Below, piece by piece: positions 1 to 64,000 of a stretch of 64,000 nt of DNA. The translations under genes were made by a program, and so were the position numbers. This DNA comes from Halobacteroides halobius DSM 5150 (GTDB lineage Bacteria; Bacillota; Halanaerobiia; Halobacteroidales; Halobacteroidaceae). The notes below the pieces were generated by a model. The model was not told the origin of the DNA and searched no databases. It was given only the letters and a program-made list of their open reading frames with translations. Location of the stretch: positions 372,001-436,000 of the forward strand of contig NC_019978.1 of NCBI RefSeq assembly GCF_000328625.1. The letters are read 5' to 3'. How positions within the stretch are numbered: position 1 is the stretch's first letter; every line of letters starts with the position of its first letter.

Positions 1-1
1 A

Positions 2-865
2 TTTGAAGGCAATGCCCAAAATTTAAGGGTGCTAATGAATTTAGAGAAAAAAAGGCCAGATGAAAAAGGGTTAAATTTAACTTATCGTACTTTATTAGGA
101 GTAGTAAAGTATTTTAAAAAGTATGATGGTCAGACTAAAAAATTTATTTATGATCAAAATTATGATCAATTAAAAGAAATCTTAACTAAATATGATCTCA
201 CCCAAAGAACTTTAGATGTTCAAATTATGGATTTAGCAGATGAAATAGCTTATGCTGCTCATGATTTGGAGGATACATTAAGTATGAAATTATTTAATAT
301 TGATGAAGTTTTATATGAGTTTCAAATAAAGTATGGCAGAGAAAGTATAGCATATCAAAAGCTGACAAAGGCTGTTAAGCAAGCAAGAGAAGTAGCTAAA
401 CAAGGAGAAATTTATAATTCATCTGAAGAATATAACTTCTTATTTAACAAGGAGTTAACCTCTAATTTAGTTAATGAATTGATTTGTGATCTTGATTTAG
501 TAAAAGTTAATAAAAAACATAAGCAAAAGACAGGGACAGAACATAAGTATGAATTAGGCTTTAAAAAGCTAGCAAACTTGGCCCAGGGACTTAAAGATAT
601 AACTTTTGAGTGTATTAATCGTACTGATTTAATTAAAAAGTATGAAAAATTGGGGGAGAAAGTAATTAGAGGTCTATATAAGGTATTTAGTGACCAAGAT
701 TTTAATGCAGATAGCCGTTTTTTACCAGTTGAGTTTAGGGCCAAAGATGTTAAAAAGAGAAAGAGATTAATCATTGATTATATTGCAGGAATGATGGATA
801 AATATGCAATATCTACTTACGAAAAGTTTTATGGAGCGGGGAGCTTAGATGGTATCTATGAATAG
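2..865 (+). CDS. dGTPase-like HD phosphohydrolase, C-terminal part
   Basis: The reading frame is already open at the first base, so the gene starts upstream and about 288 codons are seen. The first residues (FEGNAQNLRVL) match the conserved core of deoxyguanosinetriphosphate triphosphohydrolases, which hydrolyse dGTP to deoxyguanosine and tripolyphosphate. The stretch DEIAYAAHDLED carries the last metal-binding Asp of the HD motif; the first His and HD pair lie off-window. A GTG at 29 and an ATG at 35 are internal codons, not starts. The gene ends before a perfect palindromic terminator. Family assignment is good; the exact nucleotide substrate is not shown. Confidence 0.8.
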   Translation, partial: FEGNAQNLRVLMNLEKKRPDEKGLNLTYRTLLGVVKYFKKYDGQTKKFIYDQNYDQLKEILTKYDLTQRTLDVQIMDLADEIAYAAHDLEDTLSMKLFNIDEVLYEFQIKYGRESIAYQKLTKAVKQAREVAKQGEIYNSSEEYNFLFNKELTSNLVNELICDLDLVKVNKKHKQKTGTEHKYELGFKKLANLAQGLKDITFECINRTDLIKKYEKLGEKVIRGLYKVFSDQDFNADSRFLPVEFRAKDVKKRKRLIIDYIAGMMDKYAISTYEKFYGAGSLDGIYE

Positions 866-890
866 GTATTAGGTTAAAATTTATTAAAAT

Positions 891-920
891 AAAACAGACT
901 GCCTTAAGGCAGTCTGTTTT
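891..920. terminator. Bidirectional terminator
   Basis: A 30-nt perfect palindrome with arms AAAACAGACTGCCTT, and T/A runs on both sides. It can end the dGTPase-like gene on the plus strand and the tRNA at 933-1009 on the minus strand. Confidence 0.85.
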
Positions 921-932
921 AATAAGTATGTA

Positions 933-1009
933 TGGTGGACCTGGGAGGATTTGAACCCCCGACCGATCGGTTATGAGCCGATTGCTCTAGCCAACTGAGC
1001 TACAGGTCC
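933..1009 (-). tRNA. tRNA with CAU anticodon (Met or Ile2)
   Basis: Read on the minus strand it folds as a full cloverleaf. The acceptor is GGACCTG/CAGGTCC, the discriminator is A, and CCA is encoded at 933-935. The anticodon loop CTCATAA gives CAT (plus-strand atg at 973-975). The GGACC acceptor resembles Firmicute tRNA-Ile2, whose C34 becomes lysidine, but an elongator Met tRNA cannot be excluded by eye. Confidence 0.9.
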
Positions 1010-1051
1010 ATGTAAGTGTTTTGTGCTGTTCCCTTATCTGCGACGTTTATT

Positions 1052-1080
1052 ATTGTATATGAAAAAAGGGTAGATGTCAA
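1052..1080 (-). promoter_or_regulatory. Sigma-A promoter of the CAU tRNA
   Basis: On the minus strand there is TTGACA (1075-1080), a 17-bp spacer and TACAAT (1052-1057). Five bases after the -10 comes ACGTCGCAG, a sequence also found at the tRNA promoters near 6.1-6.2 kb. Confidence 0.85.
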
Positions 1081-1185
1081 TAAAAAAATTAATTTTTTTA
1101 CAAGAAAACTAAGGCTAAACACATTAGCTAAGAAAATATCATATAAATATTATTAGAATTCGATTGTTGTAGAAAGGGGGATAAC

Positions 1186-1680
1186 ATGAATTTATTGAAA
1201 AGATTATTTCTAGGATTAAGTAAAGTAGCATGTGCTAAAGTCATAGGAGGACCACTAGCACCTAAGATAGAGGGAAGAGTTTATTTTAGAGAAGTTTCTA
1301 AAGGAACTATTGTTACAGTTAGGATATCGGGGCTACCTTCTTATCAGCCAGGAGAAGGAGGTAAAGATCCTATTGGGCCGCATGGTTTTCATGTTCATGA
1401 GCGTGGTAATTGTGAAGTTGGTGATCCAGAAGATCCTTTTCAGGCTGCTGGAGGACATTATAATCCTCATGGTGAGCCACATGGTAATCATGCAGGTGAT
1501 CTACCTAATTTATTCTCTAATAATGGAGTAGCTAGAATGCAGGTTTTTACTAATGAATTTCAACCAGAGGACATAATTGGCAGAGCAGTAATTATTCATC
1601 AAAATCCAGATGATTTTAGGACTCAACCTGCTGGAGATGCAGGTAAGAGACTAGCTTGTGGGATTATAAAGTGGTGTTAG
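1186..1680 (+). CDS. sodC: Cu/Zn superoxide dismutase
   Basis: Member of the copper/zinc SOD family, which dismutates superoxide to oxygen and hydrogen peroxide. All metal ligands are visible: the Cu pair in GFHVHE, the bridging His in GGHYNP, the Zn ligands in PHGNHAGD, the fourth Cu His in AVIIHQNPDD, and the active-site Arg in GDAGKRLACG. Ligand-lacking Bacillus relatives are thus a poor match and an active enzyme is plausible. The N-terminus is short and hydrophobic (MNLLKRLFLGLSKVAC) without a clean signal peptide or lipobox, so location is uncertain. AAAGGGGG precedes the ATG. It is a single gene, divergent from the tRNA, and unusual for an anaerobe. Confidence 0.9.
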   Translation: MNLLKRLFLGLSKVACAKVIGGPLAPKIEGRVYFREVSKGTIVTVRISGLPSYQPGEGGKDPIGPHGFHVHERGNCEVGDPEDPFQAAGGHYNPHGEPHGNHAGDLPNLFSNNGVARMQVFTNEFQPEDIIGRAVIIHQNPDDFRTQPAGDAGKRLACGIIKWC

Positions 1681-1822
1681 AGTGGTTTCTATCAGAATTT
1701 ATTCCTCTGGTTTGGATATAATATTAGTTAACAGTGTATAATGCACAATTTATAGTTGAGATTAAAAAATCATAGTTTTGATTGTAAAACATAAATTATA
1801 CACTAATATATGGAGGGATAAG

Positions 1823-2758
1823 ATGTTACGAGAAAGAAGGATTAAGGATTCAAATGTAGTAGTAGGGGAAGGATTAGAAGGAGAGGTAATCCAATGGTCA
1901 CTAGATCAGTTATCTATTAATCAAACAATAGGAAATCAAGATCAAGTTACGATTATACCTAACTGGGTAAATAATAATGCTCCAGAGACAGGTACAGTAG
2001 TTGGCCCAGAATCTTTACGCCAGTTAATTCAGTATATTAAAGCTTTATCCCCAGCTAAGATTGTAGTTGCAGCAGGATCCGGAGGTACAGAGACTACAAA
2101 AGTATTTCAACAGACTGGATACCAAAAAATTATTAAGGAAGAAGGAGTTGAATTCATTGATTTAAATTATGGGCCCTATAAAGAGTTTGAAATTGATCAT
2201 CCTATTATAAAGAAAATAAAGCTTAATCAATTATTAACTGAGACTGACTTTATGATTTCATATACTCAAATTAAACATCATGAAGAAGCAACTGTTTCTT
2301 TAGGAATTAAGAATATAGCTCTCTCTTGGCCCCCAGCAGAAATTCATGGTTTTCCTAAGGCTGGTCTAGGAATTCATGAGTATTTACATCAATTCATTAC
2401 AGAAATGGGTAAACTGATTCCCATTGATTTAACTATTTTAAGTGGAGATCAAGGTATGGTAGGTACTGGGCCATCAAATGGGAAGCCAGTTAATGCAGAT
2501 TTAGTAGTAACAGGGACTGACCCAGTAGCAACTGATGTGGTAGGGGCTAGGTTATTAGGATTTAGACAGCAAGCAATTCAGTATTTGCATACTTTAATTA
2601 GAGAGCAAGTTGGAGAAGGAGAATTAAATAATATGAATTTGCTGGGGATGCCACTTAATCAAGCTGAAAAGAAATTTAGTAAAGCTGCTTATGATTATCA
2701 GATAGTAGTAGATAAAAAGAAATTAAAGCCATTACATTTAAGAAGTAGAACAAAATAA
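1823..2758 (+). CDS. DUF362 domain protein
   Basis: A 311-residue DUF362-type protein. The typical signatures are IIPNWVNNNAPETG near residue 45, IVVAAGSGGTET near 85, the HHEEATVSLGIKN stretch (family form: lK.H..t.vTl.lKN), and GTDPVATDVVGARLLGF near 240. No ferredoxin domain is attached, unlike many relatives that carry Fe-S motifs. The biochemical role of the family is poorly known. The ATG at 1823 is chosen because GGAGGG lies 6 nt before it; an in-frame ATT extension further upstream lacks such a site. It is followed by its own terminator and appears monocistronic. Confidence 0.75.
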   Translation: MLRERRIKDSNVVVGEGLEGEVIQWSLDQLSINQTIGNQDQVTIIPNWVNNNAPETGTVVGPESLRQLIQYIKALSPAKIVVAAGSGGTETTKVFQQTGYQKIIKEEGVEFIDLNYGPYKEFEIDHPIIKKIKLNQLLTETDFMISYTQIKHHEEATVSLGIKNIALSWPPAEIHGFPKAGLGIHEYLHQFITEMGKLIPIDLTILSGDQGMVGTGPSNGKPVNADLVVTGTDPVATDVVGARLLGFRQQAIQYLHTLIREQVGEGELNNMNLLGMPLNQAEKKFSKAAYDYQIVVDKKKLKPLHLRSRTK

Positions 2759-2767
2759 GAGTTTAAG

Positions 2768-2792
2768 GAGCAGTTTTTGATACTGCTCTTTT
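2768..2792 (+). terminator. Terminator after the DUF362 gene
   Basis: Arms GAGCAGT (2768-2774) and ACTGCTC (2782-2788) with a loop of seven, followed by TTTT. Confidence 0.75.
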
Positions 2793-2845
2793 CTAATGCA
2801 CACTTCCGTTTAATATGAATAATATAGTATGAAGGAGGGGATAGT

Positions 2846-3196
2846 GTGTATGATTTAAAGATAAAAAAGGAATTTATAATAATTAAAGGGAATAATATAA
2901 TAGATGAACGAGAAGCTCAGAATTTATGTAACAAGGTAGTAGAGATACTAACTGAGCAGTCAAGAATTGATGGTTTATTATTAAATCTTAAGCAGGTGAA
3001 CTTGGCAGAGAGTAATTTTGATATTTTTATTCAGAGTTTAACAAAGTTGGACTTAAAAAGAATTGCCTTGATATTGAATGACCCAGTTTCTAGCTTTAAA
3101 TTTCGCTTGTGGAGGCGGAGATATAAAAAATATGCATTACTTAAACAATTTACCACTTTAGAGTCAGCAAAAGAATGGATTAGTACTTTGGAATAA
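2846..3196 (+). CDS. Small protein, possible STAS/SpoIIAA-like fold
   Basis: A 116-residue protein I do not firmly recognise. It alternates short beta-like and helical stretches (KEFIIIKGNN, then GLLLNLKQVNLAES, then LKRIALILND). A C-terminal helix ends in LESAKEWIS, which resembles the ending of SpoIIAA-like/STAS proteins. No catalytic motif is visible. It starts with GTG after a strong AAGGAGGGG. It ends 12 nt before the DUF523 gene, so the two, with trmL and the transaminase, probably form one operon (2846-5006). Confidence 0.5.
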   Translation: MYDLKIKKEFIIIKGNNIIDEREAQNLCNKVVEILTEQSRIDGLLLNLKQVNLAESNFDIFIQSLTKLDLKRIALILNDPVSSFKFRLWRRRYKKYALLKQFTTLESAKEWISTLE

Positions 3197-3208
3197 AGGA
3201 GAACTGAT

Positions 3209-3667
3209 ATGATTTTAGTGAGTGCATGTTTATTAGGTCAAAATTGTAAGTATAATGGTGGCAATAATAATAACCCTAAATTACAGAAGTTATTTAAACA
3301 AGAAGAAATAATTCCTGTTTGTCCAGAGAAGCTAGGAGGGTTAGCTATTCCTAGGCCTCCAGCTGAAATTAAAGGTGGCAGAGGAGAAGATGTATTAAGA
3401 GGTCAAGCTAAGGTAGTTAATAAATTAGGAGCAGATATTACACAAGAATTTATTAAAGGAGCCCAGAAAACACTAAAGATAGCTAAGCAAAATGATTGTA
3501 AATTAGCTATTTTAAAAGCTAGGAGTCCCTCTTGTGGTAGTCAAAAAATTTATGATGGTAGTTTTGTAGGTGAGAAGAAGAAAGGACAAGGTATTACAGC
3601 TGCTTTATTGGCCCAAGAAGGAATTAAAATAATTAATGAAGAAGAATTAAATAAACTAGAGGAGTGA
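3209..3667 (+). CDS. DUF523 family protein (TudS-like)
   Basis: A 152-residue DUF523 protein. Conserved cysteines sit in SACLLGQNC near the start, in PVCPE near residue 38, and in KARSPSCG near 109; RPPAEI follows the second. This Cys pattern matches the group that includes the Fe-S 2-thiouracil desulfidase TudS, where three Cys hold a [4Fe-4S] cluster. Thiouracil as the actual substrate is only a family-based inference. GGAG lies before the ATG. Its stop (TGA 3665-3667) nearly abuts the trmL start, which indicates co-translation. Confidence 0.75.
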   Translation: MILVSACLLGQNCKYNGGNNNNPKLQKLFKQEEIIPVCPEKLGGLAIPRPPAEIKGGRGEDVLRGQAKVVNKLGADITQEFIKGAQKTLKIAKQNDCKLAILKARSPSCGSQKIYDGSFVGEKKKGQGITAALLAQEGIKIINEEELNKLEE

Positions 3668-3673
3668 TTGATA

Positions 3674-4132
3674 GTGAATATTGTATTATATCAACCAGAA
3701 ATTCCTCCAAATACTGGAAATATAGCCCGGACTTGTGCTTGTACTGGAGCTAGTTTACATTTGATTAGACCGTTAGGTTTTTCAACTGACGAGAAAGCTG
3801 TTAGGAGAGCTGGGCTAGATTATTGGGATAAATTAGATATTCATTATTATGATAGTCTTAAAGAATTATTTGAAAAATATCCAGAGCATAATTTTTATTT
3901 CTCTACTAATTTTGCTGATAATCATCATACAGAAGTTAGTTATCAAGTTGATGACTTTTTAGTCTTCGGGAAAGAAACAGCAGGGTTGCCAGATTATATT
4001 TTAGAGGAATATCCTCAACAGTGTATTAGAATACCAATGAGGGATAATATTAGATCGCTTAATTTATCTAATTCAGTAAGTATCGTTTTATATGAAGCTT
4101 TGCGACAGGTTGATTTTCCAGAACTAATTTAG
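3674..4132 (+). CDS. trmL: tRNA (cytidine/uridine-34 2'-O)-methyltransferase TrmL
   Basis: A SpoU-family (SPOUT knot) methyltransferase of 153 residues, the usual TrmL length. It 2'-O-methylates the wobble nucleotide of tRNA-Leu isoacceptors using S-adenosylmethionine. Motif 1 is PEIPPNTGNIARTC, motif 2 is FGKETAGLP, and motif 3 is IPMRDNIRSLNLSNSVSIV. A TTG at 3668 is in frame, but only three bases separate it from the GGAG at 3661. The GTG at 3674 has proper spacing and gives the normal family start VNIVLYQPEIPP. Confidence 0.9.
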   Translation: MNIVLYQPEIPPNTGNIARTCACTGASLHLIRPLGFSTDEKAVRRAGLDYWDKLDIHYYDSLKELFEKYPEHNFYFSTNFADNHHTEVSYQVDDFLVFGKETAGLPDYILEEYPQQCIRIPMRDNIRSLNLSNSVSIVLYEALRQVDFPELI

Positions 4133-4142
4133 GAGGTTGAGA

Positions 4143-5006
4143 ATGGAGAATTTAGCTTATGTTAATGGAGAGTTTATGGAGTTGCGTCAGGCAAAGATCT
4201 CAATTGAAGACCGTGGTTTTCAATTTGGTGATGGAATTTATGAAGTAATCAAATTATACCAAGGGAGATTGTTTAAATTAGAAGAGCATTTGGAGAGGTT
4301 ATTAACTAGTGCTACAAGCATTAATCTAAATTTAGATTATACTGTAAATGAGTTAAAAGAATTATGTCAAGAAGTATTATCCTGTAATCGAACTAATCCA
4401 AGAAGTAAGTCAGGTAGTTTGTATCTTCAAGTAACTAGAGGCGAAGCTCCTAGAAGCCATAGTTATCATGATGGAATAGAGACCACTCTAATTGCATATT
4501 TACTTCCTGCTAAATCAATTTCTAACCAATTAAGAGAAAAAGGAGTTAGTGTGATTACTATTCCAGATAAAAGATGGGGCTACTGTAATATAAAAACTAT
4601 TAATTTATTACCTAATATTTTAGGGAAACAACAGGCTAAAAAAGCAGGGGTTTATGAGGCAGTTTTTGTTGACGATAATAAAGTAACTGAGGGCACTAGT
4701 AGTAATATTTTTATCGTTAAAAATGGAATGATTTTAACCCATCCTGCTAATGAAAATATTTTAGGTGGTATTACAAGACAAGTAGTATTAAAGTTAGCTA
4801 GAAATAGATTTAAAGTAAAAGAGAAGCCATTTACTGCGTGTGATCTATATCAGGCAGAGGAAGTATTTATTACTAGTACAACTAAAGAAGTATTAGGGGT
4901 TACTAAAGTAGATGATAAAGAGATTAATGGCGGACAAATAGGAAGGGTAACAACTAAATTACATAAGGATTATAAGGAATATATAGCAAAATTTAAGAAG
5001 AATTAA
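4143..5006 (+). CDS. D-amino-acid / branched-chain aminotransferase, class IV
   Basis: A PLP-dependent fold-IV aminotransferase of 287 residues. It shows the N-terminal NGEF...ISIEDRGFQFGDGIYE block, the Schiff-base lysine in CNIKTINLLPNI, the cofactor-binding EGTSSNIFIV, and the FITSTTKEV block. The FGDGIYE form and length favour D-alanine aminotransferase (Dat), which supplies D-Glu or D-Ala for peptidoglycan. A branched-chain enzyme is the alternative. GGAGG at 4132-4136 supports the ATG at 4143 over the TTG at 4137. It is the fourth gene of the 2846-5006 operon. Confidence 0.8.
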   Translation: MENLAYVNGEFMELRQAKISIEDRGFQFGDGIYEVIKLYQGRLFKLEEHLERLLTSATSINLNLDYTVNELKELCQEVLSCNRTNPRSKSGSLYLQVTRGEAPRSHSYHDGIETTLIAYLLPAKSISNQLREKGVSVITIPDKRWGYCNIKTINLLPNILGKQQAKKAGVYEAVFVDDNKVTEGTSSNIFIVKNGMILTHPANENILGGITRQVVLKLARNRFKVKEKPFTACDLYQAEEVFITSTTKEVLGVTKVDDKEINGGQIGRVTTKLHKDYKEYIAKFKKN

Positions 5007-5037
5007 ACAGCAGATTAAAAAAGAAGGGAGTAGAATA

Positions 5038-5355
5038 ATGAAAGGGTTCCCTCAAGTTAGTGATGATAATTTTCCAGAAATTATTAGAGAACATGAAGTT
5101 GTATTAATGATATTTTCTAGTCAAGATTGTGGGTATTGCCAGTTAGCAAAGAGAAATTTAAGAGAGATTATTGATCAATTGTCTAAATTACAAGTCTATG
5201 AATGTTTGATTTCAGAAGTACCAGAAATTAGAGAGAAGTATAAAATCACTAGTGTACCAGTTTTTAAACTTTTTAAAGAAGGAAAAGTAGTCTATACTGG
5301 TTTTGGGGTACGAGAGAGTAATGATTTATATTATCAATTGAGTTCATTTTTATAG
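5038..5355 (+). CDS. Thioredoxin-like protein with CGYC site
   Basis: A 105-residue single-domain thioredoxin-fold protein. The redox motif is SSQDCGYCQLAKRN near residue 30; the middle proline is replaced by Tyr, so it differs from housekeeping thioredoxin (CGPC). The cis-Pro loop is ITSVPVFKLFKEG. It has no signal peptide, so it is cytoplasmic. Partner unknown. It lies 31 nt after the transaminase with AAGGGAG before the ATG, and ends in a terminator that uses its own stop codon. Confidence 0.75.
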   Translation: MKGFPQVSDDNFPEIIREHEVVLMIFSSQDCGYCQLAKRNLREIIDQLSKLQVYECLISEVPEIREKYKITSVPVFKLFKEGKVVYTGFGVRESNDLYYQLSSFL

Positions 5356-5390
5356 AACAGATAACTAGTTATCTGTTCTATTTTTATTAT
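5353..5390 (+). terminator. Terminator after thioredoxin-like gene
   Basis: A perfect 28-nt palindrome at 5353-5380 that begins with the TAG stop codon itself, followed by TTTTTATTAT. Confidence 0.85.
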
Positions 5391-5416
5391 AAATATGTTA
5401 ATCTAAATAAATTAAA

Positions 5417-5439
5417 AGTTCTGGCTAATAGCCAGAACT
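5417..5439 (-). terminator. Terminator of the tRNA cluster
   Basis: Arms AGTTCTGGC and GCCAGAACT with loop TAATA. On the minus strand it is followed by TTTTAATTT, so it ends transcription of the seven-tRNA cluster. Confidence 0.8.
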
Positions 5440-5443
5440 AAAA

Positions 5444-5530
5444 TGGTGGAGGGGAGAGGATTCGAACCTCTGAAGGCATCGCCGGCAGATTTACAGTCTG
5501 CTCCCTTTGACCAGACTCGGGAACCCCTCC
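5444..5530 (-). tRNA. tRNA-Tyr (GTA)
   Basis: Acceptor GGAGGGG/CCCCTCC, A discriminator, encoded CCA, and anticodon loop CTGTAAA. The long variable arm typical of bacterial tRNA-Tyr is present (87 nt in all). Last gene of the cluster in transcription order. Confidence 0.95.
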
Positions 5531-5545
5531 GCATTATTGAATTAG

Positions 5546-5621
5546 TGGAGCTGACGACCGGAGTTGAACCGGTAACCTGCTGATTACAAGTCAGCTGCTC
5601 TGCCAATTGAGCTACGTCAGC
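5546..5621 (-). tRNA. tRNA-Thr (TGT)
   Basis: Acceptor GCTGACG/CGTCAGC, T discriminator, encoded CCA, and anticodon loop CTTGTAA. Confidence 0.95.
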
Positions 5622-5625
5622 ATTA

Positions 5626-5702
5626 TGGCGGGGACGACGAGATTCGAACTCGCGATCTCCGGCGTGACAGGCCGGCGTGTTAACCAGCTACACCACATCC
5701 CC
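5626..5702 (-). tRNA. tRNA-Asp (GTC)
   Basis: Acceptor GGGGATG/CGTCCCC, G discriminator, encoded CCA, and anticodon loop CTGTCAC. Only 4 nt separate it from tRNA-Thr. Confidence 0.95.
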
Positions 5703-5737
5703 ATGTTTTAAATAATTCTATTTTTATTGTTAAATAG

Positions 5738-5813
5738 TGGTACCCCCAAGGGGATTCGAACCCCTGCCGCCAGGATGAAAACCTGGTATCCTAGGCCACT
5801 AGACGATGGGGGC
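5738..5813 (-). tRNA. tRNA-Glu (TTC)
   Basis: Acceptor GCCCCCA/TGGGGGT (one G-U), A discriminator, encoded CCA, and anticodon TTC within GTTTTCATC. Confidence 0.95.
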
Positions 5814-5817
5814 CTAA

Positions 5818-5893
5818 TGGTGAGCCATGGAGGACTCGAACCTCCGACACCCAGATTAAAAGTCTGGTGCTCTTCCAGCTGAGCTAATGGCCC
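5818..5893 (-). tRNA. tRNA-Lys (TTT)
   Basis: Acceptor GGGCCAT/ATGGCTC, A discriminator, encoded CCA, and anticodon loop CTTTTAA. Confidence 0.95.
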
Positions 5894-5907
5894 TTGGTAA
5901 TAATTAT

Positions 5908-5984
5908 TGGCGCGCCCGGGAGGAGTCGAACCTCCAACCTCCAGATTCGAAGTCTGTAACTCTATCCAGTTGAGCTACGGGCGC
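5908..5984 (-). tRNA. tRNA-Arg (TCG)
   Basis: Acceptor GCGCCCG/CGGGCGC, G discriminator, encoded CCA, and anticodon loop CTTCGAA. The outermost anticodon-stem pair looks unpaired (A-G). Confidence 0.93.
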
Positions 5985-5990
5985 ATATAA

Positions 5991-6067
5991 TGGTCGGAGC
6001 AGCAGGATTTGAACCTGCGACCCCCTGGTCCCAAACCAGGTGCTCTGCCAAGCTGAGCCATGCTCCG
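5991..6067 (-). tRNA. tRNA-Pro (TGG)
   Basis: Acceptor CGGAGCA/TGCTCCG, A discriminator, encoded CCA, and anticodon TGG within GTTTGGGAC. First gene after the promoters. Confidence 0.95.
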
Positions 6068-6096
6068 ATGTATTTTCTTTATTTGCAACGTTTACT

Positions 6097-6125
6097 ATTA
6101 TATTTAAACTATTGCTAAATGTCAA
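6097..6125 (-). promoter_or_regulatory. Proximal tRNA-cluster promoter
   Basis: Minus strand: TTGACA (6120-6125), 17-bp spacer, TATAAT (6097-6102). This is a consensus sigma-A promoter about 30 nt before tRNA-Pro. ACGTTGCAA follows five bases after the -10. Confidence 0.9.
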
Positions 6126-6185
6126 GGAAAAATATTAAAATAATTTCCCTTGTTTTTTGTCGCTTATTTTGCTGCGACGTCTATT

Positions 6186-6214
6186 AATATAACATTAGTT
6201 TTTCTTTTTGTCAA
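6186..6214 (-). promoter_or_regulatory. Distal tRNA-cluster promoter
   Basis: Minus strand: TTGACA (6209-6214), 17-bp spacer, TATATT (6186-6191). It lies in tandem with the 6097-6125 promoter and just after the ldh stop. ACGTCGCAG again follows five bases after the -10. Confidence 0.8.
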
Positions 6215-6221
6215 TAAATTT

Positions 6222-7172
6222 TTATAGATTTAATTTTTTTATTGTGTTTTGTAATTTAATAGCTGATTTTTGGAAGGCCTGCTTTTCCTTTTTATTTAAA
6301 GGTAGTCTAAGGACTCGTTTTATTCCGGAGCCATTAACTATAGTTGGCAGACTAAGACAAACGTCGTTAACCTCATATTTATCTTCTAATAGACTAGAAA
6401 CTGTTAGAATAGAATTTTCATTTCTTAAAATACTACGAGTAATTCTAGCTATAGCTAGAGCAATGGCATAATAGGTTGCCCCTTTCTTTTCTATAATTTT
6501 ATAAGCAGCATTTTTAACTTTATCAGCTATTTTTTCTTTATTGTAATTACATTCTTTCGTACAAATTGGACAATAATTTTCTATTTGAGTTCCAGCAATG
6601 TTGGTTAAGCTCCAAACCGGAACTTCACTATCTCCATGCTCACCGATAATATAGCCGTGAACATTATTAGCTGCTACATTACAATTTTCACCAATTAAAG
6701 TCCTAAAGCGTGAACTATCTAATACTGTTCCGGATCCAATAACTCTGTTTTGAGGGAAATTAGCTAGTTTAAGAGTTACATAGGTTAAAATATCAACGGG
6801 ATTAGTTACTACTAATAAGATAGCTTCTTTGTTATATTCAATGATAGATGGAATAATCTCTTTAAAAATTTCTGTATTTTTTTTAACTAAGTCTAATCTG
6901 TTTTCACCAGGTTTTTGCTTAGCACCGGCAGTAATAATAATAATGTCAGCTTTTTTACAATCGGAATAATCTCCTGCATAAATTTCAACTGGTTGAACAA
7001 AGGATGCTCCATGGGTAATATCCATAGCCTCTCCTTCTGCTTTTTCGGCATCAATATCAATTAATGCTATTTCTGAAGCGATCCCTTCAATCATTAAAGC
7101 GTAAGCTGTAGTAGCTCCTACACCACCAGCTCCAATAATAGCTATTTTGTCAAATTCTTTTTTTGGTTGCAT
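6222..7172 (-). CDS. ldh: L-lactate dehydrogenase
   Basis: NAD-dependent reduction of pyruvate to L-lactate during fermentation. The 316-residue protein has the Rossmann motif IAIIGAGGVGATTAYAL. Gln in AGAKQKPGENR favours lactate over malate, since malate dehydrogenases carry Arg there. DSSRFR carries the substrate Arg and IGEHGDSEV the catalytic His. An atypical cysteine-rich insert (CPICTKEC, about residue 200) is worth noting. AGGAGG precedes the ATG on the minus strand. No terminator is seen after it; tRNA promoters follow directly. A Fur-box-like sequence lies upstream at 7242-7256. Confidence 0.9.
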   Translation of the reverse strand: MQPKKEFDKIAIIGAGGVGATTAYALMIEGIASEIALIDIDAEKAEGEAMDITHGASFVQPVEIYAGDYSDCKKADIIIITAGAKQKPGENRLDLVKKNTEIFKEIIPSIIEYNKEAILLVVTNPVDILTYVTLKLANFPQNRVIGSGTVLDSSRFRTLIGENCNVAANNVHGYIIGEHGDSEVPVWSLTNIAGTQIENYCPICTKECNYNKEKIADKVKNAAYKIIEKKGATYYAIALAIARITRSILRNENSILTVSSLLEDKYEVNDVCLSLPTIVNGSGIKRVLRLPLNKKEKQAFQKSAIKLQNTIKKLNL

Positions 7173-7241
7173 TTATCATTCCTCCTAAGATATATTATTG
7201 ACTAAAGAGAGGTTTAATTATTAATTTAATTTTATTAGTAA

Positions 7242-7256
7242 TGATAATTATTATCT
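7242..7256. promoter_or_regulatory. Fur-box-like operator upstream of ldh and the Fur-family gene
   Basis: TGATAATTATTATCT matches 14 of 15 positions of the Fur-box consensus TGATAATNATTATCA. It lies 70 nt upstream of the ldh start. Before the IS inserted it also lay just upstream of the -35 box of the PerR/Fur-type gene. Which Fur-family protein binds is not known. Confidence 0.55.
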
Positions 7257-7264
7257 ATATCAGA

Positions 7265-7292
7265 TTGAAACCATCATTAATTATTGTTATAC
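7265..7292 (+). promoter_or_regulatory. Left remnant of the regulator promoter, split by the IS
   Basis: TTGAAA (7265-7270), then 17 bp, then TATAC (7288-7292) where the IS begins. With the duplicated target on the other side of the IS, the original -10 reads TATACT. Confidence 0.55.
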
Positions 7293-8658
7293 CTATAAAT
7301 GAGCAAATTTGAACCCATATTATTCCAAGTCAAAAAATAAAACAAGACATTCCCAACATTTTGGTGTAGAATAAAGTTACCATACCAAACTCTCACCAGA
7401 AAGGATGTTGGAAATGTCTAATAACTTTATTCTACCTGATAATAAGCTAATTGACAAGTTTTTTGACGAAAATAATTTTAATCTTTATTATTCTAAACCA
7501 GCTTTAAAGCATATAAAAGAATTCATTCTAGCAGGAATTTCTAAAGGGTTTTCATCTAAAACAACTGATATTGCAGAGTATAGTGAAAATCATAGAACTA
7601 CAATTGGTCATTTCTTATCTAAAGGAAACTGGAATGAAGAATTCATTAAAGAAATTATTAAAAACCAAAGTTTAGAGTTTTCATTTGATTATGCAAAGAA
7701 TAATGATGAACCAATCTTTATTCTTCATGATGACACTGTTTCTGAAAAGACTAAGCCTTCGTCACAGGCAAAGTCACCAATTGAGAAAACTGATTTTTGC
7801 TACTCTCATTTAACTGGAAGAACTGTGTTAGGACATCAATTATTAACTACTATGATTCAATCTGGTGAGCATAATTTAGTTTATGACCTTCAACGCTATG
7901 ATAGAGAAAGGCAAAGTAAAATTGATACTGTTTGTGATATTGCAGAATCTATGCCTACCCCACCTACAAATGCTTATGCATTATTTGATTCATGGTATAA
8001 TTGTCCTAAAATAATTAATGCTTATGCTAAAAAGGGTTATCATTGCATTGGAGCTCTTAAAAGAAACCGCATTATTTACCCTAAAGGTATTAGAATCGGT
8101 ATATCTGATTATGCAAAATATATTCAAAAGAGTGATGTTCACCTTGTGACCGTGAACGGCTCTGAATATTGGGTTCACCGTTATGAGGGAAACCTGAATA
8201 ATATAGAAAATGCGGTTGTAATTTTATCTTGGCCTGTAGATGCTTTTAAGAATTCTAAGGCTTTAAGAGCATTCCTCTGCACTAATGTTTCTTTAGATGA
8301 AAAAACTATTTTAGAATACTATTCTAAACGCTGGTCTATTGAAGTATATTTTAGACAATCTAAAAGGATATTAGGTCTTGATAAATATCAAGTCAGATCT
8401 ATCAAAGCCATAGATAGAATCTGGGTATTACAAAATTTAGTTTATTTATTTTGTACCATTGGTTTAGATAAACCAATGAAATTTGGCAGAGGTGTTCTAG
8501 AAGCCAGAAAGCACAGTAAAAGAGAATATATAGAATGGATTTATGAATGTGCTCAAACTGGCATACCATTAAATACCACTTTAGAGTTATTAAATGTTGC
8601 ATAGAAAAACTATATCAAGTTGCTTCCATAAATTGGAACGGTTTTTGCTCATTTATAG
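7293..8658 (+). mobile_element. Insertion sequence, copy 1 (1366 bp, IS4-type DDE)
   Basis: The ends carry inverted repeats starting CTATAAATGAGCAAA, flanked by a 7-bp target duplication GTTATAC (7286-7292 and 8659-8665). It holds one intact transposase gene. The same 1366-bp element recurs at 57480-58845. Target lengths of 7 and 8 bp would suit the ISPepr1 group of the IS4 family, but that subgroup is a guess. Confidence 0.93.
7414..8604 (+). CDS. Transposase of IS copy 1
   Basis: A DDE transposase of 396 residues that cuts and pastes the element. Acidic active-site candidates are FILHDDTVSEK near residue 105, YALFDSWYNCPK near 190, and Glu in YYSKRWSIEVYFRQSK near 310, the IS4-type YREK-like block. 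The N-terminus HRTTIGHFLSKGNWNEE is a helical DNA-binding region. An ATG at 7405 directly abuts AAAGGA, so the ATG at 7414 is chosen. The start region lies in two inverted repeats with the leader (7346-7379 against 7405-7435). Intact and probably active, since the two copies differ by only a handful of codons. Confidence 0.9.
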   Translation: MSNNFILPDNKLIDKFFDENNFNLYYSKPALKHIKEFILAGISKGFSSKTTDIAEYSENHRTTIGHFLSKGNWNEEFIKEIIKNQSLEFSFDYAKNNDEPIFILHDDTVSEKTKPSSQAKSPIEKTDFCYSHLTGRTVLGHQLLTTMIQSGEHNLVYDLQRYDRERQSKIDTVCDIAESMPTPPTNAYALFDSWYNCPKIINAYAKKGYHCIGALKRNRIIYPKGIRIGISDYAKYIQKSDVHLVTVNGSEYWVHRYEGNLNNIENAVVILSWPVDAFKNSKALRAFLCTNVSLDEKTILEYYSKRWSIEVYFRQSKRILGLDKYQVRSIKAIDRIWVLQNLVYLFCTIGLDKPMKFGRGVLEARKHSKREYIEWIYECAQTGIPLNTTLELLNVA

Positions 8659-8700
8659 GTTATACTATAAATAAGACTTAAATTTAATAATAATTATTAA
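8659..8700 (+). promoter_or_regulatory. Promoter remnant and operator of the PerR/Fur-type gene
   Basis: TATACT at 8661-8666 is the -10 restored by the target duplication, but its -35 is now on the far side of the IS. Downstream, 8684-8700 is an 8-1-8 palindrome (TTAATAAT, A, ATTATTAA). Its 15-bp core differs from the Per box TTATAATNATTATAA at two positions. Autorepression is a likely reading. Confidence 0.55.
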
Positions 8701-8706
8701 AAAGGG

Positions 8707-9105
8707 ATGGGGAAATTGACTAAAAAACAACGTAGAATGACTAAACAAAGAAAGAAAATTTTAAAAGTCTTGCAAGGAACTACTTGTCATCCAACAGCAG
8801 ATTGGGTTTATGAACAGGTAAAAAAAGAAATACCTAATGTTAGTTTAGGAACTATTTACAGAAATTTAAATGTGTTGCAAGAAATGGGGAAGATTCAAGA
8901 ATTAAATTATGGTAGTGATTATAGTCGATTTGATGGAAACCCAAAGAATCATTATCACTTTACTTGTTTAAAATGTGATGAGGTAATTGATGTAGAGTTA
9001 GAAGTAGTCCAAGAGATGAATCAACAGGTTGCTGATTTAGTAGAGGGAGAAGTTAAATATCATCGAACTGAGTTTTTTGGGTATTGTAGTAAATGTAAGG
9101 AATAG
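8707..9105 (+). CDS. Fur-family regulator, PerR-like
   Basis: A 132-residue Fur-family repressor. The winged helix (TKQRKKILKVL to SLGTIYRNLNVLQEMGKI) is followed by a dimerisation domain. PerR-type metal ligands can be assigned: His in CHPTADWVY, Asp in SRFDGN, the two His of HYHFTC, and Asp in EVIDVEL. Two CxxC pairs (CLKC and CSKC) form the structural Zn site. This pattern suggests peroxide sensing by metal-catalysed His oxidation; a plain Fur or Zur role cannot be excluded. The ATG at 8707 touches AAAGGG, so the TTG at 8716 after GGGATGGGG is an alternative start. Its promoter is interrupted by the IS. Confidence 0.8.
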   Translation: MGKLTKKQRRMTKQRKKILKVLQGTTCHPTADWVYEQVKKEIPNVSLGTIYRNLNVLQEMGKIQELNYGSDYSRFDGNPKNHYHFTCLKCDEVIDVELEVVQEMNQQVADLVEGEVKYHRTEFFGYCSKCKE

Positions 9106-9111
9106 ATAAAG

Positions 9112-9134
9112 ACCTCCCAACAGGGAGGTTTTTA
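9112..9134 (+). terminator. Terminator after the Fur-family gene
   Basis: ACCTCCC, loop AACA, GGGAGGT, then TTTTT. Confidence 0.85.
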
Positions 9135-9164
9135 TTATTAATTTTAAAAAGAAAGGAAGATTAT

Positions 9165-10082
9165 ATGGAACTAGGATATGCTTGTTTAAATTGTAGCCTA
9201 AAAGATTGTAAACCTAACCGTAGAACAACTGTAGGTTATCTAAAAAAATTAAATTCAGAGGGCCAAATTACAAAATTAAATTCTTTATTATTTGAAAACT
9301 TAGCTAATACTTTGCGAATCCTAAGGTTTAATGTCGCTCATGATATAAATTTCTACCGCTTGTCGTCTGATATTGTTCCTTTAGCTACTCATCCAGTTAC
9401 TGAGGGTTGGGATTATATTACTGCTGGTAAAGAGCAATTTTTAGAGATTGGAGAGTTTATTAAAAATAATAATTTAAGAGTAAGTATGCATCCAGGACAG
9501 TATACTGTTCTTAATAGTAATAAAGATGATGTAGTAGATAGAGCTATTGCAGATTTAGAATATCATTCTCAAGTTTTACAAACTATGAGACTTGATACAA
9601 GCCATAAATTAATTTTACATATTGGCGGAGTTTATGGTGATAAAAAAGCAGCTATAACTAGATTTAAGGAGAATTTTTGTCGGTTATCTACTGATATTAA
9701 AGGACGATTAGTTATTGAAAATGATGATAAATCATATCAGGCTAGAGAGGTATTAAAGATAGCTCAAGAATTAGATATTCCTATGGTTTTTGATAATCAT
9801 CATTTTAATTGTAATCATAGCGCAGATGAAAAGTTAGAAGAACTAATCCCAGCTATATTTGCAACTTGGGGTAGTGAAAAGCCGAAGATGCATTTTTCAT
9901 CTCCTAAGAATGAAGATAAATATGCTAGCCATGCTGATAATATTAATGCTCAAGATTTTAAGAAATTTATTGACTTAATTACAAATATAACAGATGAAGA
10001 TTTTGATATTATGTTAGAGTGCAAGAATAAAGACCAGGCATTATTTAAATTAAGAGAGGAATTAGACTACCGATGGGATTAA
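9165..10082 (+). CDS. uvsE: UV damage endonuclease UvsE/UVDE
   Basis: A 305-residue TIM-barrel endonuclease of the UVDE family, which nicks DNA 5' of UV photoproducts to start alternative excision repair. Family landmarks are GYACLNC at the start, RFNVAHDINFYRLSSDIVPLA, the metal-site histidines in MHPGQYTVLNS, HIGGVYGDK, VIENDD, FDNHHFNCN, and KMHFSS near the end. AAAGGAAG precedes the ATG. Monocistronic with its own terminator; repair of UV or desiccation damage fits an exposed saline habitat. Confidence 0.9.
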   Translation: MELGYACLNCSLKDCKPNRRTTVGYLKKLNSEGQITKLNSLLFENLANTLRILRFNVAHDINFYRLSSDIVPLATHPVTEGWDYITAGKEQFLEIGEFIKNNNLRVSMHPGQYTVLNSNKDDVVDRAIADLEYHSQVLQTMRLDTSHKLILHIGGVYGDKKAAITRFKENFCRLSTDIKGRLVIENDDKSYQAREVLKIAQELDIPMVFDNHHFNCNHSADEKLEELIPAIFATWGSEKPKMHFSSPKNEDKYASHADNINAQDFKKFIDLITNITDEDFDIMLECKNKDQALFKLREELDYRWD

Positions 10083-10097
10083 ACTCCCATCTTTTTT
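10072..10097 (+). terminator. Terminator after uvsE
   Basis: GATGGGA / TCCCATC hairpin followed by TTTTTT. The 5' arm overlaps the last codons and stop of uvsE. Confidence 0.85.
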
Positions 10098-10167
10098 AAT
10101 TTTATAGGGGATAAATATGAGAAATTAAACAAATAATATTGATAACTAGGAGGTGGCATACTACCAA

Positions 10168-10641
10168 ATGAAGCAAGAAGAAAAAGAAAAAAAAGCTAAA
10201 TTAAAGGAAGTAATTCAAGAAGCTAAAGAAAGTGATGAAATAAATATAGTTAAAATTGTTAATCAAGCTCAAGATATATATGGACATGTTTCTCGTGATA
10301 TACAAGTTAAGCTAGCTGAAGGAGTAGGAATTCCACTAAGTGAGATATATAGTGTTGTTAGTTTTTATTCTTTATTTTCTACTACTCCACGAGCAGAAAA
10401 TACAATCGAAGTTTGTATGGGAACAGCTTGTTATGTAAAAGGTAGTCAAGATATCTTAGATGAATTTTCTGACGAATTAAAGATTGAGCCAGGTGAAGTA
10501 ACAGAGGATGGGAAATTCGGTTTAGAGAGTACTCGTTGTATAGGAGCATGTGGTAGAGCACCAGTAATTGTTGCTGGAGAAGATATACATGGTGGATTAG
10601 ATGTTGATGGAGTGTCTAAAATATTAGATCAATATCAATGA
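10168..10641 (+). CDS. hydC: [FeFe]-hydrogenase subunit, NuoE-like (HydC)
   Basis: A NuoE-type 24-kDa subunit with a C-terminal thioredoxin-like [2Fe-2S] domain. Its cysteines are CMGTACYVKG near residue 90 and STRCIGACGRAP near 125. With the two downstream genes it forms the HydABC-type NAD-linked [FeFe] hydrogenase of anaerobes, soluble in the cytoplasm, often electron-bifurcating between NADH and ferredoxin. The AGGAGG at 10148-10153 overlaps an in-frame GTG at 10153. The ATG at 10168 is taken, though its spacing (14) is long. Its end overlaps the extended hydB reading frame. Confidence 0.88.
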   Translation: MKQEEKEKKAKLKEVIQEAKESDEINIVKIVNQAQDIYGHVSRDIQVKLAEGVGIPLSEIYSVVSFYSLFSTTPRAENTIEVCMGTACYVKGSQDILDEFSDELKIEPGEVTEDGKFGLESTRCIGACGRAPVIVAGEDIHGGLDVDGVSKILDQYQ

Positions 10642-10652
10642 GGTGGTGGAGT

Positions 10653-12455
10653 ATGGAAGCTAAGAATAAGATATTAGTTTGTGCAGGAACAAGTTGTGAT
10701 TCTTCAGAGGGACCAGAGATTTATCGTGAGTTATTAGAAAAATTACAAGAAAATGGCCTCGATGATAAGACTAGAGTAGTAGAAACAGGATGTTTTGGAT
10801 TCTGTGATCAAGGGCCAATTGTTGTGGTTTATTCAGAAGAATCTAAAGATGGAATTTTTTATTGTCAGGTAAAATCAGAAGATGCAGAGCAGATTGTAAA
10901 AGAACATTTAATTAAAGGACGTATAATAGATGATTTATTATATGTAAACCCAAAGACTGAAGAAAAGGTTCCTGAATATAAAGATATTGACTTTTATGAA
11001 TATCAACAACGAATTGCCTTAAGAAACTGTGGACAAATAGATCCTTTTGAGATAGCTGATTATAAAGCTAATGATGGGTATAAATCTTTAGATAAAGTGT
11101 TAAATCAGATGACTCCAGAAGAAGTAATTCAGGAAGTAAAGGAATCTAAATTACGTGGTCGTGGCGGGGGAGGTTTTCCTACAGGTGTTAAATGGGAATT
11201 AACTGCTAAAAGTGAAGAAACTCCTAAATATATTATATGTAATGCTGATGAAGGTGATCCTGGTGCTTTTATGGATCGGAGTATTTTAGAAGGGGATCCG
11301 TATAGTGTAATTGAAGGAATGACCATAGGTGCATATGCGATAGGGGCCAACCAAGGGTTTGTTTATGTTAGAGCTGAATATCCTTTAGCTGTTGAAAGGT
11401 TACAAGGTGCAATTGAGAATGCTAGAGCAGCAGGAATGTTAGGTGCAGATATCTTTGGTAGTGGATTTGATTTTGATGTAGAAATTAAGATTGGAGCGGG
11501 AGCTTTTGTTTGTGGTGAGGAAACAGCACTAATAACTTCAGTTGAAGGATATCGAGGTGATCCGCAATCTAAACCACCTTATCCAGCTCAAAATGGTTTG
11601 TATGATCAACCAACATTGATTAATAATGTAGAAACACTAGCTAATATTCCAATTATTATTCATAATGGTGGTGATTGGTATAACAAAATAGGTACAGAAG
11701 ATAGTGCAGGAACTAAAGTATTTGCTTTAGCAGGAGATATTAACAACACTGGTTTAATTGAGGTGCCAATGGGAACTAGTTTACGTGAAGTAATTTTTGA
11801 TTTAGGAGGAGGAATTCCTGAAGGTAAAGAAGTTAAGGCAGCTCAAACTGGTGGGCCATCAGGAGGTTTTATACCCCAAGATAATTTAGATATCTCTTTA
11901 GAGTATGATGCTTTATTAGAAGCAAATTCAATGATGGGATCAGGTGGTTTAATTATTTTAGATGAGACTAGCTGTATGGTTGATGTGGCTAGGTTTTATT
12001 TAGATTTCACCCAAGATGAAGCTTGTGGAAAATGTGCTCCTGGTAGAATTGGTACTAAAAGAATGTTAGAAGTTTTAAATAAGATTGTAGAAGGTGATGG
12101 AAGTAAGGATGACTTAGATTTATTAGAAAGGTTAGCTACTGATATTAAAGATACTGCCTTATGTGGTCTGTGTAAATCAGCTCCTAATCCAGTTTTAAGT
12201 ACTCTTGAGCATTTTAGGGATGAGTACTTGGCCCATACAGAAGATAAATATTGTCCTGCAGGTATTTGTGATGAATTAGCTAAGTATGAGATAGACCCAG
12301 AAATTTGTGTCTCCTGTGGCAAATGTGCAGAAGTCTGTCCCGTTGATGCTATTAGTGGAGAAGATGGGGAAGCCTACGTAATAGATCCAGAAATTTGTAT
12401 TTCCTGTGGCAAATGTGCAGAAGAATGTCCCGTAGATGCTATTTCTAAAGGTTAA
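10653..12455 (+). CDS. hydB: [FeFe]-hydrogenase subunit, NuoF-like with ferredoxin tail (HydB)
   Basis: About 600 residues. The order is an N-terminal [2Fe-2S] thioredoxin-like domain (VCAGTSCDSS to CFGFCDQGP), then the NuoF core with FMN/NADH sites (GRGGGGFPTG and NADEGDPGAF), then CGKCAPGR for a [4Fe-4S] centre, then a two-cluster ferredoxin tail. It takes up or donates NADH electrons for the hydrogenase. The tail consists of two almost identical units (IDPEICVSCGKCAEVCPVDA and IDPEICISCGKCAEECPVDA), which suggests duplication. GGTGGTGGAG before the ATG at 10653 decides that start over the ATG at 10638. Confidence 0.92.
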   Translation: MEAKNKILVCAGTSCDSSEGPEIYRELLEKLQENGLDDKTRVVETGCFGFCDQGPIVVVYSEESKDGIFYCQVKSEDAEQIVKEHLIKGRIIDDLLYVNPKTEEKVPEYKDIDFYEYQQRIALRNCGQIDPFEIADYKANDGYKSLDKVLNQMTPEEVIQEVKESKLRGRGGGGFPTGVKWELTAKSEETPKYIICNADEGDPGAFMDRSILEGDPYSVIEGMTIGAYAIGANQGFVYVRAEYPLAVERLQGAIENARAAGMLGADIFGSGFDFDVEIKIGAGAFVCGEETALITSVEGYRGDPQSKPPYPAQNGLYDQPTLINNVETLANIPIIIHNGGDWYNKIGTEDSAGTKVFALAGDINNTGLIEVPMGTSLREVIFDLGGGIPEGKEVKAAQTGGPSGGFIPQDNLDISLEYDALLEANSMMGSGGLIILDETSCMVDVARFYLDFTQDEACGKCAPGRIGTKRMLEVLNKIVEGDGSKDDLDLLERLATDIKDTALCGLCKSAPNPVLSTLEHFRDEYLAHTEDKYCPAGICDELAKYEIDPEICVSCGKCAEVCPVDAISGEDGEAYVIDPEICISCGKCAEECPVDAISKG

Positions 12456-12476
12456 TTTTAGAAGGAGGGTTGAGCA

Positions 12477-14297
12477 ATGATAACGATGACAGTTGATGGC
12501 CAAGAAGTTAAAGTAGAAGAAGGTTTAAATATACTTGATGCTGCTAATAAAGTTGATATAGATATCCCGACCCTTTGTTATTTAGAGGGAGTGAATGAAC
12601 CAGCAGCGTGTCGGGTTTGTGTAGTAGAGATAGAAGGAGAACAGGATTTACAGCCAGCTTGTGAATATAAGGTTAAAGAAGGGATGGTAGTTCGAACTAA
12701 CACCCCAGAAGTATTAGATGCTAGAAAAACAGTTTTAGAATTATTATTATCAGATCATCCCTTTGATTGTTTAACTTGTGAAGCTAATTTAAATTGTGAG
12801 TTACAATCTTTAGCTGACCAGTTTGGTGTTAGGCAAATACCGTATCAAGGTGAGAAAAATGAATATCCAATAGATGATTTATCACCTGCTTTAGTTAGAG
12901 AGCCTAGTAAATGTATTATGTGTAGAAGATGTATTAGAGTCTGTGATAATATCCAAGAAGTTCATATTTATGATGTTTTAGAAAGAGGTTTTCCTTCTGT
13001 TGCTGGTCCAGCATTTAGTGATAGTTTATTAGATACCCCATGTATTACTTGTGGACAGTGTATTTTGGTTTGCCCAACTGGTGCTTTACATACTAAAAAT
13101 GATAAACAACAAGTTTGGGAAGCCTTAAAAGATCCTGATAAGCATGTGGTAATTCAAACTGCTCCTGCTATTCGAGTAACAATTGGAGAAATATTTGATA
13201 TGGATGTAGGAAGTCTAGTAACAGGTCAATTAGTAGCTGCTTTAAAAAGATTAGGGTTTGATAAAGTATTTGATGATTGTTTTGGGGCAGATGTAGTAGT
13301 TATGGAAGAAGGACATGAGTTAATGGAACGATTGGAAAGTGGAAAGGATCTACCACAATTTACTTCTTGCTGTCCAGGGTGGGTAAAATTTTGTGAGAAC
13401 TTTTATTCTGACTTTTTAGATAATTTATCATCATGTAAGTCTCCTCAACAAGTCTTTGGTTCTTTAGTTAAGACCTATTATGCAGAACAAGCAGGTATAG
13501 ATCCAGAAAATATTTTTTCTGTTTCAGTAATGCCTTGTGTAGCTAAAAAATATGAAGCATCTCGACCAGAAATGAATGATAGTGGTCAAGATCGAGATGT
13601 AGATGTAAATTTAACCACTAGAGAATTGGGAGAATTGATTAAAGAAGCTGGATTGGATCTAAAGACCTTGCCAGAAGAAGAGTATGATCATCCAATGGGT
13701 TATGCTTCTGGAGCAGGGGTTATTTTTGGTTCAACTGGAGGTGTTTGTGAAGCTACTTTACGGACAGTCTATGAAAAGATGACTGGAGAAGAACTAGAGG
13801 ATGTAGAGCTTGAACAAGTAAGAGGAAAAGAACTTAAGGAAGGAATTGTTGATTTAGGTGATGGAAGAGAAATTAGGGCAGCAGTTGTTAGAGGAACAGG
13901 TAATGCCAGAAAGTTACTAGATCAAATTCAGTCAGGAGAAAAAGACTATGACTTTATAGAAGTAATGGCTTGTCCTAACGGAGGTTGCGTTGGTGGAGGT
14001 GGTCAACCAGTTTATTCCGGATATGATAGATGGACTAAGATGGGAGAGCATTATGTTAAACGAGCTGAGGGACTGTTTAAAGCTGACCAACAAAAAGAGC
14101 ATAGGACAGCTCATACTAATCCTTATGTTAAGAAACTATATGATGAATTTTTAGGTAAACCTCATGGGGATAAATCTCAAGATCTATTACACACTAAATA
14201 TGTTAATCGTAAAAAATATACTAGAGATAGGTTGTATGGAGTGAAGGAATGTAATGAAGAAGCTATTCCAGACTGTAGAGAAGGGGAACAAACATAG
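12477..14297 (+). CDS. hydA: [FeFe]-hydrogenase catalytic subunit HydA
   Basis: A 606-residue catalytic subunit that interconverts protons and H2. Domains in order: [2Fe-2S] (CYLEGVNEPAACRVC), the His-Cys cluster (DHPFDCLTCEANLNC), two [4Fe-4S] (CIMCRRCIRVC and CITCGQCILVC), then the H-cluster domain with TSCCPGW, MPCVAKKYE and EVMACPNGGCVGGGGQP. The last signature has four residues between its cysteines where the common form ACPGGC has three. The C-terminus has the usual LLHT.Y motif. A strong GAAGGAGGG precedes the ATG. hydCBA are tightly spaced and co-transcribed. Confidence 0.95.
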   Translation: MITMTVDGQEVKVEEGLNILDAANKVDIDIPTLCYLEGVNEPAACRVCVVEIEGEQDLQPACEYKVKEGMVVRTNTPEVLDARKTVLELLLSDHPFDCLTCEANLNCELQSLADQFGVRQIPYQGEKNEYPIDDLSPALVREPSKCIMCRRCIRVCDNIQEVHIYDVLERGFPSVAGPAFSDSLLDTPCITCGQCILVCPTGALHTKNDKQQVWEALKDPDKHVVIQTAPAIRVTIGEIFDMDVGSLVTGQLVAALKRLGFDKVFDDCFGADVVVMEEGHELMERLESGKDLPQFTSCCPGWVKFCENFYSDFLDNLSSCKSPQQVFGSLVKTYYAEQAGIDPENIFSVSVMPCVAKKYEASRPEMNDSGQDRDVDVNLTTRELGELIKEAGLDLKTLPEEEYDHPMGYASGAGVIFGSTGGVCEATLRTVYEKMTGEELEDVELEQVRGKELKEGIVDLGDGREIRAAVVRGTGNARKLLDQIQSGEKDYDFIEVMACPNGGCVGGGGQPVYSGYDRWTKMGEHYVKRAEGLFKADQQKEHRTAHTNPYVKKLYDEFLGKPHGDKSQDLLHTKYVNRKKYTRDRLYGVKECNEEAIPDCREGEQT

Positions 14298-14318
14298 TAT
14301 AGTTTAAAAAATCAATTG

Positions 14319-14356
14319 GGTTAGGGTGAGAGCTAAAATTCACTCTAGCCTTAACC
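14319..14356 (+). terminator. Imperfect hairpin after hydA
   Basis: GGTTAGGGTGAG (14319-14330) can pair imperfectly with CACTCTAGCCTTAACC (14341-14356), with a short T-run further on. It may terminate or attenuate transcription between hydA and the 22-residue peptide gene. Confidence 0.5.
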
Positions 14357-14380
14357 ATAAAGTTTTTAGGAGGGGCAAAA

Positions 14381-14449
14381 ATGTACTTAGCTATATCACT
14401 ATTAGTAGTAGCACTAGTTGTTTCATTAGTGTTAATTATAAAAAGTTAA
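14381..14449 (+). CDS. 22-residue single-span membrane peptide
   Basis: A very short gene with an excellent ribosome site (AGGAGGGG, 6 nt before the ATG). It encodes MYLAISLLVVALVVSLVLII followed by KS. It is one hydrophobic helix with a basic C-terminal end, like many small bacterial membrane proteins. It lies between hydA and yjbQ, behind an imperfect hairpin. Function unknown. Translation is supported by the site and composition only. Confidence 0.6.
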   Translation: MYLAISLLVVALVVSLVLIIKS

Positions 14450-14513
14450 TATTCTAGTGCAGGGATTACTTATTGAAGTTAGAATTACTATCTAAAGGTA
14501 AAGAGGTGATAAA

Positions 14514-14912
14514 ATGATTAATTCTTTTACAGTTCAGACTAATCAACATTCTCAATTAGTTGATATAACGCTACAAATTCAAGAGGTTATCGACCAAACG
14601 CAAGTCAATGAGGGAATATGTGTTGTTTTTATTCCTCATACAACAGCAGCAGTAACAATTAATGAGAATGCAGACCCAACTGTTAAAGGAGATATACTAA
14701 CTAAGTTAGAGAATTTAATCCCTTGGAATGATAACTATAAACACTTAGAAGGAAATTCAGCAGCTCATTTAAAGGCTAGTTTAGTTGGTAGTTCAGAACA
14801 AATTATTATTGAAAATGGCAAATTAGAATTAGGTACTTGGCAAGGGATTTATTTAGCAGAATTTGACGGGCCAAGAACTAGAAAAGTACAAGTTAAATTA
14901 GTGGGTAGTTGA
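14514..14912 (+). CDS. YjbQ/UPF0047 family protein
   Basis: A 132-residue YjbQ-family protein, the usual length. Conserved blocks are FIPHTTAAVTINENADP, the His and Asn of HLEGNSAAHLKASLVG, and LGTWQGIYLAEFDGPRTR near the C-terminus. Members form trimers; some have weak thiamine-phosphate synthase activity in genetic tests, but the physiological role is unclear. AAAGAGGTG precedes the ATG. Standing alone between the hydrogenase and a PHP phosphatase, its context tells little. Confidence 0.85.
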   Translation: MINSFTVQTNQHSQLVDITLQIQEVIDQTQVNEGICVVFIPHTTAAVTINENADPTVKGDILTKLENLIPWNDNYKHLEGNSAAHLKASLVGSSEQIIIENGKLELGTWQGIYLAEFDGPRTRKVQVKLVGS

Positions 14913-15074
14913 TAGTTAAAGAATAAAATAATAGATAACGGATAAATGATTTAATAGAGTACCAGCTTTGAAATTAATGGTTAATAAGGATTAAAAAATT
15001 TATAATTTATTCTTTATTAATTATTATTTGAATTTAACTGTAAATTGTCAATTGAAATAAGAAGGAGTGAGAAG

Positions 15075-15836
15075 ATGTTAGTAGATTATCATACTCATTT
15101 GTTAGGCCATCAAGACCGAGCCGGGACAGCCCAAGAAATTAGAGAGTTTTTGGAGCAGGCAGTAAAAAATAATATAGCAGAGATAGGATTTACTGATCAT
15201 AATCGTTATTATAAGGAATTTAATTTTGATTTAATTGGGGAAGTAGCCCAAGAGTTTCCTCAGCTAAAGGTAAGAAAGGGATTAGAAATGGATTTTACAC
15301 CAGGAGAAGAAGAGCAAATTAATAATTTTTTAGATCAATTTAATCTAGATTATGCTATTGGATCTATTCATTATCTTGATGATTGGATGTTTGATCATCC
15401 TGATTATCAAGATGAATATCAAAATTGGGATGTAATTGAATTATATAAAGAGTATTTTTCTTATGTTAAACAGGCTGCTAAATCAGGTTTATTTCAAATT
15501 TTAGGTCACTTAGATTTAATTAAGGTATTTGGGTACAAACCGGAAGCTGATATACTAAAGATTGTTACTCCTGTTTTAGAAATAATTGCTCAAGAAGATG
15601 TAGTAATTGAGATTAATACTAATGGATTTAATAAGCCAGTTAGTGAAATGTATCCCAGTCGAGAAATATTGGAACAAGCTTATGATTTAGAAGTTAAAGT
15701 AACCTTAGGTTCTGATGCCCATTGTGCAGGGAGAGTAGGAGAAAACTTTGCTATGGTTAAGAAATTGCTAGCAGATATCGGTTATACTAAGATTGCTACT
15801 TTTAAGAATAAGAAAAGAAAGATGATTCAGTTATAA
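15075..15836 (+). CDS. PHP-domain histidinol-phosphatase-like protein
   Basis: A 253-residue PHP phosphoesterase. Metal-binding motifs are DYHTHLLGH at the start, IGFTDHN, a Glu in GLEMDFTPGEE, SIHYLDDW, GHLDLIKVFG, EINTNGF, and GSDAHCAGRVG near the end. This order is that of HisJ/HisK-type histidinol phosphatases. No other histidine genes are nearby, so another phosphomonoester may be the substrate. The ATG at 15075 has AAGGAG upstream, whereas the longer frame from 15045 does not. Followed 20 nt later by mgtE. Confidence 0.8.
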   Translation: MLVDYHTHLLGHQDRAGTAQEIREFLEQAVKNNIAEIGFTDHNRYYKEFNFDLIGEVAQEFPQLKVRKGLEMDFTPGEEEQINNFLDQFNLDYAIGSIHYLDDWMFDHPDYQDEYQNWDVIELYKEYFSYVKQAAKSGLFQILGHLDLIKVFGYKPEADILKIVTPVLEIIAQEDVVIEINTNGFNKPVSEMYPSREILEQAYDLEVKVTLGSDAHCAGRVGENFAMVKKLLADIGYTKIATFKNKKRKMIQL

Positions 15837-15856
15837 GACGCTAAGGAGGATTAACT

Positions 15857-17197
15857 GTGACAGGCAAATTATACCAAAAGTTAGTAAAAAATCTAACTAC
15901 TAAAGAGACTAAAAAATTTAATGCTTGGCTTGAAGAATTTCATTCGATTGATATCGCAGAAGTTTTATCTGAATTGAGTGATAAAGAGTTACTTCAATTT
16001 TATGAGTTAACTAATTATGAAAATATGGCTATTATTCTTGAGCAAGCTGAAGAAAAAACCCAGGTTAGGCTTTTAAGATTAATCGAGTTAGAAGATGAAA
16101 CTAAATTATTTTCTCAGATGTCAACTGATAATCTAACAGATATAATGGGCAATCTTCCTTTTAAAGAGCGAAAGGAATTATTAAATAGAATGAAAAATAA
16201 TAAGTCAGGCCCTGTTAGTAATTTATTAGGTTATGATACAGAAAGTGCTGGCGGATTGATGACTACAGAATATATTGCTCTTAATGAAGGATTAACTATT
16301 GCTCAGGTGCTTAATAAGATAAAGACTATCGGTATCACAACAGAAGTAATTGATACTATTTATGTTCTAAATGATAATAAGTTAGTTGGGATTGCTGATT
16401 TGCGTAATATTTTGGCAGCAGATGAAAAAAGTTTATTACGGGATGTGACTGACTATAATGTTGTTTCTGTACTACCAAATGATGACCAAGAAGAAATCTC
16501 GTTGTTGGTAGCTAAGTATGATTTAACTGCAATTCCTGTAGTTAATCGTAAAGACCAATTGTTAGGAATAATTACAGTTGATGATATTATTGATGTTATT
16601 GAGACAGAAAATACTGAGGATATGTTTAGAATGGTTGGTGTAAGTGAAGAGGAAAGTGTACATAGCTCTTTAAAAAATTCTATTAAGAAGAGATTACCCT
16701 GGTTAATCATTAATTTAGCAACGGCTTTTTTAGCCTCTTTTACTGTTGGATTATTTGAAGATATAATTGCTCAAGTAGTTGCTTTAGCAGCAGCTATGCC
16801 TATCGTAGCAGGGATGGGTGGTAATGCAGGGACTCAGACTTTATCTGTTGTAATTAGAGGAATTGCATTAGGAGAGATTGATTTAAGAGAAAACTGGCGG
16901 TTTGTTTTTAAAGAGATAGGGCTAGGTTTAATTAATGGAGCGGTTACAGGTTTGTTGACAGGAATTATTCTTTATTTTCAGTATGGTAATCCTTATTTAG
17001 GTTTAATTATCTTTTTAGCAATGATTGGTAATTTGCTTATAGCAGGTTTAGCTGGATTTTTAATACCTTTATTTTTAGAGTTGATAGGAGTAGACCCTGC
17101 TTTAGCTTCGGCTATCTTTGTGACTACTGCTACTGATGTTTTTGGTTTCTTTATTTTTCTAGGATTAGCTAAGATGATGTTAGGTTTTATAAGTTAG
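15857..17197 (+). CDS. mgtE: Magnesium transporter MgtE
   Basis: A 446-residue Mg2+ channel of the inner membrane. A helical N domain (residues 1-130) is followed by two CBS domains (about 135-255). A plug helix and five membrane helices then follow, with GNAGTQT and DPALASAIFVTTATDVFGF lining the pore. Mg2+ binding to the N and CBS domains closes the channel in studied homologues. It starts with GTG after AAGGAGG. Length and domain order are normal. Confidence 0.95.
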   Translation: MTGKLYQKLVKNLTTKETKKFNAWLEEFHSIDIAEVLSELSDKELLQFYELTNYENMAIILEQAEEKTQVRLLRLIELEDETKLFSQMSTDNLTDIMGNLPFKERKELLNRMKNNKSGPVSNLLGYDTESAGGLMTTEYIALNEGLTIAQVLNKIKTIGITTEVIDTIYVLNDNKLVGIADLRNILAADEKSLLRDVTDYNVVSVLPNDDQEEISLLVAKYDLTAIPVVNRKDQLLGIITVDDIIDVIETENTEDMFRMVGVSEEESVHSSLKNSIKKRLPWLIINLATAFLASFTVGLFEDIIAQVVALAAAMPIVAGMGGNAGTQTLSVVIRGIALGEIDLRENWRFVFKEIGLGLINGAVTGLLTGIILYFQYGNPYLGLIIFLAMIGNLLIAGLAGFLIPLFLELIGVDPALASAIFVTTATDVFGFFIFLGLAKMMLGFIS

Positions 17198-17221
17198 AAC
17201 AAATTCTTTCTGGAATCATAA

Positions 17222-17248
17222 TTGACAATAAAGATAATATGTTATAAT
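17222..17248 (+). promoter_or_regulatory. Promoter of typA
   Basis: TTGACA at 17222-17227 and TATAAT at 17243-17248 with only 15 bp between. TAATCT at 17245-17250 would give the normal 17-bp spacing. Confidence 0.6.
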
Positions 17249-17287
17249 CTTAACTTGGAATTTTGTTATAAACTAAGGAGGAAGTAT

Positions 17288-19102
17288 ATGATAGTTAGAG
17301 ATGATATTCGCAATATAGCAATTATTGCCCACGTAGACCATGGAAAGACAACTTTAGTAGATGGGATGTTAAAACAAAGTGGCATCTTTCATTCTAAACA
17401 AGAAGTACAAGAGAGAGTAATGGATGATAATGATTTAGAACGAGAACGAGGAATTACTATTTTATCTAAAAATACAGCAGTTAATTATAAGGAGACTAAA
17501 ATAAATATTGTTGATACACCAGGTCACGCTGATTTTGGTGGTGAGGTTGAACGAATTTTAAAGATGGTAGATGGTGTTTTATTAGTTGTTGATGCTTTTG
17601 AAGGGCCAATGCCTCAGACTAAGTTTGTGTTAACTAAAGCATTAGAGTTAGATTTAAAGCCTGTAGTAGTTTTAAATAAAATTGATCGAGAAGATGCACG
17701 ACCAGAGGAAGTTGTTGATAAGGTATTAGATTTATTTATTGATTTAGGGGCCACTGATGAACAGATAGATTTTCCAGTGATTTATGCTTCTGCTCTAGAA
17801 GGATATGCCCAAGAAGAATTATCTGCTACTAATGATGATTTAGAGCCTTTATTTAAAGCAGTTATTAAGCATATTCCAGCTCCTGAAGGTGAAATAAATA
17901 AACCACTACAAACAATTGTAACTACAATTGAATATAATGATTATGTGGGGCGAATGGCTTTAGGAAAGATTAATCGTGGTCAAGTTAGTGAAGGAGAAGA
18001 AGTAGCTATTTGTAAAAGGGATGGTACAGTTGATAAAAAAAGAATTAGTAAACTGTATGCGTACCAAGGATTAGGTAGAAAGGAAATTAAAGAGGCTAAA
18101 GTTGGAGATATTGTAGCTATAGCTGGAATGGAAGGAATTAATATTGGTGAAACAATAGCTGATAAAGATAACCCTGAAGCCTTACCTTTTATTGAAATTG
18201 AGGAACCAACTGTTAGTATGACTTTTACTACCAATGATAGTCCTTTTGCAGGTCAAGAAGGTGATTTTGTTACTTCTAGAAATTTAAAAGATAGATTACT
18301 AAAGGAATTAGAAAAGAATGTAGCTTTACGAGTTAAGGAAATAAATCCTGATACCTTCAAGGTTTCAGGAAGGGGAGAATTACACTTATCTATTTTAATT
18401 GAAACTATGCGCCGGGAAGGTTATGAATTCCAGGTTTCTAAACCAGAGGTAATTATGAAAGAAGAAGAGGGCCAAAAATTAGAGCCCATTGAAGAAGCAA
18501 TTATTGATATACCAGAAGAACACATGGGAACCGTAATGGAATTATTAGGTGCCAGAAAAGGTGAAATGAAGAATATGGTTCACTTAAGTCAGAGTAGATT
18601 AAGATTAACTTTTGAGGTTCCTTCGCGAGGATTAATTGGTTTTAGGTCTGAGTTTTTAACTAAGACCAAAGGGGAAGGGGTACTAAATTGTAGTTTTTCT
18701 CATTATGATAATCATCGTGGTCAAATTTCTGAGACTGATACTGGTTCTATAGTAGCAGATAGAGAGGGTGAAGTAACTAGATATGGTATCTTTACTGCTC
18801 AAGAAAGAGGCGATATATTTGTAGAGCCGGGGACTAGAGTGTATGAAGGAATGATTGTAGGGTCCAATGCTCGAGAACAAGATTTGAATATTAATATTTG
18901 TAAAAATAAAAAGTTAGATAATATGAGATCTGCTGGCTCAGATGAGGCTATGATTCTAACACCAGCCACTGAGCTTAGTTTAGAAGAGTCTTTAGAGTAT
19001 ATAACTAGCGATGAATTAGTAGAGATTACACCTAAAAATATTAGGTTAAGAAAGAAAATTTTAAATAAAAAGACAAGGGTTAAGGCACAAAAAAGCAATT
19101 AA
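17288..19102 (+). CDS. typA: Ribosome-associated GTPase TypA/BipA
   Basis: A translational GTPase of about 604 residues that acts on the ribosome in stress and cold adaptation and in 50S assembly. G motifs are AHVDHGKTTL, RERGITI, DTPGHADFGGE and NKIDRED, followed by EF-G-like domains III and V and the TypA-specific C-terminal domain (ERGDIFVEPGTRVYEGMIVG). The ATG at 17288 follows AAGGAGGAAG; the in-frame extension to 17222 runs through the promoter and is rejected. Single gene. Confidence 0.95.
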   Translation: MIVRDDIRNIAIIAHVDHGKTTLVDGMLKQSGIFHSKQEVQERVMDDNDLERERGITILSKNTAVNYKETKINIVDTPGHADFGGEVERILKMVDGVLLVVDAFEGPMPQTKFVLTKALELDLKPVVVLNKIDREDARPEEVVDKVLDLFIDLGATDEQIDFPVIYASALEGYAQEELSATNDDLEPLFKAVIKHIPAPEGEINKPLQTIVTTIEYNDYVGRMALGKINRGQVSEGEEVAICKRDGTVDKKRISKLYAYQGLGRKEIKEAKVGDIVAIAGMEGINIGETIADKDNPEALPFIEIEEPTVSMTFTTNDSPFAGQEGDFVTSRNLKDRLLKELEKNVALRVKEINPDTFKVSGRGELHLSILIETMRREGYEFQVSKPEVIMKEEEGQKLEPIEEAIIDIPEEHMGTVMELLGARKGEMKNMVHLSQSRLRLTFEVPSRGLIGFRSEFLTKTKGEGVLNCSFSHYDNHRGQISETDTGSIVADREGEVTRYGIFTAQERGDIFVEPGTRVYEGMIVGSNAREQDLNINICKNKKLDNMRSAGSDEAMILTPATELSLEESLEYITSDELVEITPKNIRLRKKILNKKTRVKAQKSN

Positions 19103-19177
19103 TAGCATCAGGATGAGTGAGAATGGGGTAGAAAAAAGTGCTCACCCTGATAACTAAAAAAGAAAGGAGAAGTCAAG

Positions 19178-20359
19178 ATGGAGATATCGTCGAGAGTCAG
19201 TCAGATTGATGCTTCGCCTACATTAGCGATTAGTGCTCAAGCAAAGGAATTATGCCAACAAGGAAAGAATGTGATTAGTTTAGGAGCGGGAGAGCCAGAT
19301 TTTAATACTCCTTTACATATTAAAGAGGCAGCAAAAGAAGCTATGGCAGCAGGGTTTACAAACTATACTGCTACAGTGGGGACTAAAGAATTAAGAACTG
19401 CTGTTACAGATAGATTTAACAAGCAAAAGAAGATTGAATATAGCAGTGAGCAGGTAATTGTTTCTCCAGGGGCCAAGTATGCTTTATTTTTAACATTGCA
19501 GGTGCTAGTTGATGAAGGTGATGAGGTTATTCTACCAGCCCCTTATTGGGTTAGTTATCCCCAACAGGTTAAATTTGCTGGTGGTAAAATGAAAGCAGTA
19601 GAAACTAAAGAAGAGAATGATTTTAAGTTAACCAGTCAAGAATTAAAAGACTCTATTACGCCTCAAACTAAAGTTTTAATCTTAAATACTCCTAGTAATC
19701 CTACAGGAGCTATTTATAGTCAAGAAGAGTTAGCTAAGATTGCTGAGATAGCCATTAAAGAGGATATTATGATTATTGCTGATGAGATTTATCAACAAAT
19801 TAGTTATGATAAAGAAGCAGTGAGTATTGCCTCTTTAGGAGAAGAAATTAAAGAGCAGACAGTTATTATTGATGGTGTTTCTAAAGCTTATGCTATGACA
19901 GGATGGCGGATTGGTTTTGCGGTTGGCCCGCAAGAAGTTATTGCTGCAATGGCTTGTCTACAAAGTCATAGTACATCTAGTGCTAACTCAATTGCACAAA
20001 AGGCAAGTGTAGCTGCTTTATCTGGAACGCATGCCCCCACAGAAAAGATGAAAAAAGCATTTAAGCAGAGAAGAGATTTGATAGTAGAGCAAATAAATCA
20101 AATTCCTAGTTTTAAAGCTAAAAAACCAGCTGGAGCTTTTTATCTCTTTGTTAATGTTAAGGATGCTTTAGGTCAAAAAATAAATGGAGAGAAGATAACT
20201 AATGATCAAAAATTAGCTAATCTATTATTACAAGAAGCAGGAGTAGCTACAATTCCAGGTTCTTTCTTTGGCAAAGATGGATATTTAAGGATGTCTTATG
20301 CTACTAGTGAATCAGAAATTAAAACTGCTATAAATAAGATAAAAGATTTTCTTGCTTAA
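19178..20359 (+). CDS. Class I aminotransferase, aspartate-type
   Basis: A PLP-dependent fold-I aminotransferase, 393 residues. It shows SLGAGEPDFNTP at the N-terminus, NTPSNPTGA, the cofactor-binding ADEIYQQISYD, the Schiff-base Lys in DGVSKAYAMTGWRIG, and the substrate Arg in YLRMSYATS. It resembles the AspB-type aspartate aminotransferases of Firmicutes (aspartate plus 2-oxoglutarate to oxaloacetate plus glutamate). Specificity is inferred from overall similarity. It ends in a palindrome shared with the converging ytrI-like gene. Confidence 0.88.
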   Translation: MEISSRVSQIDASPTLAISAQAKELCQQGKNVISLGAGEPDFNTPLHIKEAAKEAMAAGFTNYTATVGTKELRTAVTDRFNKQKKIEYSSEQVIVSPGAKYALFLTLQVLVDEGDEVILPAPYWVSYPQQVKFAGGKMKAVETKEENDFKLTSQELKDSITPQTKVLILNTPSNPTGAIYSQEELAKIAEIAIKEDIMIIADEIYQQISYDKEAVSIASLGEEIKEQTVIIDGVSKAYAMTGWRIGFAVGPQEVIAAMACLQSHSTSSANSIAQKASVAALSGTHAPTEKMKKAFKQRRDLIVEQINQIPSFKAKKPAGAFYLFVNVKDALGQKINGEKITNDQKLANLLLQEAGVATIPGSFFGKDGYLRMSYATSESEIKTAINKIKDFLA

Positions 20360-20389
20360 AAGTAAGGCGGCTTAAGCCGCCTTACTTTT
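20358..20389. terminator. Bidirectional terminator between convergent genes
   Basis: A perfect 32-nt palindrome with arms AAAAGTAAGGCGGCTT. It spans the end of the aminotransferase gene and the end of the ytrI-like gene on the other strand. Confidence 0.9.
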
Positions 20390-20864
20390 AATTATCCACC
20401 TCTGTAAATTCAACTTTAACTACTGCCTTAGGTTGAATAATTAACCAGACGAGCTTAAGTTGATAGTTCTTTTCTTCAATAATAATAATCCTTTCATTAA
20501 TGGTGTTAGCTATTAATTGGCCATCAATTTTTGCAATATTACGTCCAATTAAGCTATCTAATAATTTAAAAGTTCTTTCTTTTAATTCTTGTTTAAGATG
20601 TTTATCTCCTTTTGTTTGAACATTTATTTCTAGCTCTTGGATTATTGTTCTTTTTTCTTCTTTTAGACTCTTTTTTAGTTTTTTTAATTCAGTTTCTTGG
20701 GTATTTATTGTAGCAACCAATTGTTTTTTTTCATAGATTAATTGGTCAAGTTCTCTGCCTATCCAGAGGTTAATTAAACAGCCACCAATAATTATTCCTA
20801 AAATAAAACTAGCTAGTATACGAGCAAATTCTTTTTTAGTTAAAGCTAGAAATCTAAATTCCAT
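20388..20864 (-). CDS. YtrI-like membrane-anchored coiled-coil protein
   Basis: 158 residues with one N-terminal membrane span (FARILASFILGIIIGGCLI, residues 13-31). A charged coiled coil follows (about 40-80), then a small C-terminal domain. Similarity alone is weak. It lies directly after a YtrH-family gene and next to dnaE, the same arrangement as ytrI-ytrH in Bacillus, whose products are needed for efficient sporulation. Its GGAGG lies inside the end of ytrH, 2 nt separating stop and start, so the two are translationally coupled. Confidence 0.6.
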   Translation of the reverse strand: MEFRFLALTKKEFARILASFILGIIIGGCLINLWIGRELDQLIYEKKQLVATINTQETELKKLKKSLKEEKRTIIQELEINVQTKGDKHLKQELKERTFKLLDSLIGRNIAKIDGQLIANTINERIIIIEEKNYQLKLVWLIIQPKAVVKVEFTEVDN

Positions 20865-20865
20865 T

Positions 20866-21177
20866 TTAGTTTCCTCCAGTAAGGATTGTAATGATCCAAA
20901 TCCCTAATTGAGCTCCTAAAAAGCCAGTGATTAAAAGTATAAATTGTTTTACCACTAGTAAAATTTCTCCTTCTAATAATCCCCCTTCAAAGAGCTTTAA
21001 GTTAGAGAATGTACCACCAATAGAGATTACAACAGCCCATAATTTGAGTTCTTTCGATAATTCCCTCATAGATTTTAGAGGTGATTCTTTAGCTAAAGTA
21101 GCTCCAATACTTCCAATTAATGACCCTCCGAGGATGATCCCTAAGGAGATAAAAAAAACAATTAATAAACGTTGCAT
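20866..21177 (-). CDS. ytrH: Sporulation membrane protein YtrH family
   Basis: 103 residues with three hydrophobic spans (about 4-26, 46-58, 75-98). The sequence matches the YtrH family, made in the mother cell during sporulation in Bacillus; GGSLIGSIGATLAKESPLKSM and the YGG/IGGTFSNLK-type loop are characteristic. It is divergent from dnaE. Its presence is the main hint that this organism forms endospores. Mechanism unknown. Confidence 0.75.
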   Translation of the reverse strand: MQRLLIVFFISLGIILGGSLIGSIGATLAKESPLKSMRELSKELKLWAVVISIGGTFSNLKLFEGGLLEGEILLVVKQFILLITGFLGAQLGIWIITILTGGN

Positions 21178-21350
21178 TATATCACCTACTAAATCTGATT
21201 TATGAAATTAGTAGTTACCGTTTGTAAAGAATATAGCATATATTTATTAAAATTTAGTGTAAATTATGCTTTGCTCGGAAAGAATGTTATAATAATTTAT
21301 GTAGATAATTTTAATTGTAAGTTATCCAATTAAAAAAGGAGGTGAAATAT

Positions 21351-24300
21351 ATGTCTAACTTTGTTCATCTTCATACTCATACTGAATATAGTCTGCTAGA
21401 TGGGGCAATTAGAATAGATGACTTGGTTCAACAAGCAAAAGAGTATGATATGCCAGCGGTAGCAATTACTGACCATGGGGTACTGTATGGTGCAATTGAT
21501 TTTTATCAACAACTTAAAGAAGCAGGGATTAAACCTATCATTGGTTGTGAGGTATATGTGACTGAAGATTATCAACAAAAACAACCTCGTAATAGAAAAT
21601 TAAATCACTTAGTATTATTAGCTGAAAATAAGCAAGGGTATAAAAATTTGTTAAAGTTAGTTTCACAAAGTTTTTTAGAAGGGTTTTATTATAAACCACG
21701 AGTTGATAAAGAATTATTAGCTAAGTATAGTGAGGGTTTAATTTGTTTAAGTAGTTGTTTAGCTGGTGAAGTAGCAACTTTAATTCAAAACCGACAATTT
21801 GAACAAGCTAAGGAAGTTGCATTAGATTATCAAAATATATTTGGGCCAAATAACTTCTTTTTAGAGATGCAAGATCATGGTTTAGCCGAAGAAAAGCAAG
21901 TTAATACAGAGTTAGTTAAATTAAGTCGAGAGTTAGATATACCATTGGTAGTGACCAATGATGTTCATTATTTAAAGCAAGATGATGCTACAGTACATGA
22001 TATCCTGCTATGTATTCAAACTGGTAAGGATGTAACGGATGAAGATAGATTACAATTTCCTAATCAAGAATTTTATTTTAAGTCTCCACAAGAAATGCAA
22101 GATTTATTTTCTGACTACCCACAAGCAATTGAAAATACAGTTAAGATTGCTCAGCGTTGCAATCTTGAGTTAGATTTTGAACAAACTCTACTGCCTGATT
22201 ATCAAGTACCCCAGGGGGATACACTTGAGTCTTATTTACGTAAGGTAGCTTACCAGGGTTTAGCAGAGAAGTATGAGCAAATAACTCCTGAAATAGAAGA
22301 AAGATTAGAGTATGAGTTAGAAATTATCAATCAAATGGGCTATCCTGCTTATTTTTTAATTGTGCGGGATTTTGTTAGATATGCTAAAGAGAATGATATT
22401 ATAGTTGGCCCAGGGCGAGGTAGTGCTGCTTCTAGTTTAGTTTCTTATGCGTTAGATATTACAAATATAGATCCTTTAGAGTATGATTTATTATTTGAAC
22501 GATTTTTAAATCCGGCCCGAGTAACAATGCCGGACATAGATATTGATTTCTGTTATGAGCGGCGGGATGAAGTAATAGATTATGTAACTAAGAAGTATGG
22601 CCCAGATAAGGTAGCCCAGATTATTACTTTTGGAACAATGGCTGCTAAGGCAGCAGTCAGAGATGTAGGACGAGTCTTAGGAGTCAGTTATAATAAGACC
22701 GATAAGGTAGCTAAAGCAATTCCTGATAATTTAGGGATTGATATTAAAGGGGCTTTGTCTAAATCAGAAGAATTAGAAGAGTTATATCAATCAGATAAAG
22801 AAGTTAAAGAAATTGTTGATTATGCTCATGGTATTGAGGGATTACCTCGCCATGCTTCTACTCATGCTGCAGGAGTAGTAATTACTAAAGAAGAATTGAC
22901 TAATTATACTCCACTATATCAGAATGGTGGTGAAGTTACTACCCAGTATGCTATGGATGATTTGGAGTCATTAGGCTTATTAAAGATGGATTTTTTAGGT
23001 TTAAGAACTCTAACAGTAATTAATAAGACACTAGATTTAATAAAAGAGACTCAAGGAGAAGAAATTGAGTTAGCTCAGATTTCTTTTACTGACCAGAAAG
23101 TATATGATTTATTAAGTAGTGGGAATAGTTTAGGAGTATTTCAATTAGAAAGTACTGGTATGAGACGTTTAATTGCTAAGTTAAAGCCAGAAGACATAGA
23201 AGATATTATTGCTTTACTAGCTTTATATCGACCAGGGCCTTTAGGAAGTGGAATGGTAGAGGATTATATTGCTAGAAGGCATGATGAACAGGAAGTAGAG
23301 TATCCTCATCCAGATTTAAAAGAAATTCTAGGGCCAACTTATGGTGTAATTTTATACCAGGAGCAAGTAATGCAGATTGTGCAAAAAATTGCAGGGTATT
23401 CTCTTGGTCAAGCTGATATTTTGCGTCGATCAATGGGAAAGAAAAAACCTGAGGTTATGAAGAAACACCGAGATATTTTTATTAATGGTAATGATGATAT
23501 TGCTGGAGCAGTAAACAATGGTTATAGCAAAGAGTTAGCTAAAGAGTTATTTGAACTGATTGAACACTTTGGAGGTTATGGCTTTAATAAGGCTCATAGT
23601 GCAGCTTATGCTCATGTTTCATATTATACTGCTTACTTAAAAGCTCATTATCCAGTTGAATTTATGGCTGCGTTATTAACTAGTCAGATAGAAAATAGTG
23701 ATAAGGTAGCTAAATATATCAATGAAGTAAGAAGGATGGGCTTTGAAGTACTACCTCCTAATATAAATGCTAGTTACTTTGGTTTTACAGTTGATTCTGG
23801 ACAGATTAGATTTGGCTTACAAGGAGTCAAGCATGTAGGGGCCAAGGCTATTGAAGAAATTATTACAGCTCGTAAAGAAGAGAAGTTTAAAAGTTTATCT
23901 GACTTTTGCCAAAAGGTTGATTTAAGCAAGGTCAATCAACGTGTAGTAGAGAGTTTGATTAAAGCAGGAGCTTTTGATTCTTTAGGTGATTATCGTTCTC
24001 AATTGCTCAATGTATTACCTGAAGTTTTTAGCCAAGCTCATAAAATGCAAAAGGAACAAAGTAATGGTCAAACTAGCTTTTCAGATTTATTTACAGAGGA
24101 TAAAGAGTTTGTAGCTACTGATATTCAGTTACCAGAGATTAAGGAGTTTGCTAACCAGAAGTTATTATCTTTAGAGAAGGAAATGTTAGGTTTATATCTG
24201 TCTGGTAATCCTTTAGAAGATATTTTACCCCAATTAAAAGAAAGAAGAGATAGTACAATTCAAAGCTTAGAAATTGGAGAGCAAGAAGTGGTTACAGGAG

Positions 24301-24752
24301 GAATAATTACTAAAAAGAAAGAGGTAATAACTAAGAATCAGCGCCAGATGGCTTTTATATCACTAAAAGATGAAACAGATAAATTAGATGCAATTATTTT
24401 TCCAGATGTTTATCAAAAGTACCAAGAATTAGTGATTGAAGATCAAGGGGTGTTAATTAAGGGCCAAGTAAATCAAGAAGAAAAATTAATTGCGCAGCAA
24501 ATAATAGATGTAACTGATTCAGTAGCAGATGAAGTTAAGGTAGTCCATCTACAATTAGAAGATCCGACTTTAACTACAATAGATAATTTAAAAGATATAC
24601 TAGTTAATTATTCTGGAGAAAAGAAAGTATATCTACACTTAGTTATTAAAGAGCAAAGAATTAGTATAAAATTAGATAGTAAGTACTGGGTACAAGCAAC
24701 TAATGAATTAAGTAAAGAGTTGAAAAGTATAGGTGCTAAGCACTTCTTTTAA
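21351..24752 (+). CDS. dnaE: DNA polymerase III alpha subunit DnaE
   Basis: A 1133-residue replicative polymerase subunit of the DnaE1 type. The N-terminal PHP domain begins HLHTHTEYSLLDGA. The polymerase palm carries GPGRGSAASSLVSYAL and the catalytic Asp triad region PDIDIDFCYERR; the fingers follow. HhH and an OB fold (VTGGIITKKKE to FISLKDE, about 975-1030) are near the end. The extreme C-terminus is of the Gram-positive, non-PolC kind. The ATG at 21351 is used because the GTG at 21342 lies within the GGAGGTG ribosome site. Confidence 0.95.
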   Translation: MSNFVHLHTHTEYSLLDGAIRIDDLVQQAKEYDMPAVAITDHGVLYGAIDFYQQLKEAGIKPIIGCEVYVTEDYQQKQPRNRKLNHLVLLAENKQGYKNLLKLVSQSFLEGFYYKPRVDKELLAKYSEGLICLSSCLAGEVATLIQNRQFEQAKEVALDYQNIFGPNNFFLEMQDHGLAEEKQVNTELVKLSRELDIPLVVTNDVHYLKQDDATVHDILLCIQTGKDVTDEDRLQFPNQEFYFKSPQEMQDLFSDYPQAIENTVKIAQRCNLELDFEQTLLPDYQVPQGDTLESYLRKVAYQGLAEKYEQITPEIEERLEYELEIINQMGYPAYFLIVRDFVRYAKENDIIVGPGRGSAASSLVSYALDITNIDPLEYDLLFERFLNPARVTMPDIDIDFCYERRDEVIDYVTKKYGPDKVAQIITFGTMAAKAAVRDVGRVLGVSYNKTDKVAKAIPDNLGIDIKGALSKSEELEELYQSDKEVKEIVDYAHGIEGLPRHASTHAAGVVITKEELTNYTPLYQNGGEVTTQYAMDDLESLGLLKMDFLGLRTLTVINKTLDLIKETQGEEIELAQISFTDQKVYDLLSSGNSLGVFQLESTGMRRLIAKLKPEDIEDIIALLALYRPGPLGSGMVEDYIARRHDEQEVEYPHPDLKEILGPTYGVILYQEQVMQIVQKIAGYSLGQADILRRSMGKKKPEVMKKHRDIFINGNDDIAGAVNNGYSKELAKELFELIEHFGGYGFNKAHSAAYAHVSYYTAYLKAHYPVEFMAALLTSQIENSDKVAKYINEVRRMGFEVLPPNINASYFGFTVDSGQIRFGLQGVKHVGAKAIEEIITARKEEKFKSLSDFCQKVDLSKVNQRVVESLIKAGAFDSLGDYRSQLLNVLPEVFSQAHKMQKEQSNGQTSFSDLFTEDKEFVATDIQLPEIKEFANQKLLSLEKEMLGLYLSGNPLEDILPQLKERRDSTIQSLEIGEQEVVTGGIITKKKEVITKNQRQMAFISLKDETDKLDAIIFPDVYQKYQELVIEDQGVLIKGQVNQEEKLIAQQIIDVTDSVADEVKVVHLQLEDPTLTTIDNLKDILVNYSGEKKVYLHLVIKEQRISIKLDSKYWVQATNELSKELKSIGAKHFF

Positions 24753-24801
24753 TTAATAAGCATATACTATATAATAGAGATGTAATTGAGGAGGGAAAAT
24801 T

Positions 24802-25299
24802 ATGAAATTAAAAGAAGAAATAATCAATAAGTTACAAGCTCGGGGAGTAGAGTTATCAGATATAGCTGAGGTAGCATATCATTTACAAAAGCCTTATAGT
24901 AAAGATTTAAAATTAGAAGACTGCTTAGTTGCTGTAAAGCATGTGTTAGAGAAAAGAGAAGTCCAGTATACTGTATTAACTGGGATAGCTTTAGATATAT
25001 TGGTAGAAGAGGAAAAAGTAGAGGGTGCTTTAGCTAAGATTATTAGAGAAGATGAACCGTTATATGGAGTAGATGAAAGTTTAGCTTTAGCTATCGCTAA
25101 TATCTATGGAAGTGTTGGATTTACTAGTTTTGGTTATTTAGATAAAGATAAAATGGGAATTATGAAAGAATTAGATACAACTAAAGAACAGGTTAATACT
25201 TTTTTAGATGATTTAGTAGCTGGAGTTGCTTCAGCAGCTTCAGCGAAGATTGCACATCAAAATAAAAATAAGGAACTGGATGAGGCAGAGATTTCTTAA
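24802..25299 (+). CDS. pgpA: Phosphatidylglycerophosphatase A family protein
   Basis: 165 residues, like the YutG-type PgpA proteins of Firmicutes. Landmarks are LQKPYSKDLKLEDC, KREVQYTVLTGIALD, YGVDESLALAIANIYGSVGFTSFGYLDKDK, and FLDDLVAGVASAASAKIAH. It is expected to dephosphorylate phosphatidylglycerophosphate at the membrane. Firmicute forms lack the long hydrophobic helices of the E. coli enzyme, so the exact substrate is less sure. It is followed 15 nt later by the DUF368 transporter, which also concerns membrane lipid phosphates. Confidence 0.8.
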   Translation: MKLKEEIINKLQARGVELSDIAEVAYHLQKPYSKDLKLEDCLVAVKHVLEKREVQYTVLTGIALDILVEEEKVEGALAKIIREDEPLYGVDESLALAIANIYGSVGFTSFGYLDKDKMGIMKELDTTKEQVNTFLDDLVAGVASAASAKIAHQNKNKELDEAEIS

Positions 25300-25314
25300 A
25301 GTGGAGGGTTTTTA

Positions 25315-26100
25315 GTGGAAGAAAAGAATACAACAAATAAACTAACAGGTTTTGGTGAATTGTTTTTAAAAGGAATTCCAATTGGTCTTTCTAATACACT
25401 ACCAGGAATTAGTGGGGGGACTTTAGCTTTAGTCTTAGGTATTTATGACCAGTTAGTTAATGGAATTAAAAAGATTAGGCTTCAGGTTTTAATCCCTATT
25501 TTCTTAGGAGCAGTAACAGGTGTTTTAAGTGGCTCTAAGATAGTTACTTCTTTATTAGAAACCAATCCTAGTGTAGTTAAAGCATTTTTGTTAGGTTTAA
25601 TTATAGCTTCTAGTAAAGTAACATATGACCAAGTAAAACAAGTAAATTTAAAAACAATAATCTTAGGTATTATAGGGTTAGTAGTCGCTTTTATATTTTC
25701 AGTAGAACTAGGAGGAGCTGGAGATGTAACTACTTTATCGTGGACTAGATTATTTTTAGGTGGAGCTGTTGGTAGTGTAGCTATGATTTTACCAGGAGTT
25801 AGTGGTGGTACAATATTAATTATGCTTGGTCTTTATCAAGGGGTATTAGAGGCAATTGTTAATTTTAATTTTCCTGTAATGATTGTTTTTGGACTAGGAG
25901 TTGGTAGTGGTCTATTAAGTTTTTCTTTTGTATTATCCTATTTATTAGATAATTATAGATCATTATTAATGTCCTTTTTAACTGGCTTAATTTTAGGGTC
26001 AATGAGGAGTGTAATGTCATTTAACTTAGGAGTAGAAGAGATTCTAGGTTTTCTTTTAGGAGTAGGAGTTATTTATGCTATATCAGGGATAGAAGATTAA
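25315..26100 (+). CDS. DUF368 (PopT-type) polyprenyl-phosphate transporter
   Basis: A 261-residue integral membrane protein with about eight hydrophobic spans. It has an internal duplication: LPGISGGTLALVLGIYD near residue 30 and LPGVSGGTILIMLGLYQ near 160. DUF368 proteins (PopT) were linked to recycling of undecaprenyl phosphate across the membrane for cell-wall synthesis. It starts with GTG after GGAGGG, in an operon with pgpA. A consensus promoter for mtrB begins right after its stop codon. Confidence 0.85.
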   Translation: MEEKNTTNKLTGFGELFLKGIPIGLSNTLPGISGGTLALVLGIYDQLVNGIKKIRLQVLIPIFLGAVTGVLSGSKIVTSLLETNPSVVKAFLLGLIIASSKVTYDQVKQVNLKTIILGIIGLVVAFIFSVELGGAGDVTTLSWTRLFLGGAVGSVAMILPGVSGGTILIMLGLYQGVLEAIVNFNFPVMIVFGLGVGSGLLSFSFVLSYLLDNYRSLLMSFLTGLILGSMRSVMSFNLGVEEILGFLLGVGVIYAISGIED

Positions 26101-26107
26101 TTTCAAC

Positions 26108-26136
26108 TTGACAGGAAAAGGAAAATAGTTTATTAT
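26108..26136 (+). promoter_or_regulatory. Promoter of mtrB and the trp operon
   Basis: TTGACA (26108-26113), 17-bp spacer, TATTAT (26131-26136). It starts 7 nt after the DUF368 stop and is the only good promoter seen before trpE. Confidence 0.85.
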
Positions 26137-26171
26137 TAATACAAAGTAGAATATTAATGAGGTGGATATAA

Positions 26172-26393
26172 ATGGAGATGCCAGCAAGTGAAGACCATAT
26201 TATTGTTAAAGCTCTAGAAGATGGAGTTACAATAATTGGTTTAACACGTGGTGAGCAGACTAAATTTCATCACACAGAAAAGTTAGATGCTGGAGAAGTA
26301 ATGATTGCCCAATTTACCAAACATACTTCAGCAATTAAAATTAGAGGTAAAGCAAAATTGATCACTAGTCACGGTAAGGTAGAGTCAGAATAG
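26172..26393 (+). CDS. mtrB: trp RNA-binding attenuation protein TRAP
   Basis: A 73-residue TRAP, the ring-forming regulator that binds tryptophan and then wraps target RNA around its rim. It is close to Bacillus MtrB throughout: VKALEDGVTIIGLTRGEQTK, FHHTEKLDAGEV, IAQFTKHTSAIKIRGKA. The RNA-contacting Lys of HHTEK and the Lys-x-Arg of AIKIRG are present, and so are the tryptophan-pocket Thr/Ser residues in QFTKHTS. GAGGTGG precedes the ATG. In Bacillus mtrB sits in a different operon with folE. Here it is the first gene of the trp operon, directly ahead of the RNA it should bind. Confidence 0.95.
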   Translation: MEMPASEDHIIVKALEDGVTIIGLTRGEQTKFHHTEKLDAGEVMIAQFTKHTSAIKIRGKAKLITSHGKVESE

Positions 26394-26590
26394 ATAAGAG
26401 CGTTAGATGAGAGACTTTAGATGAGAGTAGAACAGATTGAGTAAAAGAATATATTTTAGTTGAGGAGAGCAGAGTTGAGTTGAGATAAGTTGAGCCGAGC
26501 TTAGGGATAGGTATATCTAATTTAGGGAGTAGTATACCTATTTTTCAGGGCCAACAGACTCGAGTCTGTTGGCCCTGTTTCTTTTTTGGA
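26394..26590 (+). promoter_or_regulatory. TRAP-type leader with eleven-triplet site and terminator
   Basis: NAG triplets begin at 26457, 462, 467, 472, 477, 482, 487, 492, 497, 502 and 508. That is eleven triplets, ten at exact 5-nt steps. Three are TAG and one is AAG; the rest are GAG. A looser group of seven (26398-26441) lies upstream. A 9-bp hairpin (ATAGGTATA 26507-26515 with TATACCTAT 26533-26541, then TTTTT) overlaps the last triplet. A perfect 32-nt palindrome (26546-26577) plus TTTCTTTTTT follows, an intrinsic terminator 38 nt before trpE. Confidence 0.88.
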
Positions 26591-26614
26591 TTAGTTAATA
26601 GAAGGAGGTTGCTA

Positions 26615-28111
26615 ATGTATTTTCCTAAACAAGATGACTTTATTAAGCAGGCGGAAGAAGGGAAATTGATCCCTGTTTATAAAGAAGTTAGTGGTGATAT
26701 GGAGACTCCTGTATCTGCCTTTAAGAAGTTAAAGCAAGGGGAATATTCATATTTATTAGAGAGTGTAGAGCAGGGCCAAAACTTAGGGCGTTATTCTTTT
26801 ATTGGACTTGATTATCACGCACTAATTAGCTGTAAAGATGGAGTAATAAGGACCAAAGATCGAGTAGGTAAAATAGTCAGCGCAGAAAAGACTGATAATC
26901 CTTTAGATGATTTAAAGAGTTTACTAAAAGATTATCAAGGTTATCAAGTAGATGACTTACCAATGTTTTATGGAGGAGCAGTTGGTTACTTAGGCTATGA
27001 TGTTATAAAGTATTTTGAAGATATACCTCAAAAGACTACAGATGATCTTAAATTACCCGAGATGTTATTTGTAGTTAGTGATACAGTCTTAGTCTTTGAT
27101 CATCTTCATCATAACTTGAAGATAGTAGCTAATGTTAAAGTTGGTAAACAGCCACAAGTAGATTATAAAAAAGCCCAAGAGAAGATAGATAAGATAGTAG
27201 CTAAATTGCAACAACCATTGACAGAATACAGCCAGCAAACTAATCACACCAGTCAAGAATTAGAATACACTTCAAACTTTACTAAAGAGGAATTTATTAA
27301 TAGTGTCCAAGATGCCAAAGATTATATTACCACAGGGGATATTTTTCAAATAGTCCTATCCCAAAGGTTGGAGATGCCAATTACCACTGATTCCTTTGCT
27401 ATTTATCGGCAATTAAGAAGACTGAATCCATCTCCTTATATGTATTATCTTAATCTAGGTGGTTTTCAATTAGTTGGTTCATCACCTGAACTGTTAGTTA
27501 GGGTTCAAGATGGAAGAGTGGAGAATAGACCAATTGCTGGTACGAGAAGAAGAGGAATTAATAGTAGTGAGGATGAAAGCTTGGCCCAAGATTTATTAAA
27601 TGATGAAAAGGAAAGAGCGGAACATACTATGTTGGTTGATCTAGGGCGAAATGATGTAGGAAGGGTTAGTAAATATGGTACAGTAGATGTTACTGAGTTA
27701 ATGGAGGTTGAGTACTACTCTCATGTAATGCATTTAGTTTCTAATGTAACAGGTAAGTTAAAAGAAGATGAAGATATCTACTCTGCTCTAGAAGCCTGTT
27801 TTCCTGCTGGAACTGTATCTGGAGCTCCCAAAATTAGGGCTATGGAGTTAATAGATCAGCTAGAGCCGACTAGGCGGGGGCCTTACGCAGGTAGTATAGG
27901 TTATTTTAGTTATTCTGGTAATTTAGATAGTTGTATTACAATTAGAACAATCTTAATTCAAGATGACAAAGCCTATGTGCAAGCAGGAGCTGGAATTGTA
28001 GCTGATTCAGACCCAGAAACTGAGTATCAAGAAACATTAAATAAAGCTCAAGGTCTATTAGAAGCAGTTCAGTTAGCAGAAGGAGGAGACTCTGATGGTA
28101 TTAGTAATTGA
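26615..28111 (+). CDS. trpE: Anthranilate synthase component I
   Basis: Converts chorismate, with ammonia from TrpG, to anthranilate. 498 residues, normal length. The tryptophan feedback motif LLES is present (YLLESVEQG near residue 48). Catalytic blocks are NRPIAGTRRRG, LVDLGRNDVGRVS and FPAGTVSGAPKIRAMELI. A TTG at 26609 abuts GGAGG, so the ATG at 26615 is taken. Expression is expected to be controlled both by enzyme feedback and by TRAP through the upstream leader. Its end overlaps trpG by 17 nt. Confidence 0.95.
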   Translation: MYFPKQDDFIKQAEEGKLIPVYKEVSGDMETPVSAFKKLKQGEYSYLLESVEQGQNLGRYSFIGLDYHALISCKDGVIRTKDRVGKIVSAEKTDNPLDDLKSLLKDYQGYQVDDLPMFYGGAVGYLGYDVIKYFEDIPQKTTDDLKLPEMLFVVSDTVLVFDHLHHNLKIVANVKVGKQPQVDYKKAQEKIDKIVAKLQQPLTEYSQQTNHTSQELEYTSNFTKEEFINSVQDAKDYITTGDIFQIVLSQRLEMPITTDSFAIYRQLRRLNPSPYMYYLNLGGFQLVGSSPELLVRVQDGRVENRPIAGTRRRGINSSEDESLAQDLLNDEKERAEHTMLVDLGRNDVGRVSKYGTVDVTELMEVEYYSHVMHLVSNVTGKLKEDEDIYSALEACFPAGTVSGAPKIRAMELIDQLEPTRRGPYAGSIGYFSYSGNLDSCITIRTILIQDDKAYVQAGAGIVADSDPETEYQETLNKAQGLLEAVQLAEGGDSDGISN

Positions 28112-28664
28112 TAATTATGATTCATTTACTTATAATTTAGTTCAATTAATTGGCCAGCTAGGTTGTGAGATAGTAGTTAGGCGTAATGATGAAATAACCG
28201 TGAATGAGATTAAAGATTTAAATCCTAGTCAGATTATTATCTCGCCTGGTCCAGGACGCCCGGAAGATGCTGGAGTCTCTCTAAAGGTGGTTAAAGAATT
28301 TTCAGGTCAAATTCCGATATTAGGAATTTGTTTAGGACATCAAACCATTGGGGCCGCTTTTGGAGCTGAAATTATTCAAGCACCTAAATTAGTTCATGGA
28401 AAGACTACTAAAGTTATCAATTATGGATTAAAGGATAGTATTTTAGAAGGAATAGATGATTTTGAAGCCACAAGATATCATTCATTAATCATTGATCCTG
28501 CTACTTTATCTGCTAGATTTGAAGTAACAGCTAAGACAGAAGATGATCTAATTATGGGAATTCGAGATAAGAAGAGTAAGTTATATGGACTACAGTTTCA
28601 CCCTGAGTCTATTATGACAGAGGCTGGCCAGGAGATCCTTAACAACTTTGTACAGATCAATTGA
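28095..28664 (+). CDS. trpG: Anthranilate synthase component II (glutamine amidotransferase)
   Basis: 189-residue class-I amidotransferase that supplies ammonia to TrpE. The nucleophile is in GICLGHQTIG and the His-Glu pair is in FHPESIMTE; the N-terminus is DNYDSFTYNL. In Bacillus the matching subunit (pabA/trpG) is outside the trp operon and shared with folate synthesis. Here it lies within the operon and overlaps trpE, so a dedicated tryptophan role is likely. Confidence 0.95.
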   Translation: MVLVIDNYDSFTYNLVQLIGQLGCEIVVRRNDEITVNEIKDLNPSQIIISPGPGRPEDAGVSLKVVKEFSGQIPILGICLGHQTIGAAFGAEIIQAPKLVHGKTTKVINYGLKDSILEGIDDFEATRYHSLIIDPATLSARFEVTAKTEDDLIMGIRDKKSKLYGLQFHPESIMTEAGQEILNNFVQIN

Positions 28665-28713
28665 TAATTAAGGATTAAGACTGTAAATTATAATTTTGGG
28701 AGGTTGAGAAGAG

Positions 28714-29724
28714 ATGAGAAGAGTAATCAAAAAAGTAGTAAATGGTCAAAATTTAGATATAGAGGAAAGCAAAGAAACCATGAGTGCAATTATGGGTGGC
28801 AAGGCAACAGATGCTCAAATTGGAAGTTTCATTACTGCTTTACGAACTAAAGGAGAAACAATTGAAGAAATTACTGGGGCTGCTCAAGTAATGCGACAAA
28901 AGGCTGCTCCAATTGCTACAAATCAAGATTTATTAGTTGATGTATGTGGGACTGGTGGTGATAATTTAGATACTTTTAATATTTCTACAACTACTGCTTT
29001 TGTAGTGGCAGGAGCAGATATAGCAGTTGCTAAACATGGAAATCGTTCTGTGTCTAGTAAAAGTGGAAGTGCAGATGTATTAGAGAACTTAGGTGTCAAC
29101 CTTAACTTAACACCTGCTCAGGTGGGCCAATGTATTGACAAAATCGGGATTGGTTTTTTATATGCTCCAACATTTCATCAGGCTATGAAACATGCGATTG
29201 GCCCTAGAAAAGAAATAGGGGTTAGAACAATCTTTAATATGTTAGGCCCATTAACAAATCCAGCTAGTGCTCAGGTTCAATTGTTAGGAGTTTATGATCC
29301 TCAATTAACTGAACCAATTGCCCATGCTTTAAATAACTTAGGTGTCAAGGCTGCTTTTGTAGTTCATGGTTTAGTGGGCTTAGATGAATTATCAACAGTT
29401 GGTAAAACAAAGGTTAGTCAACTGCAAGAGGGAGAGGTAGAGACTTATCAATTAGCTCCTGAAGATATTGGTTTAAAAGAAGCAACTGCTGAGCAATTAG
29501 CAGGTGGAGGGCCAGCGGAGAATGCTGAGATCACTCGTCAGATTTTGGCTGGAGAACTTGGCCCTAAGCGTGATATTGTTTTGTTAAATGCTGCTGCAGC
29601 TTTAGTGGCAGCAGGCAAAGCAATTGATTTATCAGCCGGTGTTAATTTAGCTACTAAAGTAATTGATGAGGGCTTAGCCTTAGAGAAGTTAGAGCAACTT
29701 ATTGCAGTCACTAATCAATTTTAA
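28714..29724 (+). CDS. trpD: Anthranilate phosphoribosyltransferase
   Basis: Transfers phosphoribose from PRPP to anthranilate. 336 residues, the usual size. Substrate loops are DVCGTGGDNLDTFNIST, KHGNRSVSSKSGSADVLE and the second-metal region around GLDELSTVG. GGGAGG precedes the ATG. It is 50 nt after trpG and is the third biosynthetic gene of the operon. Confidence 0.95.
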   Translation: MRRVIKKVVNGQNLDIEESKETMSAIMGGKATDAQIGSFITALRTKGETIEEITGAAQVMRQKAAPIATNQDLLVDVCGTGGDNLDTFNISTTTAFVVAGADIAVAKHGNRSVSSKSGSADVLENLGVNLNLTPAQVGQCIDKIGIGFLYAPTFHQAMKHAIGPRKEIGVRTIFNMLGPLTNPASAQVQLLGVYDPQLTEPIAHALNNLGVKAAFVVHGLVGLDELSTVGKTKVSQLQEGEVETYQLAPEDIGLKEATAEQLAGGGPAENAEITRQILAGELGPKRDIVLLNAAAALVAAGKAIDLSAGVNLATKVIDEGLALEKLEQLIAVTNQF

Positions 29725-29780
29725 AGTTAAATTTTATATCAATATTATTTCAACTTTTAGTAGTGATGGAGGTGAAACAA

Positions 29781-30551
29781 ATGATTTTAGACCGGATAGT
29801 AAAGCATAAGAAAGAAGAAGTTAAAGAAGAAAAGAGTAAGGAAAGTTTAAAAGAATTAAAATTACGTATTAATGACTTGCCTGGTACAAGAGACTTTAAA
29901 GCTGCTTTAAAAAAACCAGGGGTTAGCTTAATTGCTGAAGTAAAAAAAGCTTCTCCTTCAAAAGGTGTAATTAAAGCAGAATTTAATCCAGAGGAAATAG
30001 TAAAAGAGTATCAAACAGCAGGTGCTAGAGCAGTCTCTGTTTTAACTGATCAGAAATTTTTTCAGGGGCAATTAGATTATTTACGGTTAGTTAAAGAAAA
30101 AGTTAAACTTCCCATTTTAAGGAAAGACTTTATCATTGATCCCTATCAGATTTATCAGGCTAGAGCTTATAGAGCAGATGCTATTTTGTTAATAGCAGCT
30201 ATTTTAACTACTCAGCAATTAAGAGACTATCTAATTTTAGCTAATAAGTTAGATTTAGATGTATTACTAGAAGTTCATAATAGAGAAGAATTATATCAAG
30301 CTTTAGAAGTTGATGCTGATCTAATTGGAATTAACAATCGTAATTTAAAGGTGTTTGAAGTTGATCTAGCAACTACACTAGGATTGCAAAGGCTAGTTCC
30401 AAATGATAAAGTGATTATTAGTGAAAGTGGAATTAAAACTAAATCTGATATTAATTTATTAGCTAAACATAATATTGATGGGGTTTTGGTAGGAGAGTCT
30501 TTAATGAAGAGTGATGATATTAGTGCTAAAGTAAAGGAGCTTATTGGCTAA
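29781..30551 (+). CDS. trpC: Indole-3-glycerol phosphate synthase
   Basis: TIM-barrel enzyme of 256 residues that closes the indole ring. Motifs are IAEVKKASPSKG, LRKDFIIDPYQI, EVHNREEL, GINNRNLKVFEVD and SESGIK. The frame is open from 29763, but GGAGGTGA lies just before the ATG at 29781, which also gives the usual MILDRIV start. Its stop overlaps the trpF start by one base (TAATG). Confidence 0.95.
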   Translation: MILDRIVKHKKEEVKEEKSKESLKELKLRINDLPGTRDFKAALKKPGVSLIAEVKKASPSKGVIKAEFNPEEIVKEYQTAGARAVSVLTDQKFFQGQLDYLRLVKEKVKLPILRKDFIIDPYQIYQARAYRADAILLIAAILTTQQLRDYLILANKLDLDVLLEVHNREELYQALEVDADLIGINNRNLKVFEVDLATTLGLQRLVPNDKVIISESGIKTKSDINLLAKHNIDGVLVGESLMKSDDISAKVKELIG

Positions 30552-31162
30552 TGAGCAAAATTAAAGTTTGTGGTTTGACTAATCTAGAGGATGCTAAACA
30601 AGCAGCAGAAGTTGGAGCTGACTTATTAGGTTTTATCTTTGCAAAAAGTCCTAGACAAGTGACCAATAGAGAAGTTGCTAAGATTAGTAAAGAACTACCA
30701 GCTGGTGTAAAGAAGGTAGGGGTTTTTGCTAATCAGTCAAAAGCAGAAATTAAAGAGACAATTACTAAGTGTGATCTTGATTATATTCAGTTACATGGTA
30801 GTGAATCACCTAAGTTTTGTAAACAGTTTAGGCTACCAGTAATTAAAGCTTTTAGAGTTAAAGATAAAACTTCTTTAAGTCAATTAAGAGAGTATGAAGT
30901 AGATAAATACTTATTGGATACTTATGTGCCTGATAAGTTAGGTGGTACCGGGAAGACTTTTAATTGGGAGTTAGCTATTCAAGCAAAAAAATATGGTTCT
31001 ATAATTATGGCTGGTGGGTTGGAAGCCAGTAATGTAAAATTAGCAGTAAAAAAAGTAAGTCCCTGGGCTGTAGATGTTAGTAGTGGGGTTGAAGTTAAAC
31101 CTGGCAAGAAAGATTATGAACAAGTTAAAGAGTTTGTTGAGAGTGTCGAGAGTACTGGATAA
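30551..31162 (+). CDS. trpF: Phosphoribosylanthranilate isomerase
   Basis: 203-residue TIM barrel. Catalytic Cys is in KVCGLTN and catalytic Asp in LLDTYVPDKLGGTGKTFNW; MAGGLEASN and VDVSSGVE form the phosphate site. Translation is coupled to trpC by the one-base overlap. Its C-terminus is plain and short. Confidence 0.95.
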   Translation: MSKIKVCGLTNLEDAKQAAEVGADLLGFIFAKSPRQVTNREVAKISKELPAGVKKVGVFANQSKAEIKETITKCDLDYIQLHGSESPKFCKQFRLPVIKAFRVKDKTSLSQLREYEVDKYLLDTYVPDKLGGTGKTFNWELAIQAKKYGSIIMAGGLEASNVKLAVKKVSPWAVDVSSGVEVKPGKKDYEQVKEFVESVESTG

Positions 31163-31213
31163 TGAGTAGTGGGTAGTGAGTAAAACTGTAACATTAAAAG
31201 GAGGCTAATTAAG

Positions 31214-32413
31214 ATGGTAACAGATATTAAAGAGAATGGTAAATTTGGTGAATTTGGTGGGAAGTATGTTCCAGAGTTATTGATTCCAGCTTTAGAGGAG
31301 TTAGAAAAAACATATTTTGAATTAAAGGATGATCCTGAGTTTCAAAAAGAATTCAAATATTATCTAAAAGAATATGTAGGGCGGCCTAATCCTTTATATT
31401 ATGCTGAAAGACTAACTGAGAAATTAGGTGGAGCTAAGATTTATTTAAAACGAGAAGATTTAAATCATATGGGTGCTCATAAGATCAATAATACTATTGG
31501 ACAGATTTTATTAGCTGAGAGAATGGGAAAAGAAAGAATTATTGCTGAAACTGGAGCAGGTCAACATGGAGTAGCAACGGCAACAGCAGCAGCTATGTTT
31601 GGTATGGATTGTGAGATTTTTATGGGGGCAGAAGATATTGAACGACAGCAATTAAATGTCTTTAGAATGAGATTATTAGGAGCTAAAGTTACTCCTGTTA
31701 CTCAAGGGACTGCTACTTTAAGTGATGCTGTAGATGCAGCGATTAGAAATTGGGTAGAAACTGTAGAAGATACACATTATATCATTGGCTCAGTTGTGGG
31801 CCCTCATCCCTATCCAACTATGGTACGTGATTTTCATTCAGTAATTGGAGAAGAAGCTAGAGAACAGATTTTAGATGTTGAAGGAGACTTACCTGATTAT
31901 TTAGTTGCTTGTGTTGGAGGAGGAAGTAATGCAATTGGCTTATTTCATCCTTTCCTTGATGATGAAGATGTTGAGATGATAGGAGTAGAAGCAGCTGGAA
32001 CAGGATTAAATACTGATAAACATGCTGCAACTATGTCTAAAGGAACTAAGGGAATCTTACATGGGTTTAAAAGTTATGTCTTACAGGATGAAAATGGTCA
32101 AATACAACCGGCTCATTCTATCTCAGCTGGTTTAGATTATCCAGGAGTTGGCCCAGAGCATAGTTATTTAAAGGCTATAGGACGAGCTGATTATCAGGCA
32201 GTAACTGATGATGAAGCTGTAGAGGCTTTTCAACTATTATCTGAGGTTGAGGGAATTATTCCAGCATTAGAAAGTTCTCATGCAGTAGCTTATGCTAAGA
32301 AATTGGCCCCACAGTTAGATCAAGATCAAGTAATTATTGTTAATTTATCTGGTCGAGGAGATAAAGATGTTTATACAGTTGCGGATAAATTAGGAGTTAG
32401 TATTGATGGGTAA
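31214..32413 (+). CDS. trpB: Tryptophan synthase beta subunit
   Basis: 399 residues; makes tryptophan from indole and serine on PLP. The Schiff-base Lys is in [14 protein letters not shown]; other sites are [23 protein letters not shown] for the phosphate, and the C-terminal SGRGDKD. This is the TrpB1 type that partners TrpA. AAGGAGG precedes the ATG. Its end overlaps trpA by 8 nt. Confidence 0.96.
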
Positions 32414-33218
32414 TATTAAGGAGACTTTTATGGCTTTAAGGAATGAAGGAGAAAAACCCTTTATTCCTTTTTTAATGGCTGGAGATCCTACTTTAGATTT
32501 AACCAAAAAAATTGTTTTAGAGGCTGAGAAACAAGGGGCAGATATAGTTGAATTAGGAATTCCTTATGCTACTCCCTTAGCTGACGGGCCAACCGTTCAA
32601 CAGGCAGGACAGAGAAGTTTAAAGCATGATACTAATCTAGAAGATATATTTCAATTAGTAGCCCAGATTAGAGAGGATAGTCAAATTCCTATTGTCTTGA
32701 TGGGATATTATAATTCTATCTTTAATTATGGATTAAAAGAGTTTGTAGCTAAGTGTGAAACAGTAGGTGTTGATGGAGTTATTATTCCTGACTTACCGTT
32801 AGGGGAAGGTCAAGAGTTAAGAAAATATAGTACAGATTTAGATATTATTTTATTAGTAGCTCCAACTAGTAATCGCAAAAGAATTAAACAAGCAGCTAAT
32901 GCTTCGCAAGGTTTTATTTATGCAGTATCCACTTTGGGAACTACTGGAACTAGAACAGAGATATCAAACCAAGTAGAAGAGGTAGTTAGTCAAGTTAAGG
33001 AATTGACTACAACCCCTGTAGCTGTTGGGTTTGGGATTGCAAAGCAAGAACATGTTAGAGAAATAGCTAAATTTGCTGATGGTATAATTGTAGGGAGTGC
33101 AATTATAAAGCAAATAGAGGCAAATTTAAACTTATTACCGGAAAAAGAGAATAATCTAATTAATAAGGTAGGCCACTTTATTGCTCAATTAAAAGAACCA
33201 TTAATAAGTAACGAGTAA
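32406..33218 (+). CDS. trpA: Tryptophan synthase alpha subunit
   Basis: 270-residue TIM barrel that splits indole-3-glycerol phosphate and channels indole to TrpB. The catalytic Glu is in [10 protein letters not shown] and the Asp in LADGPTVQ; the phosphate loops follow ([15 protein letters not shown]). It starts within the end of trpB with no separate strong ribosome site, so translation is coupled. Last gene of the mtrB-trpEGDCFBA operon. Confidence 0.95.
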
Positions 33219-33264
33219 CAAAAATATATTTGTCTATAAAACTTTGAAAATAATGTTAAGTGAG

Positions 33265-33292
33265 TTGCATTTTGAATTTTTTGTGTTATAAT
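33265..33292 (+). promoter_or_regulatory. Promoter before accD
   Basis: TTGCAT (33265-33270), 16-bp spacer, TATAAT (33287-33292). It lies against the trp terminator hairpin, whose T-run would fall in the start of this transcript. Confidence 0.6.
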
Positions 33293-33327
33293 ATGACCAA
33301 CAGTGTGATTGAGTTGGTCATTTTTTT
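33293..33327 (+). terminator. Terminator after trpA
   Basis: ATGACCAAC (33293-33301) and GTTGGTCAT (33313-33321) with an 11-nt loop and a run of seven T. Confidence 0.85.
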
Positions 33328-33403
33328 ATTGTAATGTGTTTTTATTAATGATTTGGTTAATAATATTTATAGCTAATTAAATTAAAAGGATAGAGAAGGT
33401 GGG

Positions 33404-34303
33404 GTGCTAGATTTGCTAAAAGATTTATTTGGCAGTAAATCTAAGTATGTAACTGTAGAACAAAAAAAGAGACCTCGTCATCAAGATGAGGAAACAGATA
33501 AAAAAGAAATGCCAGATGATTTATGGACTAAATGTCAAGAATGTGAAGAGATAATTTTTAATAAAAAATTGGCTGAAAATTTAAAAGTTTGTCCCGAATG
33601 TGGCTATCATTTTAGATTAACTGCTACAGAAAGAATATCTTTATTGGTAGATGAAGGCGAATTTGAGGAATATGATGCTAATTTAGAAGCAGGAAATCCA
33701 TTAAATTTCCCTGATTATGAAAAAAAGATTGATAAGTACCAAAATAAAACTGGGCTTAAGGATGCTGTAGTTGCTGGTATTGGTGAGGTAAATGGCTACC
33801 AAGTTTCTTTAGCAGCTCTTGATGCAAGATTTTTAATGGGAAGTATGAATTCAGTTGTAGGAGAAAAGTTGACTCGTGCAATTGAACGGGCTTTAGATAA
33901 AAAATTACCGCTAATAATAGTAGCAGGGGGCGGTGGTGGTGCTAGAATGTATGAAGGTATGTTATCTTTAATGCAAATGGCTAAGACAAGTGCTGCCCTA
34001 AAGAGATTAGACCAAGCAGGACAATTATATGTATCTATTTTAACTGACCCTACTTATGGTGGGATTTCAGCTAGTTTTGCTTCATTAGGTGATATTAATA
34101 TTGGTGAAACTGATGCTAAAATTGGCTTTGCTGGGCCAAGGGTAATTAAACAGACTATTAATCGGGATTTACCTGAGGACTTTCAGACGGCTAATTTTTT
34201 AGAGGAGCATGGAATGTTAGATAAAGTTGTTAACAGATCAGAACTTAAAGATGTATTGAAAACAATACTAGAGATACATTATCCTAGAGGTGAACAAAAA
34301 TGA
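33404..34303 (+). CDS. accD: Acetyl-CoA carboxylase carboxyltransferase beta subunit
   Basis: With AccA it transfers carboxyl from biotin to acetyl-CoA, giving malonyl-CoA for fatty acids. 299 residues. The N-terminal zinc ribbon is CQECEEIIF to CPECGYHF (about 45-67), followed by a crotonase-fold core with [18 protein letters not shown] and [10 protein letters not shown]. It starts with GTG after AAGGTGGGG. Stop and accA start overlap by 4 nt. Confidence 0.95.
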
Positions 34304-35289
34304 GTGAATATTTAGAGTTTGAAAAACCTCTGATTGAATTAGAAGAAAAGATTAATGAATTGAATAGTTTTATGCAAGATAAGGATATTGACTTAACAGA
34401 TGAGGTTAAGCGCTTAGAGAAGCGAGCTAATAATTTACGAGAAGAAATATTCTCTGAATTAAAGCCTTGGGAAATTTTAAAGATTGCCCGACATGGTGAG
34501 AGACCTACTACTTTAGATTATATCGATCTAATTTGTGATGAATTTGTTGAATTGCATGGTGATAGAACTTATGGAGATGATCAAGCTTTAGTAGGAGGAA
34601 TTGCTAAGATAGATAACATGCCTGTAACTATTATCGGGCATCAAAAAGGAAAGACTACTAAAGATAATATTAATCGTAACTTTGGTATGGCCCATCCTGA
34701 AGGTTATCGTAAGGCCTTACGATTAATGGAGCAAGCAGAAAAATTTGGTAGACCAATTATATCTTTAATCAATACGCCAGGAGCTTACCCTGGAATTGGA
34801 GCTGAAGAGAGGGGACAAGCCGAAGCTATTGCTAAGAATATGATGGAGATGTCAGGAATCTCTGTTCCAATCATTGTAGTTATTACAGGAGAAGGAGGTA
34901 GTGGTGGAGCATTAGGTATTGGTGTAGGTGATAGAGTTCTAATGTTAGAATATACTTACTATTCTGTTTGTTCTCCTGAAGCATGTGCAGCTATTTTATG
35001 GAAGGATGCTAATGAGGCTGAAACCGCAGCCAAAGCATTAAATATAACTGCGCAAGACTTATTAGAATTAGGCATCATAGATAGTACAATTGCTGAACCT
35101 CCTGGAGGAGCTCATAAAAATTATGAGCGTAGCGCTCAATTATTAAAGGAGACAATTATGCAAGAAATCAGTGAACTGCAAGAACTTGATACAGCTACTT
35201 TGTTAGATAATAGGTACAATAAATTCAGAAAAATGGGGTATATTAAAAACAAGTTTGAAGAAGTTGTTGAGGAGAAACAAGCTAATTAA
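34300..35289 (+). CDS. accA: Acetyl-CoA carboxylase carboxyltransferase alpha subunit
   Basis: 329 residues, partner of AccD. Landmarks are [49 protein letters not shown] and [19 protein letters not shown] overlap with accD ensures paired synthesis. After its stop the non-coding structured element of 35.3-35.8 kb begins, before pfkA. Confidence 0.96.
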
Positions 35290-35826
35290 GGAGCTATGAT
35301 ACAGCTTATAAATTCCTAGTTAAAACTAGGTAAAGTTGATCGTTGCTCTCAAGGCAAAGGGAGTGTAGAGAACTGAAAAGTTTTTAGCACAATGCCTTCG
35401 TGTCCTGTGGACACTTCGTAACAAAAGGCGTTTCCTACGTTATTTGGTTAAAGAGTTTTTATTAAACTCAACAAGGTTATCACACTTTGGAATGTATCCA
35501 TCAGTTCCAAATCGCAGGCAGAGCCTTGCTCTGTAAACTACCCTGTGGCACTAAGGAAGAAACCTCGTCTAAGTCTAGTTCTTCTGGATATGAAAGGCTA
35601 ACACCGAAAGTGCATAAGCCCCATTTGACATTGCCTATAGCAGGGTATTTACATACCCTCGCTATTGACTACATCTGGGAACTATAGCCAATGGTTATGT
35701 TCACCAATGTACTCTAAGAGCAAGAATCTATATGATTCTGCGACATAGAAGGGAATTACCCCGCAAGGGAGATTGGTTCGAGAGAACCACAAATCCTAGT
35801 GGGAAACCATACCCACTAGGTAACTA
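35290..35826 (+). ncRNA. Unidentified large structured RNA-like element
   Basis: About 530 nt without a credible gene between accA and pfkA, packed with hairpins. GNRA-capped ones are AACT-GAAA-AGTT (35371-35382) and GGTTC-GAGA-GAACC (35775-35788). Others are GTGTCC/GGACAC (35400-35414), CAGAGC/GCTCTG (35519-35533), GGGTAT/ATACCC (35643-35658) and AGAATC/GATTCT (35723-35739). AAGGCA (35351) can pair with TGCCTT (35393). Similar palindromes bound it: CCTAG/CTAGG at 35315-35330 and CCTAGTGGG/CCCACTAGG at 35795-35820, both continuing GTAA. GC content is visibly higher than its surroundings. I do not recognise the class. A 66-codon frame (35487-35687) runs through hairpins and has no ribosome site. 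Confidence 0.5.
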
Positions 35827-35875
35827 TAATAATATTTAGTTAGTTTCAGATAAGTTAAAACAAGGAGGAAATAGA

Positions 35876-36880
35876 ATGAATAAAATAGGAGTTTTAACTA
35901 GTGGGGGAGATGCTCCAGGGATGAATGCTGCTGTTAGAGCAGTTGTTCGAAAAGCCCTTCACGAAGGTTTAGAAGTAGTAGGTATTAAACGAGGTTATTC
36001 TGGAGTGATTGAAGGAGACTTCATTACTTTAGATCGTAGTTCAGTAAGTGATATTATCCAACGAGGAGGCACATTTTTACGTTCTGCTCGTTGTGAAGAG
36101 TTTAGAACTAAAGAAGGAAGAAAAAGAGCTGCTAAGAAACTAAGAGAAGAGGGAATTGAAGGCTTAGTAGTAATTGGTGGTGATGGCTCTTTTACTGGCG
36201 CTAAATTATTAAATGAAGAAACAGGAATTAAGACTATTGGTGTACCTGCTACTATTGATAATGATATTGCATGTACAGATGATTCTATTGGTTATGATAC
36301 TGCTATGAATACTATTATTGATGCTATCACTAAAATCAGAGATACTGCTAGTTCACATGAAAGAGCATTTGTAATTGAAGCTATGGGTCGTCACGCTGGA
36401 TTTTTAACTTTAGCTGCTGGGTTAGCTGGCGGAGCAGAGTCCATTTTAGTTCCAGAGATAGATTTTGAGATGGATGAAGTTTGTGAAAAAATCCAACATG
36501 ATTATGAAGAAGGTAAAATACATAGTATTGTTTTAGTAGCAGAAGGCGTAGAGCTTGGAAATGTAGAATTTGAAACTAATAGAAACCCTGATGAAAGTCC
36601 TGCATTTTTAATTGGTCGAGAAATTAATGAAAGAACAGGATTTGAGACTCGAGTTACTATCTTAGGTCATATTCAGCGGGGTGGTGCTCCAACTGGGCGT
36701 GATAGACTATTAGCTAGTAGATTAGGAGCTTCTGCTGTGGATCAATTATTAGCTGGTAAAAGTAATAAAATGGTTGGTTTAATTCATAATACAGTAAAGG
36801 TAGCTCCAATTGAAGAAGCTATTGAAAGTAATAAAGAGTTGAATGAAGAGGTATATAAATTAGCTAATATACTAACTTAA
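35876..36880 (+). CDS. pfkA: ATP-dependent 6-phosphofructokinase
   Basis: Phosphorylates fructose 6-phosphate, the committing step of glycolysis. 334 residues. TSGGDAPGMNAAVRAV opens the chain; GGDGSFTGA has Gly where PPi-linked enzymes have Asp, which indicates ATP use. The catalytic loop is PATIDNDIACTD (PGT in most relatives), and MGRHAGFLT and GHIQRGGAPTGRD follow. AAGGAGG precedes the ATG. Followed by pyk, as in many Firmicutes. Confidence 0.95.
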   Translation: MNKIGVLTSGGDAPGMNAAVRAVVRKALHEGLEVVGIKRGYSGVIEGDFITLDRSSVSDIIQRGGTFLRSARCEEFRTKEGRKRAAKKLREEGIEGLVVIGGDGSFTGAKLLNEETGIKTIGVPATIDNDIACTDDSIGYDTAMNTIIDAITKIRDTASSHERAFVIEAMGRHAGFLTLAAGLAGGAESILVPEIDFEMDEVCEKIQHDYEEGKIHSIVLVAEGVELGNVEFETNRNPDESPAFLIGREINERTGFETRVTILGHIQRGGAPTGRDRLLASRLGASAVDQLLAGKSNKMVGLIHNTVKVAPIEEAIESNKELNEEVYKLANILT

Positions 36881-36940
36881 ATAAAAAATATATAAATTAG
36901 CTAATTAAATATTATTTATAAATAAGGAGGAATTGTTAAA

Positions 36941-38695
36941 ATGAGAAAGACTAAAATTGTTTGTACTATTGGCCCTGCTAGTGATGATAAGGAAACATTA
37001 TCTGAATTGATTGATGCAGGTATGAATGTAGCACGACTTAACTTTTCCCATGGTGATTTTGAGGAGCATGGAGCAAAGATAGACAAGATTAGAGAATTAT
37101 CTGCTGAAAAGGAAAAGCCTGTAGCTTTATTATTAGATACTAAGGGGCCAGAAATTAGAACTGGTGACTTAGAGAATGATGAAGATGTAGTTTTAGAAGC
37201 TGGGCAAGATTTTACTTTAACTACAGAAGATATTGTAGGAAATAATGAAAAAGTATCTGTTTCCTATAAGAATTTACCGGAAGATATGTCTGTTGGTAAG
37301 ACAATTTTAATTGATGATGGATTAATTGGTTTAGAAGTAAAGGAAGTCAATAAAACAGATGTTATTTGTACGGTAGTTAATGGTGGAGAATTAGGTTCTA
37401 CAAAAGGTGTTAACTTACCTGGTGTGTCTGTACAATTACCAGCTATTACTGATAAGGATAAAAATGATATTAAGTTTGGTATAGAACAAGGTGTAGACTT
37501 TATTGCTGCTTCTTTTGTTCGTAAAGCAGCTGATGTTTTAGCTATTAGAGAAATTTTAGAAGAGCATAATGCTGATATACATATAATTGCTAAAATTGAG
37601 AATCAAGAGGGAGTAGAAAATGTTGATGAAATCTTAGAAGTAGCTGACGGATTAATGGTAGCTCGTGGTGATTTAGGTGTAGAGATTCCACCAGAGAAGG
37701 TACCAGCTGCTCAAAAGATGATGATAAATAAGTGTAATAGAGCAGGTAAACCAGTTATTACAGCTACTCAAATGTTAGAGTCAATGATTCACAATCCACG
37801 GCCTACAAGAGCAGAAGCTAGTGATGTAGCTAATGCTATTTATGATGGTACTGATGCAACAATGTTATCTGGTGAGACTGCAAAAGGTGATTATCCACAA
37901 GAGTCAGTTAAAACAATGGCTAACATTGCAACAGAGACTGAAAAATCATTAAAGTATCGACAACTATTAGATAGAGAAGCACTAAATCCAGCTAGAACAA
38001 TTACTGATTCAATTAGTTATGATACATGTAAGACTGCTTATGAATTAGGAGCTTCTGCAATTATTACTTCTACTCGTTCTGGATATACAGCTAGAATGGT
38101 TTCTAAGCATAGACCATATGCTCCTGTAGTAGCTGTTACTCCTAACAAAAGAGTCTTTAATAAATTAATCTTATCTTGGGGGGTTAAGCCTGTATTAGCA
38201 GATATTACTGAATCTACAGATGAGATGATTGATGAATCAATAGCTGCTGCTAGAAAAGATGGCTATGTAGAACAAGGTGATTTAGTAGTTATGACTGCTG
38301 GTGCTCCAGCTGGTGTTCCAGGAACTACTAATTTATTAAGAGTAGAAATAGTTGGAGAAGTTGCTTTACGTGGTGTAGGAGTTGGTAATAAATCCGCTAG
38401 TGGGAGAGTTTCTATAGCTTACAATGCCAATGATGCAAAAGAAAAGGTTAAACAAGGAGATATTTTAGTGGTACCAGAAACAAATGATGATTACTTACCT
38501 GCTTTAGAGAAAGCAGCAGGGGTAATTACAGAAAATCCTGGTTTAACTTCTTATACTGCTATTAAAGGATTAAAACTTGATATTCCTGTAATAGTAGGAG
38601 TTTCTAATGCCACTGATAATTTAGAAGATGATGAAGTTGTTACAATAGATAGTATTAGAGGATTAATCTATAAAGGTGAAGCTAAGATTTTATAA
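36941..38695 (+). CDS. pyk: Pyruvate kinase with C-terminal PEP-utiliser domain
   Basis: 584 residues, about 110 longer than the basic enzyme. The extra part is the PEP-utilising-like C domain found in Bacillus pyruvate kinases (GVGNKSASGRVSIAY onward; TENPGLTSYTAIKGL carries the conserved block with Pro-Gly instead of the catalytic His). Catalytic sites are RLNFSHGDFEEH, LLDTKGPEIRTG, MVARGDLGVEIPPEKVP and MLESMIHNPRPTRAE. Makes ATP and pyruvate. Co-oriented with pfkA, 60 nt apart, and followed by a strong terminator. Confidence 0.95.
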   Translation: MRKTKIVCTIGPASDDKETLSELIDAGMNVARLNFSHGDFEEHGAKIDKIRELSAEKEKPVALLLDTKGPEIRTGDLENDEDVVLEAGQDFTLTTEDIVGNNEKVSVSYKNLPEDMSVGKTILIDDGLIGLEVKEVNKTDVICTVVNGGELGSTKGVNLPGVSVQLPAITDKDKNDIKFGIEQGVDFIAASFVRKAADVLAIREILEEHNADIHIIAKIENQEGVENVDEILEVADGLMVARGDLGVEIPPEKVPAAQKMMINKCNRAGKPVITATQMLESMIHNPRPTRAEASDVANAIYDGTDATMLSGETAKGDYPQESVKTMANIATETEKSLKYRQLLDREALNPARTITDSISYDTCKTAYELGASAIITSTRSGYTARMVSKHRPYAPVVAVTPNKRVFNKLILSWGVKPVLADITESTDEMIDESIAAARKDGYVEQGDLVVMTAGAPAGVPGTTNLLRVEIVGEVALRGVGVGNKSASGRVSIAYNANDAKEKVKQGDILVVPETNDDYLPALEKAAGVITENPGLTSYTAIKGLKLDIPVIVGVSNATDNLEDDEVVTIDSIRGLIYKGEAKIL

Positions 38696-38713
38696 TATAA
38701 ATGTAGGAATGCT

Positions 38714-38743
38714 AAAAATGCGTAGCTCAAGCTACGCATTTTT
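38714..38743 (+). terminator. Terminator after pyk
   Basis: AAAAATGCGTAGC, loop TCAA, GCTACGCATTTTT. Confidence 0.9.
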
Positions 38744-38767
38744 ACTTTATAAAAGAAGGTGATAGAT

Positions 38768-39244
38768 ATGTTACGTTTATTTTTAATTTTTTCTGTGGTC
38801 CCTTTAATTGAATTAGCTTTGTTGATTAGAATAGGAGGTTACTTTGGTCTACCGGCAACTATTATTTTAGTAGCTGGAACAGGTATAGTAGGAGTATCAT
38901 TGGCTAAGCAGCAAGGTTTAGCTGTAATTAATGAAGTAAGGCAGAACCTAAGTAGTGGTAAATTGCCTAAAGATAGTCTATTAGATGGTGGATTAATTTT
39001 AGTAGGTGGGGTGCTACTTTTAACCCCTGGATTAATAACAGATATAATGGGCTTTTCTTTAATAATTCCAGTAACTAGAAAAGTAATCAGACAAGTAGTT
39101 AAGAATCAAATTAAAGATAAAGTAGTTATGAAAAGCTATACTCATAGAACAAAGCGGGATGATATAAATCAATCTCAGAAGAATAAAACAGAAGAAGATG
39201 ATATAATTGATATAGAGGATTATGAAGAAATAGATGAAGATTAA
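38768..39244 (+). CDS. fxsA: FxsA family membrane protein
   Basis: 158 residues of the FxsA family, named for suppression of F-mediated phage exclusion; cellular role unclear. Membrane spans are about residues 3-22, 27-45 and 70-95, with the conserved GLLLLTPGLITDIMGF-type loop (here VLLLTPGLITDIMGFSLIIP). A charged acidic tail ends the protein. The ATG at 38768 has AAGGTGA before it; the GTG at 38759 is part of that site. The group II intron copy 1 sits after its terminator. Confidence 0.85.
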   Translation: MLRLFLIFSVVPLIELALLIRIGGYFGLPATIILVAGTGIVGVSLAKQQGLAVINEVRQNLSSGKLPKDSLLDGGLILVGGVLLLTPGLITDIMGFSLIIPVTRKVIRQVVKNQIKDKVVMKSYTHRTKRDDINQSQKNKTEEDDIIDIEDYEEIDED

Positions 39245-39276
39245 AAATAGAATATATTTATTAAGGAATATGAGAG

Positions 39277-39304
39277 GACTATGGCTAATAGCTATAGTCT
39301 TTTT
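39277..39304 (+). terminator. Terminator of fxsA and target of intron copy 1
   Basis: GACTATGGC, loop TAATA, GCTATAGTC, then five T. The intron starts at the next base, 39305. Confidence 0.85.
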
Positions 39305-41418
39305 GTGTGCTCTGTAGTCTATGATGATAGTAGGTGTAAGTCCTGCCTATTCTGGAAGAATGGATAATATGGTTGAGATATTGTGGCACTCACAGACGAA
39401 ATGGGTGAGCAAACGGAGAAAACAAACGTCAACCTAAGTTAATAAAGAACAGGATATGAAGTCAACAGTAACAGGGTGTTCATTGTGAGATGTAATCTGA
39501 AGAGTTTGAGGCGAAAAATCAGTCCGGAACAATATGTGAACCGAAGGTGGCATTCATTAGTGACGATCTACCAAAAGGATGGAGAAGTCCAAAGCTGACT
39601 TACAGACCATTGGAGTATGTTAGATTAATGAGTGTGATTATGGTCGGAATGATTGGAATATAGCATAGGTGACCAGAGGATGCTCTAATATGGTCTTTAT
39701 AGAAATCTATAAAGATAAGTGATGATATAACCTGAATAGGGAAAGTCAAAGCGATGAAATATTAGAGTTCAGAAGCTATCATAGTAGTGAAAAAAAAAAA
39801 AAAAAAAATCAATGAAAGTTGATTACAGTGAAGGATAGCCAGGTTATTGAAGTTTAGAATTGAGTGTTGATGGTATTTAAATCAAAATGGTTTAAACATT
39901 GTTAAAGACAATAAGTCTTAAAAGAAATAGCGGACAGAAAATCATAACTGGAAGCGTGATGAATTTAAGAAAAACCATGACCTAAGTAGTAGTAAACTAA
40001 GAGGTGCGATTGGCGAGAGCTTAGAAGACGTGCTTAGGAATGCTACGAATATAGGGGTTTAGATATTAAGACAGGATAGGAAGAACTGGTAAGTCGTGAG
40101 GTAGGATAGGTAGAAAAAAAAATTAGTTCGCTATATAGTATAAAAGATTTAGTGACTAAGAAAAGACATTTACATTGTGCAGCTCAGAAAGTTTTGAATA
40201 ATGGTGGTTGTGGAGGGATTGACGGTGTAGAAGTTGAAGAATTTAGAGAAAATTACACTAAGAATATGAGTGCTTTATATCGCCAGTTAACAGAAGATAG
40301 ATATGAGCCACAACCAGTTCTAAGAACGTATATCTCAAAAGGAAATGGAGAACAAAGACCACTAGGTATTCCAGTAATTAAAGACCGAATTGCCCAACAA
40401 GCAGTGAAACAGATTCTAGAGATACACTTTGAAGAAATATTCTGCGACTGTTCTTATGGTTTTAGACCTAATAGGTCAACCGAAGATGCAATTAAGAAAG
40501 TAGAAGAATATAAAGAACAAGGTTATAATTGGGTATTAGACACAGATGTCAAATCTTACTTTGATACAATAGACCATGAAATTTTAATGGAGCTGATAGC
40601 AGAGGAAGTAAGTGATGGTTGGATATTAGATATTATTAGGTCGTGGCTTACTATAGGTGTCATGACTGAGAAAGGAAAAGAAGAAACAACGGAGGGAACT
40701 CCACAAGGAGGCGTAATTTCTCCACTTTTAGCAAATATCTACCTACATCACTTTGATAAGAAAATGACGCGTCGAGGATATAAGATAGTTAGATTTGCCG
40801 ATGACTTTATAATTATGGCTAAGAGTAAAGCTAAAGCAGAACGTGCTTTGGAAGTAACTCGCCAGATTATAGAAAATGAATTAAACTTAAGACTACATCC
40901 TCGGAAAACAGTAATTACGAATTTTAATGATGGATTTAAATTTCTAGAATTTAAATTTTATAATTGTGATTATAAAAAGCCAAAAGAGAGCTCTATTAAA
41001 AGTTTCAAGGATAAAGTAAGAAAGAAAACCAAAAGGAATAGGTCAATAGGAGTAGCTGTAATGATTGATGAGCTTAATTTAATTATTAGAGGTTGGGGTA
41101 ATAGTTTTCTACTAGGAAATATTAAAGGACTATATAAAAAGTTAGATGGTTGGATAAGAATGAGAGTACGTTGTTTTATAGAAGGAAAGAAGGCGAAAGG
41201 GCAGAATTATCGCCTTCCTAATAAAATATTAAGAGATTTAGGACTAGAATCACTGCTTACCGATGTGCTTTAGACAAGAGTAAAATATACATTTGTGGCA
41301 ACACAAAGACGATAACTTACTCTCTGTTAAGGAGCAACAATGACCGAAAGCTGTATACGGGAGAACCGTACGTGCAGTTTGACAAGAGGTCCCAGCCGTG
41401 AGGCTGGTCCTACTTTAT
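39305..41418 (+). mobile_element. Group II intron, copy 1 (class C-like)
   Basis: Starts GTGTGCTC right after a terminator T-run, the insertion habit of bacterial class C introns. An RNA-rich 5' part (39305-40110) precedes the reverse transcriptase. Domain V is at 41348-41381: triad AGC, arms AGCTGTA/TGCAGTT and TACGG/CCGTA, GAGA loop, CG bulge. Domain VI is the CCCAGCC/GGCTGG hairpin with a bulged A in CCTAC. The 3' end is placed at TTTAT, with a few bases of uncertainty. Copy 2 is 50200-52306. A run of 19 A at 39790-39808 is 11 A in copy 2. Confidence 0.92.
40152..41273 (+). CDS. Group II intron reverse transcriptase/maturase, copy 1
   Basis: A 373-residue intron-encoded protein for splicing and retrotransposition. 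RT blocks seen are KDRIAQQAVKQIL, GFRPNRSTEDAI, LDTDVKSYFDTIDH, GTPQGGVISPLLANIYLH and RFADDFIIMAK (FADD for the usual YADD). A maturase X domain follows (KTKRNRSIGVAV to GWGNSF). There is no endonuclease domain, as in class C. The only usable start is GTG at 40152; the frame continues upstream to a poly-A tract (VEKKISSLYSIKDL) without a start codon. The residue before the first catalytic Asp is Thr here and Ala in copy 2. Confidence 0.9.
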   Translation: MTKKRHLHCAAQKVLNNGGCGGIDGVEVEEFRENYTKNMSALYRQLTEDRYEPQPVLRTYISKGNGEQRPLGIPVIKDRIAQQAVKQILEIHFEEIFCDCSYGFRPNRSTEDAIKKVEEYKEQGYNWVLDTDVKSYFDTIDHEILMELIAEEVSDGWILDIIRSWLTIGVMTEKGKEETTEGTPQGGVISPLLANIYLHHFDKKMTRRGYKIVRFADDFIIMAKSKAKAERALEVTRQIIENELNLRLHPRKTVITNFNDGFKFLEFKFYNCDYKKPKESSIKSFKDKVRKKTKRNRSIGVAVMIDELNLIIRGWGNSFLLGNIKGLYKKLDGWIRMRVRCFIEGKKAKGQNYRLPNKILRDLGLESLLTDVL

Positions 41419-41452
41419 TATATTGAAAGATTAAAATTTAATTTAATATACG

Positions 41453-41482
41453 TTTGCATTTTGTTTACATAATGTTTATAAT
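41453..41482 (+). promoter_or_regulatory. Direct-repeat operator, site 1
   Basis: TTTGCA (41453), TTTACA (41464) and TTTATA (41475) at exact 11-bp steps, running into TATAAT (41477-41482). The spacing is that of Pho-box-type sites bound by OmpR-family regulators. The same array occurs at 44558-44585. Confidence 0.6.
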
Positions 41483-41546
41483 TATACTAAAGAAGATTAG
41501 TTAAGGTAATTTAATAAGACTACTAAAAAAGAGGAGGGTGTTATTA

Positions 41547-42176
41547 ATGACTAAAACTAAAAGAAACAAAAAGAGTGGGTGGCAAGATAAGTTTAAAGAT
41601 TATGCAAAAGTTGGTGTAGTGATTGCTATAGTTTTTTGGATTTTCTCTATAGCTAATGGAGCGCAACAGTTGGCTATTGAAAATAAAAAAATTGTACAAA
41701 AACCTAAGTATAAAATATCTTATGTAGCAGGTGGGCCAAAGCGATTTAAAGAAGAGTTTAAGAATTACCTTGAAGATACTGATAAAAAGATAGAGACGAA
41801 TCAGTACTTATGGAGTACAATCATAGTTAAGAATACTGGTGGAAAGAAAGCCAAAGAAGTTAAGATTAAAGATAAAGCTGCTATAGAAATTACTCAGATA
41901 GGAGTATCAGAACCTGGTTGGGGATATACTGAGGCAGAAGTTAGTTATAATAAAAAGAAGCAAGAAGCAATAATAACTCTGAAAGAGCTAGAAGTAGGAG
42001 AAAAGATTTATGCATTTATAGCTATGAATCCTTCTCAACTTAACAAACCATATAACCTAGCTGTTGATCAAAAATGGGCTGGGACGTATAGAAGATATCA
42101 AGATAAGATAACTGTTAAATCAAATTTAGCTAAAAGAACTTTATATGGTAATGGTTATGCTAGTTTGTATAAATAA
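41547..42176 (+). CDS. Membrane-anchored protein of unknown function
   Basis: 209 residues. One N-terminal membrane span (VGVVIAIVFWIFSIANGA, about 25-42) with a basic leader, so the C-terminal domain probably faces outward. It contains WSTIIVKNTGGKKAKEVKIKD, a beta-sandwich-like stretch seen in surface proteins; I recognise no family. The ATG at 41547 follows GAGGAGGG; earlier in-frame codons sit in that site. It carries the direct-repeat operator and stands just before the two-component genes, so it is a likely target of that system. Confidence 0.6.
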   Translation: MTKTKRNKKSGWQDKFKDYAKVGVVIAIVFWIFSIANGAQQLAIENKKIVQKPKYKISYVAGGPKRFKEEFKNYLEDTDKKIETNQYLWSTIIVKNTGGKKAKEVKIKDKAAIEITQIGVSEPGWGYTEAEVSYNKKKQEAIITLKELEVGEKIYAFIAMNPSQLNKPYNLAVDQKWAGTYRRYQDKITVKSNLAKRTLYGNGYASLYK

Positions 42177-42311
42177 AATTTGTGCCCCCTATCCTAGAAG
42201 GAATTATCCTTCTAGGAATTTTTAATTTAGTAATAGATACTATATTTGTTATAATAAAAAGAGAAGCTTAATAGTACTTTATAATATATTTTTTAGAAAG
42301 GGGAGTTACTG

Positions 42312-43037
42312 TTGAATTTACACGGAAAAGAAATATTATTAATTGAAGATGATCAACATATTTTTTCTTTAATTGAAGCAATGTTAAAACCATATGATGT
42401 TAATTTAACTTTTGAGAAAGATGGTATGAAGGGTTTAGAAATGGCATTATTTAATAATTACCATTTGATTTTATTGGATATTATGCTTCCTAAAAAAGAT
42501 GGCTGGGAGGTATGTCGGCAATTAAAGAATTCCGGAATTGATACGCCAATAATAATGCTAACTGCTAAAGTAGAAGAGGCAGATAAAGTTTTAGGTTTAG
42601 AGATGGGGGCTGATGATTATGTAACTAAACCATTTAGTCCTAGGGAATTAATAGCTAGAATAAAGGCAGTCTTGCGAAGATTTGAAAAAACAAAGAAAGT
42701 AAAAACTGAAACTAGATTGCAATTTCCTAAAATTAATTTAGAAATTAATCTTAAAAGTTATGATGTGTATGTAAAAGGGAGTAAAGTAATGGTTGCTCCT
42801 AAAGAGTTTGAGTTATTATCTTTTTTAGCTAGCCATCCAAATGAGGCATTTAGTAGAGAGGATTTATTAGACCAAATTTGGGATAATAATAGCAAACAGA
42901 CAAGAACAGTTGATGAACATATTAAAAGATTAAGAAAAAAACTTACTGCTGCGGGATTAAAGGATATTCCTTTAGAAACTGTGTGGGGGATTGGATATAA
43001 ATTTGAAATAGAGGATGAAAAAAAGAATGAAGTTTGA
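42312..43037 (+). CDS. OmpR/PhoB-type response regulator
   Basis: 241 residues. The receiver domain has acidic pair LIEDDQ, phospho-acceptor Asp in HLILLDIMLPKKDG near residue 55, Thr in MLTAK and Lys in DDYVTKPFSP. The winged-helix domain (about 135-235) ends in RTVDEHIKRLRKKL and GYKFE. It starts with TTG after AAAGGGGAG. It overlaps the kinase gene by 23 nt. Family members bind direct repeats at 11-bp steps; such repeats lie before both flanking genes. Confidence 0.92.
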   Translation: MNLHGKEILLIEDDQHIFSLIEAMLKPYDVNLTFEKDGMKGLEMALFNNYHLILLDIMLPKKDGWEVCRQLKNSGIDTPIIMLTAKVEEADKVLGLEMGADDYVTKPFSPRELIARIKAVLRRFEKTKKVKTETRLQFPKINLEINLKSYDVYVKGSKVMVAPKEFELLSFLASHPNEAFSREDLLDQIWDNNSKQTRTVDEHIKRLRKKLTAAGLKDIPLETVWGIGYKFEIEDEKKNEV

Positions 43038-44532
43038 TATTAAAAGTTTCTTCGGTAGGCTAATGTTATCTCATTTAATTATTATCTTAATTTCTTTACT
43101 TGTAATTGGAATTATATTTGGTTATTTAATTCAAAACTATTATTTTGGATTAAAGGAATGGAAAGTGACTAGAAAGGGCCAACGGATTGCTAAATTAGTT
43201 AGTAGAAATGTATCAGAAAACAAACTAAAGGCTATTGAAATAAAAAAATTCAAAGATAAAATTAATACAATCTCCCGCTCATCAAATATGGATATTGCTA
43301 TTGTAAATAGACAAGGCGAAATTATTTTTGACTCTATTGCTCAGGAGTTTAATTTAACTATTAAGAATAATGAGATTCAGAGAGTTCTAGCAGGCAATAG
43401 AATAAGTAAAAAAATAATGGGTCCAGATAATAAAAGTCTACTAATGATTTTTCCTTTGTTTAAAACAAATAATAATAATTCTATTATACTAGAGTCAAAA
43501 GAGTGGAATAGTAAAATTATCGGCGGAATAGTCTTACGGACACCAATGGGTAGTGTAACAGAAACTATTAATGAAATTACCAAGTTGATTTTATACTCTT
43601 TTCTAATAGCAATGATTGCAGCTATCTTTTTAAGTTATTTTTTTGCTCGTCGGGTAACAAAACCACTTATGGCTATTAATAATGCTGCTATGAATCTTAC
43701 TGAAGGCAATTTTAAGAAAGTAAAACCTCCTTCAAATAGTAGTGAAGAAATTGAAAATTTAGTGAATTCATTTAATTATGCAGTAGATCAAATTGATGAA
43801 ACATTACAAGAGAAAAAACATTTAGAGAGAATGCGAAGGGAGTTTGTAGCTAATGTCTCTCATGAATTTAGAGCCCCTTTAACTTCGATTAAGGGCTTTT
43901 TAGAGTTGTTATTAGAGCATGATTTAGATAAATCTGAAATTAAGCAATATAGTCAGATTATGTATAAAGATACAGAGTATCTAGAACATTTGTTAGAGGA
44001 CTTACTTATCCTAAGTAAGTGTGATTCAAAGAGTTTGTCATTAAATAAAGAGTATGTTACCCCTAATCAATTAATTAACAGGGCGGTCAAGTCTTCCCAA
44101 AACAAACTAAAGAAAAAGAATTTAGATATTAAAGTGGAATTAGCAGATGATTTGCCCAATCTTTATGTAGATTCAAATCGCATTCATCAGGTTTTAATTA
44201 ATTTATTAGAGAATGCTATAACCTATTCCCCTTTTAATGGTCAAATAATAATTTCTGTCCAGCAATACAAACCCGATCAAGATGTTATTAAATTTTCTGT
44301 AACTGACCAGGGACCTGGAATTTCTCAAAAAGAAAAAGAAAAAGTTTGGCAGAGATTTTATAAGATCGATACTGCCCGAACCAGAAAGGAGAAAGAAGGT
44401 AGTGGATTGGGCTTAGCTATCGTTAAAGATATAATATCTAAGCATGGTGGAGAAGTAAAGTTAGAAAGTAAACTTGGTGAAGGAACTACTTTTAGTTTTA
44501 TATTAGGGCCAAATTCAATAGACTCCATTTAA
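43015..44532 (+). CDS. Sensor histidine kinase, PhoR/WalK-type
   Basis: 505 residues. First membrane helix at about 16-40, an extracytoplasmic sensor region of about 140 residues, second helix near 190-212, HAMP, then HisKA with the phospho-His in FVANVSHEFRAPLTSIKG (Phe replaces the common Leu). The ATPase domain has NRIHQVLINLLENA, VTDQGPGIS and GSGLGLAIV. No PAS domain is obvious between HAMP and HisKA. The signal is unknown; the architecture and target repeats resemble phosphate-limitation systems. Confidence 0.92.
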   Translation: MKKRMKFDIKSFFGRLMLSHLIIILISLLVIGIIFGYLIQNYYFGLKEWKVTRKGQRIAKLVSRNVSENKLKAIEIKKFKDKINTISRSSNMDIAIVNRQGEIIFDSIAQEFNLTIKNNEIQRVLAGNRISKKIMGPDNKSLLMIFPLFKTNNNNSIILESKEWNSKIIGGIVLRTPMGSVTETINEITKLILYSFLIAMIAAIFLSYFFARRVTKPLMAINNAAMNLTEGNFKKVKPPSNSSEEIENLVNSFNYAVDQIDETLQEKKHLERMRREFVANVSHEFRAPLTSIKGFLELLLEHDLDKSEIKQYSQIMYKDTEYLEHLLEDLLILSKCDSKSLSLNKEYVTPNQLINRAVKSSQNKLKKKNLDIKVELADDLPNLYVDSNRIHQVLINLLENAITYSPFNGQIIISVQQYKPDQDVIKFSVTDQGPGISQKEKEKVWQRFYKIDTARTRKEKEGSGLGLAIVKDIISKHGGEVKLESKLGEGTTFSFILGPNSIDSI

Positions 44533-44557
44533 TACCAGCTAAAAAATTAGATTATTT

Positions 44558-44585
44558 TTTGCATTTTGTTTATAAAATGTTTATA
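44558..44585 (+). promoter_or_regulatory. Direct-repeat operator, site 2
   Basis: TTTGCA (44558), TTTATA (44569) and TTTATA (44580) at 11-bp steps, with spacers TTTTG and AAATG nearly as in site 1 at 41453-41482. It lies 52 nt before the Mur-ligase-like gene. Confidence 0.6.
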
Positions 44586-44636
44586 ATTTTAAATAGAGAG
44601 TAATAAAATATTTTGATATAAAGATGGGGGATATAG

Positions 44637-46151
44637 ATGTTGATAAATTCTGTAGCCAAGGAGAATAGTTGGGTTTTAGCTGATTTAATTAAGGATTTAA
44701 AAGTAAAAGAAAAAATTAATTTTAAAAATTATAAAATAAATAATATAACGAATAATTCAAAGGAAGTTACAGAGGGTTCAATTTTTGTAGCTATAGAAGG
44801 ATTTAATGTAGATGGACATGATTATATTTTTGAAGCAAGAGAAAATGGAGCAGTAGCTATTATTGGTGAGAAAAATATGACTCCTCCAGCTGATATGTTA
44901 TATATTAGAGTTAGTAATAGTAGGAAAGCTTTAGCAAAATTAGCTGCTAAGTTTTATAATTATCCTTATCAGCAGATGAGATTAATTGGAGTAACTGGTA
45001 CAGCAGGTAAGACAACAACTGCTTCAATGGTTGATAGTATAATTAATCAAGTAGTTAAACAAACTGGATTGATTGGAACATTACATACTAAGATAGGTGA
45101 TAAATGCTATTCTAATCCACACCAGTGTACAACTCCTGATGCTGTAACACTATATGAGAGATTGGCCCGTATGAAAAGAGAAAAAATTGATTATGCTAGT
45201 ATGGAGGTTTCTTCTCATGCTCTAAAGTTGGATAGAGTTTATGGTTTAGAATTTAATATTGGTATTTTCACTAATTTATCTTATGACCATTTGGATTTCC
45301 ATCCAACTTTAGATGATTATTATCAAAGTAAAGCTAAATTATTTTCTAATTTAAAGTCAGAAGGAGTTGCTATTTTTAACTTAGATGATGACTATACTAA
45401 ATCACTAATTAGCGATTTAGTATCTAACAATTATTATACTTATGGAATTGAGAAAGAAGCAGATGTTGTAGCTCAAAAGATAAAGTTAACTAGACAAGGG
45501 ATTACATTTGACATAGAAATCAATCAGGAATTAGTAACTTTAAATAAAAAGATTATTAAACCACAAATAATTAAAATAAAATTACCAATTTTAGGTTATC
45601 ATAATATTTACAATGCTTTGGCAGCTTTTATAGCAGGTGTAGTTTTAGGAATTAGTCTAGAAGATATTAAGAAAGGATTAGAGGGTTTTACAGGAGTTAA
45701 GAGAAGAATGGAATTGATTTATGATGAAGAGTTTACTATTATTGATGATTTTGCTCATAATCCAGCTAGTTTAACTGCTAATTTTGAGACTATAAAGGAA
45801 TTAGAGTATAATAATTTAGTTATTATTCATTTTTTAAAAGGCCAAAGAGGGACCAAAATAAACAGGCTTAATGCTCAATTAATAGCTGATTGGAGTAAGG
45901 AATTGGATTTAAAAGAAATTATTACAACAAAATGTGCTAAAAGAGTAACTGAGAAAAATAAGGTGTTATTTAAAGAAGAAGAAGTATTTACTGATATTAT
46001 TAGTGAACATAATATTCGGATTATTAATATGAAAGAACTAGAAGATGCTCTTAAATTAGGGTTAGATAAGGTTACTAGTAATGACTTATTACTATTGTTA
46101 GGAGGCCCTGGATTAAATAAGGCAAGTGAAATAATTGATTCTTGTCTATAA
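44637..46151 (+). CDS. Mur ligase family protein, MurE-like
   Basis: 504 residues with the three Mur-ligase domains. N-terminal UDP-binding part (NITNNSKEVTEGSIFVAIEG), ATP loop GVTGTAGKTTT, central MEVSSHALKLDRV and FTNLSYDHLDFH, and C-terminal DDFAHNPASL. It resembles MurE (UDP-MurNAc-L-Ala-D-Glu ligase), but the DNPR/DNPA signature that selects meso-diaminopimelate or Lys is not present; the region reads FLKGQRGTKINRLN. It is thus perhaps a paralogue with another substrate. It lies behind the direct-repeat operator and before a D,D-carboxypeptidase, which suggests wall modification under the two-component system. Confidence 0.75.
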   Translation: MLINSVAKENSWVLADLIKDLKVKEKINFKNYKINNITNNSKEVTEGSIFVAIEGFNVDGHDYIFEARENGAVAIIGEKNMTPPADMLYIRVSNSRKALAKLAAKFYNYPYQQMRLIGVTGTAGKTTTASMVDSIINQVVKQTGLIGTLHTKIGDKCYSNPHQCTTPDAVTLYERLARMKREKIDYASMEVSSHALKLDRVYGLEFNIGIFTNLSYDHLDFHPTLDDYYQSKAKLFSNLKSEGVAIFNLDDDYTKSLISDLVSNNYYTYGIEKEADVVAQKIKLTRQGITFDIEINQELVTLNKKIIKPQIIKIKLPILGYHNIYNALAAFIAGVVLGISLEDIKKGLEGFTGVKRRMELIYDEEFTIIDDFAHNPASLTANFETIKELEYNNLVIIHFLKGQRGTKINRLNAQLIADWSKELDLKEIITTKCAKRVTEKNKVLFKEEEVFTDIISEHNIRIINMKELEDALKLGLDKVTSNDLLLLLGGPGLNKASEIIDSCL

Positions 46152-46177
46152 TGAATATTCTACAAGGAGGGAAAGGT

Positions 46178-47332
46178 GTGTTTGATTTAAAAAAGGTAGT
46201 GATTCTGATTTTAATTGTAGTATTGTCATCTTTACCGGCTTATGCACAAGGCGTTAAGATTAATGCTAAATCAGCTGTTTTAATGGATGCTCAGACTGGA
46301 CAAGTTTTATTTAGTAAAAATAAGAATTTAGAATTACCACCAGCTAGTATAACTAAAATTATGACGATTTTATTAACTATGGAAGCAGTTGATGCAAATA
46401 GAGTTAGCTTAGATGATAAAGTAACTGTAAGTAGTTTAGCAGAATCAATGGGAGGTTCGCAAATTTGGTTGGCAGCAGGAGAAAAGTTGACATTAAAAGA
46501 GCTCTTAAAAGCAGTAATTATTCCTTCAGCTAATGATGCTTGTGTAGCATTAGCAGAATATATCGGGGGAACAGAAAGAAATTTTGTGCGGATGATGAAT
46601 CAAAAAGCTAAAGAATTAGGATTAAAGCACACTAATTTTATTAATTCTACAGGATTACCTGTTGATCATGGTAAACACTATTCTAGTGCTTATGATATTG
46701 CATTAATGGCCCGGGAATTAATTACAAAACATAAAAAAGTTTTAAAGTGGACAAGTAAGCGCGTGGATTATATTAAGAATGGAACCATTCCTTTATATAC
46801 TACTAATGATTTAATTGGGTATTATCCTGATGCTAATGGATTAAAGACTGGTTGGACAGAAGAAGCTGGATATTGTTTAGCAGGAACAGCTACTAGGGGA
46901 GAAACTACTTTGATTGCAGTTGTAATGGGAACTAAGAGTGATAAGGCTAGAGTAGCTGAAACAGCTAAGTTATTAGATTATGGATTTAATGCCTTTCATA
47001 CGGTTAGATTGATTAATGCTGGAGTGGAAGTTAATCAAGTTAAAGTAAAAAAAGGTAAAAAGCTAAAGGTACCTGTTGAAACAGCTCGTGAATTTTCAGC
47101 ACTTATTAAATTAGGTACTAAAGATCAAGTTAAAAGGAAATTTAAAATTAACGAAAAATTAATAGCTCCAGTTAAAAAAGGAGCTGTAGTTGGAAAAGTA
47201 TTATTTCTTCAGCAAGGTAAGAAATTAGGAGAAGTAAAACTAATAACAACCAAGGAAGTAAAGAAAGCAGGTTTCTTTACAATAATATTTAGGTGGCTTA
47301 AAAATTTTGTAATGAGTTATTTTAATAAATGA
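46178..47332 (+). CDS. D-alanyl-D-alanine carboxypeptidase, DacF-type
   Basis: A secreted penicillin-binding protein of 385 residues that trims D-Ala from peptidoglycan stems. Signal peptide VVILILIVVLSSLPAYAQG. Active-site motifs are SITK (PPASITKIMTI), SAN (IIPSANDACVA) and KTG (GLKTGWTEEAG). A small C-terminal beta domain and an amphipathic anchoring helix end it (FFTIIFRWLKNFV). The GTG at 46178 after AAGGAGGGAAAGG is preferred; upstream codons overlap the Mur-ligase gene. Likely co-transcribed with that gene. Confidence 0.9.
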   Translation: MFDLKKVVILILIVVLSSLPAYAQGVKINAKSAVLMDAQTGQVLFSKNKNLELPPASITKIMTILLTMEAVDANRVSLDDKVTVSSLAESMGGSQIWLAAGEKLTLKELLKAVIIPSANDACVALAEYIGGTERNFVRMMNQKAKELGLKHTNFINSTGLPVDHGKHYSSAYDIALMARELITKHKKVLKWTSKRVDYIKNGTIPLYTTNDLIGYYPDANGLKTGWTEEAGYCLAGTATRGETTLIAVVMGTKSDKARVAETAKLLDYGFNAFHTVRLINAGVEVNQVKVKKGKKLKVPVETAREFSALIKLGTKDQVKRKFKINEKLIAPVKKGAVVGKVLFLQQGKKLGEVKLITTKEVKKAGFFTIIFRWLKNFVMSYFNK

Positions 47333-47340
47333 TTACTAGT

Positions 47341-47370
47341 AACCTCTGGATTTAATCCAGAGGTTGTTTT
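47341..47370 (+). terminator. Terminator after the carboxypeptidase gene
   Basis: AACCTCTGGAT, loop TTA, ATCCAGAGGTT, then GTTTT. Confidence 0.85.
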
Positions 47371-47437
47371 AGTTTAGGGGCATTTTATCACAGGTATTAA
47401 TGGTTTGCATAGTATAGAGTGAAGGAGGTGAGACTAA

Positions 47438-48217
47438 GTGGTTGAAGCTTTAGCTAATTATAATATTATCACTCTTGGTTTATTAGCTAGTTTAGCTGCT
47501 GGTTTAGCTACTGGTGTAGGTGCTTTACCTATCTTTTTCACTCGTAAAATCCCTGAAAAAGTATTAAACGTTTCTTTAGGATTTGCAGCTGGGGTTATGT
47601 TAGCAGCTACTTCCTTTAGTTTGATTATTCCAGCTATTGAAAAAGGAGGTGGTGGAGTTGCTGGAGCTACAATAGCTTTATTTGGAATTTTAGCTGGAGG
47701 GGGATTTTTAGATATTGTAGATAAATTTTTTCCAGATACTAATTTGTTAGCTAATTCGACTAATGAGGAAGCTAATCTAAGAAAAGTTTGGCTTTTTGCC
47801 TTAGCAATTACTATACATAACTTTCCAGAGGGATTGGCTGTGGGAGTAGGATTTGGCGATGGTGATATTGTGAGTGGATTAAGTTTAGCTATAGCAATCG
47901 GATTGCAAAATATTCCAGAAGGTTTAGCAATTGCTCTTCCATTTATTCATGAAAAAATAAGAGTTTGGAAGGCTTTTGGAGTTGCTTTAGCTAGTGGATT
48001 AGTAGAACCAATTGGCGGATTATTAGGAGTGGGATTAGTACAAGTATCACGTCCTTTATTGCCTTTTGCTTTATCTTTTGCAGCAGGAGCTATGTTATTT
48101 GTAATTAATAATGAGATAATTCCTGAAACACAAAAAGATAATGATTCTAATTTAGCGACTCATGCTATCTTAATTGGATTTGTAATTATGATGTTTCTAG
48201 ATAATATTTTAGGATAA
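47438..48217 (+). CDS. ZIP family divalent metal transporter
   Basis: 259 residues with about eight membrane spans. The ZIP metal site is in TIHNFPEGLAVGVGF and LQNIPEGLAIALPF, as in ZupT/GufA-type importers of Zn, Fe or Mn. An acidic linker lies near residue 105. It starts with GTG after GAAGGAGGTGA. Metal specificity cannot be read from the sequence. The terminator after it belongs to a two-copy hairpin family. Confidence 0.88.
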   Translation: MVEALANYNIITLGLLASLAAGLATGVGALPIFFTRKIPEKVLNVSLGFAAGVMLAATSFSLIIPAIEKGGGGVAGATIALFGILAGGGFLDIVDKFFPDTNLLANSTNEEANLRKVWLFALAITIHNFPEGLAVGVGFGDGDIVSGLSLAIAIGLQNIPEGLAIALPFIHEKIRVWKAFGVALASGLVEPIGGLLGVGLVQVSRPLLPFALSFAAGAMLFVINNEIIPETQKDNDSNLATHAILIGFVIMMFLDNILG

Positions 48218-48230
48218 TAAAAAGATAGCT

Positions 48231-48275
48231 GCCCTGTAATCCCAATTGTTTAAGGGAAAGCAGGGCTATTATTTA
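48231..48275 (+). terminator. Terminator hairpin, family copy A
   Basis: GCCCTG (48231) with CAGGGC (48261) and inner TCCC/GGGA, then a T-rich tail. It shares GCCCTGTAATCCCA and TTAAGGGA exactly with the hairpin at 57233-57268. Confidence 0.7.
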
Positions 48276-48300
48276 GTTAGGATTTTTTGAATAAGTAAGT

Positions 48301-48329
48301 TTGACAAACTTATATAAAAATAGTATTAT
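48301..48329 (+). promoter_or_regulatory. Distal promoter of the repeat lipoprotein
   Basis: TTGACA (48301-48306), 17 bp, TATTAT (48324-48329). Nothing coding follows for about 390 nt. The leader can form GGGGTA/TACCCC and a short CCTCTACT-type hairpin (about 48437-48500), possibly a regulatory structure I do not recognise. Confidence 0.6.
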
Positions 48330-48541
48330 TAGAACATAATGAGTTTTTAATCTTCTAAATTATTTTAAATTATAAGGAAGTATTCTATTAATATTCATAG
48401 AGGTATGTTTAATTTAGTGAAAGATAAAACATTCACGGGGTAATTTATGCTAAGCACCTGTATTTATAGTTATATAATACCCCTACTAAGTAGAGGTCTT
48501 TATATTTCTATAATTTAAATTGTTAATAAATCATAAAAATA

Positions 48542-48590
48542 TTGACTCGTTATCAATAAGATGCTACACTGATAATGAAATCAATTATCA
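48542..48590 (+). promoter_or_regulatory. Proximal promoter with Fur-like half-sites
   Basis: TTGACT (48542-48547), 17 bp, TACACT (48565-48570). TGATAAT (48570-48576) and ATTATCA (48584-48590) form an inverted pair over the start site, with GTTATCA inside the spacer. This suggests iron- or Fur-family control of the lipoprotein gene. Confidence 0.5.
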
Positions 48591-48721
48591 TTTGATTATT
48601 GGGATTAACAAATTAAGAGAATACATAATTACTTTTAGGGAGGTGTTTAACACTAATTTATAAATAAGTTAGCTTTTGATATACTTATCAAATTATTAAA
48701 AATAAAAGGAGGAAGATAAAT

Positions 48722-50140
48722 ATGAAGAAATTTTTAAGTTTAAGTCTAGTATTTTTACTATCACTTGTAGTATTAACAGGCTGTGGAGGAAATCAGCCCG
48801 CCACAAATCAAGGACAACCTAAAAAAGAAGCTGATACAGTAACAGCAGCTTCAATAACAGGAAAAGAAGCAGTCTTTAGAAAAGCTGTTAGTGAGAAAGG
48901 GACTTGGATAGTAGCAGCATTAAATGATTTAACATTTGATGAAGAGCTAGTAATAGCAGGTACATTCCATGATAAAGGTAAGGCTAGTAATGAAGTGTAT
49001 CGAAAGATAGCTCCATATACTCAAGATGATAGTTATAATGTAACAGAAAGATATACAATAACAGCACCAAAGTTTATTGTTAAGAGTCCAAATGCTAAAT
49101 TCCAAGGTGGAATTTTTGCAGGTGATGTATATGTCAAGGCTAAAGGATTTACAATTGATGATGCAACAGTAAAAGGAAATGTATACTTTGCTAAAGAGGA
49201 GTATAAGTCAAGCTTTACTACTGAAGCTGGAGGTAAAGTGACTGGAGTTACTAAGGTTAAAGGGAAGGCAGATGTAGTAACAGCAGCTTCAATAACAGGA
49301 AAAGAAGCAGTCTTTAGAAAAGCTGTTAGTGAGAAAGGGACTTGGATAGTAGCAGCATTAAATGATTTAACATTTGATGAAGAGCTAGTAATAGCAGGTA
49401 CATTCCATGATAAAGGGAAGGCTAGTAATGAAGTGTATCGAAAAATAGCTCCATATACTCAAGATGATAGTTATAATGTAACAGAAAGATATACAATAAC
49501 AGCCCCAAAGTTTATTGTTAAGAGTCCAAATACTAAATTCCAAGGTGGAATTTTTGCAGGTGACGTATATGTCAAGGCTAAAGGATTTACAATTGATGAT
49601 GCAACAGTAAAAGGAAATGTATACTTTGCTAAAGAGGAGTACAAGTCCAGCTTTACTACTGAAGCCGGAGGTAAAGTGACTGGAGTTACTAAGGTTAAAG
49701 GGAAGGCAGATGTAGTAACAGCAGCTTCAATAACAGGAAAAGAAGCAGTCTTTAGAAAAGCTGTTAGTGAGAAAGGGACTTGGATAGTAGCAGCATTAAA
49801 TGATTTAACATTTGATGAAGAGCTAGTAATAGCAGGTACATTCCATGATAAAGGTAAGGCTAGTAATGAAGTGTATCGAAAGATAGCTCCATATACTCAA
49901 GATGATAGTTATAATGTAACAGAAAGATATACAATAACAGCACCAAAGTTTATTGTTAAGAGTCCAAATGCTAAATTCCAAGGTGGAATTTTTGCAGGTG
50001 ATGTATATGTCAAGGCTAAAGGATTTACAATTGATGATGCAACAGTAAAAGGAAATGTATACTTTGCTAAAGAGGAGTATAAGTCAAGCTTTACTACTGA
50101 AGCTGGAGGTAAAGTGACTGGAGTTAGCAAAGTAAAATAA
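48722..50140 (+). CDS. Lipoprotein with three near-identical 146-residue repeats
   Basis: 472 residues. A lipoprotein signal (hydrophobic stretch, lipobox VLTGC, Cys at 21) is followed by a short linker and three repeats of 438 bp starting at 48833, 49271 and 49709. The repeats are almost identical in both DNA and protein. Each starts VTAASITGKEAVFRKAV and includes FIVKSPNAKFQGGIFAGDVYVKAKG in shorter blocks typical of right-handed beta-helix or polymer-forming sheets. I recognise no family. AAAGGAGG precedes the ATG. Located outside the membrane by inference. The near identity means recent expansion or ongoing homogenisation. Confidence 0.8.
   Translation: MKKFLSLSLVFLLSLVVLTGCGGNQPATNQGQPKKEADTVTAASITGKEAVFRKAVSEKGTWIVAALNDLTFDEELVIAGTFHDKGKASNEVYRKIAPYTQDDSYNVTERYTITAPKFIVKSPNAKFQGGIFAGDVYVKAKGFTIDDATVKGNVYFAKEEYKSSFTTEAGGKVTGVTKVKGKADVVTAASITGKEAVFRKAVSEKGTWIVAALNDLTFDEELVIAGTFHDKGKASNEVYRKIAPYTQDDSYNVTERYTITAPKFIVKSPNTKFQGGIFAGDVYVKAKGFTIDDATVKGNVYFAKEEYKSSFTTEAGGKVTGVTKVKGKADVVTAASITGKEAVFRKAVSEKGTWIVAALNDLTFDEELVIAGTFHDKGKASNEVYRKIAPYTQDDSYNVTERYTITAPKFIVKSPNAKFQGGIFAGDVYVKAKGFTIDDATVKGNVYFAKEEYKSSFTTEAGGKVTGVSKVK
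48833..50133 (+). repeat. Three tandem 438-bp coding repeats
   Basis: Units at 48833-49270, 49271-49708 and 49709-50133. The period is exactly 438 bp. Only a few substitutions separate units, such as Ala/Thr in SPNAK versus SPNTK in the middle unit. Units one and three are closer to each other than to unit two. Confidence 0.95.
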
Positions 50141-50165
50141 TATAGAATATAGTATAATGAAGGGA

Positions 50166-50199
50166 AAAAGGATTAACCCAATATTGGGTTAATCCTTTT
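50166..50199 (+). terminator. Terminator of the lipoprotein gene and target of intron copy 2
   Basis: A perfect 34-nt palindrome with arms AAAAGGATTAACCCAAT. The intron GTGTGCTC begins at the next base, 50200. Confidence 0.9.
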
Positions 50200-52306
50200 G
50201 TGTGCTCTGTAGTCTATGATGATAGTAGGTGTAAGTCCTGCCTATTCTGGAAGAATGGATAATATGGTTGAGATATTGTGGCACTCACAGACGAAATGGG
50301 TGAGCAAACGGAGAAAACAAACGTCAACCTAAGTTAATAAAGAACAGGATATGAAGCCAACAGTAACAGGGTGTTCATTGTGAGATGTAATCTGAAGAGT
50401 TTGAGGCGAAAAATCAGTCCGGAACAATATGTGAACCGAAGGTGGCATTCATTAGTGACGACTCACCAAAATAATGGGGAAGTCCAAGGCTAACTTATAG
50501 ACCATAGGAATATGTTAGGCTAATGAGTGTGATTATGGTCGGAATGATTGGAATATAGCATAGGTGACCAGAGGATGCTCTAATATGGTCTTTATAGAAA
50601 TTTATAAAGATAAGTGATGATATAACCTGAATAGGGAAAGTCAAAGCGATGAAATATTAGAGTTCAGAAGCTATCATAGTAGTGAAAAAAAAAAATCAAT
50701 GAAAGTTGATTACAGTGAAGGATAGCCAGGTTATTGAAGTTTAGAATTGAGTGTTGATGGTATTTAAATCAAAATGGTTTAAACATTGTTAAAGACAATA
50801 AGTCTTAAAAGAAATAGCGGACAGAAAATCATAACTGGAAGCGTGATGAATTTAAGAAAAACCATGACCTAAGTAGTAGTAAACTAAGAGGTGCGATTGG
50901 CGAGAGCTTAGAAGACGTGCTTAGGAATGCTACGAATATAGGGGTTTAGATATTAAGACAGGATAGGAAGAACTGGTAAGTCGTGAGGTAGGATAGGTGA
51001 AAAAAAAAAATTAGTTCGCTATATAGTATAAAAGATTTAGTGACTAAGAAAAGACATTTACATTGTGCAGCTCAGAAAGTTTTGAATAATGGTGGTTGTG
51101 GAGGGATTGACGGTGTAGAAGTTGAAGAATTTAGAGAAAATTACACTAAGAATATGAGTGCTTTATATCGCCAGTTAACAGAAGATAGATATGAGCCACA
51201 ACCAGTTCTAAGAACGTATATCTCAAAAGGAAATGGAGAACAAAGACCACTAGGTATTCCAGTAATTAAAGACCGAATTGCCCAACAAGCAGTGAAACAG
51301 ATTCTAGAGATACACTTTGAAGAAATATTCTGCGACTGTTCTTATGGTTTTAGACCTAATAGGTCAACCGAAGATGCAATTAAGAAAGTAGAAGAATATA
51401 AAGAACAAGGTTATAATTGGGTATTAGACGCAGATGTCAAATCTTACTTTGATACAATAGACCATGAAATTTTAATGGAGCTGATAGCAGAGGAAGTAAG
51501 TGATGGTTGGATATTAGATATTATTAGGTCGTGGCTTACTATAGGTGTCATGACTGAGCAAGGAAGAGAAGAAACAACGGAGGGAACTCCACAAGGAGGC
51601 GTAATTTCTCCACTTTTAGCAAATATCTACCTACATCACTTTGATAAGAAAATGACGCGTCGAGGATATAAGATAGTTAGATTTGCCGATGACTTTATAA
51701 TTATGGCTAAGAGTAAAGCTAAAGCAGAACGTGCTTTGGAAGTAACTCGCCAGATTATAGAAAATGAATTAAACTTAAGACTACATCCTCGGAAAACAGT
51801 AATTACGAATTTTGATGATGGGTTTAAATTTCTAGAATTTAGATTTTATAATGGTGATTATAAAATGCCAAAAGAGAGCTCTATTAAAAGTTTCAAGGAT
51901 AAAGTAAGAAAGAAAACCAAAAGGAATAGATCAATAGGAGTAGCTGTAATGATTGATGAACTTAATTTAATTATTAGAGGTTGGGGTAATAGCTTTCTAC
52001 TAGGAAATGTTAAAGGACTATATAAAAAGTTAGATGGTTGGATAAGAATGAGAGTACGTTGTTTTATAGAAGGAAAGAAGGCGAAAGGACAGAATTATCG
52101 CCTTCCTAATAAAATATTAAGAGATTTAGGACTAGAATCACTGCTTACCGATGTGCTTTAGACAAGAGTAAAATATACATTTGTGGCAACACAAAGACGA
52201 TAACTTACTCTCTGTTAAGGAGCAACAATGACCGAAAGCTGTATACGGGAGAACCGTACGTGCAGTTTGACAAGAGGTCCCAGCCGTGAGGCTGGTCCTA
52301 CTTTAT
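50200..52306 (+). mobile_element. Group II intron, copy 2 (class C-like)
   Basis: Near-identical to 39305-41418 but 7 nt shorter. The difference is explained by two poly-A tracts: 11 instead of 19 A near 50685-50695, and one extra A before the reverse transcriptase. It is again inserted directly after a terminator. Domains V and VI are identical to copy 1. The 3' end was set by where the two copies stop matching, with a few bases of uncertainty. Confidence 0.92.
51040..52161 (+). CDS. Group II intron reverse transcriptase/maturase, copy 2
   Basis: 373 residues, differing from copy 1 at about ten positions, including Ala for Thr before the first catalytic Asp (LDADVKSYFD), which is the commoner form. 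Domains and motifs are otherwise as in copy 1. The start is the GTG at 51040; upstream in frame a TGA stands right at the poly-A tract. Either copy could serve both introns. Confidence 0.9.
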   Translation: MTKKRHLHCAAQKVLNNGGCGGIDGVEVEEFRENYTKNMSALYRQLTEDRYEPQPVLRTYISKGNGEQRPLGIPVIKDRIAQQAVKQILEIHFEEIFCDCSYGFRPNRSTEDAIKKVEEYKEQGYNWVLDADVKSYFDTIDHEILMELIAEEVSDGWILDIIRSWLTIGVMTEQGREETTEGTPQGGVISPLLANIYLHHFDKKMTRRGYKIVRFADDFIIMAKSKAKAERALEVTRQIIENELNLRLHPRKTVITNFDDGFKFLEFRFYNGDYKMPKESSIKSFKDKVRKKTKRNRSIGVAVMIDELNLIIRGWGNSFLLGNVKGLYKKLDGWIRMRVRCFIEGKKAKGQNYRLPNKILRDLGLESLLTDVL

Positions 52307-52433
52307 TATTTATACTATCGTTTAATGTTTATGATATAGCTCACAGAAAGTTTTTTTATCGGCTGATAAAATATGAAAACAAAGAAGTTTAACATTTATT
52401 GTTTAATTTTATTTAGGGGAGGGGGTAAAAATT

Positions 52434-52610
52434 ATGTCTCATAGAATTACTGAAGCTGATTGTATTGCTTGCGGTCAATGCCAGGCGGTTTGTCCGGTAG
52501 ATTGTATTTCTGAACAGGATGACGGTAAAAGAGTTATTGCTGAAGATGATTGTATTGACTGTGGTGCTTGTGCGTCTATTTGTCCAGTAGATTGTATTGA
52601 GCAGGTTTAA
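52434..52610 (+). CDS. 2[4Fe-4S] ferredoxin
   Basis: 58 residues with two classic clusters: C10-x2-C13-x2-C16-x3-C20-P and C40-x2-C43-x2-C46-x3-C50-P. Many acidic residues; clostridial type. GGGGAGGGGG precedes the ATG at 52434. It stands 105 nt before hcp and may supply its electrons, or those of the flavodiiron protein or the hydrogenase. Confidence 0.93.
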
Positions 52611-52714
52611 AAAATTGGGTTTCTCTGTGATATAGATTACGGAAGTATGCTAGCGAATGAGATATACTTGTAATTGTTAGAGAAAAGTAAAGAACTATAA
52701 GGAGGGAACAGTGT

Positions 52715-54370
52715 ATGGATATGTTTTGTTATCAATGCCAAGAAACTGCAAAGAATGAAGGATGTACAGTTAAAGGAGTCTGTGGGAAGGAACCAAAGAC
52801 AGCAAATTTACAAGATTTATTAATTTATTTGTTAAAAGGAATTTCCATTTATACTACTAAAGCTAAAGAATTAGAAGTTAAGACTCTAAAAGCAGATGAA
52901 TTTGTAATGGAATCTTTATTTATGACGATTACTAATGCTAATTTTGATGATACTGCATTTATCGAGCAGATTAAAGAAGGTTTAGATCTAAGAGATAAGA
53001 TAAGAGCTAAAGCAGAAGAAGCTGGTGCTAACTTTGATGATAATAAATTATATGAGGGAGCAACTTGGAGAGCAGAAACGGAAGCTGAATTTATCACTAA
53101 AGCAAATGAAGTTGGAGTTTTACAGACAGAAGATGAAGATGTAAGGTCATTAAGAGAATTAATTACTTATGGTATTAAGGGAATGGCTGCTTATACTGAA
53201 CATGCTTATAACTTAGGTTATGAAAAGCAAGAGCTTTATGATTTTATGCAAGAAGCTTTGGTTGCTACTACTGATGATAATTTAAGTGCTGATGAATTAG
53301 TGGAGTTAACATTAGAGACAGGTAAATTTGGTGTAGAAGCTATGAAGCAGCTTGATGAAGCCAATACAGAAAGATATGGTGACCCAGAAATTACTGAAGT
53401 TGAGATTGGTACTAGAGATAATCCAGCAATTTTAATCAGTGGTCATGATTTAAAAGATATGGAACAATTATTAAAACAAACAGCAGGCACTGGGGTAGAT
53501 GTTTATACTCATAGTGAAATGTTACCGGCAAATTATTACCCAGCTTTTAAAAAGTATGATCATTTTGTAGGTAATTATGGTAATGCTTGGTGGCAACAAA
53601 AGGAAGAATTTGAGAAATTTAATGGGCCAATATTATTTACTACTAACTGCATAGTACCACCTAAATCTGATGCTAGTTATAAAGATAAAATCTTTACAAC
53701 TGGTGCAGCTGGATTAGAAGGAGCAACTCATATTGAAGCAGATGAAAATGGAGATAAAAATTTCCGGGAAATTATTGAGCTAGCTAAAGAATGTGACGCT
53801 CCTGAACAGATTGAAGAAGGTACAATTGTTGGTGGATTTGCTCACAATCAGGTAATGGAATTAGCTGATAAAGTAGTAGAAGCAGTTAAAGAAGGAGCTA
53901 TTAAAGAATTTTTCGTGATGGCTGGTTGTGATGGTCGAATGAATAGTCGAGAATACTATACTGAATTTGCAAAGGAGTTACCAGAAGATACAGTAATTTT
54001 AACTGCTGGTTGTGCGAAGTATAGGTATAACAAACTGGATTTAGGAGATATTGATGGTATTCCACGAGTATTAGATGCAGGGCAATGTAATGATTCTTAT
54101 TCTTTAGCAGTAATTGCAATGAAATTACAAGAAGTATTTGAATTAGATGATATTAACGAATTGCCAATTTCTTATAATGTGGCTTGGTATGAACAAAAGG
54201 CAGTAATTGTACTTCTTTCTTTATTATATTTAGGAGTTAAGGATATTAAACTAGGGCCAACATTACCCGCCTTTTTATCAGAGAACGTTGCTAGTGTATT
54301 AGTTGATAAATTTGGTATTAGTGGAATTGAAGAAGTAGAAACAGATATTGATGAGTTTTTGAGTGCTTAA
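52715..54370 (+). CDS. hcp: Hybrid cluster protein / hydroxylamine reductase
   Basis: 551 residues. The N-terminal cluster Cys are C5, C8, C17 and C23. The hybrid Fe-S-O cluster ligands follow in the C-terminal half, with Cys in [17 protein letters not shown] and DAGQCNDSY. Hcp acts as a nitric oxide reductase or S-nitrosylating enzyme and reduces hydroxylamine in vitro. AAGGAGGG precedes the ATG. It heads the group hcp, hydrolase, fprA, ric, all but one linked to NO or O2 stress. No HcpR-type palindrome was found by eye upstream. Confidence 0.95.
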
Positions 54371-54436
54371 GTAAAATTTATAAAATAAGGTATTGCTAAT
54401 TTTATTTTTCATTTATATATCCCTGTTCATATAATT

Positions 54437-54475
54437 AATACCCGGGCTAACTTTTTGCTCGGGTATTACTTTTTC
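54437..54475 (+). terminator. Terminator after hcp
   Basis: AATACCCGGGC (54437-54447) with GCTCGGGTATT (54457-54467), one mismatch, then ACTTTTT. Confidence 0.8.
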
Positions 54476-54628
54476 TATAATCCAATTTGTTTAACTAATT
54501 TAGATAACTTATAAATAAGCTAAACAATGATCAAATTTAAGTAAACTGGATTGAATAAATATTTAATTAAGAAATTTAGTATAATATTATTTAGAATAAG
54601 AGGATATTTAAATAAAGGAGGAGATAAT

Positions 54629-55147
54629 TTGGGTAATCAAGCTTTGATGATTGTTGATGTCCAAAATGATACAAAGGAGAATATGCCTCGGATGCAAGAA
54701 GTTATAGAGAATTTAACTAAAATAGTAACTGAAGTTAGGAAAGAAGAAATTCCAATATTCTATCTTTGTGACTGGCACACCGAAGCTGATCCCGAGGTAA
54801 AAAGAGTTGGCCCACACTGTATGGCTGATACGTCAGGCGCAAAGATAGTTTCTAAAGTTGCTCCAACTAAAAATGATATTGTAATTAAAAAGCGAGAACA
54901 AAATGGGTTTTCTAATCCTAAGTTAGCTGAAAGATTAGGTGAATTAAATATCACTGAAGTATTACTAACTGGTGATCTATGTGTTTATCCTAATGCCAAA
55001 AGTTTGTTAATGAATGATATTAAGGTCAAAGTGTTTCGCGATGCAGTAGCAAGTCCTTATGGTCGAGATAAGCTTATTAGAGAACTACAGGTTTTTGATA
55101 TTCCACTGTTGAGCACGAATGATTTTTTACAAACTAGTAGTGGATAA
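54629..55147 (+). CDS. Isochorismatase-like cysteine hydrolase
   Basis: 172 residues of the isochorismatase/nicotinamidase superfamily. The catalytic triad candidates are Asp in MIVDVQND, Lys in VIKKREQNGF and Cys in GDLCVYPNAKSL. HCMADTSGAK and WHTEAD suggest a nicotinamidase-like metal site, but the pattern is not complete. Substrate unknown. The TTG at 54629 follows AAAGGAGGAGA; the longer frame from 54551 has no site. It sits between hcp and fprA, 54 nt from fprA. Confidence 0.75.
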   Translation: MGNQALMIVDVQNDTKENMPRMQEVIENLTKIVTEVRKEEIPIFYLCDWHTEADPEVKRVGPHCMADTSGAKIVSKVAPTKNDIVIKKREQNGFSNPKLAERLGELNITEVLLTGDLCVYPNAKSLLMNDIKVKVFRDAVASPYGRDKLIRELQVFDIPLLSTNDFLQTSSG

Positions 55148-55200
55148 CTCTTTAACTTTTTAGGAATAATAATGAGTAAAAAGAGGAGGTCAAATTAATT

Positions 55201-56400
55201 ATGGGAAGCTTTAAGGTAAAAGAAAATATTTATTGGGTAGGAGCTAGGGATTGGAATCTGCGGTCTTTCCACGGGCCGGCCTTTAACACTCCTCATGGAA
55301 CCACATATAATGCATATTTAATAAAAGATGAGAAGAATGTACTGGTTGATGGAGTTCATAAACCATTTACAGATACTTTATTTGAGCATATTCAAGAAGT
55401 TATTGATTGGGAAGATATAGACTATTATATAGTGAATCACGCTGAACCGGATCACTCAGGTTCTTTTCCGGCCACAATGGAAAAACTACGGGATGATGTT
55501 ACTGTAGTTTGTACTGCTAGTGGCAAAAATAATTTACTTGAACACTATGGTGATAGTTATAATTATCAGGTGATTAATAGTGGTGATACTATTGATATTG
55601 GAGCTAGAACTTTATCTTTTCTGGAAGCCTCAATGCTCCACTGGCCAGACAGCATGTTTACCTATATTCCAGAAGATAAACTTTTACTACCGAATGATGC
55701 TTTTGGAATGCACCTTTGTGTTTCCAGTTTATTCGATGACCAGAATGATCAAAATCTGCTAATAAAGGAAGCTAAAAAATATTTTGCTAATATTTTGACT
55801 CCTTTCAGTGACCTAGTGTTAAAGAAATTGAATGAAGTAGAAGAAATGGGACTTGAGATTGATATAATTGCCCCTAGCCACGGGATAATCTGGCGGGAAA
55901 ACCCAGAAGAAATCATTAATAAATACGTTGAATGGGCAGAGATGAAACCGAAAAAGAAAGCAGTTGTTATCTATGAAACAATGTGGGATAGCACTGAATT
56001 AGTAGCTCAGAAAATTGTTGAAGGACTTATAGATGCGGGAATAGAAGTTAATTTTTACCGTAAATCCATTTCAGATAAGAATGATATAGTTACCGAAATT
56101 TTGGATGCAAAAGCTGTTATTGTTGGGTCTCCAACTATAAATAATGTAATGATCCCAGCAGTAACTCCTATATTAGAAGAACTAGAAGGTTTAAGATTTA
56201 AAAATAAATTAGGTGCTGCTTTTGGTTCAAAAGGTTGGGCTGGAGGAGCTGCGCAGAGAATTGCGGACCGATTAGAAAAAGCTAAGATTAATTTAGTTGG
56301 TGAGCCATTTGAATTTAAATATGTGCCGAATGAAGAAAAATTGGATGAAGCTTATCAATTAGGAGAAAAAATTGCAGAGAAAATTAATAAGTCTAAATAG
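55201..56400 (+). CDS. fprA: Flavodiiron protein (FprA/NorV-type)
   Basis: 399 residues. A metallo-beta-lactamase-like diiron domain (about 1-250) carries NHAEPDHSG, the His of SMLHWPDSM, the Asp of LPNDAFG and the His of APSHGI. A flavodoxin domain (about 255-395) begins VVIYETMWDST. These soluble enzymes reduce O2 to water or NO to N2O, protecting anaerobes. No rubredoxin domain is fused. AAGAGGAGG precedes the ATG; ric follows 32 nt later. Confidence 0.95.
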   Translation: MGSFKVKENIYWVGARDWNLRSFHGPAFNTPHGTTYNAYLIKDEKNVLVDGVHKPFTDTLFEHIQEVIDWEDIDYYIVNHAEPDHSGSFPATMEKLRDDVTVVCTASGKNNLLEHYGDSYNYQVINSGDTIDIGARTLSFLEASMLHWPDSMFTYIPEDKLLLPNDAFGMHLCVSSLFDDQNDQNLLIKEAKKYFANILTPFSDLVLKKLNEVEEMGLEIDIIAPSHGIIWRENPEEIINKYVEWAEMKPKKKAVVIYETMWDSTELVAQKIVEGLIDAGIEVNFYRKSISDKNDIVTEILDAKAVIVGSPTINNVMIPAVTPILEELEGLRFKNKLGAAFGSKGWAGGAAQRIADRLEKAKINLVGEPFEFKYVPNEEKLDEAYQLGEKIAEKINKSK

Positions 56401-56431
56401 TGATTTAGCATATTAAAGGAGATGAAAATAT

Positions 56432-57130
56432 ATGTTTACTGCGAAAGATAAAATTGGAGAGATTGCAACTAAATTTCCGGCTGCTATGTCTATATTTCAA
56501 AAATATGGGATAGATTTTTGCTGTGGTGGTGACCGGCCATTAGCAGAAGCAATTGAAGAACAAGAGCTGGATAAAGAACAATTAATGGAAGAGATTAATA
56601 CAGTTTATCAAGAAAAAGAAGCTGAGTTAGAAGAAATTAATGATAATTGGGAAGAGACTTCCTCTAGTGATTTAATTGATTATATTGTCGGTCAACACCA
56701 TACTTTTCTGAAGGATAAACTACCAGAAATTAGTGAATTAGTAATAAAGATTTTACGTGTACACGGGATTAACCATGAAGAAGAGTTAACTAAAGTACAC
56801 CGCTTATTTCATAACTTAAAAATTGATTTAGAACAGCATTTGCTGAAGGAAGAAGAAATTGTATTTCCAGCGATTAAGAAATATGAACAGAACACAAAAG
56901 AAGAGAAACAGGTTAATGGTTTTTCAAGGGTTGATGAATTGAAACATGAGCATGACCAGGCGGGAGATATTATAAAAGAGTTACGGGAAGTTACTGCAGA
57001 TTATAACGTTCCTGATGACGGATGTAAAACTTATGAACGAACTTATCAGCTATTAGAAGAACTAGAAACAGATCTTTTTCAACATATACATTTAGAAAAT
57101 AATATTCTTTTTACTCGCTTGAAACAATAA
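56432..57130 (+). CDS. ric: RIC-family iron-sulfur cluster repair protein
   Basis: 232 residues of the ScdA/YtfE/RIC family. The N-terminal DUF542 domain has FCCGGDRPL near residue 30. The hemerythrin-like domain (about 80-230) shows diiron ligands in GQHHTFLKD, HLLKEEEIVFPAI, LKHEHDQAGDI and HIHLENNILF. It repairs Fe-S clusters damaged by NO or oxidants, perhaps by delivering iron. Immediately after fprA, most likely in one operon. Confidence 0.93.
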   Translation: MFTAKDKIGEIATKFPAAMSIFQKYGIDFCCGGDRPLAEAIEEQELDKEQLMEEINTVYQEKEAELEEINDNWEETSSSDLIDYIVGQHHTFLKDKLPEISELVIKILRVHGINHEEELTKVHRLFHNLKIDLEQHLLKEEEIVFPAIKKYEQNTKEEKQVNGFSRVDELKHEHDQAGDIIKELREVTADYNVPDDGCKTYERTYQLLEELETDLFQHIHLENNILFTRLKQ

Positions 57131-57232
57131 TAAAATAATAACTTAATTGATTATAACCTATCCAGTTTTAAAAGTTATTTAGCATTATTTCTTTGTCGGC
57201 GAGATTAATTTAAAGCTCCAAAAAATATAAAT

Positions 57233-57275
57233 GCCCTGTAATCCCAGTAGTATTAAGGGAGGACAGGGTTCTTTG
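57233..57275 (+). terminator. Terminator hairpin, family copy B
   Basis: GCCCTGTAATCCCA (57233-57246), TTAAGGGA (57253-57260) and ACAGGG, then T-rich sequence. Same design and partly identical to 48231-48275. Ends the hcp-ric group. Confidence 0.65.
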
Positions 57276-57294
57276 TTTTCATTAATATGTAAAT

Positions 57295-57382
57295 TGGTAC
57301 CGAAGGTGGGGCTCGAACCCACAAGGCCACAAGGACCATTGGATTTTGAATTCAACGCGTCTGCCAGTTCCGGATGAGCGGC
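57295..57382 (-). pseudogene. Degenerate tRNA-Leu (CAA)
   Basis: On the minus strand the 3' acceptor CTTCGGT-A-CCA, the T arm, a long variable arm (GGTC/GGCC), the anticodon loop TTCAAAA and a D arm with AACTGGCAGACG are clear. The 5' acceptor reads GCCGCTC and fails to pair beyond four bases. The anticodon stem has one mismatch. It looks like a tRNA-Leu whose 5' end has been overwritten. It lies about 1.5 kb from a tyrosine recombinase gene (about 0.1 kb without the IS). Confidence 0.7.
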
Positions 57383-57479
57383 TCAATGACGGGGATCTTG
57401 AAGAATTAATTTAATATAAAGCATTGGATTACTTAAATCCTGCCTAAGTAAAATTAGGGAGGTTTTTTATATTATGAAG

Positions 57480-58845
57480 CTATAAATGAGCAAATTTGAA
57501 CCCATATTATTCCAAGTCAAAAAATAAAACAAGACATTCCCAACATTTTGGTGTAGAATAAAGTTACCATACCAAACTCTCACCAGAAAGGATGTTGGAA
57601 ATGTCTAATAACTTTATTCTACCTGATAATAAGCTAATTGACAAGTTTTTTGACGAAAATAATTTTAATCTTTATTATTCTAAACCAGCTTTAAAGCATA
57701 TAAAAGAATTCATTCTAGCAGGAATTTCTAAAAGGTTTTCATCTAAAACAACTGATATTGCAGAGTATAGTGAAAATCATAGAACTACAATTGGTCATTT
57801 CTTATCTAAAGGAAACTGGAATGAAGAATTCATTAAAGAAATTATTAAAAACCAAAGTTTAGAGTTTTCATTTGATTATGCAAAGAATAATGATGAACCA
57901 ATCTTTATTCTTCATGATGACACTGTTTCTGAAAAGACTAATCCTTCGTCACAGGCAAAGTCACCAATTGAGAAAACTGATTTTTGCTACTCTCATTTAA
58001 CTGGAAGAACTGTGTTAGGACATCAATTATTAACTACTATGATTCAATCTGGTGAGCATAATTTAGTTTATGACCTTCAACGCTATGATAGAGAAGGCAA
58101 AAGTAAAATTGATACTGTTTGTGATATTGCAGAATCTATGCCTACACCACCTACAAATGCTTATGCATTATTTGATTCATGGTATAATTGTCCTAAAATA
58201 ATTAATGCTTATGCTAAAAAGGGTTATCATTGCATTGGAGCTCTTAAAAGAAACCGCATTATTTACCCTAAAGGTATTAGAATCGGTATATCTGATTATG
58301 CAAAATATATTCAAAAGAGTGATGTTCACCTTGTGACCGTGAACGGCTCTGAATATTGGGTTCACCGTTATGAGGGAAACCTGAATAATATAGAAAATGC
58401 GGTTGTAATTTTATCTTGGCCTGTAGATGCTTTTAAGAATTCTAAGGCTTTAAGAGCATTCCTCTGCACTAATGTTTCTTTAGATGAAAAAACTATTTTA
58501 GAATACTATTCTAAACGCTGGTCTATTGAAGTATATTTTAGACAATCTAAAAGTATATTAGGTCTTGATAAATATCAAGTCAGATCTATCAAAGCCATAG
58601 ATAGAATCTGGGTATTACAAAATTTAGTTTATTTATTTTGTACCATTGGTTTAGATAAACCAATGAAATTTGGCAGAGGTGTTCTAGAAGCCAGAAAGCA
58701 CAGTAAAAGAGAATATATAGAATGGATTTATGAATGTGCTCAAACTGGCATACCATTAAATACCACTTTAGAGTTATTAAATGTTGCATAGAAAAACTAT
58801 ATCAAGTTGCTTCCATAAATTGGAACGGTTTTTGCTCATTTATAG
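57480..58845 (+). mobile_element. Insertion sequence, copy 2 (1366 bp)
   Basis: Same length and ends as 7293-8658. Flanked by an 8-bp duplication TTATGAAG (57472-57479 and 58846-58853). The duplication contains the integrase start codon. Orientation matches the downstream integrase. Confidence 0.95.
57601..58791 (+). CDS. Transposase of IS copy 2
   Basis: 396 residues, intact, differing from copy 1 at about five positions (ISKRFSS for ISKGFSS, KTNPSS for KTKPSS, DREGKSK for DRERQSK, QSKSILG for QSKRILG). Start choice and catalytic blocks as for copy 1. The leader inverted repeats around the start codon are the same. Confidence 0.92.
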   Translation: MSNNFILPDNKLIDKFFDENNFNLYYSKPALKHIKEFILAGISKRFSSKTTDIAEYSENHRTTIGHFLSKGNWNEEFIKEIIKNQSLEFSFDYAKNNDEPIFILHDDTVSEKTNPSSQAKSPIEKTDFCYSHLTGRTVLGHQLLTTMIQSGEHNLVYDLQRYDREGKSKIDTVCDIAESMPTPPTNAYALFDSWYNCPKIINAYAKKGYHCIGALKRNRIIYPKGIRIGISDYAKYIQKSDVHLVTVNGSEYWVHRYEGNLNNIENAVVILSWPVDAFKNSKALRAFLCTNVSLDEKTILEYYSKRWSIEVYFRQSKSILGLDKYQVRSIKAIDRIWVLQNLVYLFCTIGLDKPMKFGRGVLEARKHSKREYIEWIYECAQTGIPLNTTLELLNVA

Positions 58846-58847
58846 TT

Positions 58848-59783
58848 ATGAAGATAAAAATGCAGAAAGAAAAAGAGGATAAAACAGTTAAAGAAGCTTT
58901 TCAAGAATTTATTAAGTATTGTAAAGTAAAGAGCTTATCAGAATCTACAATTAGTTATTATAAGACTAGTTATAGTTACTTTGTTGATTTCTATGGTGCA
59001 GATAAATCAACTAAAGGAATTACAAGAGCATTAGTCAATGATTTTATACTCTATCTCAAAGGAAGAGATATGAATAATACCTCTGTCAATAGCAGGTTAA
59101 GAAGAGTTAGAGCTATGCTCTATTACTTTATGCGGTTAGGTTATATGGAAGAGTTTAAGATTGAAATGATTAAAGCCGAGAAGAAGCTAAAGAAGACTTA
59201 TAGTGATAGTGAGCTAGAACTGCTATTAGAGAAGCCTGATAAGAAAGAATGTAGTTTTGCTCAGTATAGAAATTGGGTAATAGTAAATTATCTTGTGGGA
59301 ACAGGTAATAGATTAAAGACCTTAGTTAATGTAAAGATAGAAGATATTGATTTTGATAGTGGTTATATCACACTAAAAAAGACTAAGAATAAAAAACAAC
59401 AAGTTATTCCGTTATCTAAGCAGTTAGCTAAGATTTTAGTGGAGTATTTAGAGTATAGAGAAGGTGAGCTAGAAGATTATTTGTTCTGTAATATTTATGG
59501 CAAGAAGTTAAAGGAGAGTACTTTGAAGTCTGCTATTAGAAAATACAATTTAAGACGAGGAGTTGATAAGACTTCTATTCATTTATTCAGACATACCTTT
59601 GCTAAGAAGTGGATATTAGCAGGTGGCGATGTATTTCGATTGCAGAAGATCTTAGGACATTCTACTATGGATGTAGTTAAAGAGTATGTAAATATGTTTG
59701 GCGATGATCTGAAGAAAGAATTTGATAAGTTTAATCCTCTTGATCAGGTTGCAGATAATCATGATCCAATACAGATGAAATAA
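58848..59783 (+). CDS. Tyrosine recombinase / integrase
   Basis: 311 residues, XerC/phage-integrase type. N-terminal SAM-like core-binding domain (about 15-95), then the catalytic domain with Arg in GTGNRLKTLVNV, beta-hairpin Lys in TKNKKQQVIPL, HLFRHTF, LGHSTM and the nucleophile Tyr in VKEYVNMF. All catalytic residues are present. The ATG at 58848 lies inside the IS target duplication; the frame upstream is IS sequence. Its original ribosome site AGGGAGG (57456-57462) is now on the other side of the IS. The ATG at 58860 is an alternative start. Confidence 0.9.
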   Translation: MKIKMQKEKEDKTVKEAFQEFIKYCKVKSLSESTISYYKTSYSYFVDFYGADKSTKGITRALVNDFILYLKGRDMNNTSVNSRLRRVRAMLYYFMRLGYMEEFKIEMIKAEKKLKKTYSDSELELLLEKPDKKECSFAQYRNWVIVNYLVGTGNRLKTLVNVKIEDIDFDSGYITLKKTKNKKQQVIPLSKQLAKILVEYLEYREGELEDYLFCNIYGKKLKESTLKSAIRKYNLRRGVDKTSIHLFRHTFAKKWILAGGDVFRLQKILGHSTMDVVKEYVNMFGDDLKKEFDKFNPLDQVADNHDPIQMK

Positions 59784-59791
59784 AGATATAG

Positions 59792-59820
59792 CCGGGGGCT
59801 TTGCCTTCGGTTTTTATTTT
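59792..59820 (+). terminator. Terminator after the integrase gene
   Basis: CCGGGGGC, loop TTT, GCCTTCGG, then TTTTTATTTT. Confidence 0.8.
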
Positions 59821-59848
59821 GACATTTTTTGATCAATCTTTATATATT
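59819..59848 (+). promoter_or_regulatory. Possible promoter of the five-repeat protein
   Basis: TTGACA (59819-59824), 18 bp, TATATT (59843-59848). A TATAAT at 59877 without a good -35 is an alternative. Confidence 0.5.
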
Positions 59849-59945
59849 TAGAGGAAAATTTATCTTTTCGTGGTAATATAATAATAAGATTTCCTAATAA
59901 GAGGTTTTATCTGATAATTAATCTAATAAAAAAGGGGGAGTTGCA

Positions 59946-61043
59946 TTGAAGAAGGTTTTTATTTGTCTTTTAATTATTTTTATGACTATGTTGTCTACTA
60001 ATTTAGTATTATCAAGTAATTTGCCTAATAAGCAAGGAGTATATTATTTACCGAATGGTTTAACAGATGTTAGAGATATAAAATTTAAAAATAGTGAAAT
60101 AATTATTACTTCAAAAAGCGAGTTAGGAGATGTATTTATTGCAATTTACAATATGGGCAAATCTCATCTTTCAGGATCCATGTATTTTAAAGCAGTAGAT
60201 AATGAAAAAGTATTAGAGAATGATTTACCAGATGCAAACGGGAAATATTATTTACCTCAAACTTTAACTGATGTAAAAGATGTAAAAATTTTTGATGATG
60301 AAATTATGATAACCTCTAAAACAAAATTTATGACTGGCGATGTAATAAGCTTGTTGTATAGTTTTGGTAATTCTAATCCAACTTCTATAGCTAGTTTTGA
60401 ATCAACTTCAATTGATAAAATATTAAAAGATGATCTACCAAATGAAAAAGGTAAATATTATTTGCCAAATGGTTTATCTGATCTTAGAGATTTGGAAATA
60501 AAAAATTCTGAAGTATTTTTAACTTCAAAAGCTTTATCAGGGAAAATAATGACGATTATTTATGAAATGGGAAAGTCTATTCCTAAAAATATGGCAGTCT
60601 TTGAGCCAAAACCGATTAATAAGATTGTCGATAAAGATTTTAAAAGAGAGCAAGGGGTATATTATCTACCAGAATCATTTACTGATGTAAAGGATTTAGC
60701 AATAAAAGGGCCAGAAATTTGTTTAACTTCGAGAGGAGAGTCAGGTGATATAATAGCAACAATATATGAAATGGGAGAATCATATCCTAATTCCATATTA
60801 ATATTTAAATTAGTTTCATATGAAGAGTTTGCTAAAGAAACTTTAAAAAAAGAGCAGGGGCTTTATTATTTGCCTAAAGCATTAAATGATTTTAGAGGCA
60901 TTGAAATAATTGGGGAAGAAGTTCTCCTAACTGCAAGAAATGATTCAGGTAATATATTTACAATGATTTATGAAGCAGGAAATTCTTATCCAGTATCAAT
61001 AGCACATTTTAAGCCTACAGAACCAGAAAAATGTTTTAAATAA
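59946..61043 (+). CDS. Secreted protein with five divergent ~68-residue repeats
   Basis: 365 residues. The signal peptide (VFICLLIIFMTMLSTNLVLS) leaves no lipobox Cys. The mature part is five repeats, each with the core G-x-YYLP, then TDVRD-like, then an E-x-x-x-TS stretch, then SGD, then IYEMG-S and SIA-F. They start near residues 25, 93, 163, 231 and 299. The units are diverged, with strand-like alternation, so a five-bladed propeller or repeat sheet is conceivable. I know no such family. It starts with TTG after AAAGGGGGAG. It sits between the integrase and a transposase fragment, so it may be cargo. Confidence 0.7.
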   Translation: MKKVFICLLIIFMTMLSTNLVLSSNLPNKQGVYYLPNGLTDVRDIKFKNSEIIITSKSELGDVFIAIYNMGKSHLSGSMYFKAVDNEKVLENDLPDANGKYYLPQTLTDVKDVKIFDDEIMITSKTKFMTGDVISLLYSFGNSNPTSIASFESTSIDKILKDDLPNEKGKYYLPNGLSDLRDLEIKNSEVFLTSKALSGKIMTIIYEMGKSIPKNMAVFEPKPINKIVDKDFKREQGVYYLPESFTDVKDLAIKGPEICLTSRGESGDIIATIYEMGESYPNSILIFKLVSYEEFAKETLKKEQGLYYLPKALNDFRGIEIIGEEVLLTARNDSGNIFTMIYEAGNSYPVSIAHFKPTEPEKCFK

Positions 61044-61182
61044 TATAGTGAGGGGAGAGTAATATACTCACTAGCGTTGCATCGTTTTTTATAAAAAGTC
61101 ATTGAAAAAATAAAACTCCTTTGATTAAATAGATAAGTACCCACCACAGTACAAAATCCATGAAACCAAAGGAGTTGAAATC

Positions 61183-61827
61183 ATGAATTATTGTACCATA
61201 CTTTTAACTAAACTGCTAGATATTATTGATAAAAATTTTCTAAAAGGTTTAATTAATAAATATAATGCAGATTATAAGGTTCATAAGCTAACAACGGAAG
61301 TTCATTTGTTATATTTACTTTACTTTCATCTTACTAAAAAAGAAAGTTTAGAAGATTTTGTTTCTGATTTAAAAAATAATAAACAACTAAATAAAGCATT
61401 GCCTAAGATAAGCAAGTCTCAGTTATCTCGAAAAAATGAAGATAGAACTTATAAAATTTTCTTTGAGATTTTTCAACACCTCTTTGATAAGCTTAAAGCT
61501 AATAAAGGGCTAAAAAAAGCATTAAAAGAAATTGGTTCTGTAAAAATTTTAGATTCTTCAACAGTAAGCTTATGTTTATCATTATTTCCTTGGGCTAAGT
61601 TTAGAAGTACTAAAGGTGGAATTAAGCTTCATACTCTATATGATTTAAATACTAATGCTCCAGAAAATATAATAATAAGTGATGCTGTAATTCATGATAA
61701 AGAAATATTTTATAATTTAACTTTTAATCCTAGCTATACTTATCTTTTTGATAGAGCTTATATAAAATATCAAAAATTTGATGAATTTATAGGTGCGACT
61801 TGTTGCAATATGAAAAGTATTGCCTAG
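61183..61827 (+). pseudogene. IS4-type transposase fragment, cut by a group II intron
   Basis: The N-terminal half of a different DDE transposase. The first catalytic Asp is in VKILDSSTVSL and the second in TYLFDRAYIKYQKFDEF. True transposase sequence stops at about 61792, where the intron starts; the last dozen codons are intron. No C-terminal half with the YREK region is found after the intron, so the gene is truncated. AAAGGAG before the ATG is paired with AACTCCTTTG upstream (61114-61123 with 61167-61176), which could mask the ribosome site. Confidence 0.85.
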
Positions 61828-62638
61828 TATTGTAATAATACTAGAACTAAAAGACCTATCAGTCAAATGAGAGGGTTAACACCTTGAAGGGCTGACGATG
61901 ATACTCCGAACTGCAATAAATTGATTAAGTAATTTATTGTAGTAAGCTCGGTGAAGTCGGGTGAGAGTTGTCGTAATCATACGAAAATTATTCAGCGGTG
62001 GATAATGCAACTTATAGCTCGGTCGCCCATAAAGTATCTAAGATAAGAATATACCATATAGGTATTGACGAATTCCTGAATCGTACGGGTCTAGAATTCA
62101 AATAACTAGAAATGGTTATACCAACAAAGTTTGGGGTATGTGGGGTAAGTAAGATTCTATATTATGAAAATCCTTATACACTTATAGGGTGTATATAAAA
62201 CATACAGGCTCATAGGGAATATCTACGGATATATGTTAAGGGTAAGGTCTTTTGGAACAAGGGAAGTCAGCGACAGGGAGGTCTTAATACCTTTGAACTG
62301 GTGGTATAGAAAGAATAATATAATATACCTTAATGCTGATGAAAGTAGTGGCACAGTACCATTGAAGCCTTAATAACAAGAGGTGGAGGGATAGCCACAA
62401 GTGAAATAAAATGATAATAAAAGTTATTAATATAGTACATTGGTTTCTTGTAAGACTAATAAAAGTGAAGGGTTTAGACCTTTTAGCTGCCCAATGGGAT
62501 TCTGAGAAGAGTTTTCAGCTATATATGATAAATAGTAATAATCATTTTATTTCATGGCACGCCTTGTGAGTTTGAAAATCTCACGCAGGGTGTAGAATGG
62601 GGGAAAGCTGGAGATGTTTTCAAAAGCTTACCTATCAT
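61793..62638 (+). mobile_element. ORF-less group II intron
   Basis: Starts GTGCGACTTG inside the transposase fragment. Domain I- to III-like sequence follows (GTGGCACAGTACC and GGTGGAGGGATAGCC are typical). The domain IV stem is TGAAATAAAATGAT (62402) with ATCATTTTATTTCA (62541), and holds no gene. Domain V (62558-62593) has a CGC triad, stems ACGCCTT/AGGGTGT and GTGAG/CTCAC, and a GC bulge. Domain VI ends with a bulged A in CTTACC. The 3' end near 62638 is approximate. Unlike the two class C copies it is not beside a terminator. Confidence 0.75.
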
Positions 62639-62667
62639 TATAAAGAAGACGCTTTGAAAGAGAAGAG

Positions 62668-62745
62668 ATGATTAGACAAGCAATTGAAGAGGATGATCAA
62701 GAAACTTTAATTGAATTAGGATTTATTAAGAAGGAGCTGAGCTAA
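62668..62745 (+). CDS. Short frame or 3' remnant before the Gam-like gene
   Basis: A 25-residue frame (MIRQAIEEDDQETLIELGF plus IKKELS) whose stop is joined directly to the next ATG. In frame it extends back to 62644 (RRRFEREE) before a stop at the intron edge. It reads like the charged C-terminus of a phage protein whose 5' part was lost. No start with a ribosome site was found. Confidence 0.4.
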   Translation: MIRQAIEEDDQETLIELGFIKKELS

Positions 62746-63255
62746 ATGAGTAAAGATGAGAAGTTTGTAGTGAATGACGATCATAAGGCAAACTGGACAT
62801 TAAAGAAGATTCGTAAATTAGAAGAAGAGAAAGCTAAGAATAAGGACTTTGCAGAACAAGAGATAGCTGAAATAGAAGAATGGTTAGCAGCAGAGAATAA
62901 AACTTTAGATAATAAGATAGATTTCTTTCAATCATTACTAACAGAGTATGCTTTAAATCTAAAAGAAAAAGATGAAGAGTTCAAAACTAAGTCCTTGCCG
63001 GCTGGAGAATTACAATTTAGGAAGCAGAGAGCTAAATGGAAGTATGACCAAGAACAGTTATTAGCATCAGTAAAAGCAATGGGTTTAGATGAGTTAGTGA
63101 AAATCAAAGAAACAGTTAATAAAAGAGAGCTAAAGAAGAAGATTGAGGTTAAAGAGGGTAAAGCAATAAACGCTGTTACTGGAGAAATCATTGAAGGGAT
63201 TCAAGTGATTAATCGAGGTGAAAAGTTTAAGATCAATATTAATGAAAGGAACTGA
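62746..63255 (+). CDS. Gam-like host-nuclease-inhibitor protein
   Basis: 169 residues, highly charged and helical. A coiled coil (about 15-100) with EIEEWLAAENKTLDNKIDFFQSLLTEY and SLPAGELQFRKQ in pieces resembles the phage Gam family, which binds DNA ends and blocks exonucleases. The C-terminal part NAVTGEIIEGI is also typical. It begins directly on the stop of the preceding frame with AAGGAG upstream. Followed by a Rad52-like pseudogene, a usual phage recombination pairing. Confidence 0.75.
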   Translation: MSKDEKFVVNDDHKANWTLKKIRKLEEEKAKNKDFAEQEIAEIEEWLAAENKTLDNKIDFFQSLLTEYALNLKEKDEEFKTKSLPAGELQFRKQRAKWKYDQEQLLASVKAMGLDELVKIKETVNKRELKKKIEVKEGKAINAVTGEIIEGIQVINRGEKFKININERN

Positions 63256-63259
63256 TATT

Positions 63260-63889
63260 ATGGAATTAAGAGAGTTAAGAAAGCCATTTGCTTGAGAGAA
63301 GATTAAGTGGAGAGTAGGAGCTACTACTAATGATAAGAAAAGAGGATTAGCACTTTCTTATGTAGATAGCAGGGTAGTAATGGAAAGATTAGATAATGTG
63401 TGTGGAGTAGAGAATTGGTAGAAGAAATATAGCTTTGGTAATAATGGTGAGATTATCTGTGCAATTGGAATTAAGATAGAGGATAATTGGATTTGGAAAT
63501 CAGGGGGAGCAGGGCAGACTGATTTTGAAGCTATCAAAGGTGGTTTAAGTGATGCTTTTAAAAGAGCTGCTGTTAGTTGGGGGATCGGGCGTTACTTATA
63601 TGAACTACCGACAATTTGGGCTGATATCAAGAAACAAGGTAAAAATTATGTGATTAAAGATGAACCTCAGCTACCAGCAGAATTTCTACCCCAAAAAGAG
63701 AATTATGTTGATCAGATCAGAAAGTTATATCAGAAGAACCCAAGTGCTTCAGGAGAAATTATCACTACTTTTCTAACTGAAATTGGAATAAAAGATGCTA
63801 AAGATCTATCTAATGTAAATAGATTGAATTTGAATCAAGCTAAGAAACTAATAGAAAAATTAAAAGATGTGCAAAAACCTGCTTCCTAA
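63260..63889 (+). pseudogene. Rad52/Rad22-type single-strand annealing protein, two stops
   Basis: One frame of 210 codons reads as a phage Rad52-family annealing protein (RGLALSYVDSRVVMERLD, FEAIKGGLSDAFKRAAVSWGIG in parts, YLYELPTIWADI). It is interrupted by TGA at 63293 (codon 12) and TAG at 63419 (codon 54). Neither is a frameshift; both could be single C-to-T type changes from Arg and Gln codons. AAGGA precedes the ATG. An internal start could give at most the C-terminal part. Probably dead. Confidence 0.8.
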
Positions 63890-63907
63890 TTTGGAGCAGG
63901 TTTTCTC
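63875..63907 (+). terminator. Terminator after the Rad52-like pseudogene
   Basis: AAACCTGCT (63875-63883) with AGCAGGTTT (63895-63903), then T-rich. Beyond it, to the window end, I see only an eight-codon frame at 63927. Confidence 0.75.
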
Positions 63908-64000
63908 TTTAAAGGGAGAGAGATAATGAACTATTTAGAAATAGAAAAATAAAAATTTAACAATAAATAAAGGATTTTGTATAAAAAGAGTATAAATAAT

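Follow-up and report, generated by a model that had tools for sequence, protein, structure and literature searches.

The element between accA and pfkA of Halobacteroides halobius is very probably an IscB transposon copy that has lost its IscB gene and kept its omegaRNA scaffold

We describe a structured element between accA and pfkA of Halobacteroides halobius. It is homologous to the RNA that precedes IscB genes, both at three other loci of the same genome and in other genera. It has a conserved RNA structure and is inserted in the Shine-Dalgarno (SD) sequence of pfkA. The best explanation, which we consider very probable, is that an IscB (OMEGA) transposon has left a non-autonomous copy here: both ends and the whole omegaRNA scaffold remain, and the IscB open reading frame (ORF) has been lost. 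We infer that the element is immobile, is transcribed together with its neighbours and can provide a guide for IscB supplied in trans. This places an unrecognised intergenic RNA in the family from which Cas9 arose. The main interest lies in the SD insertion rule and in the intact orphan guide RNA.

Coordinates refer to the window, the whole 64,000-nt stretch of DNA that was analysed. The accA stop codon is at 35287-35289 and pfkA starts at 35876. The intervening 586 nt contain no gene; the longest ORF has a TTG start and 66 codons. This bears out the initial annotation, which reported a gene-free stretch rich in hairpins. The + strand RNA of the element folds at -174.7 kcal/mol, compared with a mean of -131.4 for dinucleotide shuffles (z -7.2). 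The minus strand fold is weaker (z -5.5). Two hairpins with GNRA caps and similar CCTAG palindromes at both ends had also been described, and all were found. The element, at 39.9% GC, is indeed richer in GC than its surroundings, though the excess is modest (accDA has 35.0% and the window 33.0%). The extent initially proposed was 35290-35826. The element is slightly longer, since it reaches the pfkA SD, 40 nt further on (~35866). The features are as follows, with L010 to L015 denoting other copies in the genome.

35293 to 35866 (574 nt), + strand: whole element, consisting of left end, omegaRNA and right end without an IscB ORF, from comparison of seven own-genome copies and relatives.
35277 to 35292, + strand: putative guide, 16 nt of host DNA (accA 3′ end) with TTAAGGA at its end.
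35315 to 35330, + strand: left-end CCTAG palindrome CCTAGTTAAAACTAGG, also in L010 and L011.
35343 to 35789, + strand: omegaRNA scaffold with all 39 consensus pairs formed; a covariance model of foreign loci matches 35344-35651.
35395 to 35434, + strand: optional peripheral hairpin of ~38 nt, in four of six own-genome scaffolds and in G012, a distant member of the family; in the alignments other relatives are without it.
35512 to 35542, + strand: peripheral insert of ~29 nt, found in the alignments only in Halobacteroides halobius copies.
35636 to 35745, + strand: structured scaffold insert of 110 nt, in four own-genome copies (two with IscB, two without); relatives are without it.
35759 to 35771, + strand: GNRA-capped hairpin CCCCGCAAGGGAG (GCAA loop).
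35775 to 35788, + strand: GNRA-capped 3′-terminal omegaRNA hairpin GGTTCGAGAGAACC (GAGA loop), with three compensated pairs relative to L010.
35795 to 35820, + strand: right-end CCTAG palindrome CCTAGTGGGAAACCATACCCACTAGG, common to L011 and L012 and recognisable in L015.
35821 to 35868, + strand: right-end tail of ORF-less copies, ending AAGGA/GG; identical or nearly so in L011, L012 and L015.

The right-end palindrome resembles a terminator on the minus strand only. Scans for sigma-70 promoters gave no more matches than expected by chance. The right-end tail gives pfkA a full SD, and the AGGA of the putative guide segment is the left half of the SD that was interrupted.

The initial annotation suggested a search for further copies as a way to define the ends. 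The Halobacteroides halobius genome (2,649,255 bp, one contig) contains seven dispersed copies, including that in the window, and the ends are placed at about 35293 and 35866. In L010, L013 and L014 the same RNA runs directly into an IscB ORF of 419-422 amino acids. Hence, the window element is an IscB element without its ORF. This agrees with one proposal of the initial annotation, a mobile non-coding element such as an IscB-linked RNA that lost its gene. The window copy, L011 and L012 are ORF-less; L015, 122 nt long, is a relic that retains hardly more than the ends. Over ~480 nt, beginning at the left end and stopping 15 nt short of the IscB start, the window copy and L010 are 90% identical. 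The ORF-less copies and the three IscB-bearing copies have different right ends, so the former are not simple deletions of the latter. We infer, from these alignments, either descent from a different IscB-bearing parent, now lost, or an exchange of ends. L012, from which part of the scaffold is deleted, is a mosaic: its 5′ part resembles L013 and the rest resembles the window copy. Such mosaic patterns suggest recombination among the copies. The 110-nt insert (window, L010, L012 and L013) occurs nowhere else in the genome, and was rejected as an independent dispersed repeat. It may impair the scaffold, yet two IscB-bearing copies also have it. The ~38-nt hairpin at 35395-35434 is near-identical in the distant G012 omegaRNA (L038) and missing from closer relatives, a distribution suggesting that IscB elements have swapped RNA modules. 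At L010 (2393-3178), the frame of an rsmE-like upstream gene enters the element and the C-terminal AMKQLINS is encoded by the transposon left end.

The three linked ORFs are identified as IscB by NCBIfam NF040563 (guided_IscB, E 7e-86 to 1e-94), and all match Pfam RRXRR and HNH. The RuvC D, E and H..D motifs and the HNH motif are kept in each. Their closest solved structure is HfmIscB (PDB 9K2Z; E 6e-129 over 375 amino acids), which they resemble, at the protein level, in RRXRR/PLMP, RuvC and HNH architecture. The window copy differs in having no such ORF, which is present in three of the seven copies. No Y1 TnpA (PF01797) was detectable in the Halobacteroides halobius genome, while a Y1 TnpA is present in 11 of 13 genomes from the order. 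Hence, the family is probably immobile here now, and present mobility cannot be claimed. A plasmid search for IscB gave no match. In an Acetohalobium-like genome (G001), the second IscB copy (L042, 1700-2467) carries a truncation, and after it come a decayed frame for Y1 TnpA and a TnpB-like start. An IS605 may have inserted into an IscB element here.

IscB relatives were sampled from the order and the phylum, from named genomes (Fuchsiella, Natroniella, Lachnospiraceae, Eubacterium, Selenomonas) and from viral contigs. A related RNA lies 5′ of IscB in every relative with enough upstream DNA. Covariation among homologues, proposed initially as a check, is evident: RNAalifold of a 19-RNA alignment gave 39 consensus pairs, 31 with compensatory changes. 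All 39 are formed in the window copy and likewise in L011. At 12 of the pairs maintained in the window copy, both positions differ from IscB-bearing L014. The window copy was among the RNAs that gave this consensus, so the independent test is a covariance model made from foreign loci alone. This model, from 13 IscB loci of other genera, matched the window copy (45.5 bits, E 8.9e-13) and also recovered every other scaffold of the genome.

The initial annotation could not match the element to a known family, and this is true of Rfam but not of its affiliation. An Rfam search of the element found nothing at gathering score, with a chance lncRNA at E 4.8 only, and the HEARO model (RF02033) did not match the window copy even at E 5. 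However, the element belongs to the known IscB omegaRNA/HEARO system. Full-length matches to HEARO (1-211 of 211) were found on the right strand in the seven relatives searched. These scored 22-38 bits (37.6 bits at best, with E 1.7e-4), and none reaches the gathering score of 83. On the basis of these sub-threshold matches the family is a divergent form of HEARO/omegaRNA, a branch that Rfam misses. The position 5′ of IscB is the same as for HEARO; the window copy differs by inserts of ~38, 29 and 110 nt, which are probably why Rfam missed it.

The 3′ hairpin of the scaffold changes with the presence of the ORF. In IscB-bearing copies it holds the IscB start codon (GGCAGAGATGCC), closely preceded by an SD. 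The sequence in ORF-less copies is GGTTCGAGAGAACC, without the start codon but with pairing kept through changes on both sides. The compensated hairpin favours, without proving, a maintained RNA function in ORF-less copies.

This bears on the strongest competing explanation, that the window copy is a dead relic: what is left of an IscB transposon in MITE- or PATE-like form, which does nothing in trans and persists only because it is recent and harmless. Consistent with this, the genome is without TnpA, L015 consists of ends only, and the deletion in the L012 scaffold may reflect neutral decay. In addition, PATE-like IS605 remnants are known from Halanaerobium hydrogeniformans (PMC7290912). Those ORF-less IS200/IS605 derivatives share gene-free palindromic ends and dispersed copies with the element described here. 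However, PATEs are ends only, whereas the window element keeps the whole guide RNA scaffold. The window copy and L011 retain 39 of 39 pairs, at least as many as any IscB-bearing copy, and the last hairpin was compensated after loss of the start codon. We therefore doubt that the element is a dead relic, while regarding this as a realistic possibility.

In all 18 copies tabulated, from several bacterial families, the right flank starts with GG and a start codon follows within 5-12 nt. The left flank ends in AGGA, save for three variants (AAGA, GGGA and TGGA). Joining the flanks restores an SD in all 18 cases, and AGGAGG in most. Left flanks of 20 copies have AGGA or a near variant at the end, and two more right ends (L032 and L043) fit the GG and start codon pattern. 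With the genes of the window as background, the chance of a right end falling in the SD zone is 0.0034 when all positions are counted, or 0.014 when only intergenic ones are. For the seven own-genome copies, all of which are in this zone, the chance is ~6e-18 or ~1e-13, respectively. Palindromic ends and constant AGGA/GG flanks are observed. Since AGGA/GG is present at both ends, the cuts can be placed only to within 4 nt. We favour AGGA^GG as the cut point because IscB-bearing near copies then restore AGGAGG too.

Comparison with accA-pfkA junctions lacking the element, also suggested initially, was possible in nine relatives. The gap is 22-44 nt in these, with no element and, in most, a recognisable SD. 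On sequence grounds, members of this IscB group appear to insert at the ribosome-binding sites of bacterial genes. In Acetohalobium, L041 is a classical IscB from a different group (35% identical); ATGA follows its end, and the insertion seems to break up a short reading frame. The SD rule is therefore not general to IscB, on the basis of this one case, judged by eye. A literature search found no description of SD-directed IscB insertion, which is weak evidence of novelty; such insertion by an IscB group seems to be previously undescribed.

The location could also mean that the host has adopted the element as a regulatory leader. Translation or transcription of pfkA would then be tuned by the RNA itself or by IscB that it guides without cutting. 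TldR-type TnpB derivatives are host-adopted regulators and offer an analogy. The element does sit directly in the pfkA SD and supplies a new one. However, the same arrangement precedes unrelated genes (hup, rplK, mtaB and a permease), as follows from target choice. Furthermore, catalytic motifs are kept in the IscB copies and the accA-pfkA junctions of relatives are without the element. We consider a regulatory leader improbable.

For the IscB transposon subgroup as a whole we propose a mechanism, tentatively and at slightly less than even confidence. Briefly, the SD (AGGA^GG) would be both the target and the probable TAM; copies would be co-oriented with genes, making host-transcribed omegaRNAs guided by the flank; the right end would repair the ribosome-binding site; and ORF-less copies would be guides, served in trans, that guard their own insertions. 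The target is found on a single strand, ahead of a gene start, so insertions that split AGGA^GG would be co-oriented with the operon and host transcription could make a guide-bearing RNA. In the window, the element would be transcribed with the accD-accA-pfkA operon and the accA end would become the 5′ guide of the omegaRNA. The right end would supply a replacement SD (AAGGAGG in ORF-less copies, ..AGG in those with IscB) so that pfkA is still translated. IscB from the three IscB-bearing copies would be loaded by the window omegaRNA in trans. Movement would have stopped, or would depend on an outside transposase.

IscB omegaRNAs have the guide at the 5′ end, of which ~16-17 nt are used, and the TAM adjoins the target (PMC9640706). 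The predicted layout of the element is like that of the OgeuIscB omegaRNA, with its 5′ guide of ~16-17 nt, 3′ TAM and scaffold of ~206 nt (PMC9640706), although the scaffold here is longer. The TAM of OgeuIscB is NNRR (PMC9640706), whereas the insertion signal here is AGGA^GG within the SD. The predicted TAM begins with GG and the predicted target is the element-free accA-pfkA junction. The target site made by joining the flanks would be AAGCTAATTAAGGA followed by GGAAATAG, and the element-free junction would read TAAGGAGGAAATAGAATG. Since guide and adjacent GG would recreate this junction, IscB would cut only chromosomes that have lost the element, favouring its retention. No other genomic site lies within one mismatch of the flank-joined target. 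A search for off-site targets of the window guide returned only its own locus at one mismatch, with other matches at the background level of reversed patterns.

If the insertion rule holds, it amounts to a safe-harbour strategy: the element would target a mark of gene starts, use host transcription and return a working ribosome-binding site. A GG-type TAM is predicted for this IscB group. Copies with and without IscB in one genome form natural pairs for testing the action of orphan omegaRNAs in trans.

Two other origins put forward initially can be set aside. A self-splicing mini-intron or unrelated ornate large RNA would account for the size, the high degree of structure and the GNRA loops, and group II introns do occur elsewhere in the window; however, there is no Rfam match to group I or II introns or large RNAs in the region, the element lies between genes rather than inside them, and it is homologous to RNAs upstream of IscB, which leaves this reading next to no probability. 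A TnpB-linked (IS605/IS1341) reRNA without its gene is just as remote: palindromic ends of the IS200/IS605 type are shared, but the option is refuted by the linked ORFs, every one of which encodes IscB and none TnpB, with the RNA 5′ of the ORF, as in IscB, and not at its 3′ end.

Finally, group II intron signatures in the window comprise a D1-D4-5 match and three domain V-type matches (61842-62033, 62557-62641, 41346-41418 and 52234-52306). The domain V-type matches at 41346 and 52234 are equal in score and length. This suggests that the 64 kb window contains several group II intron copies.
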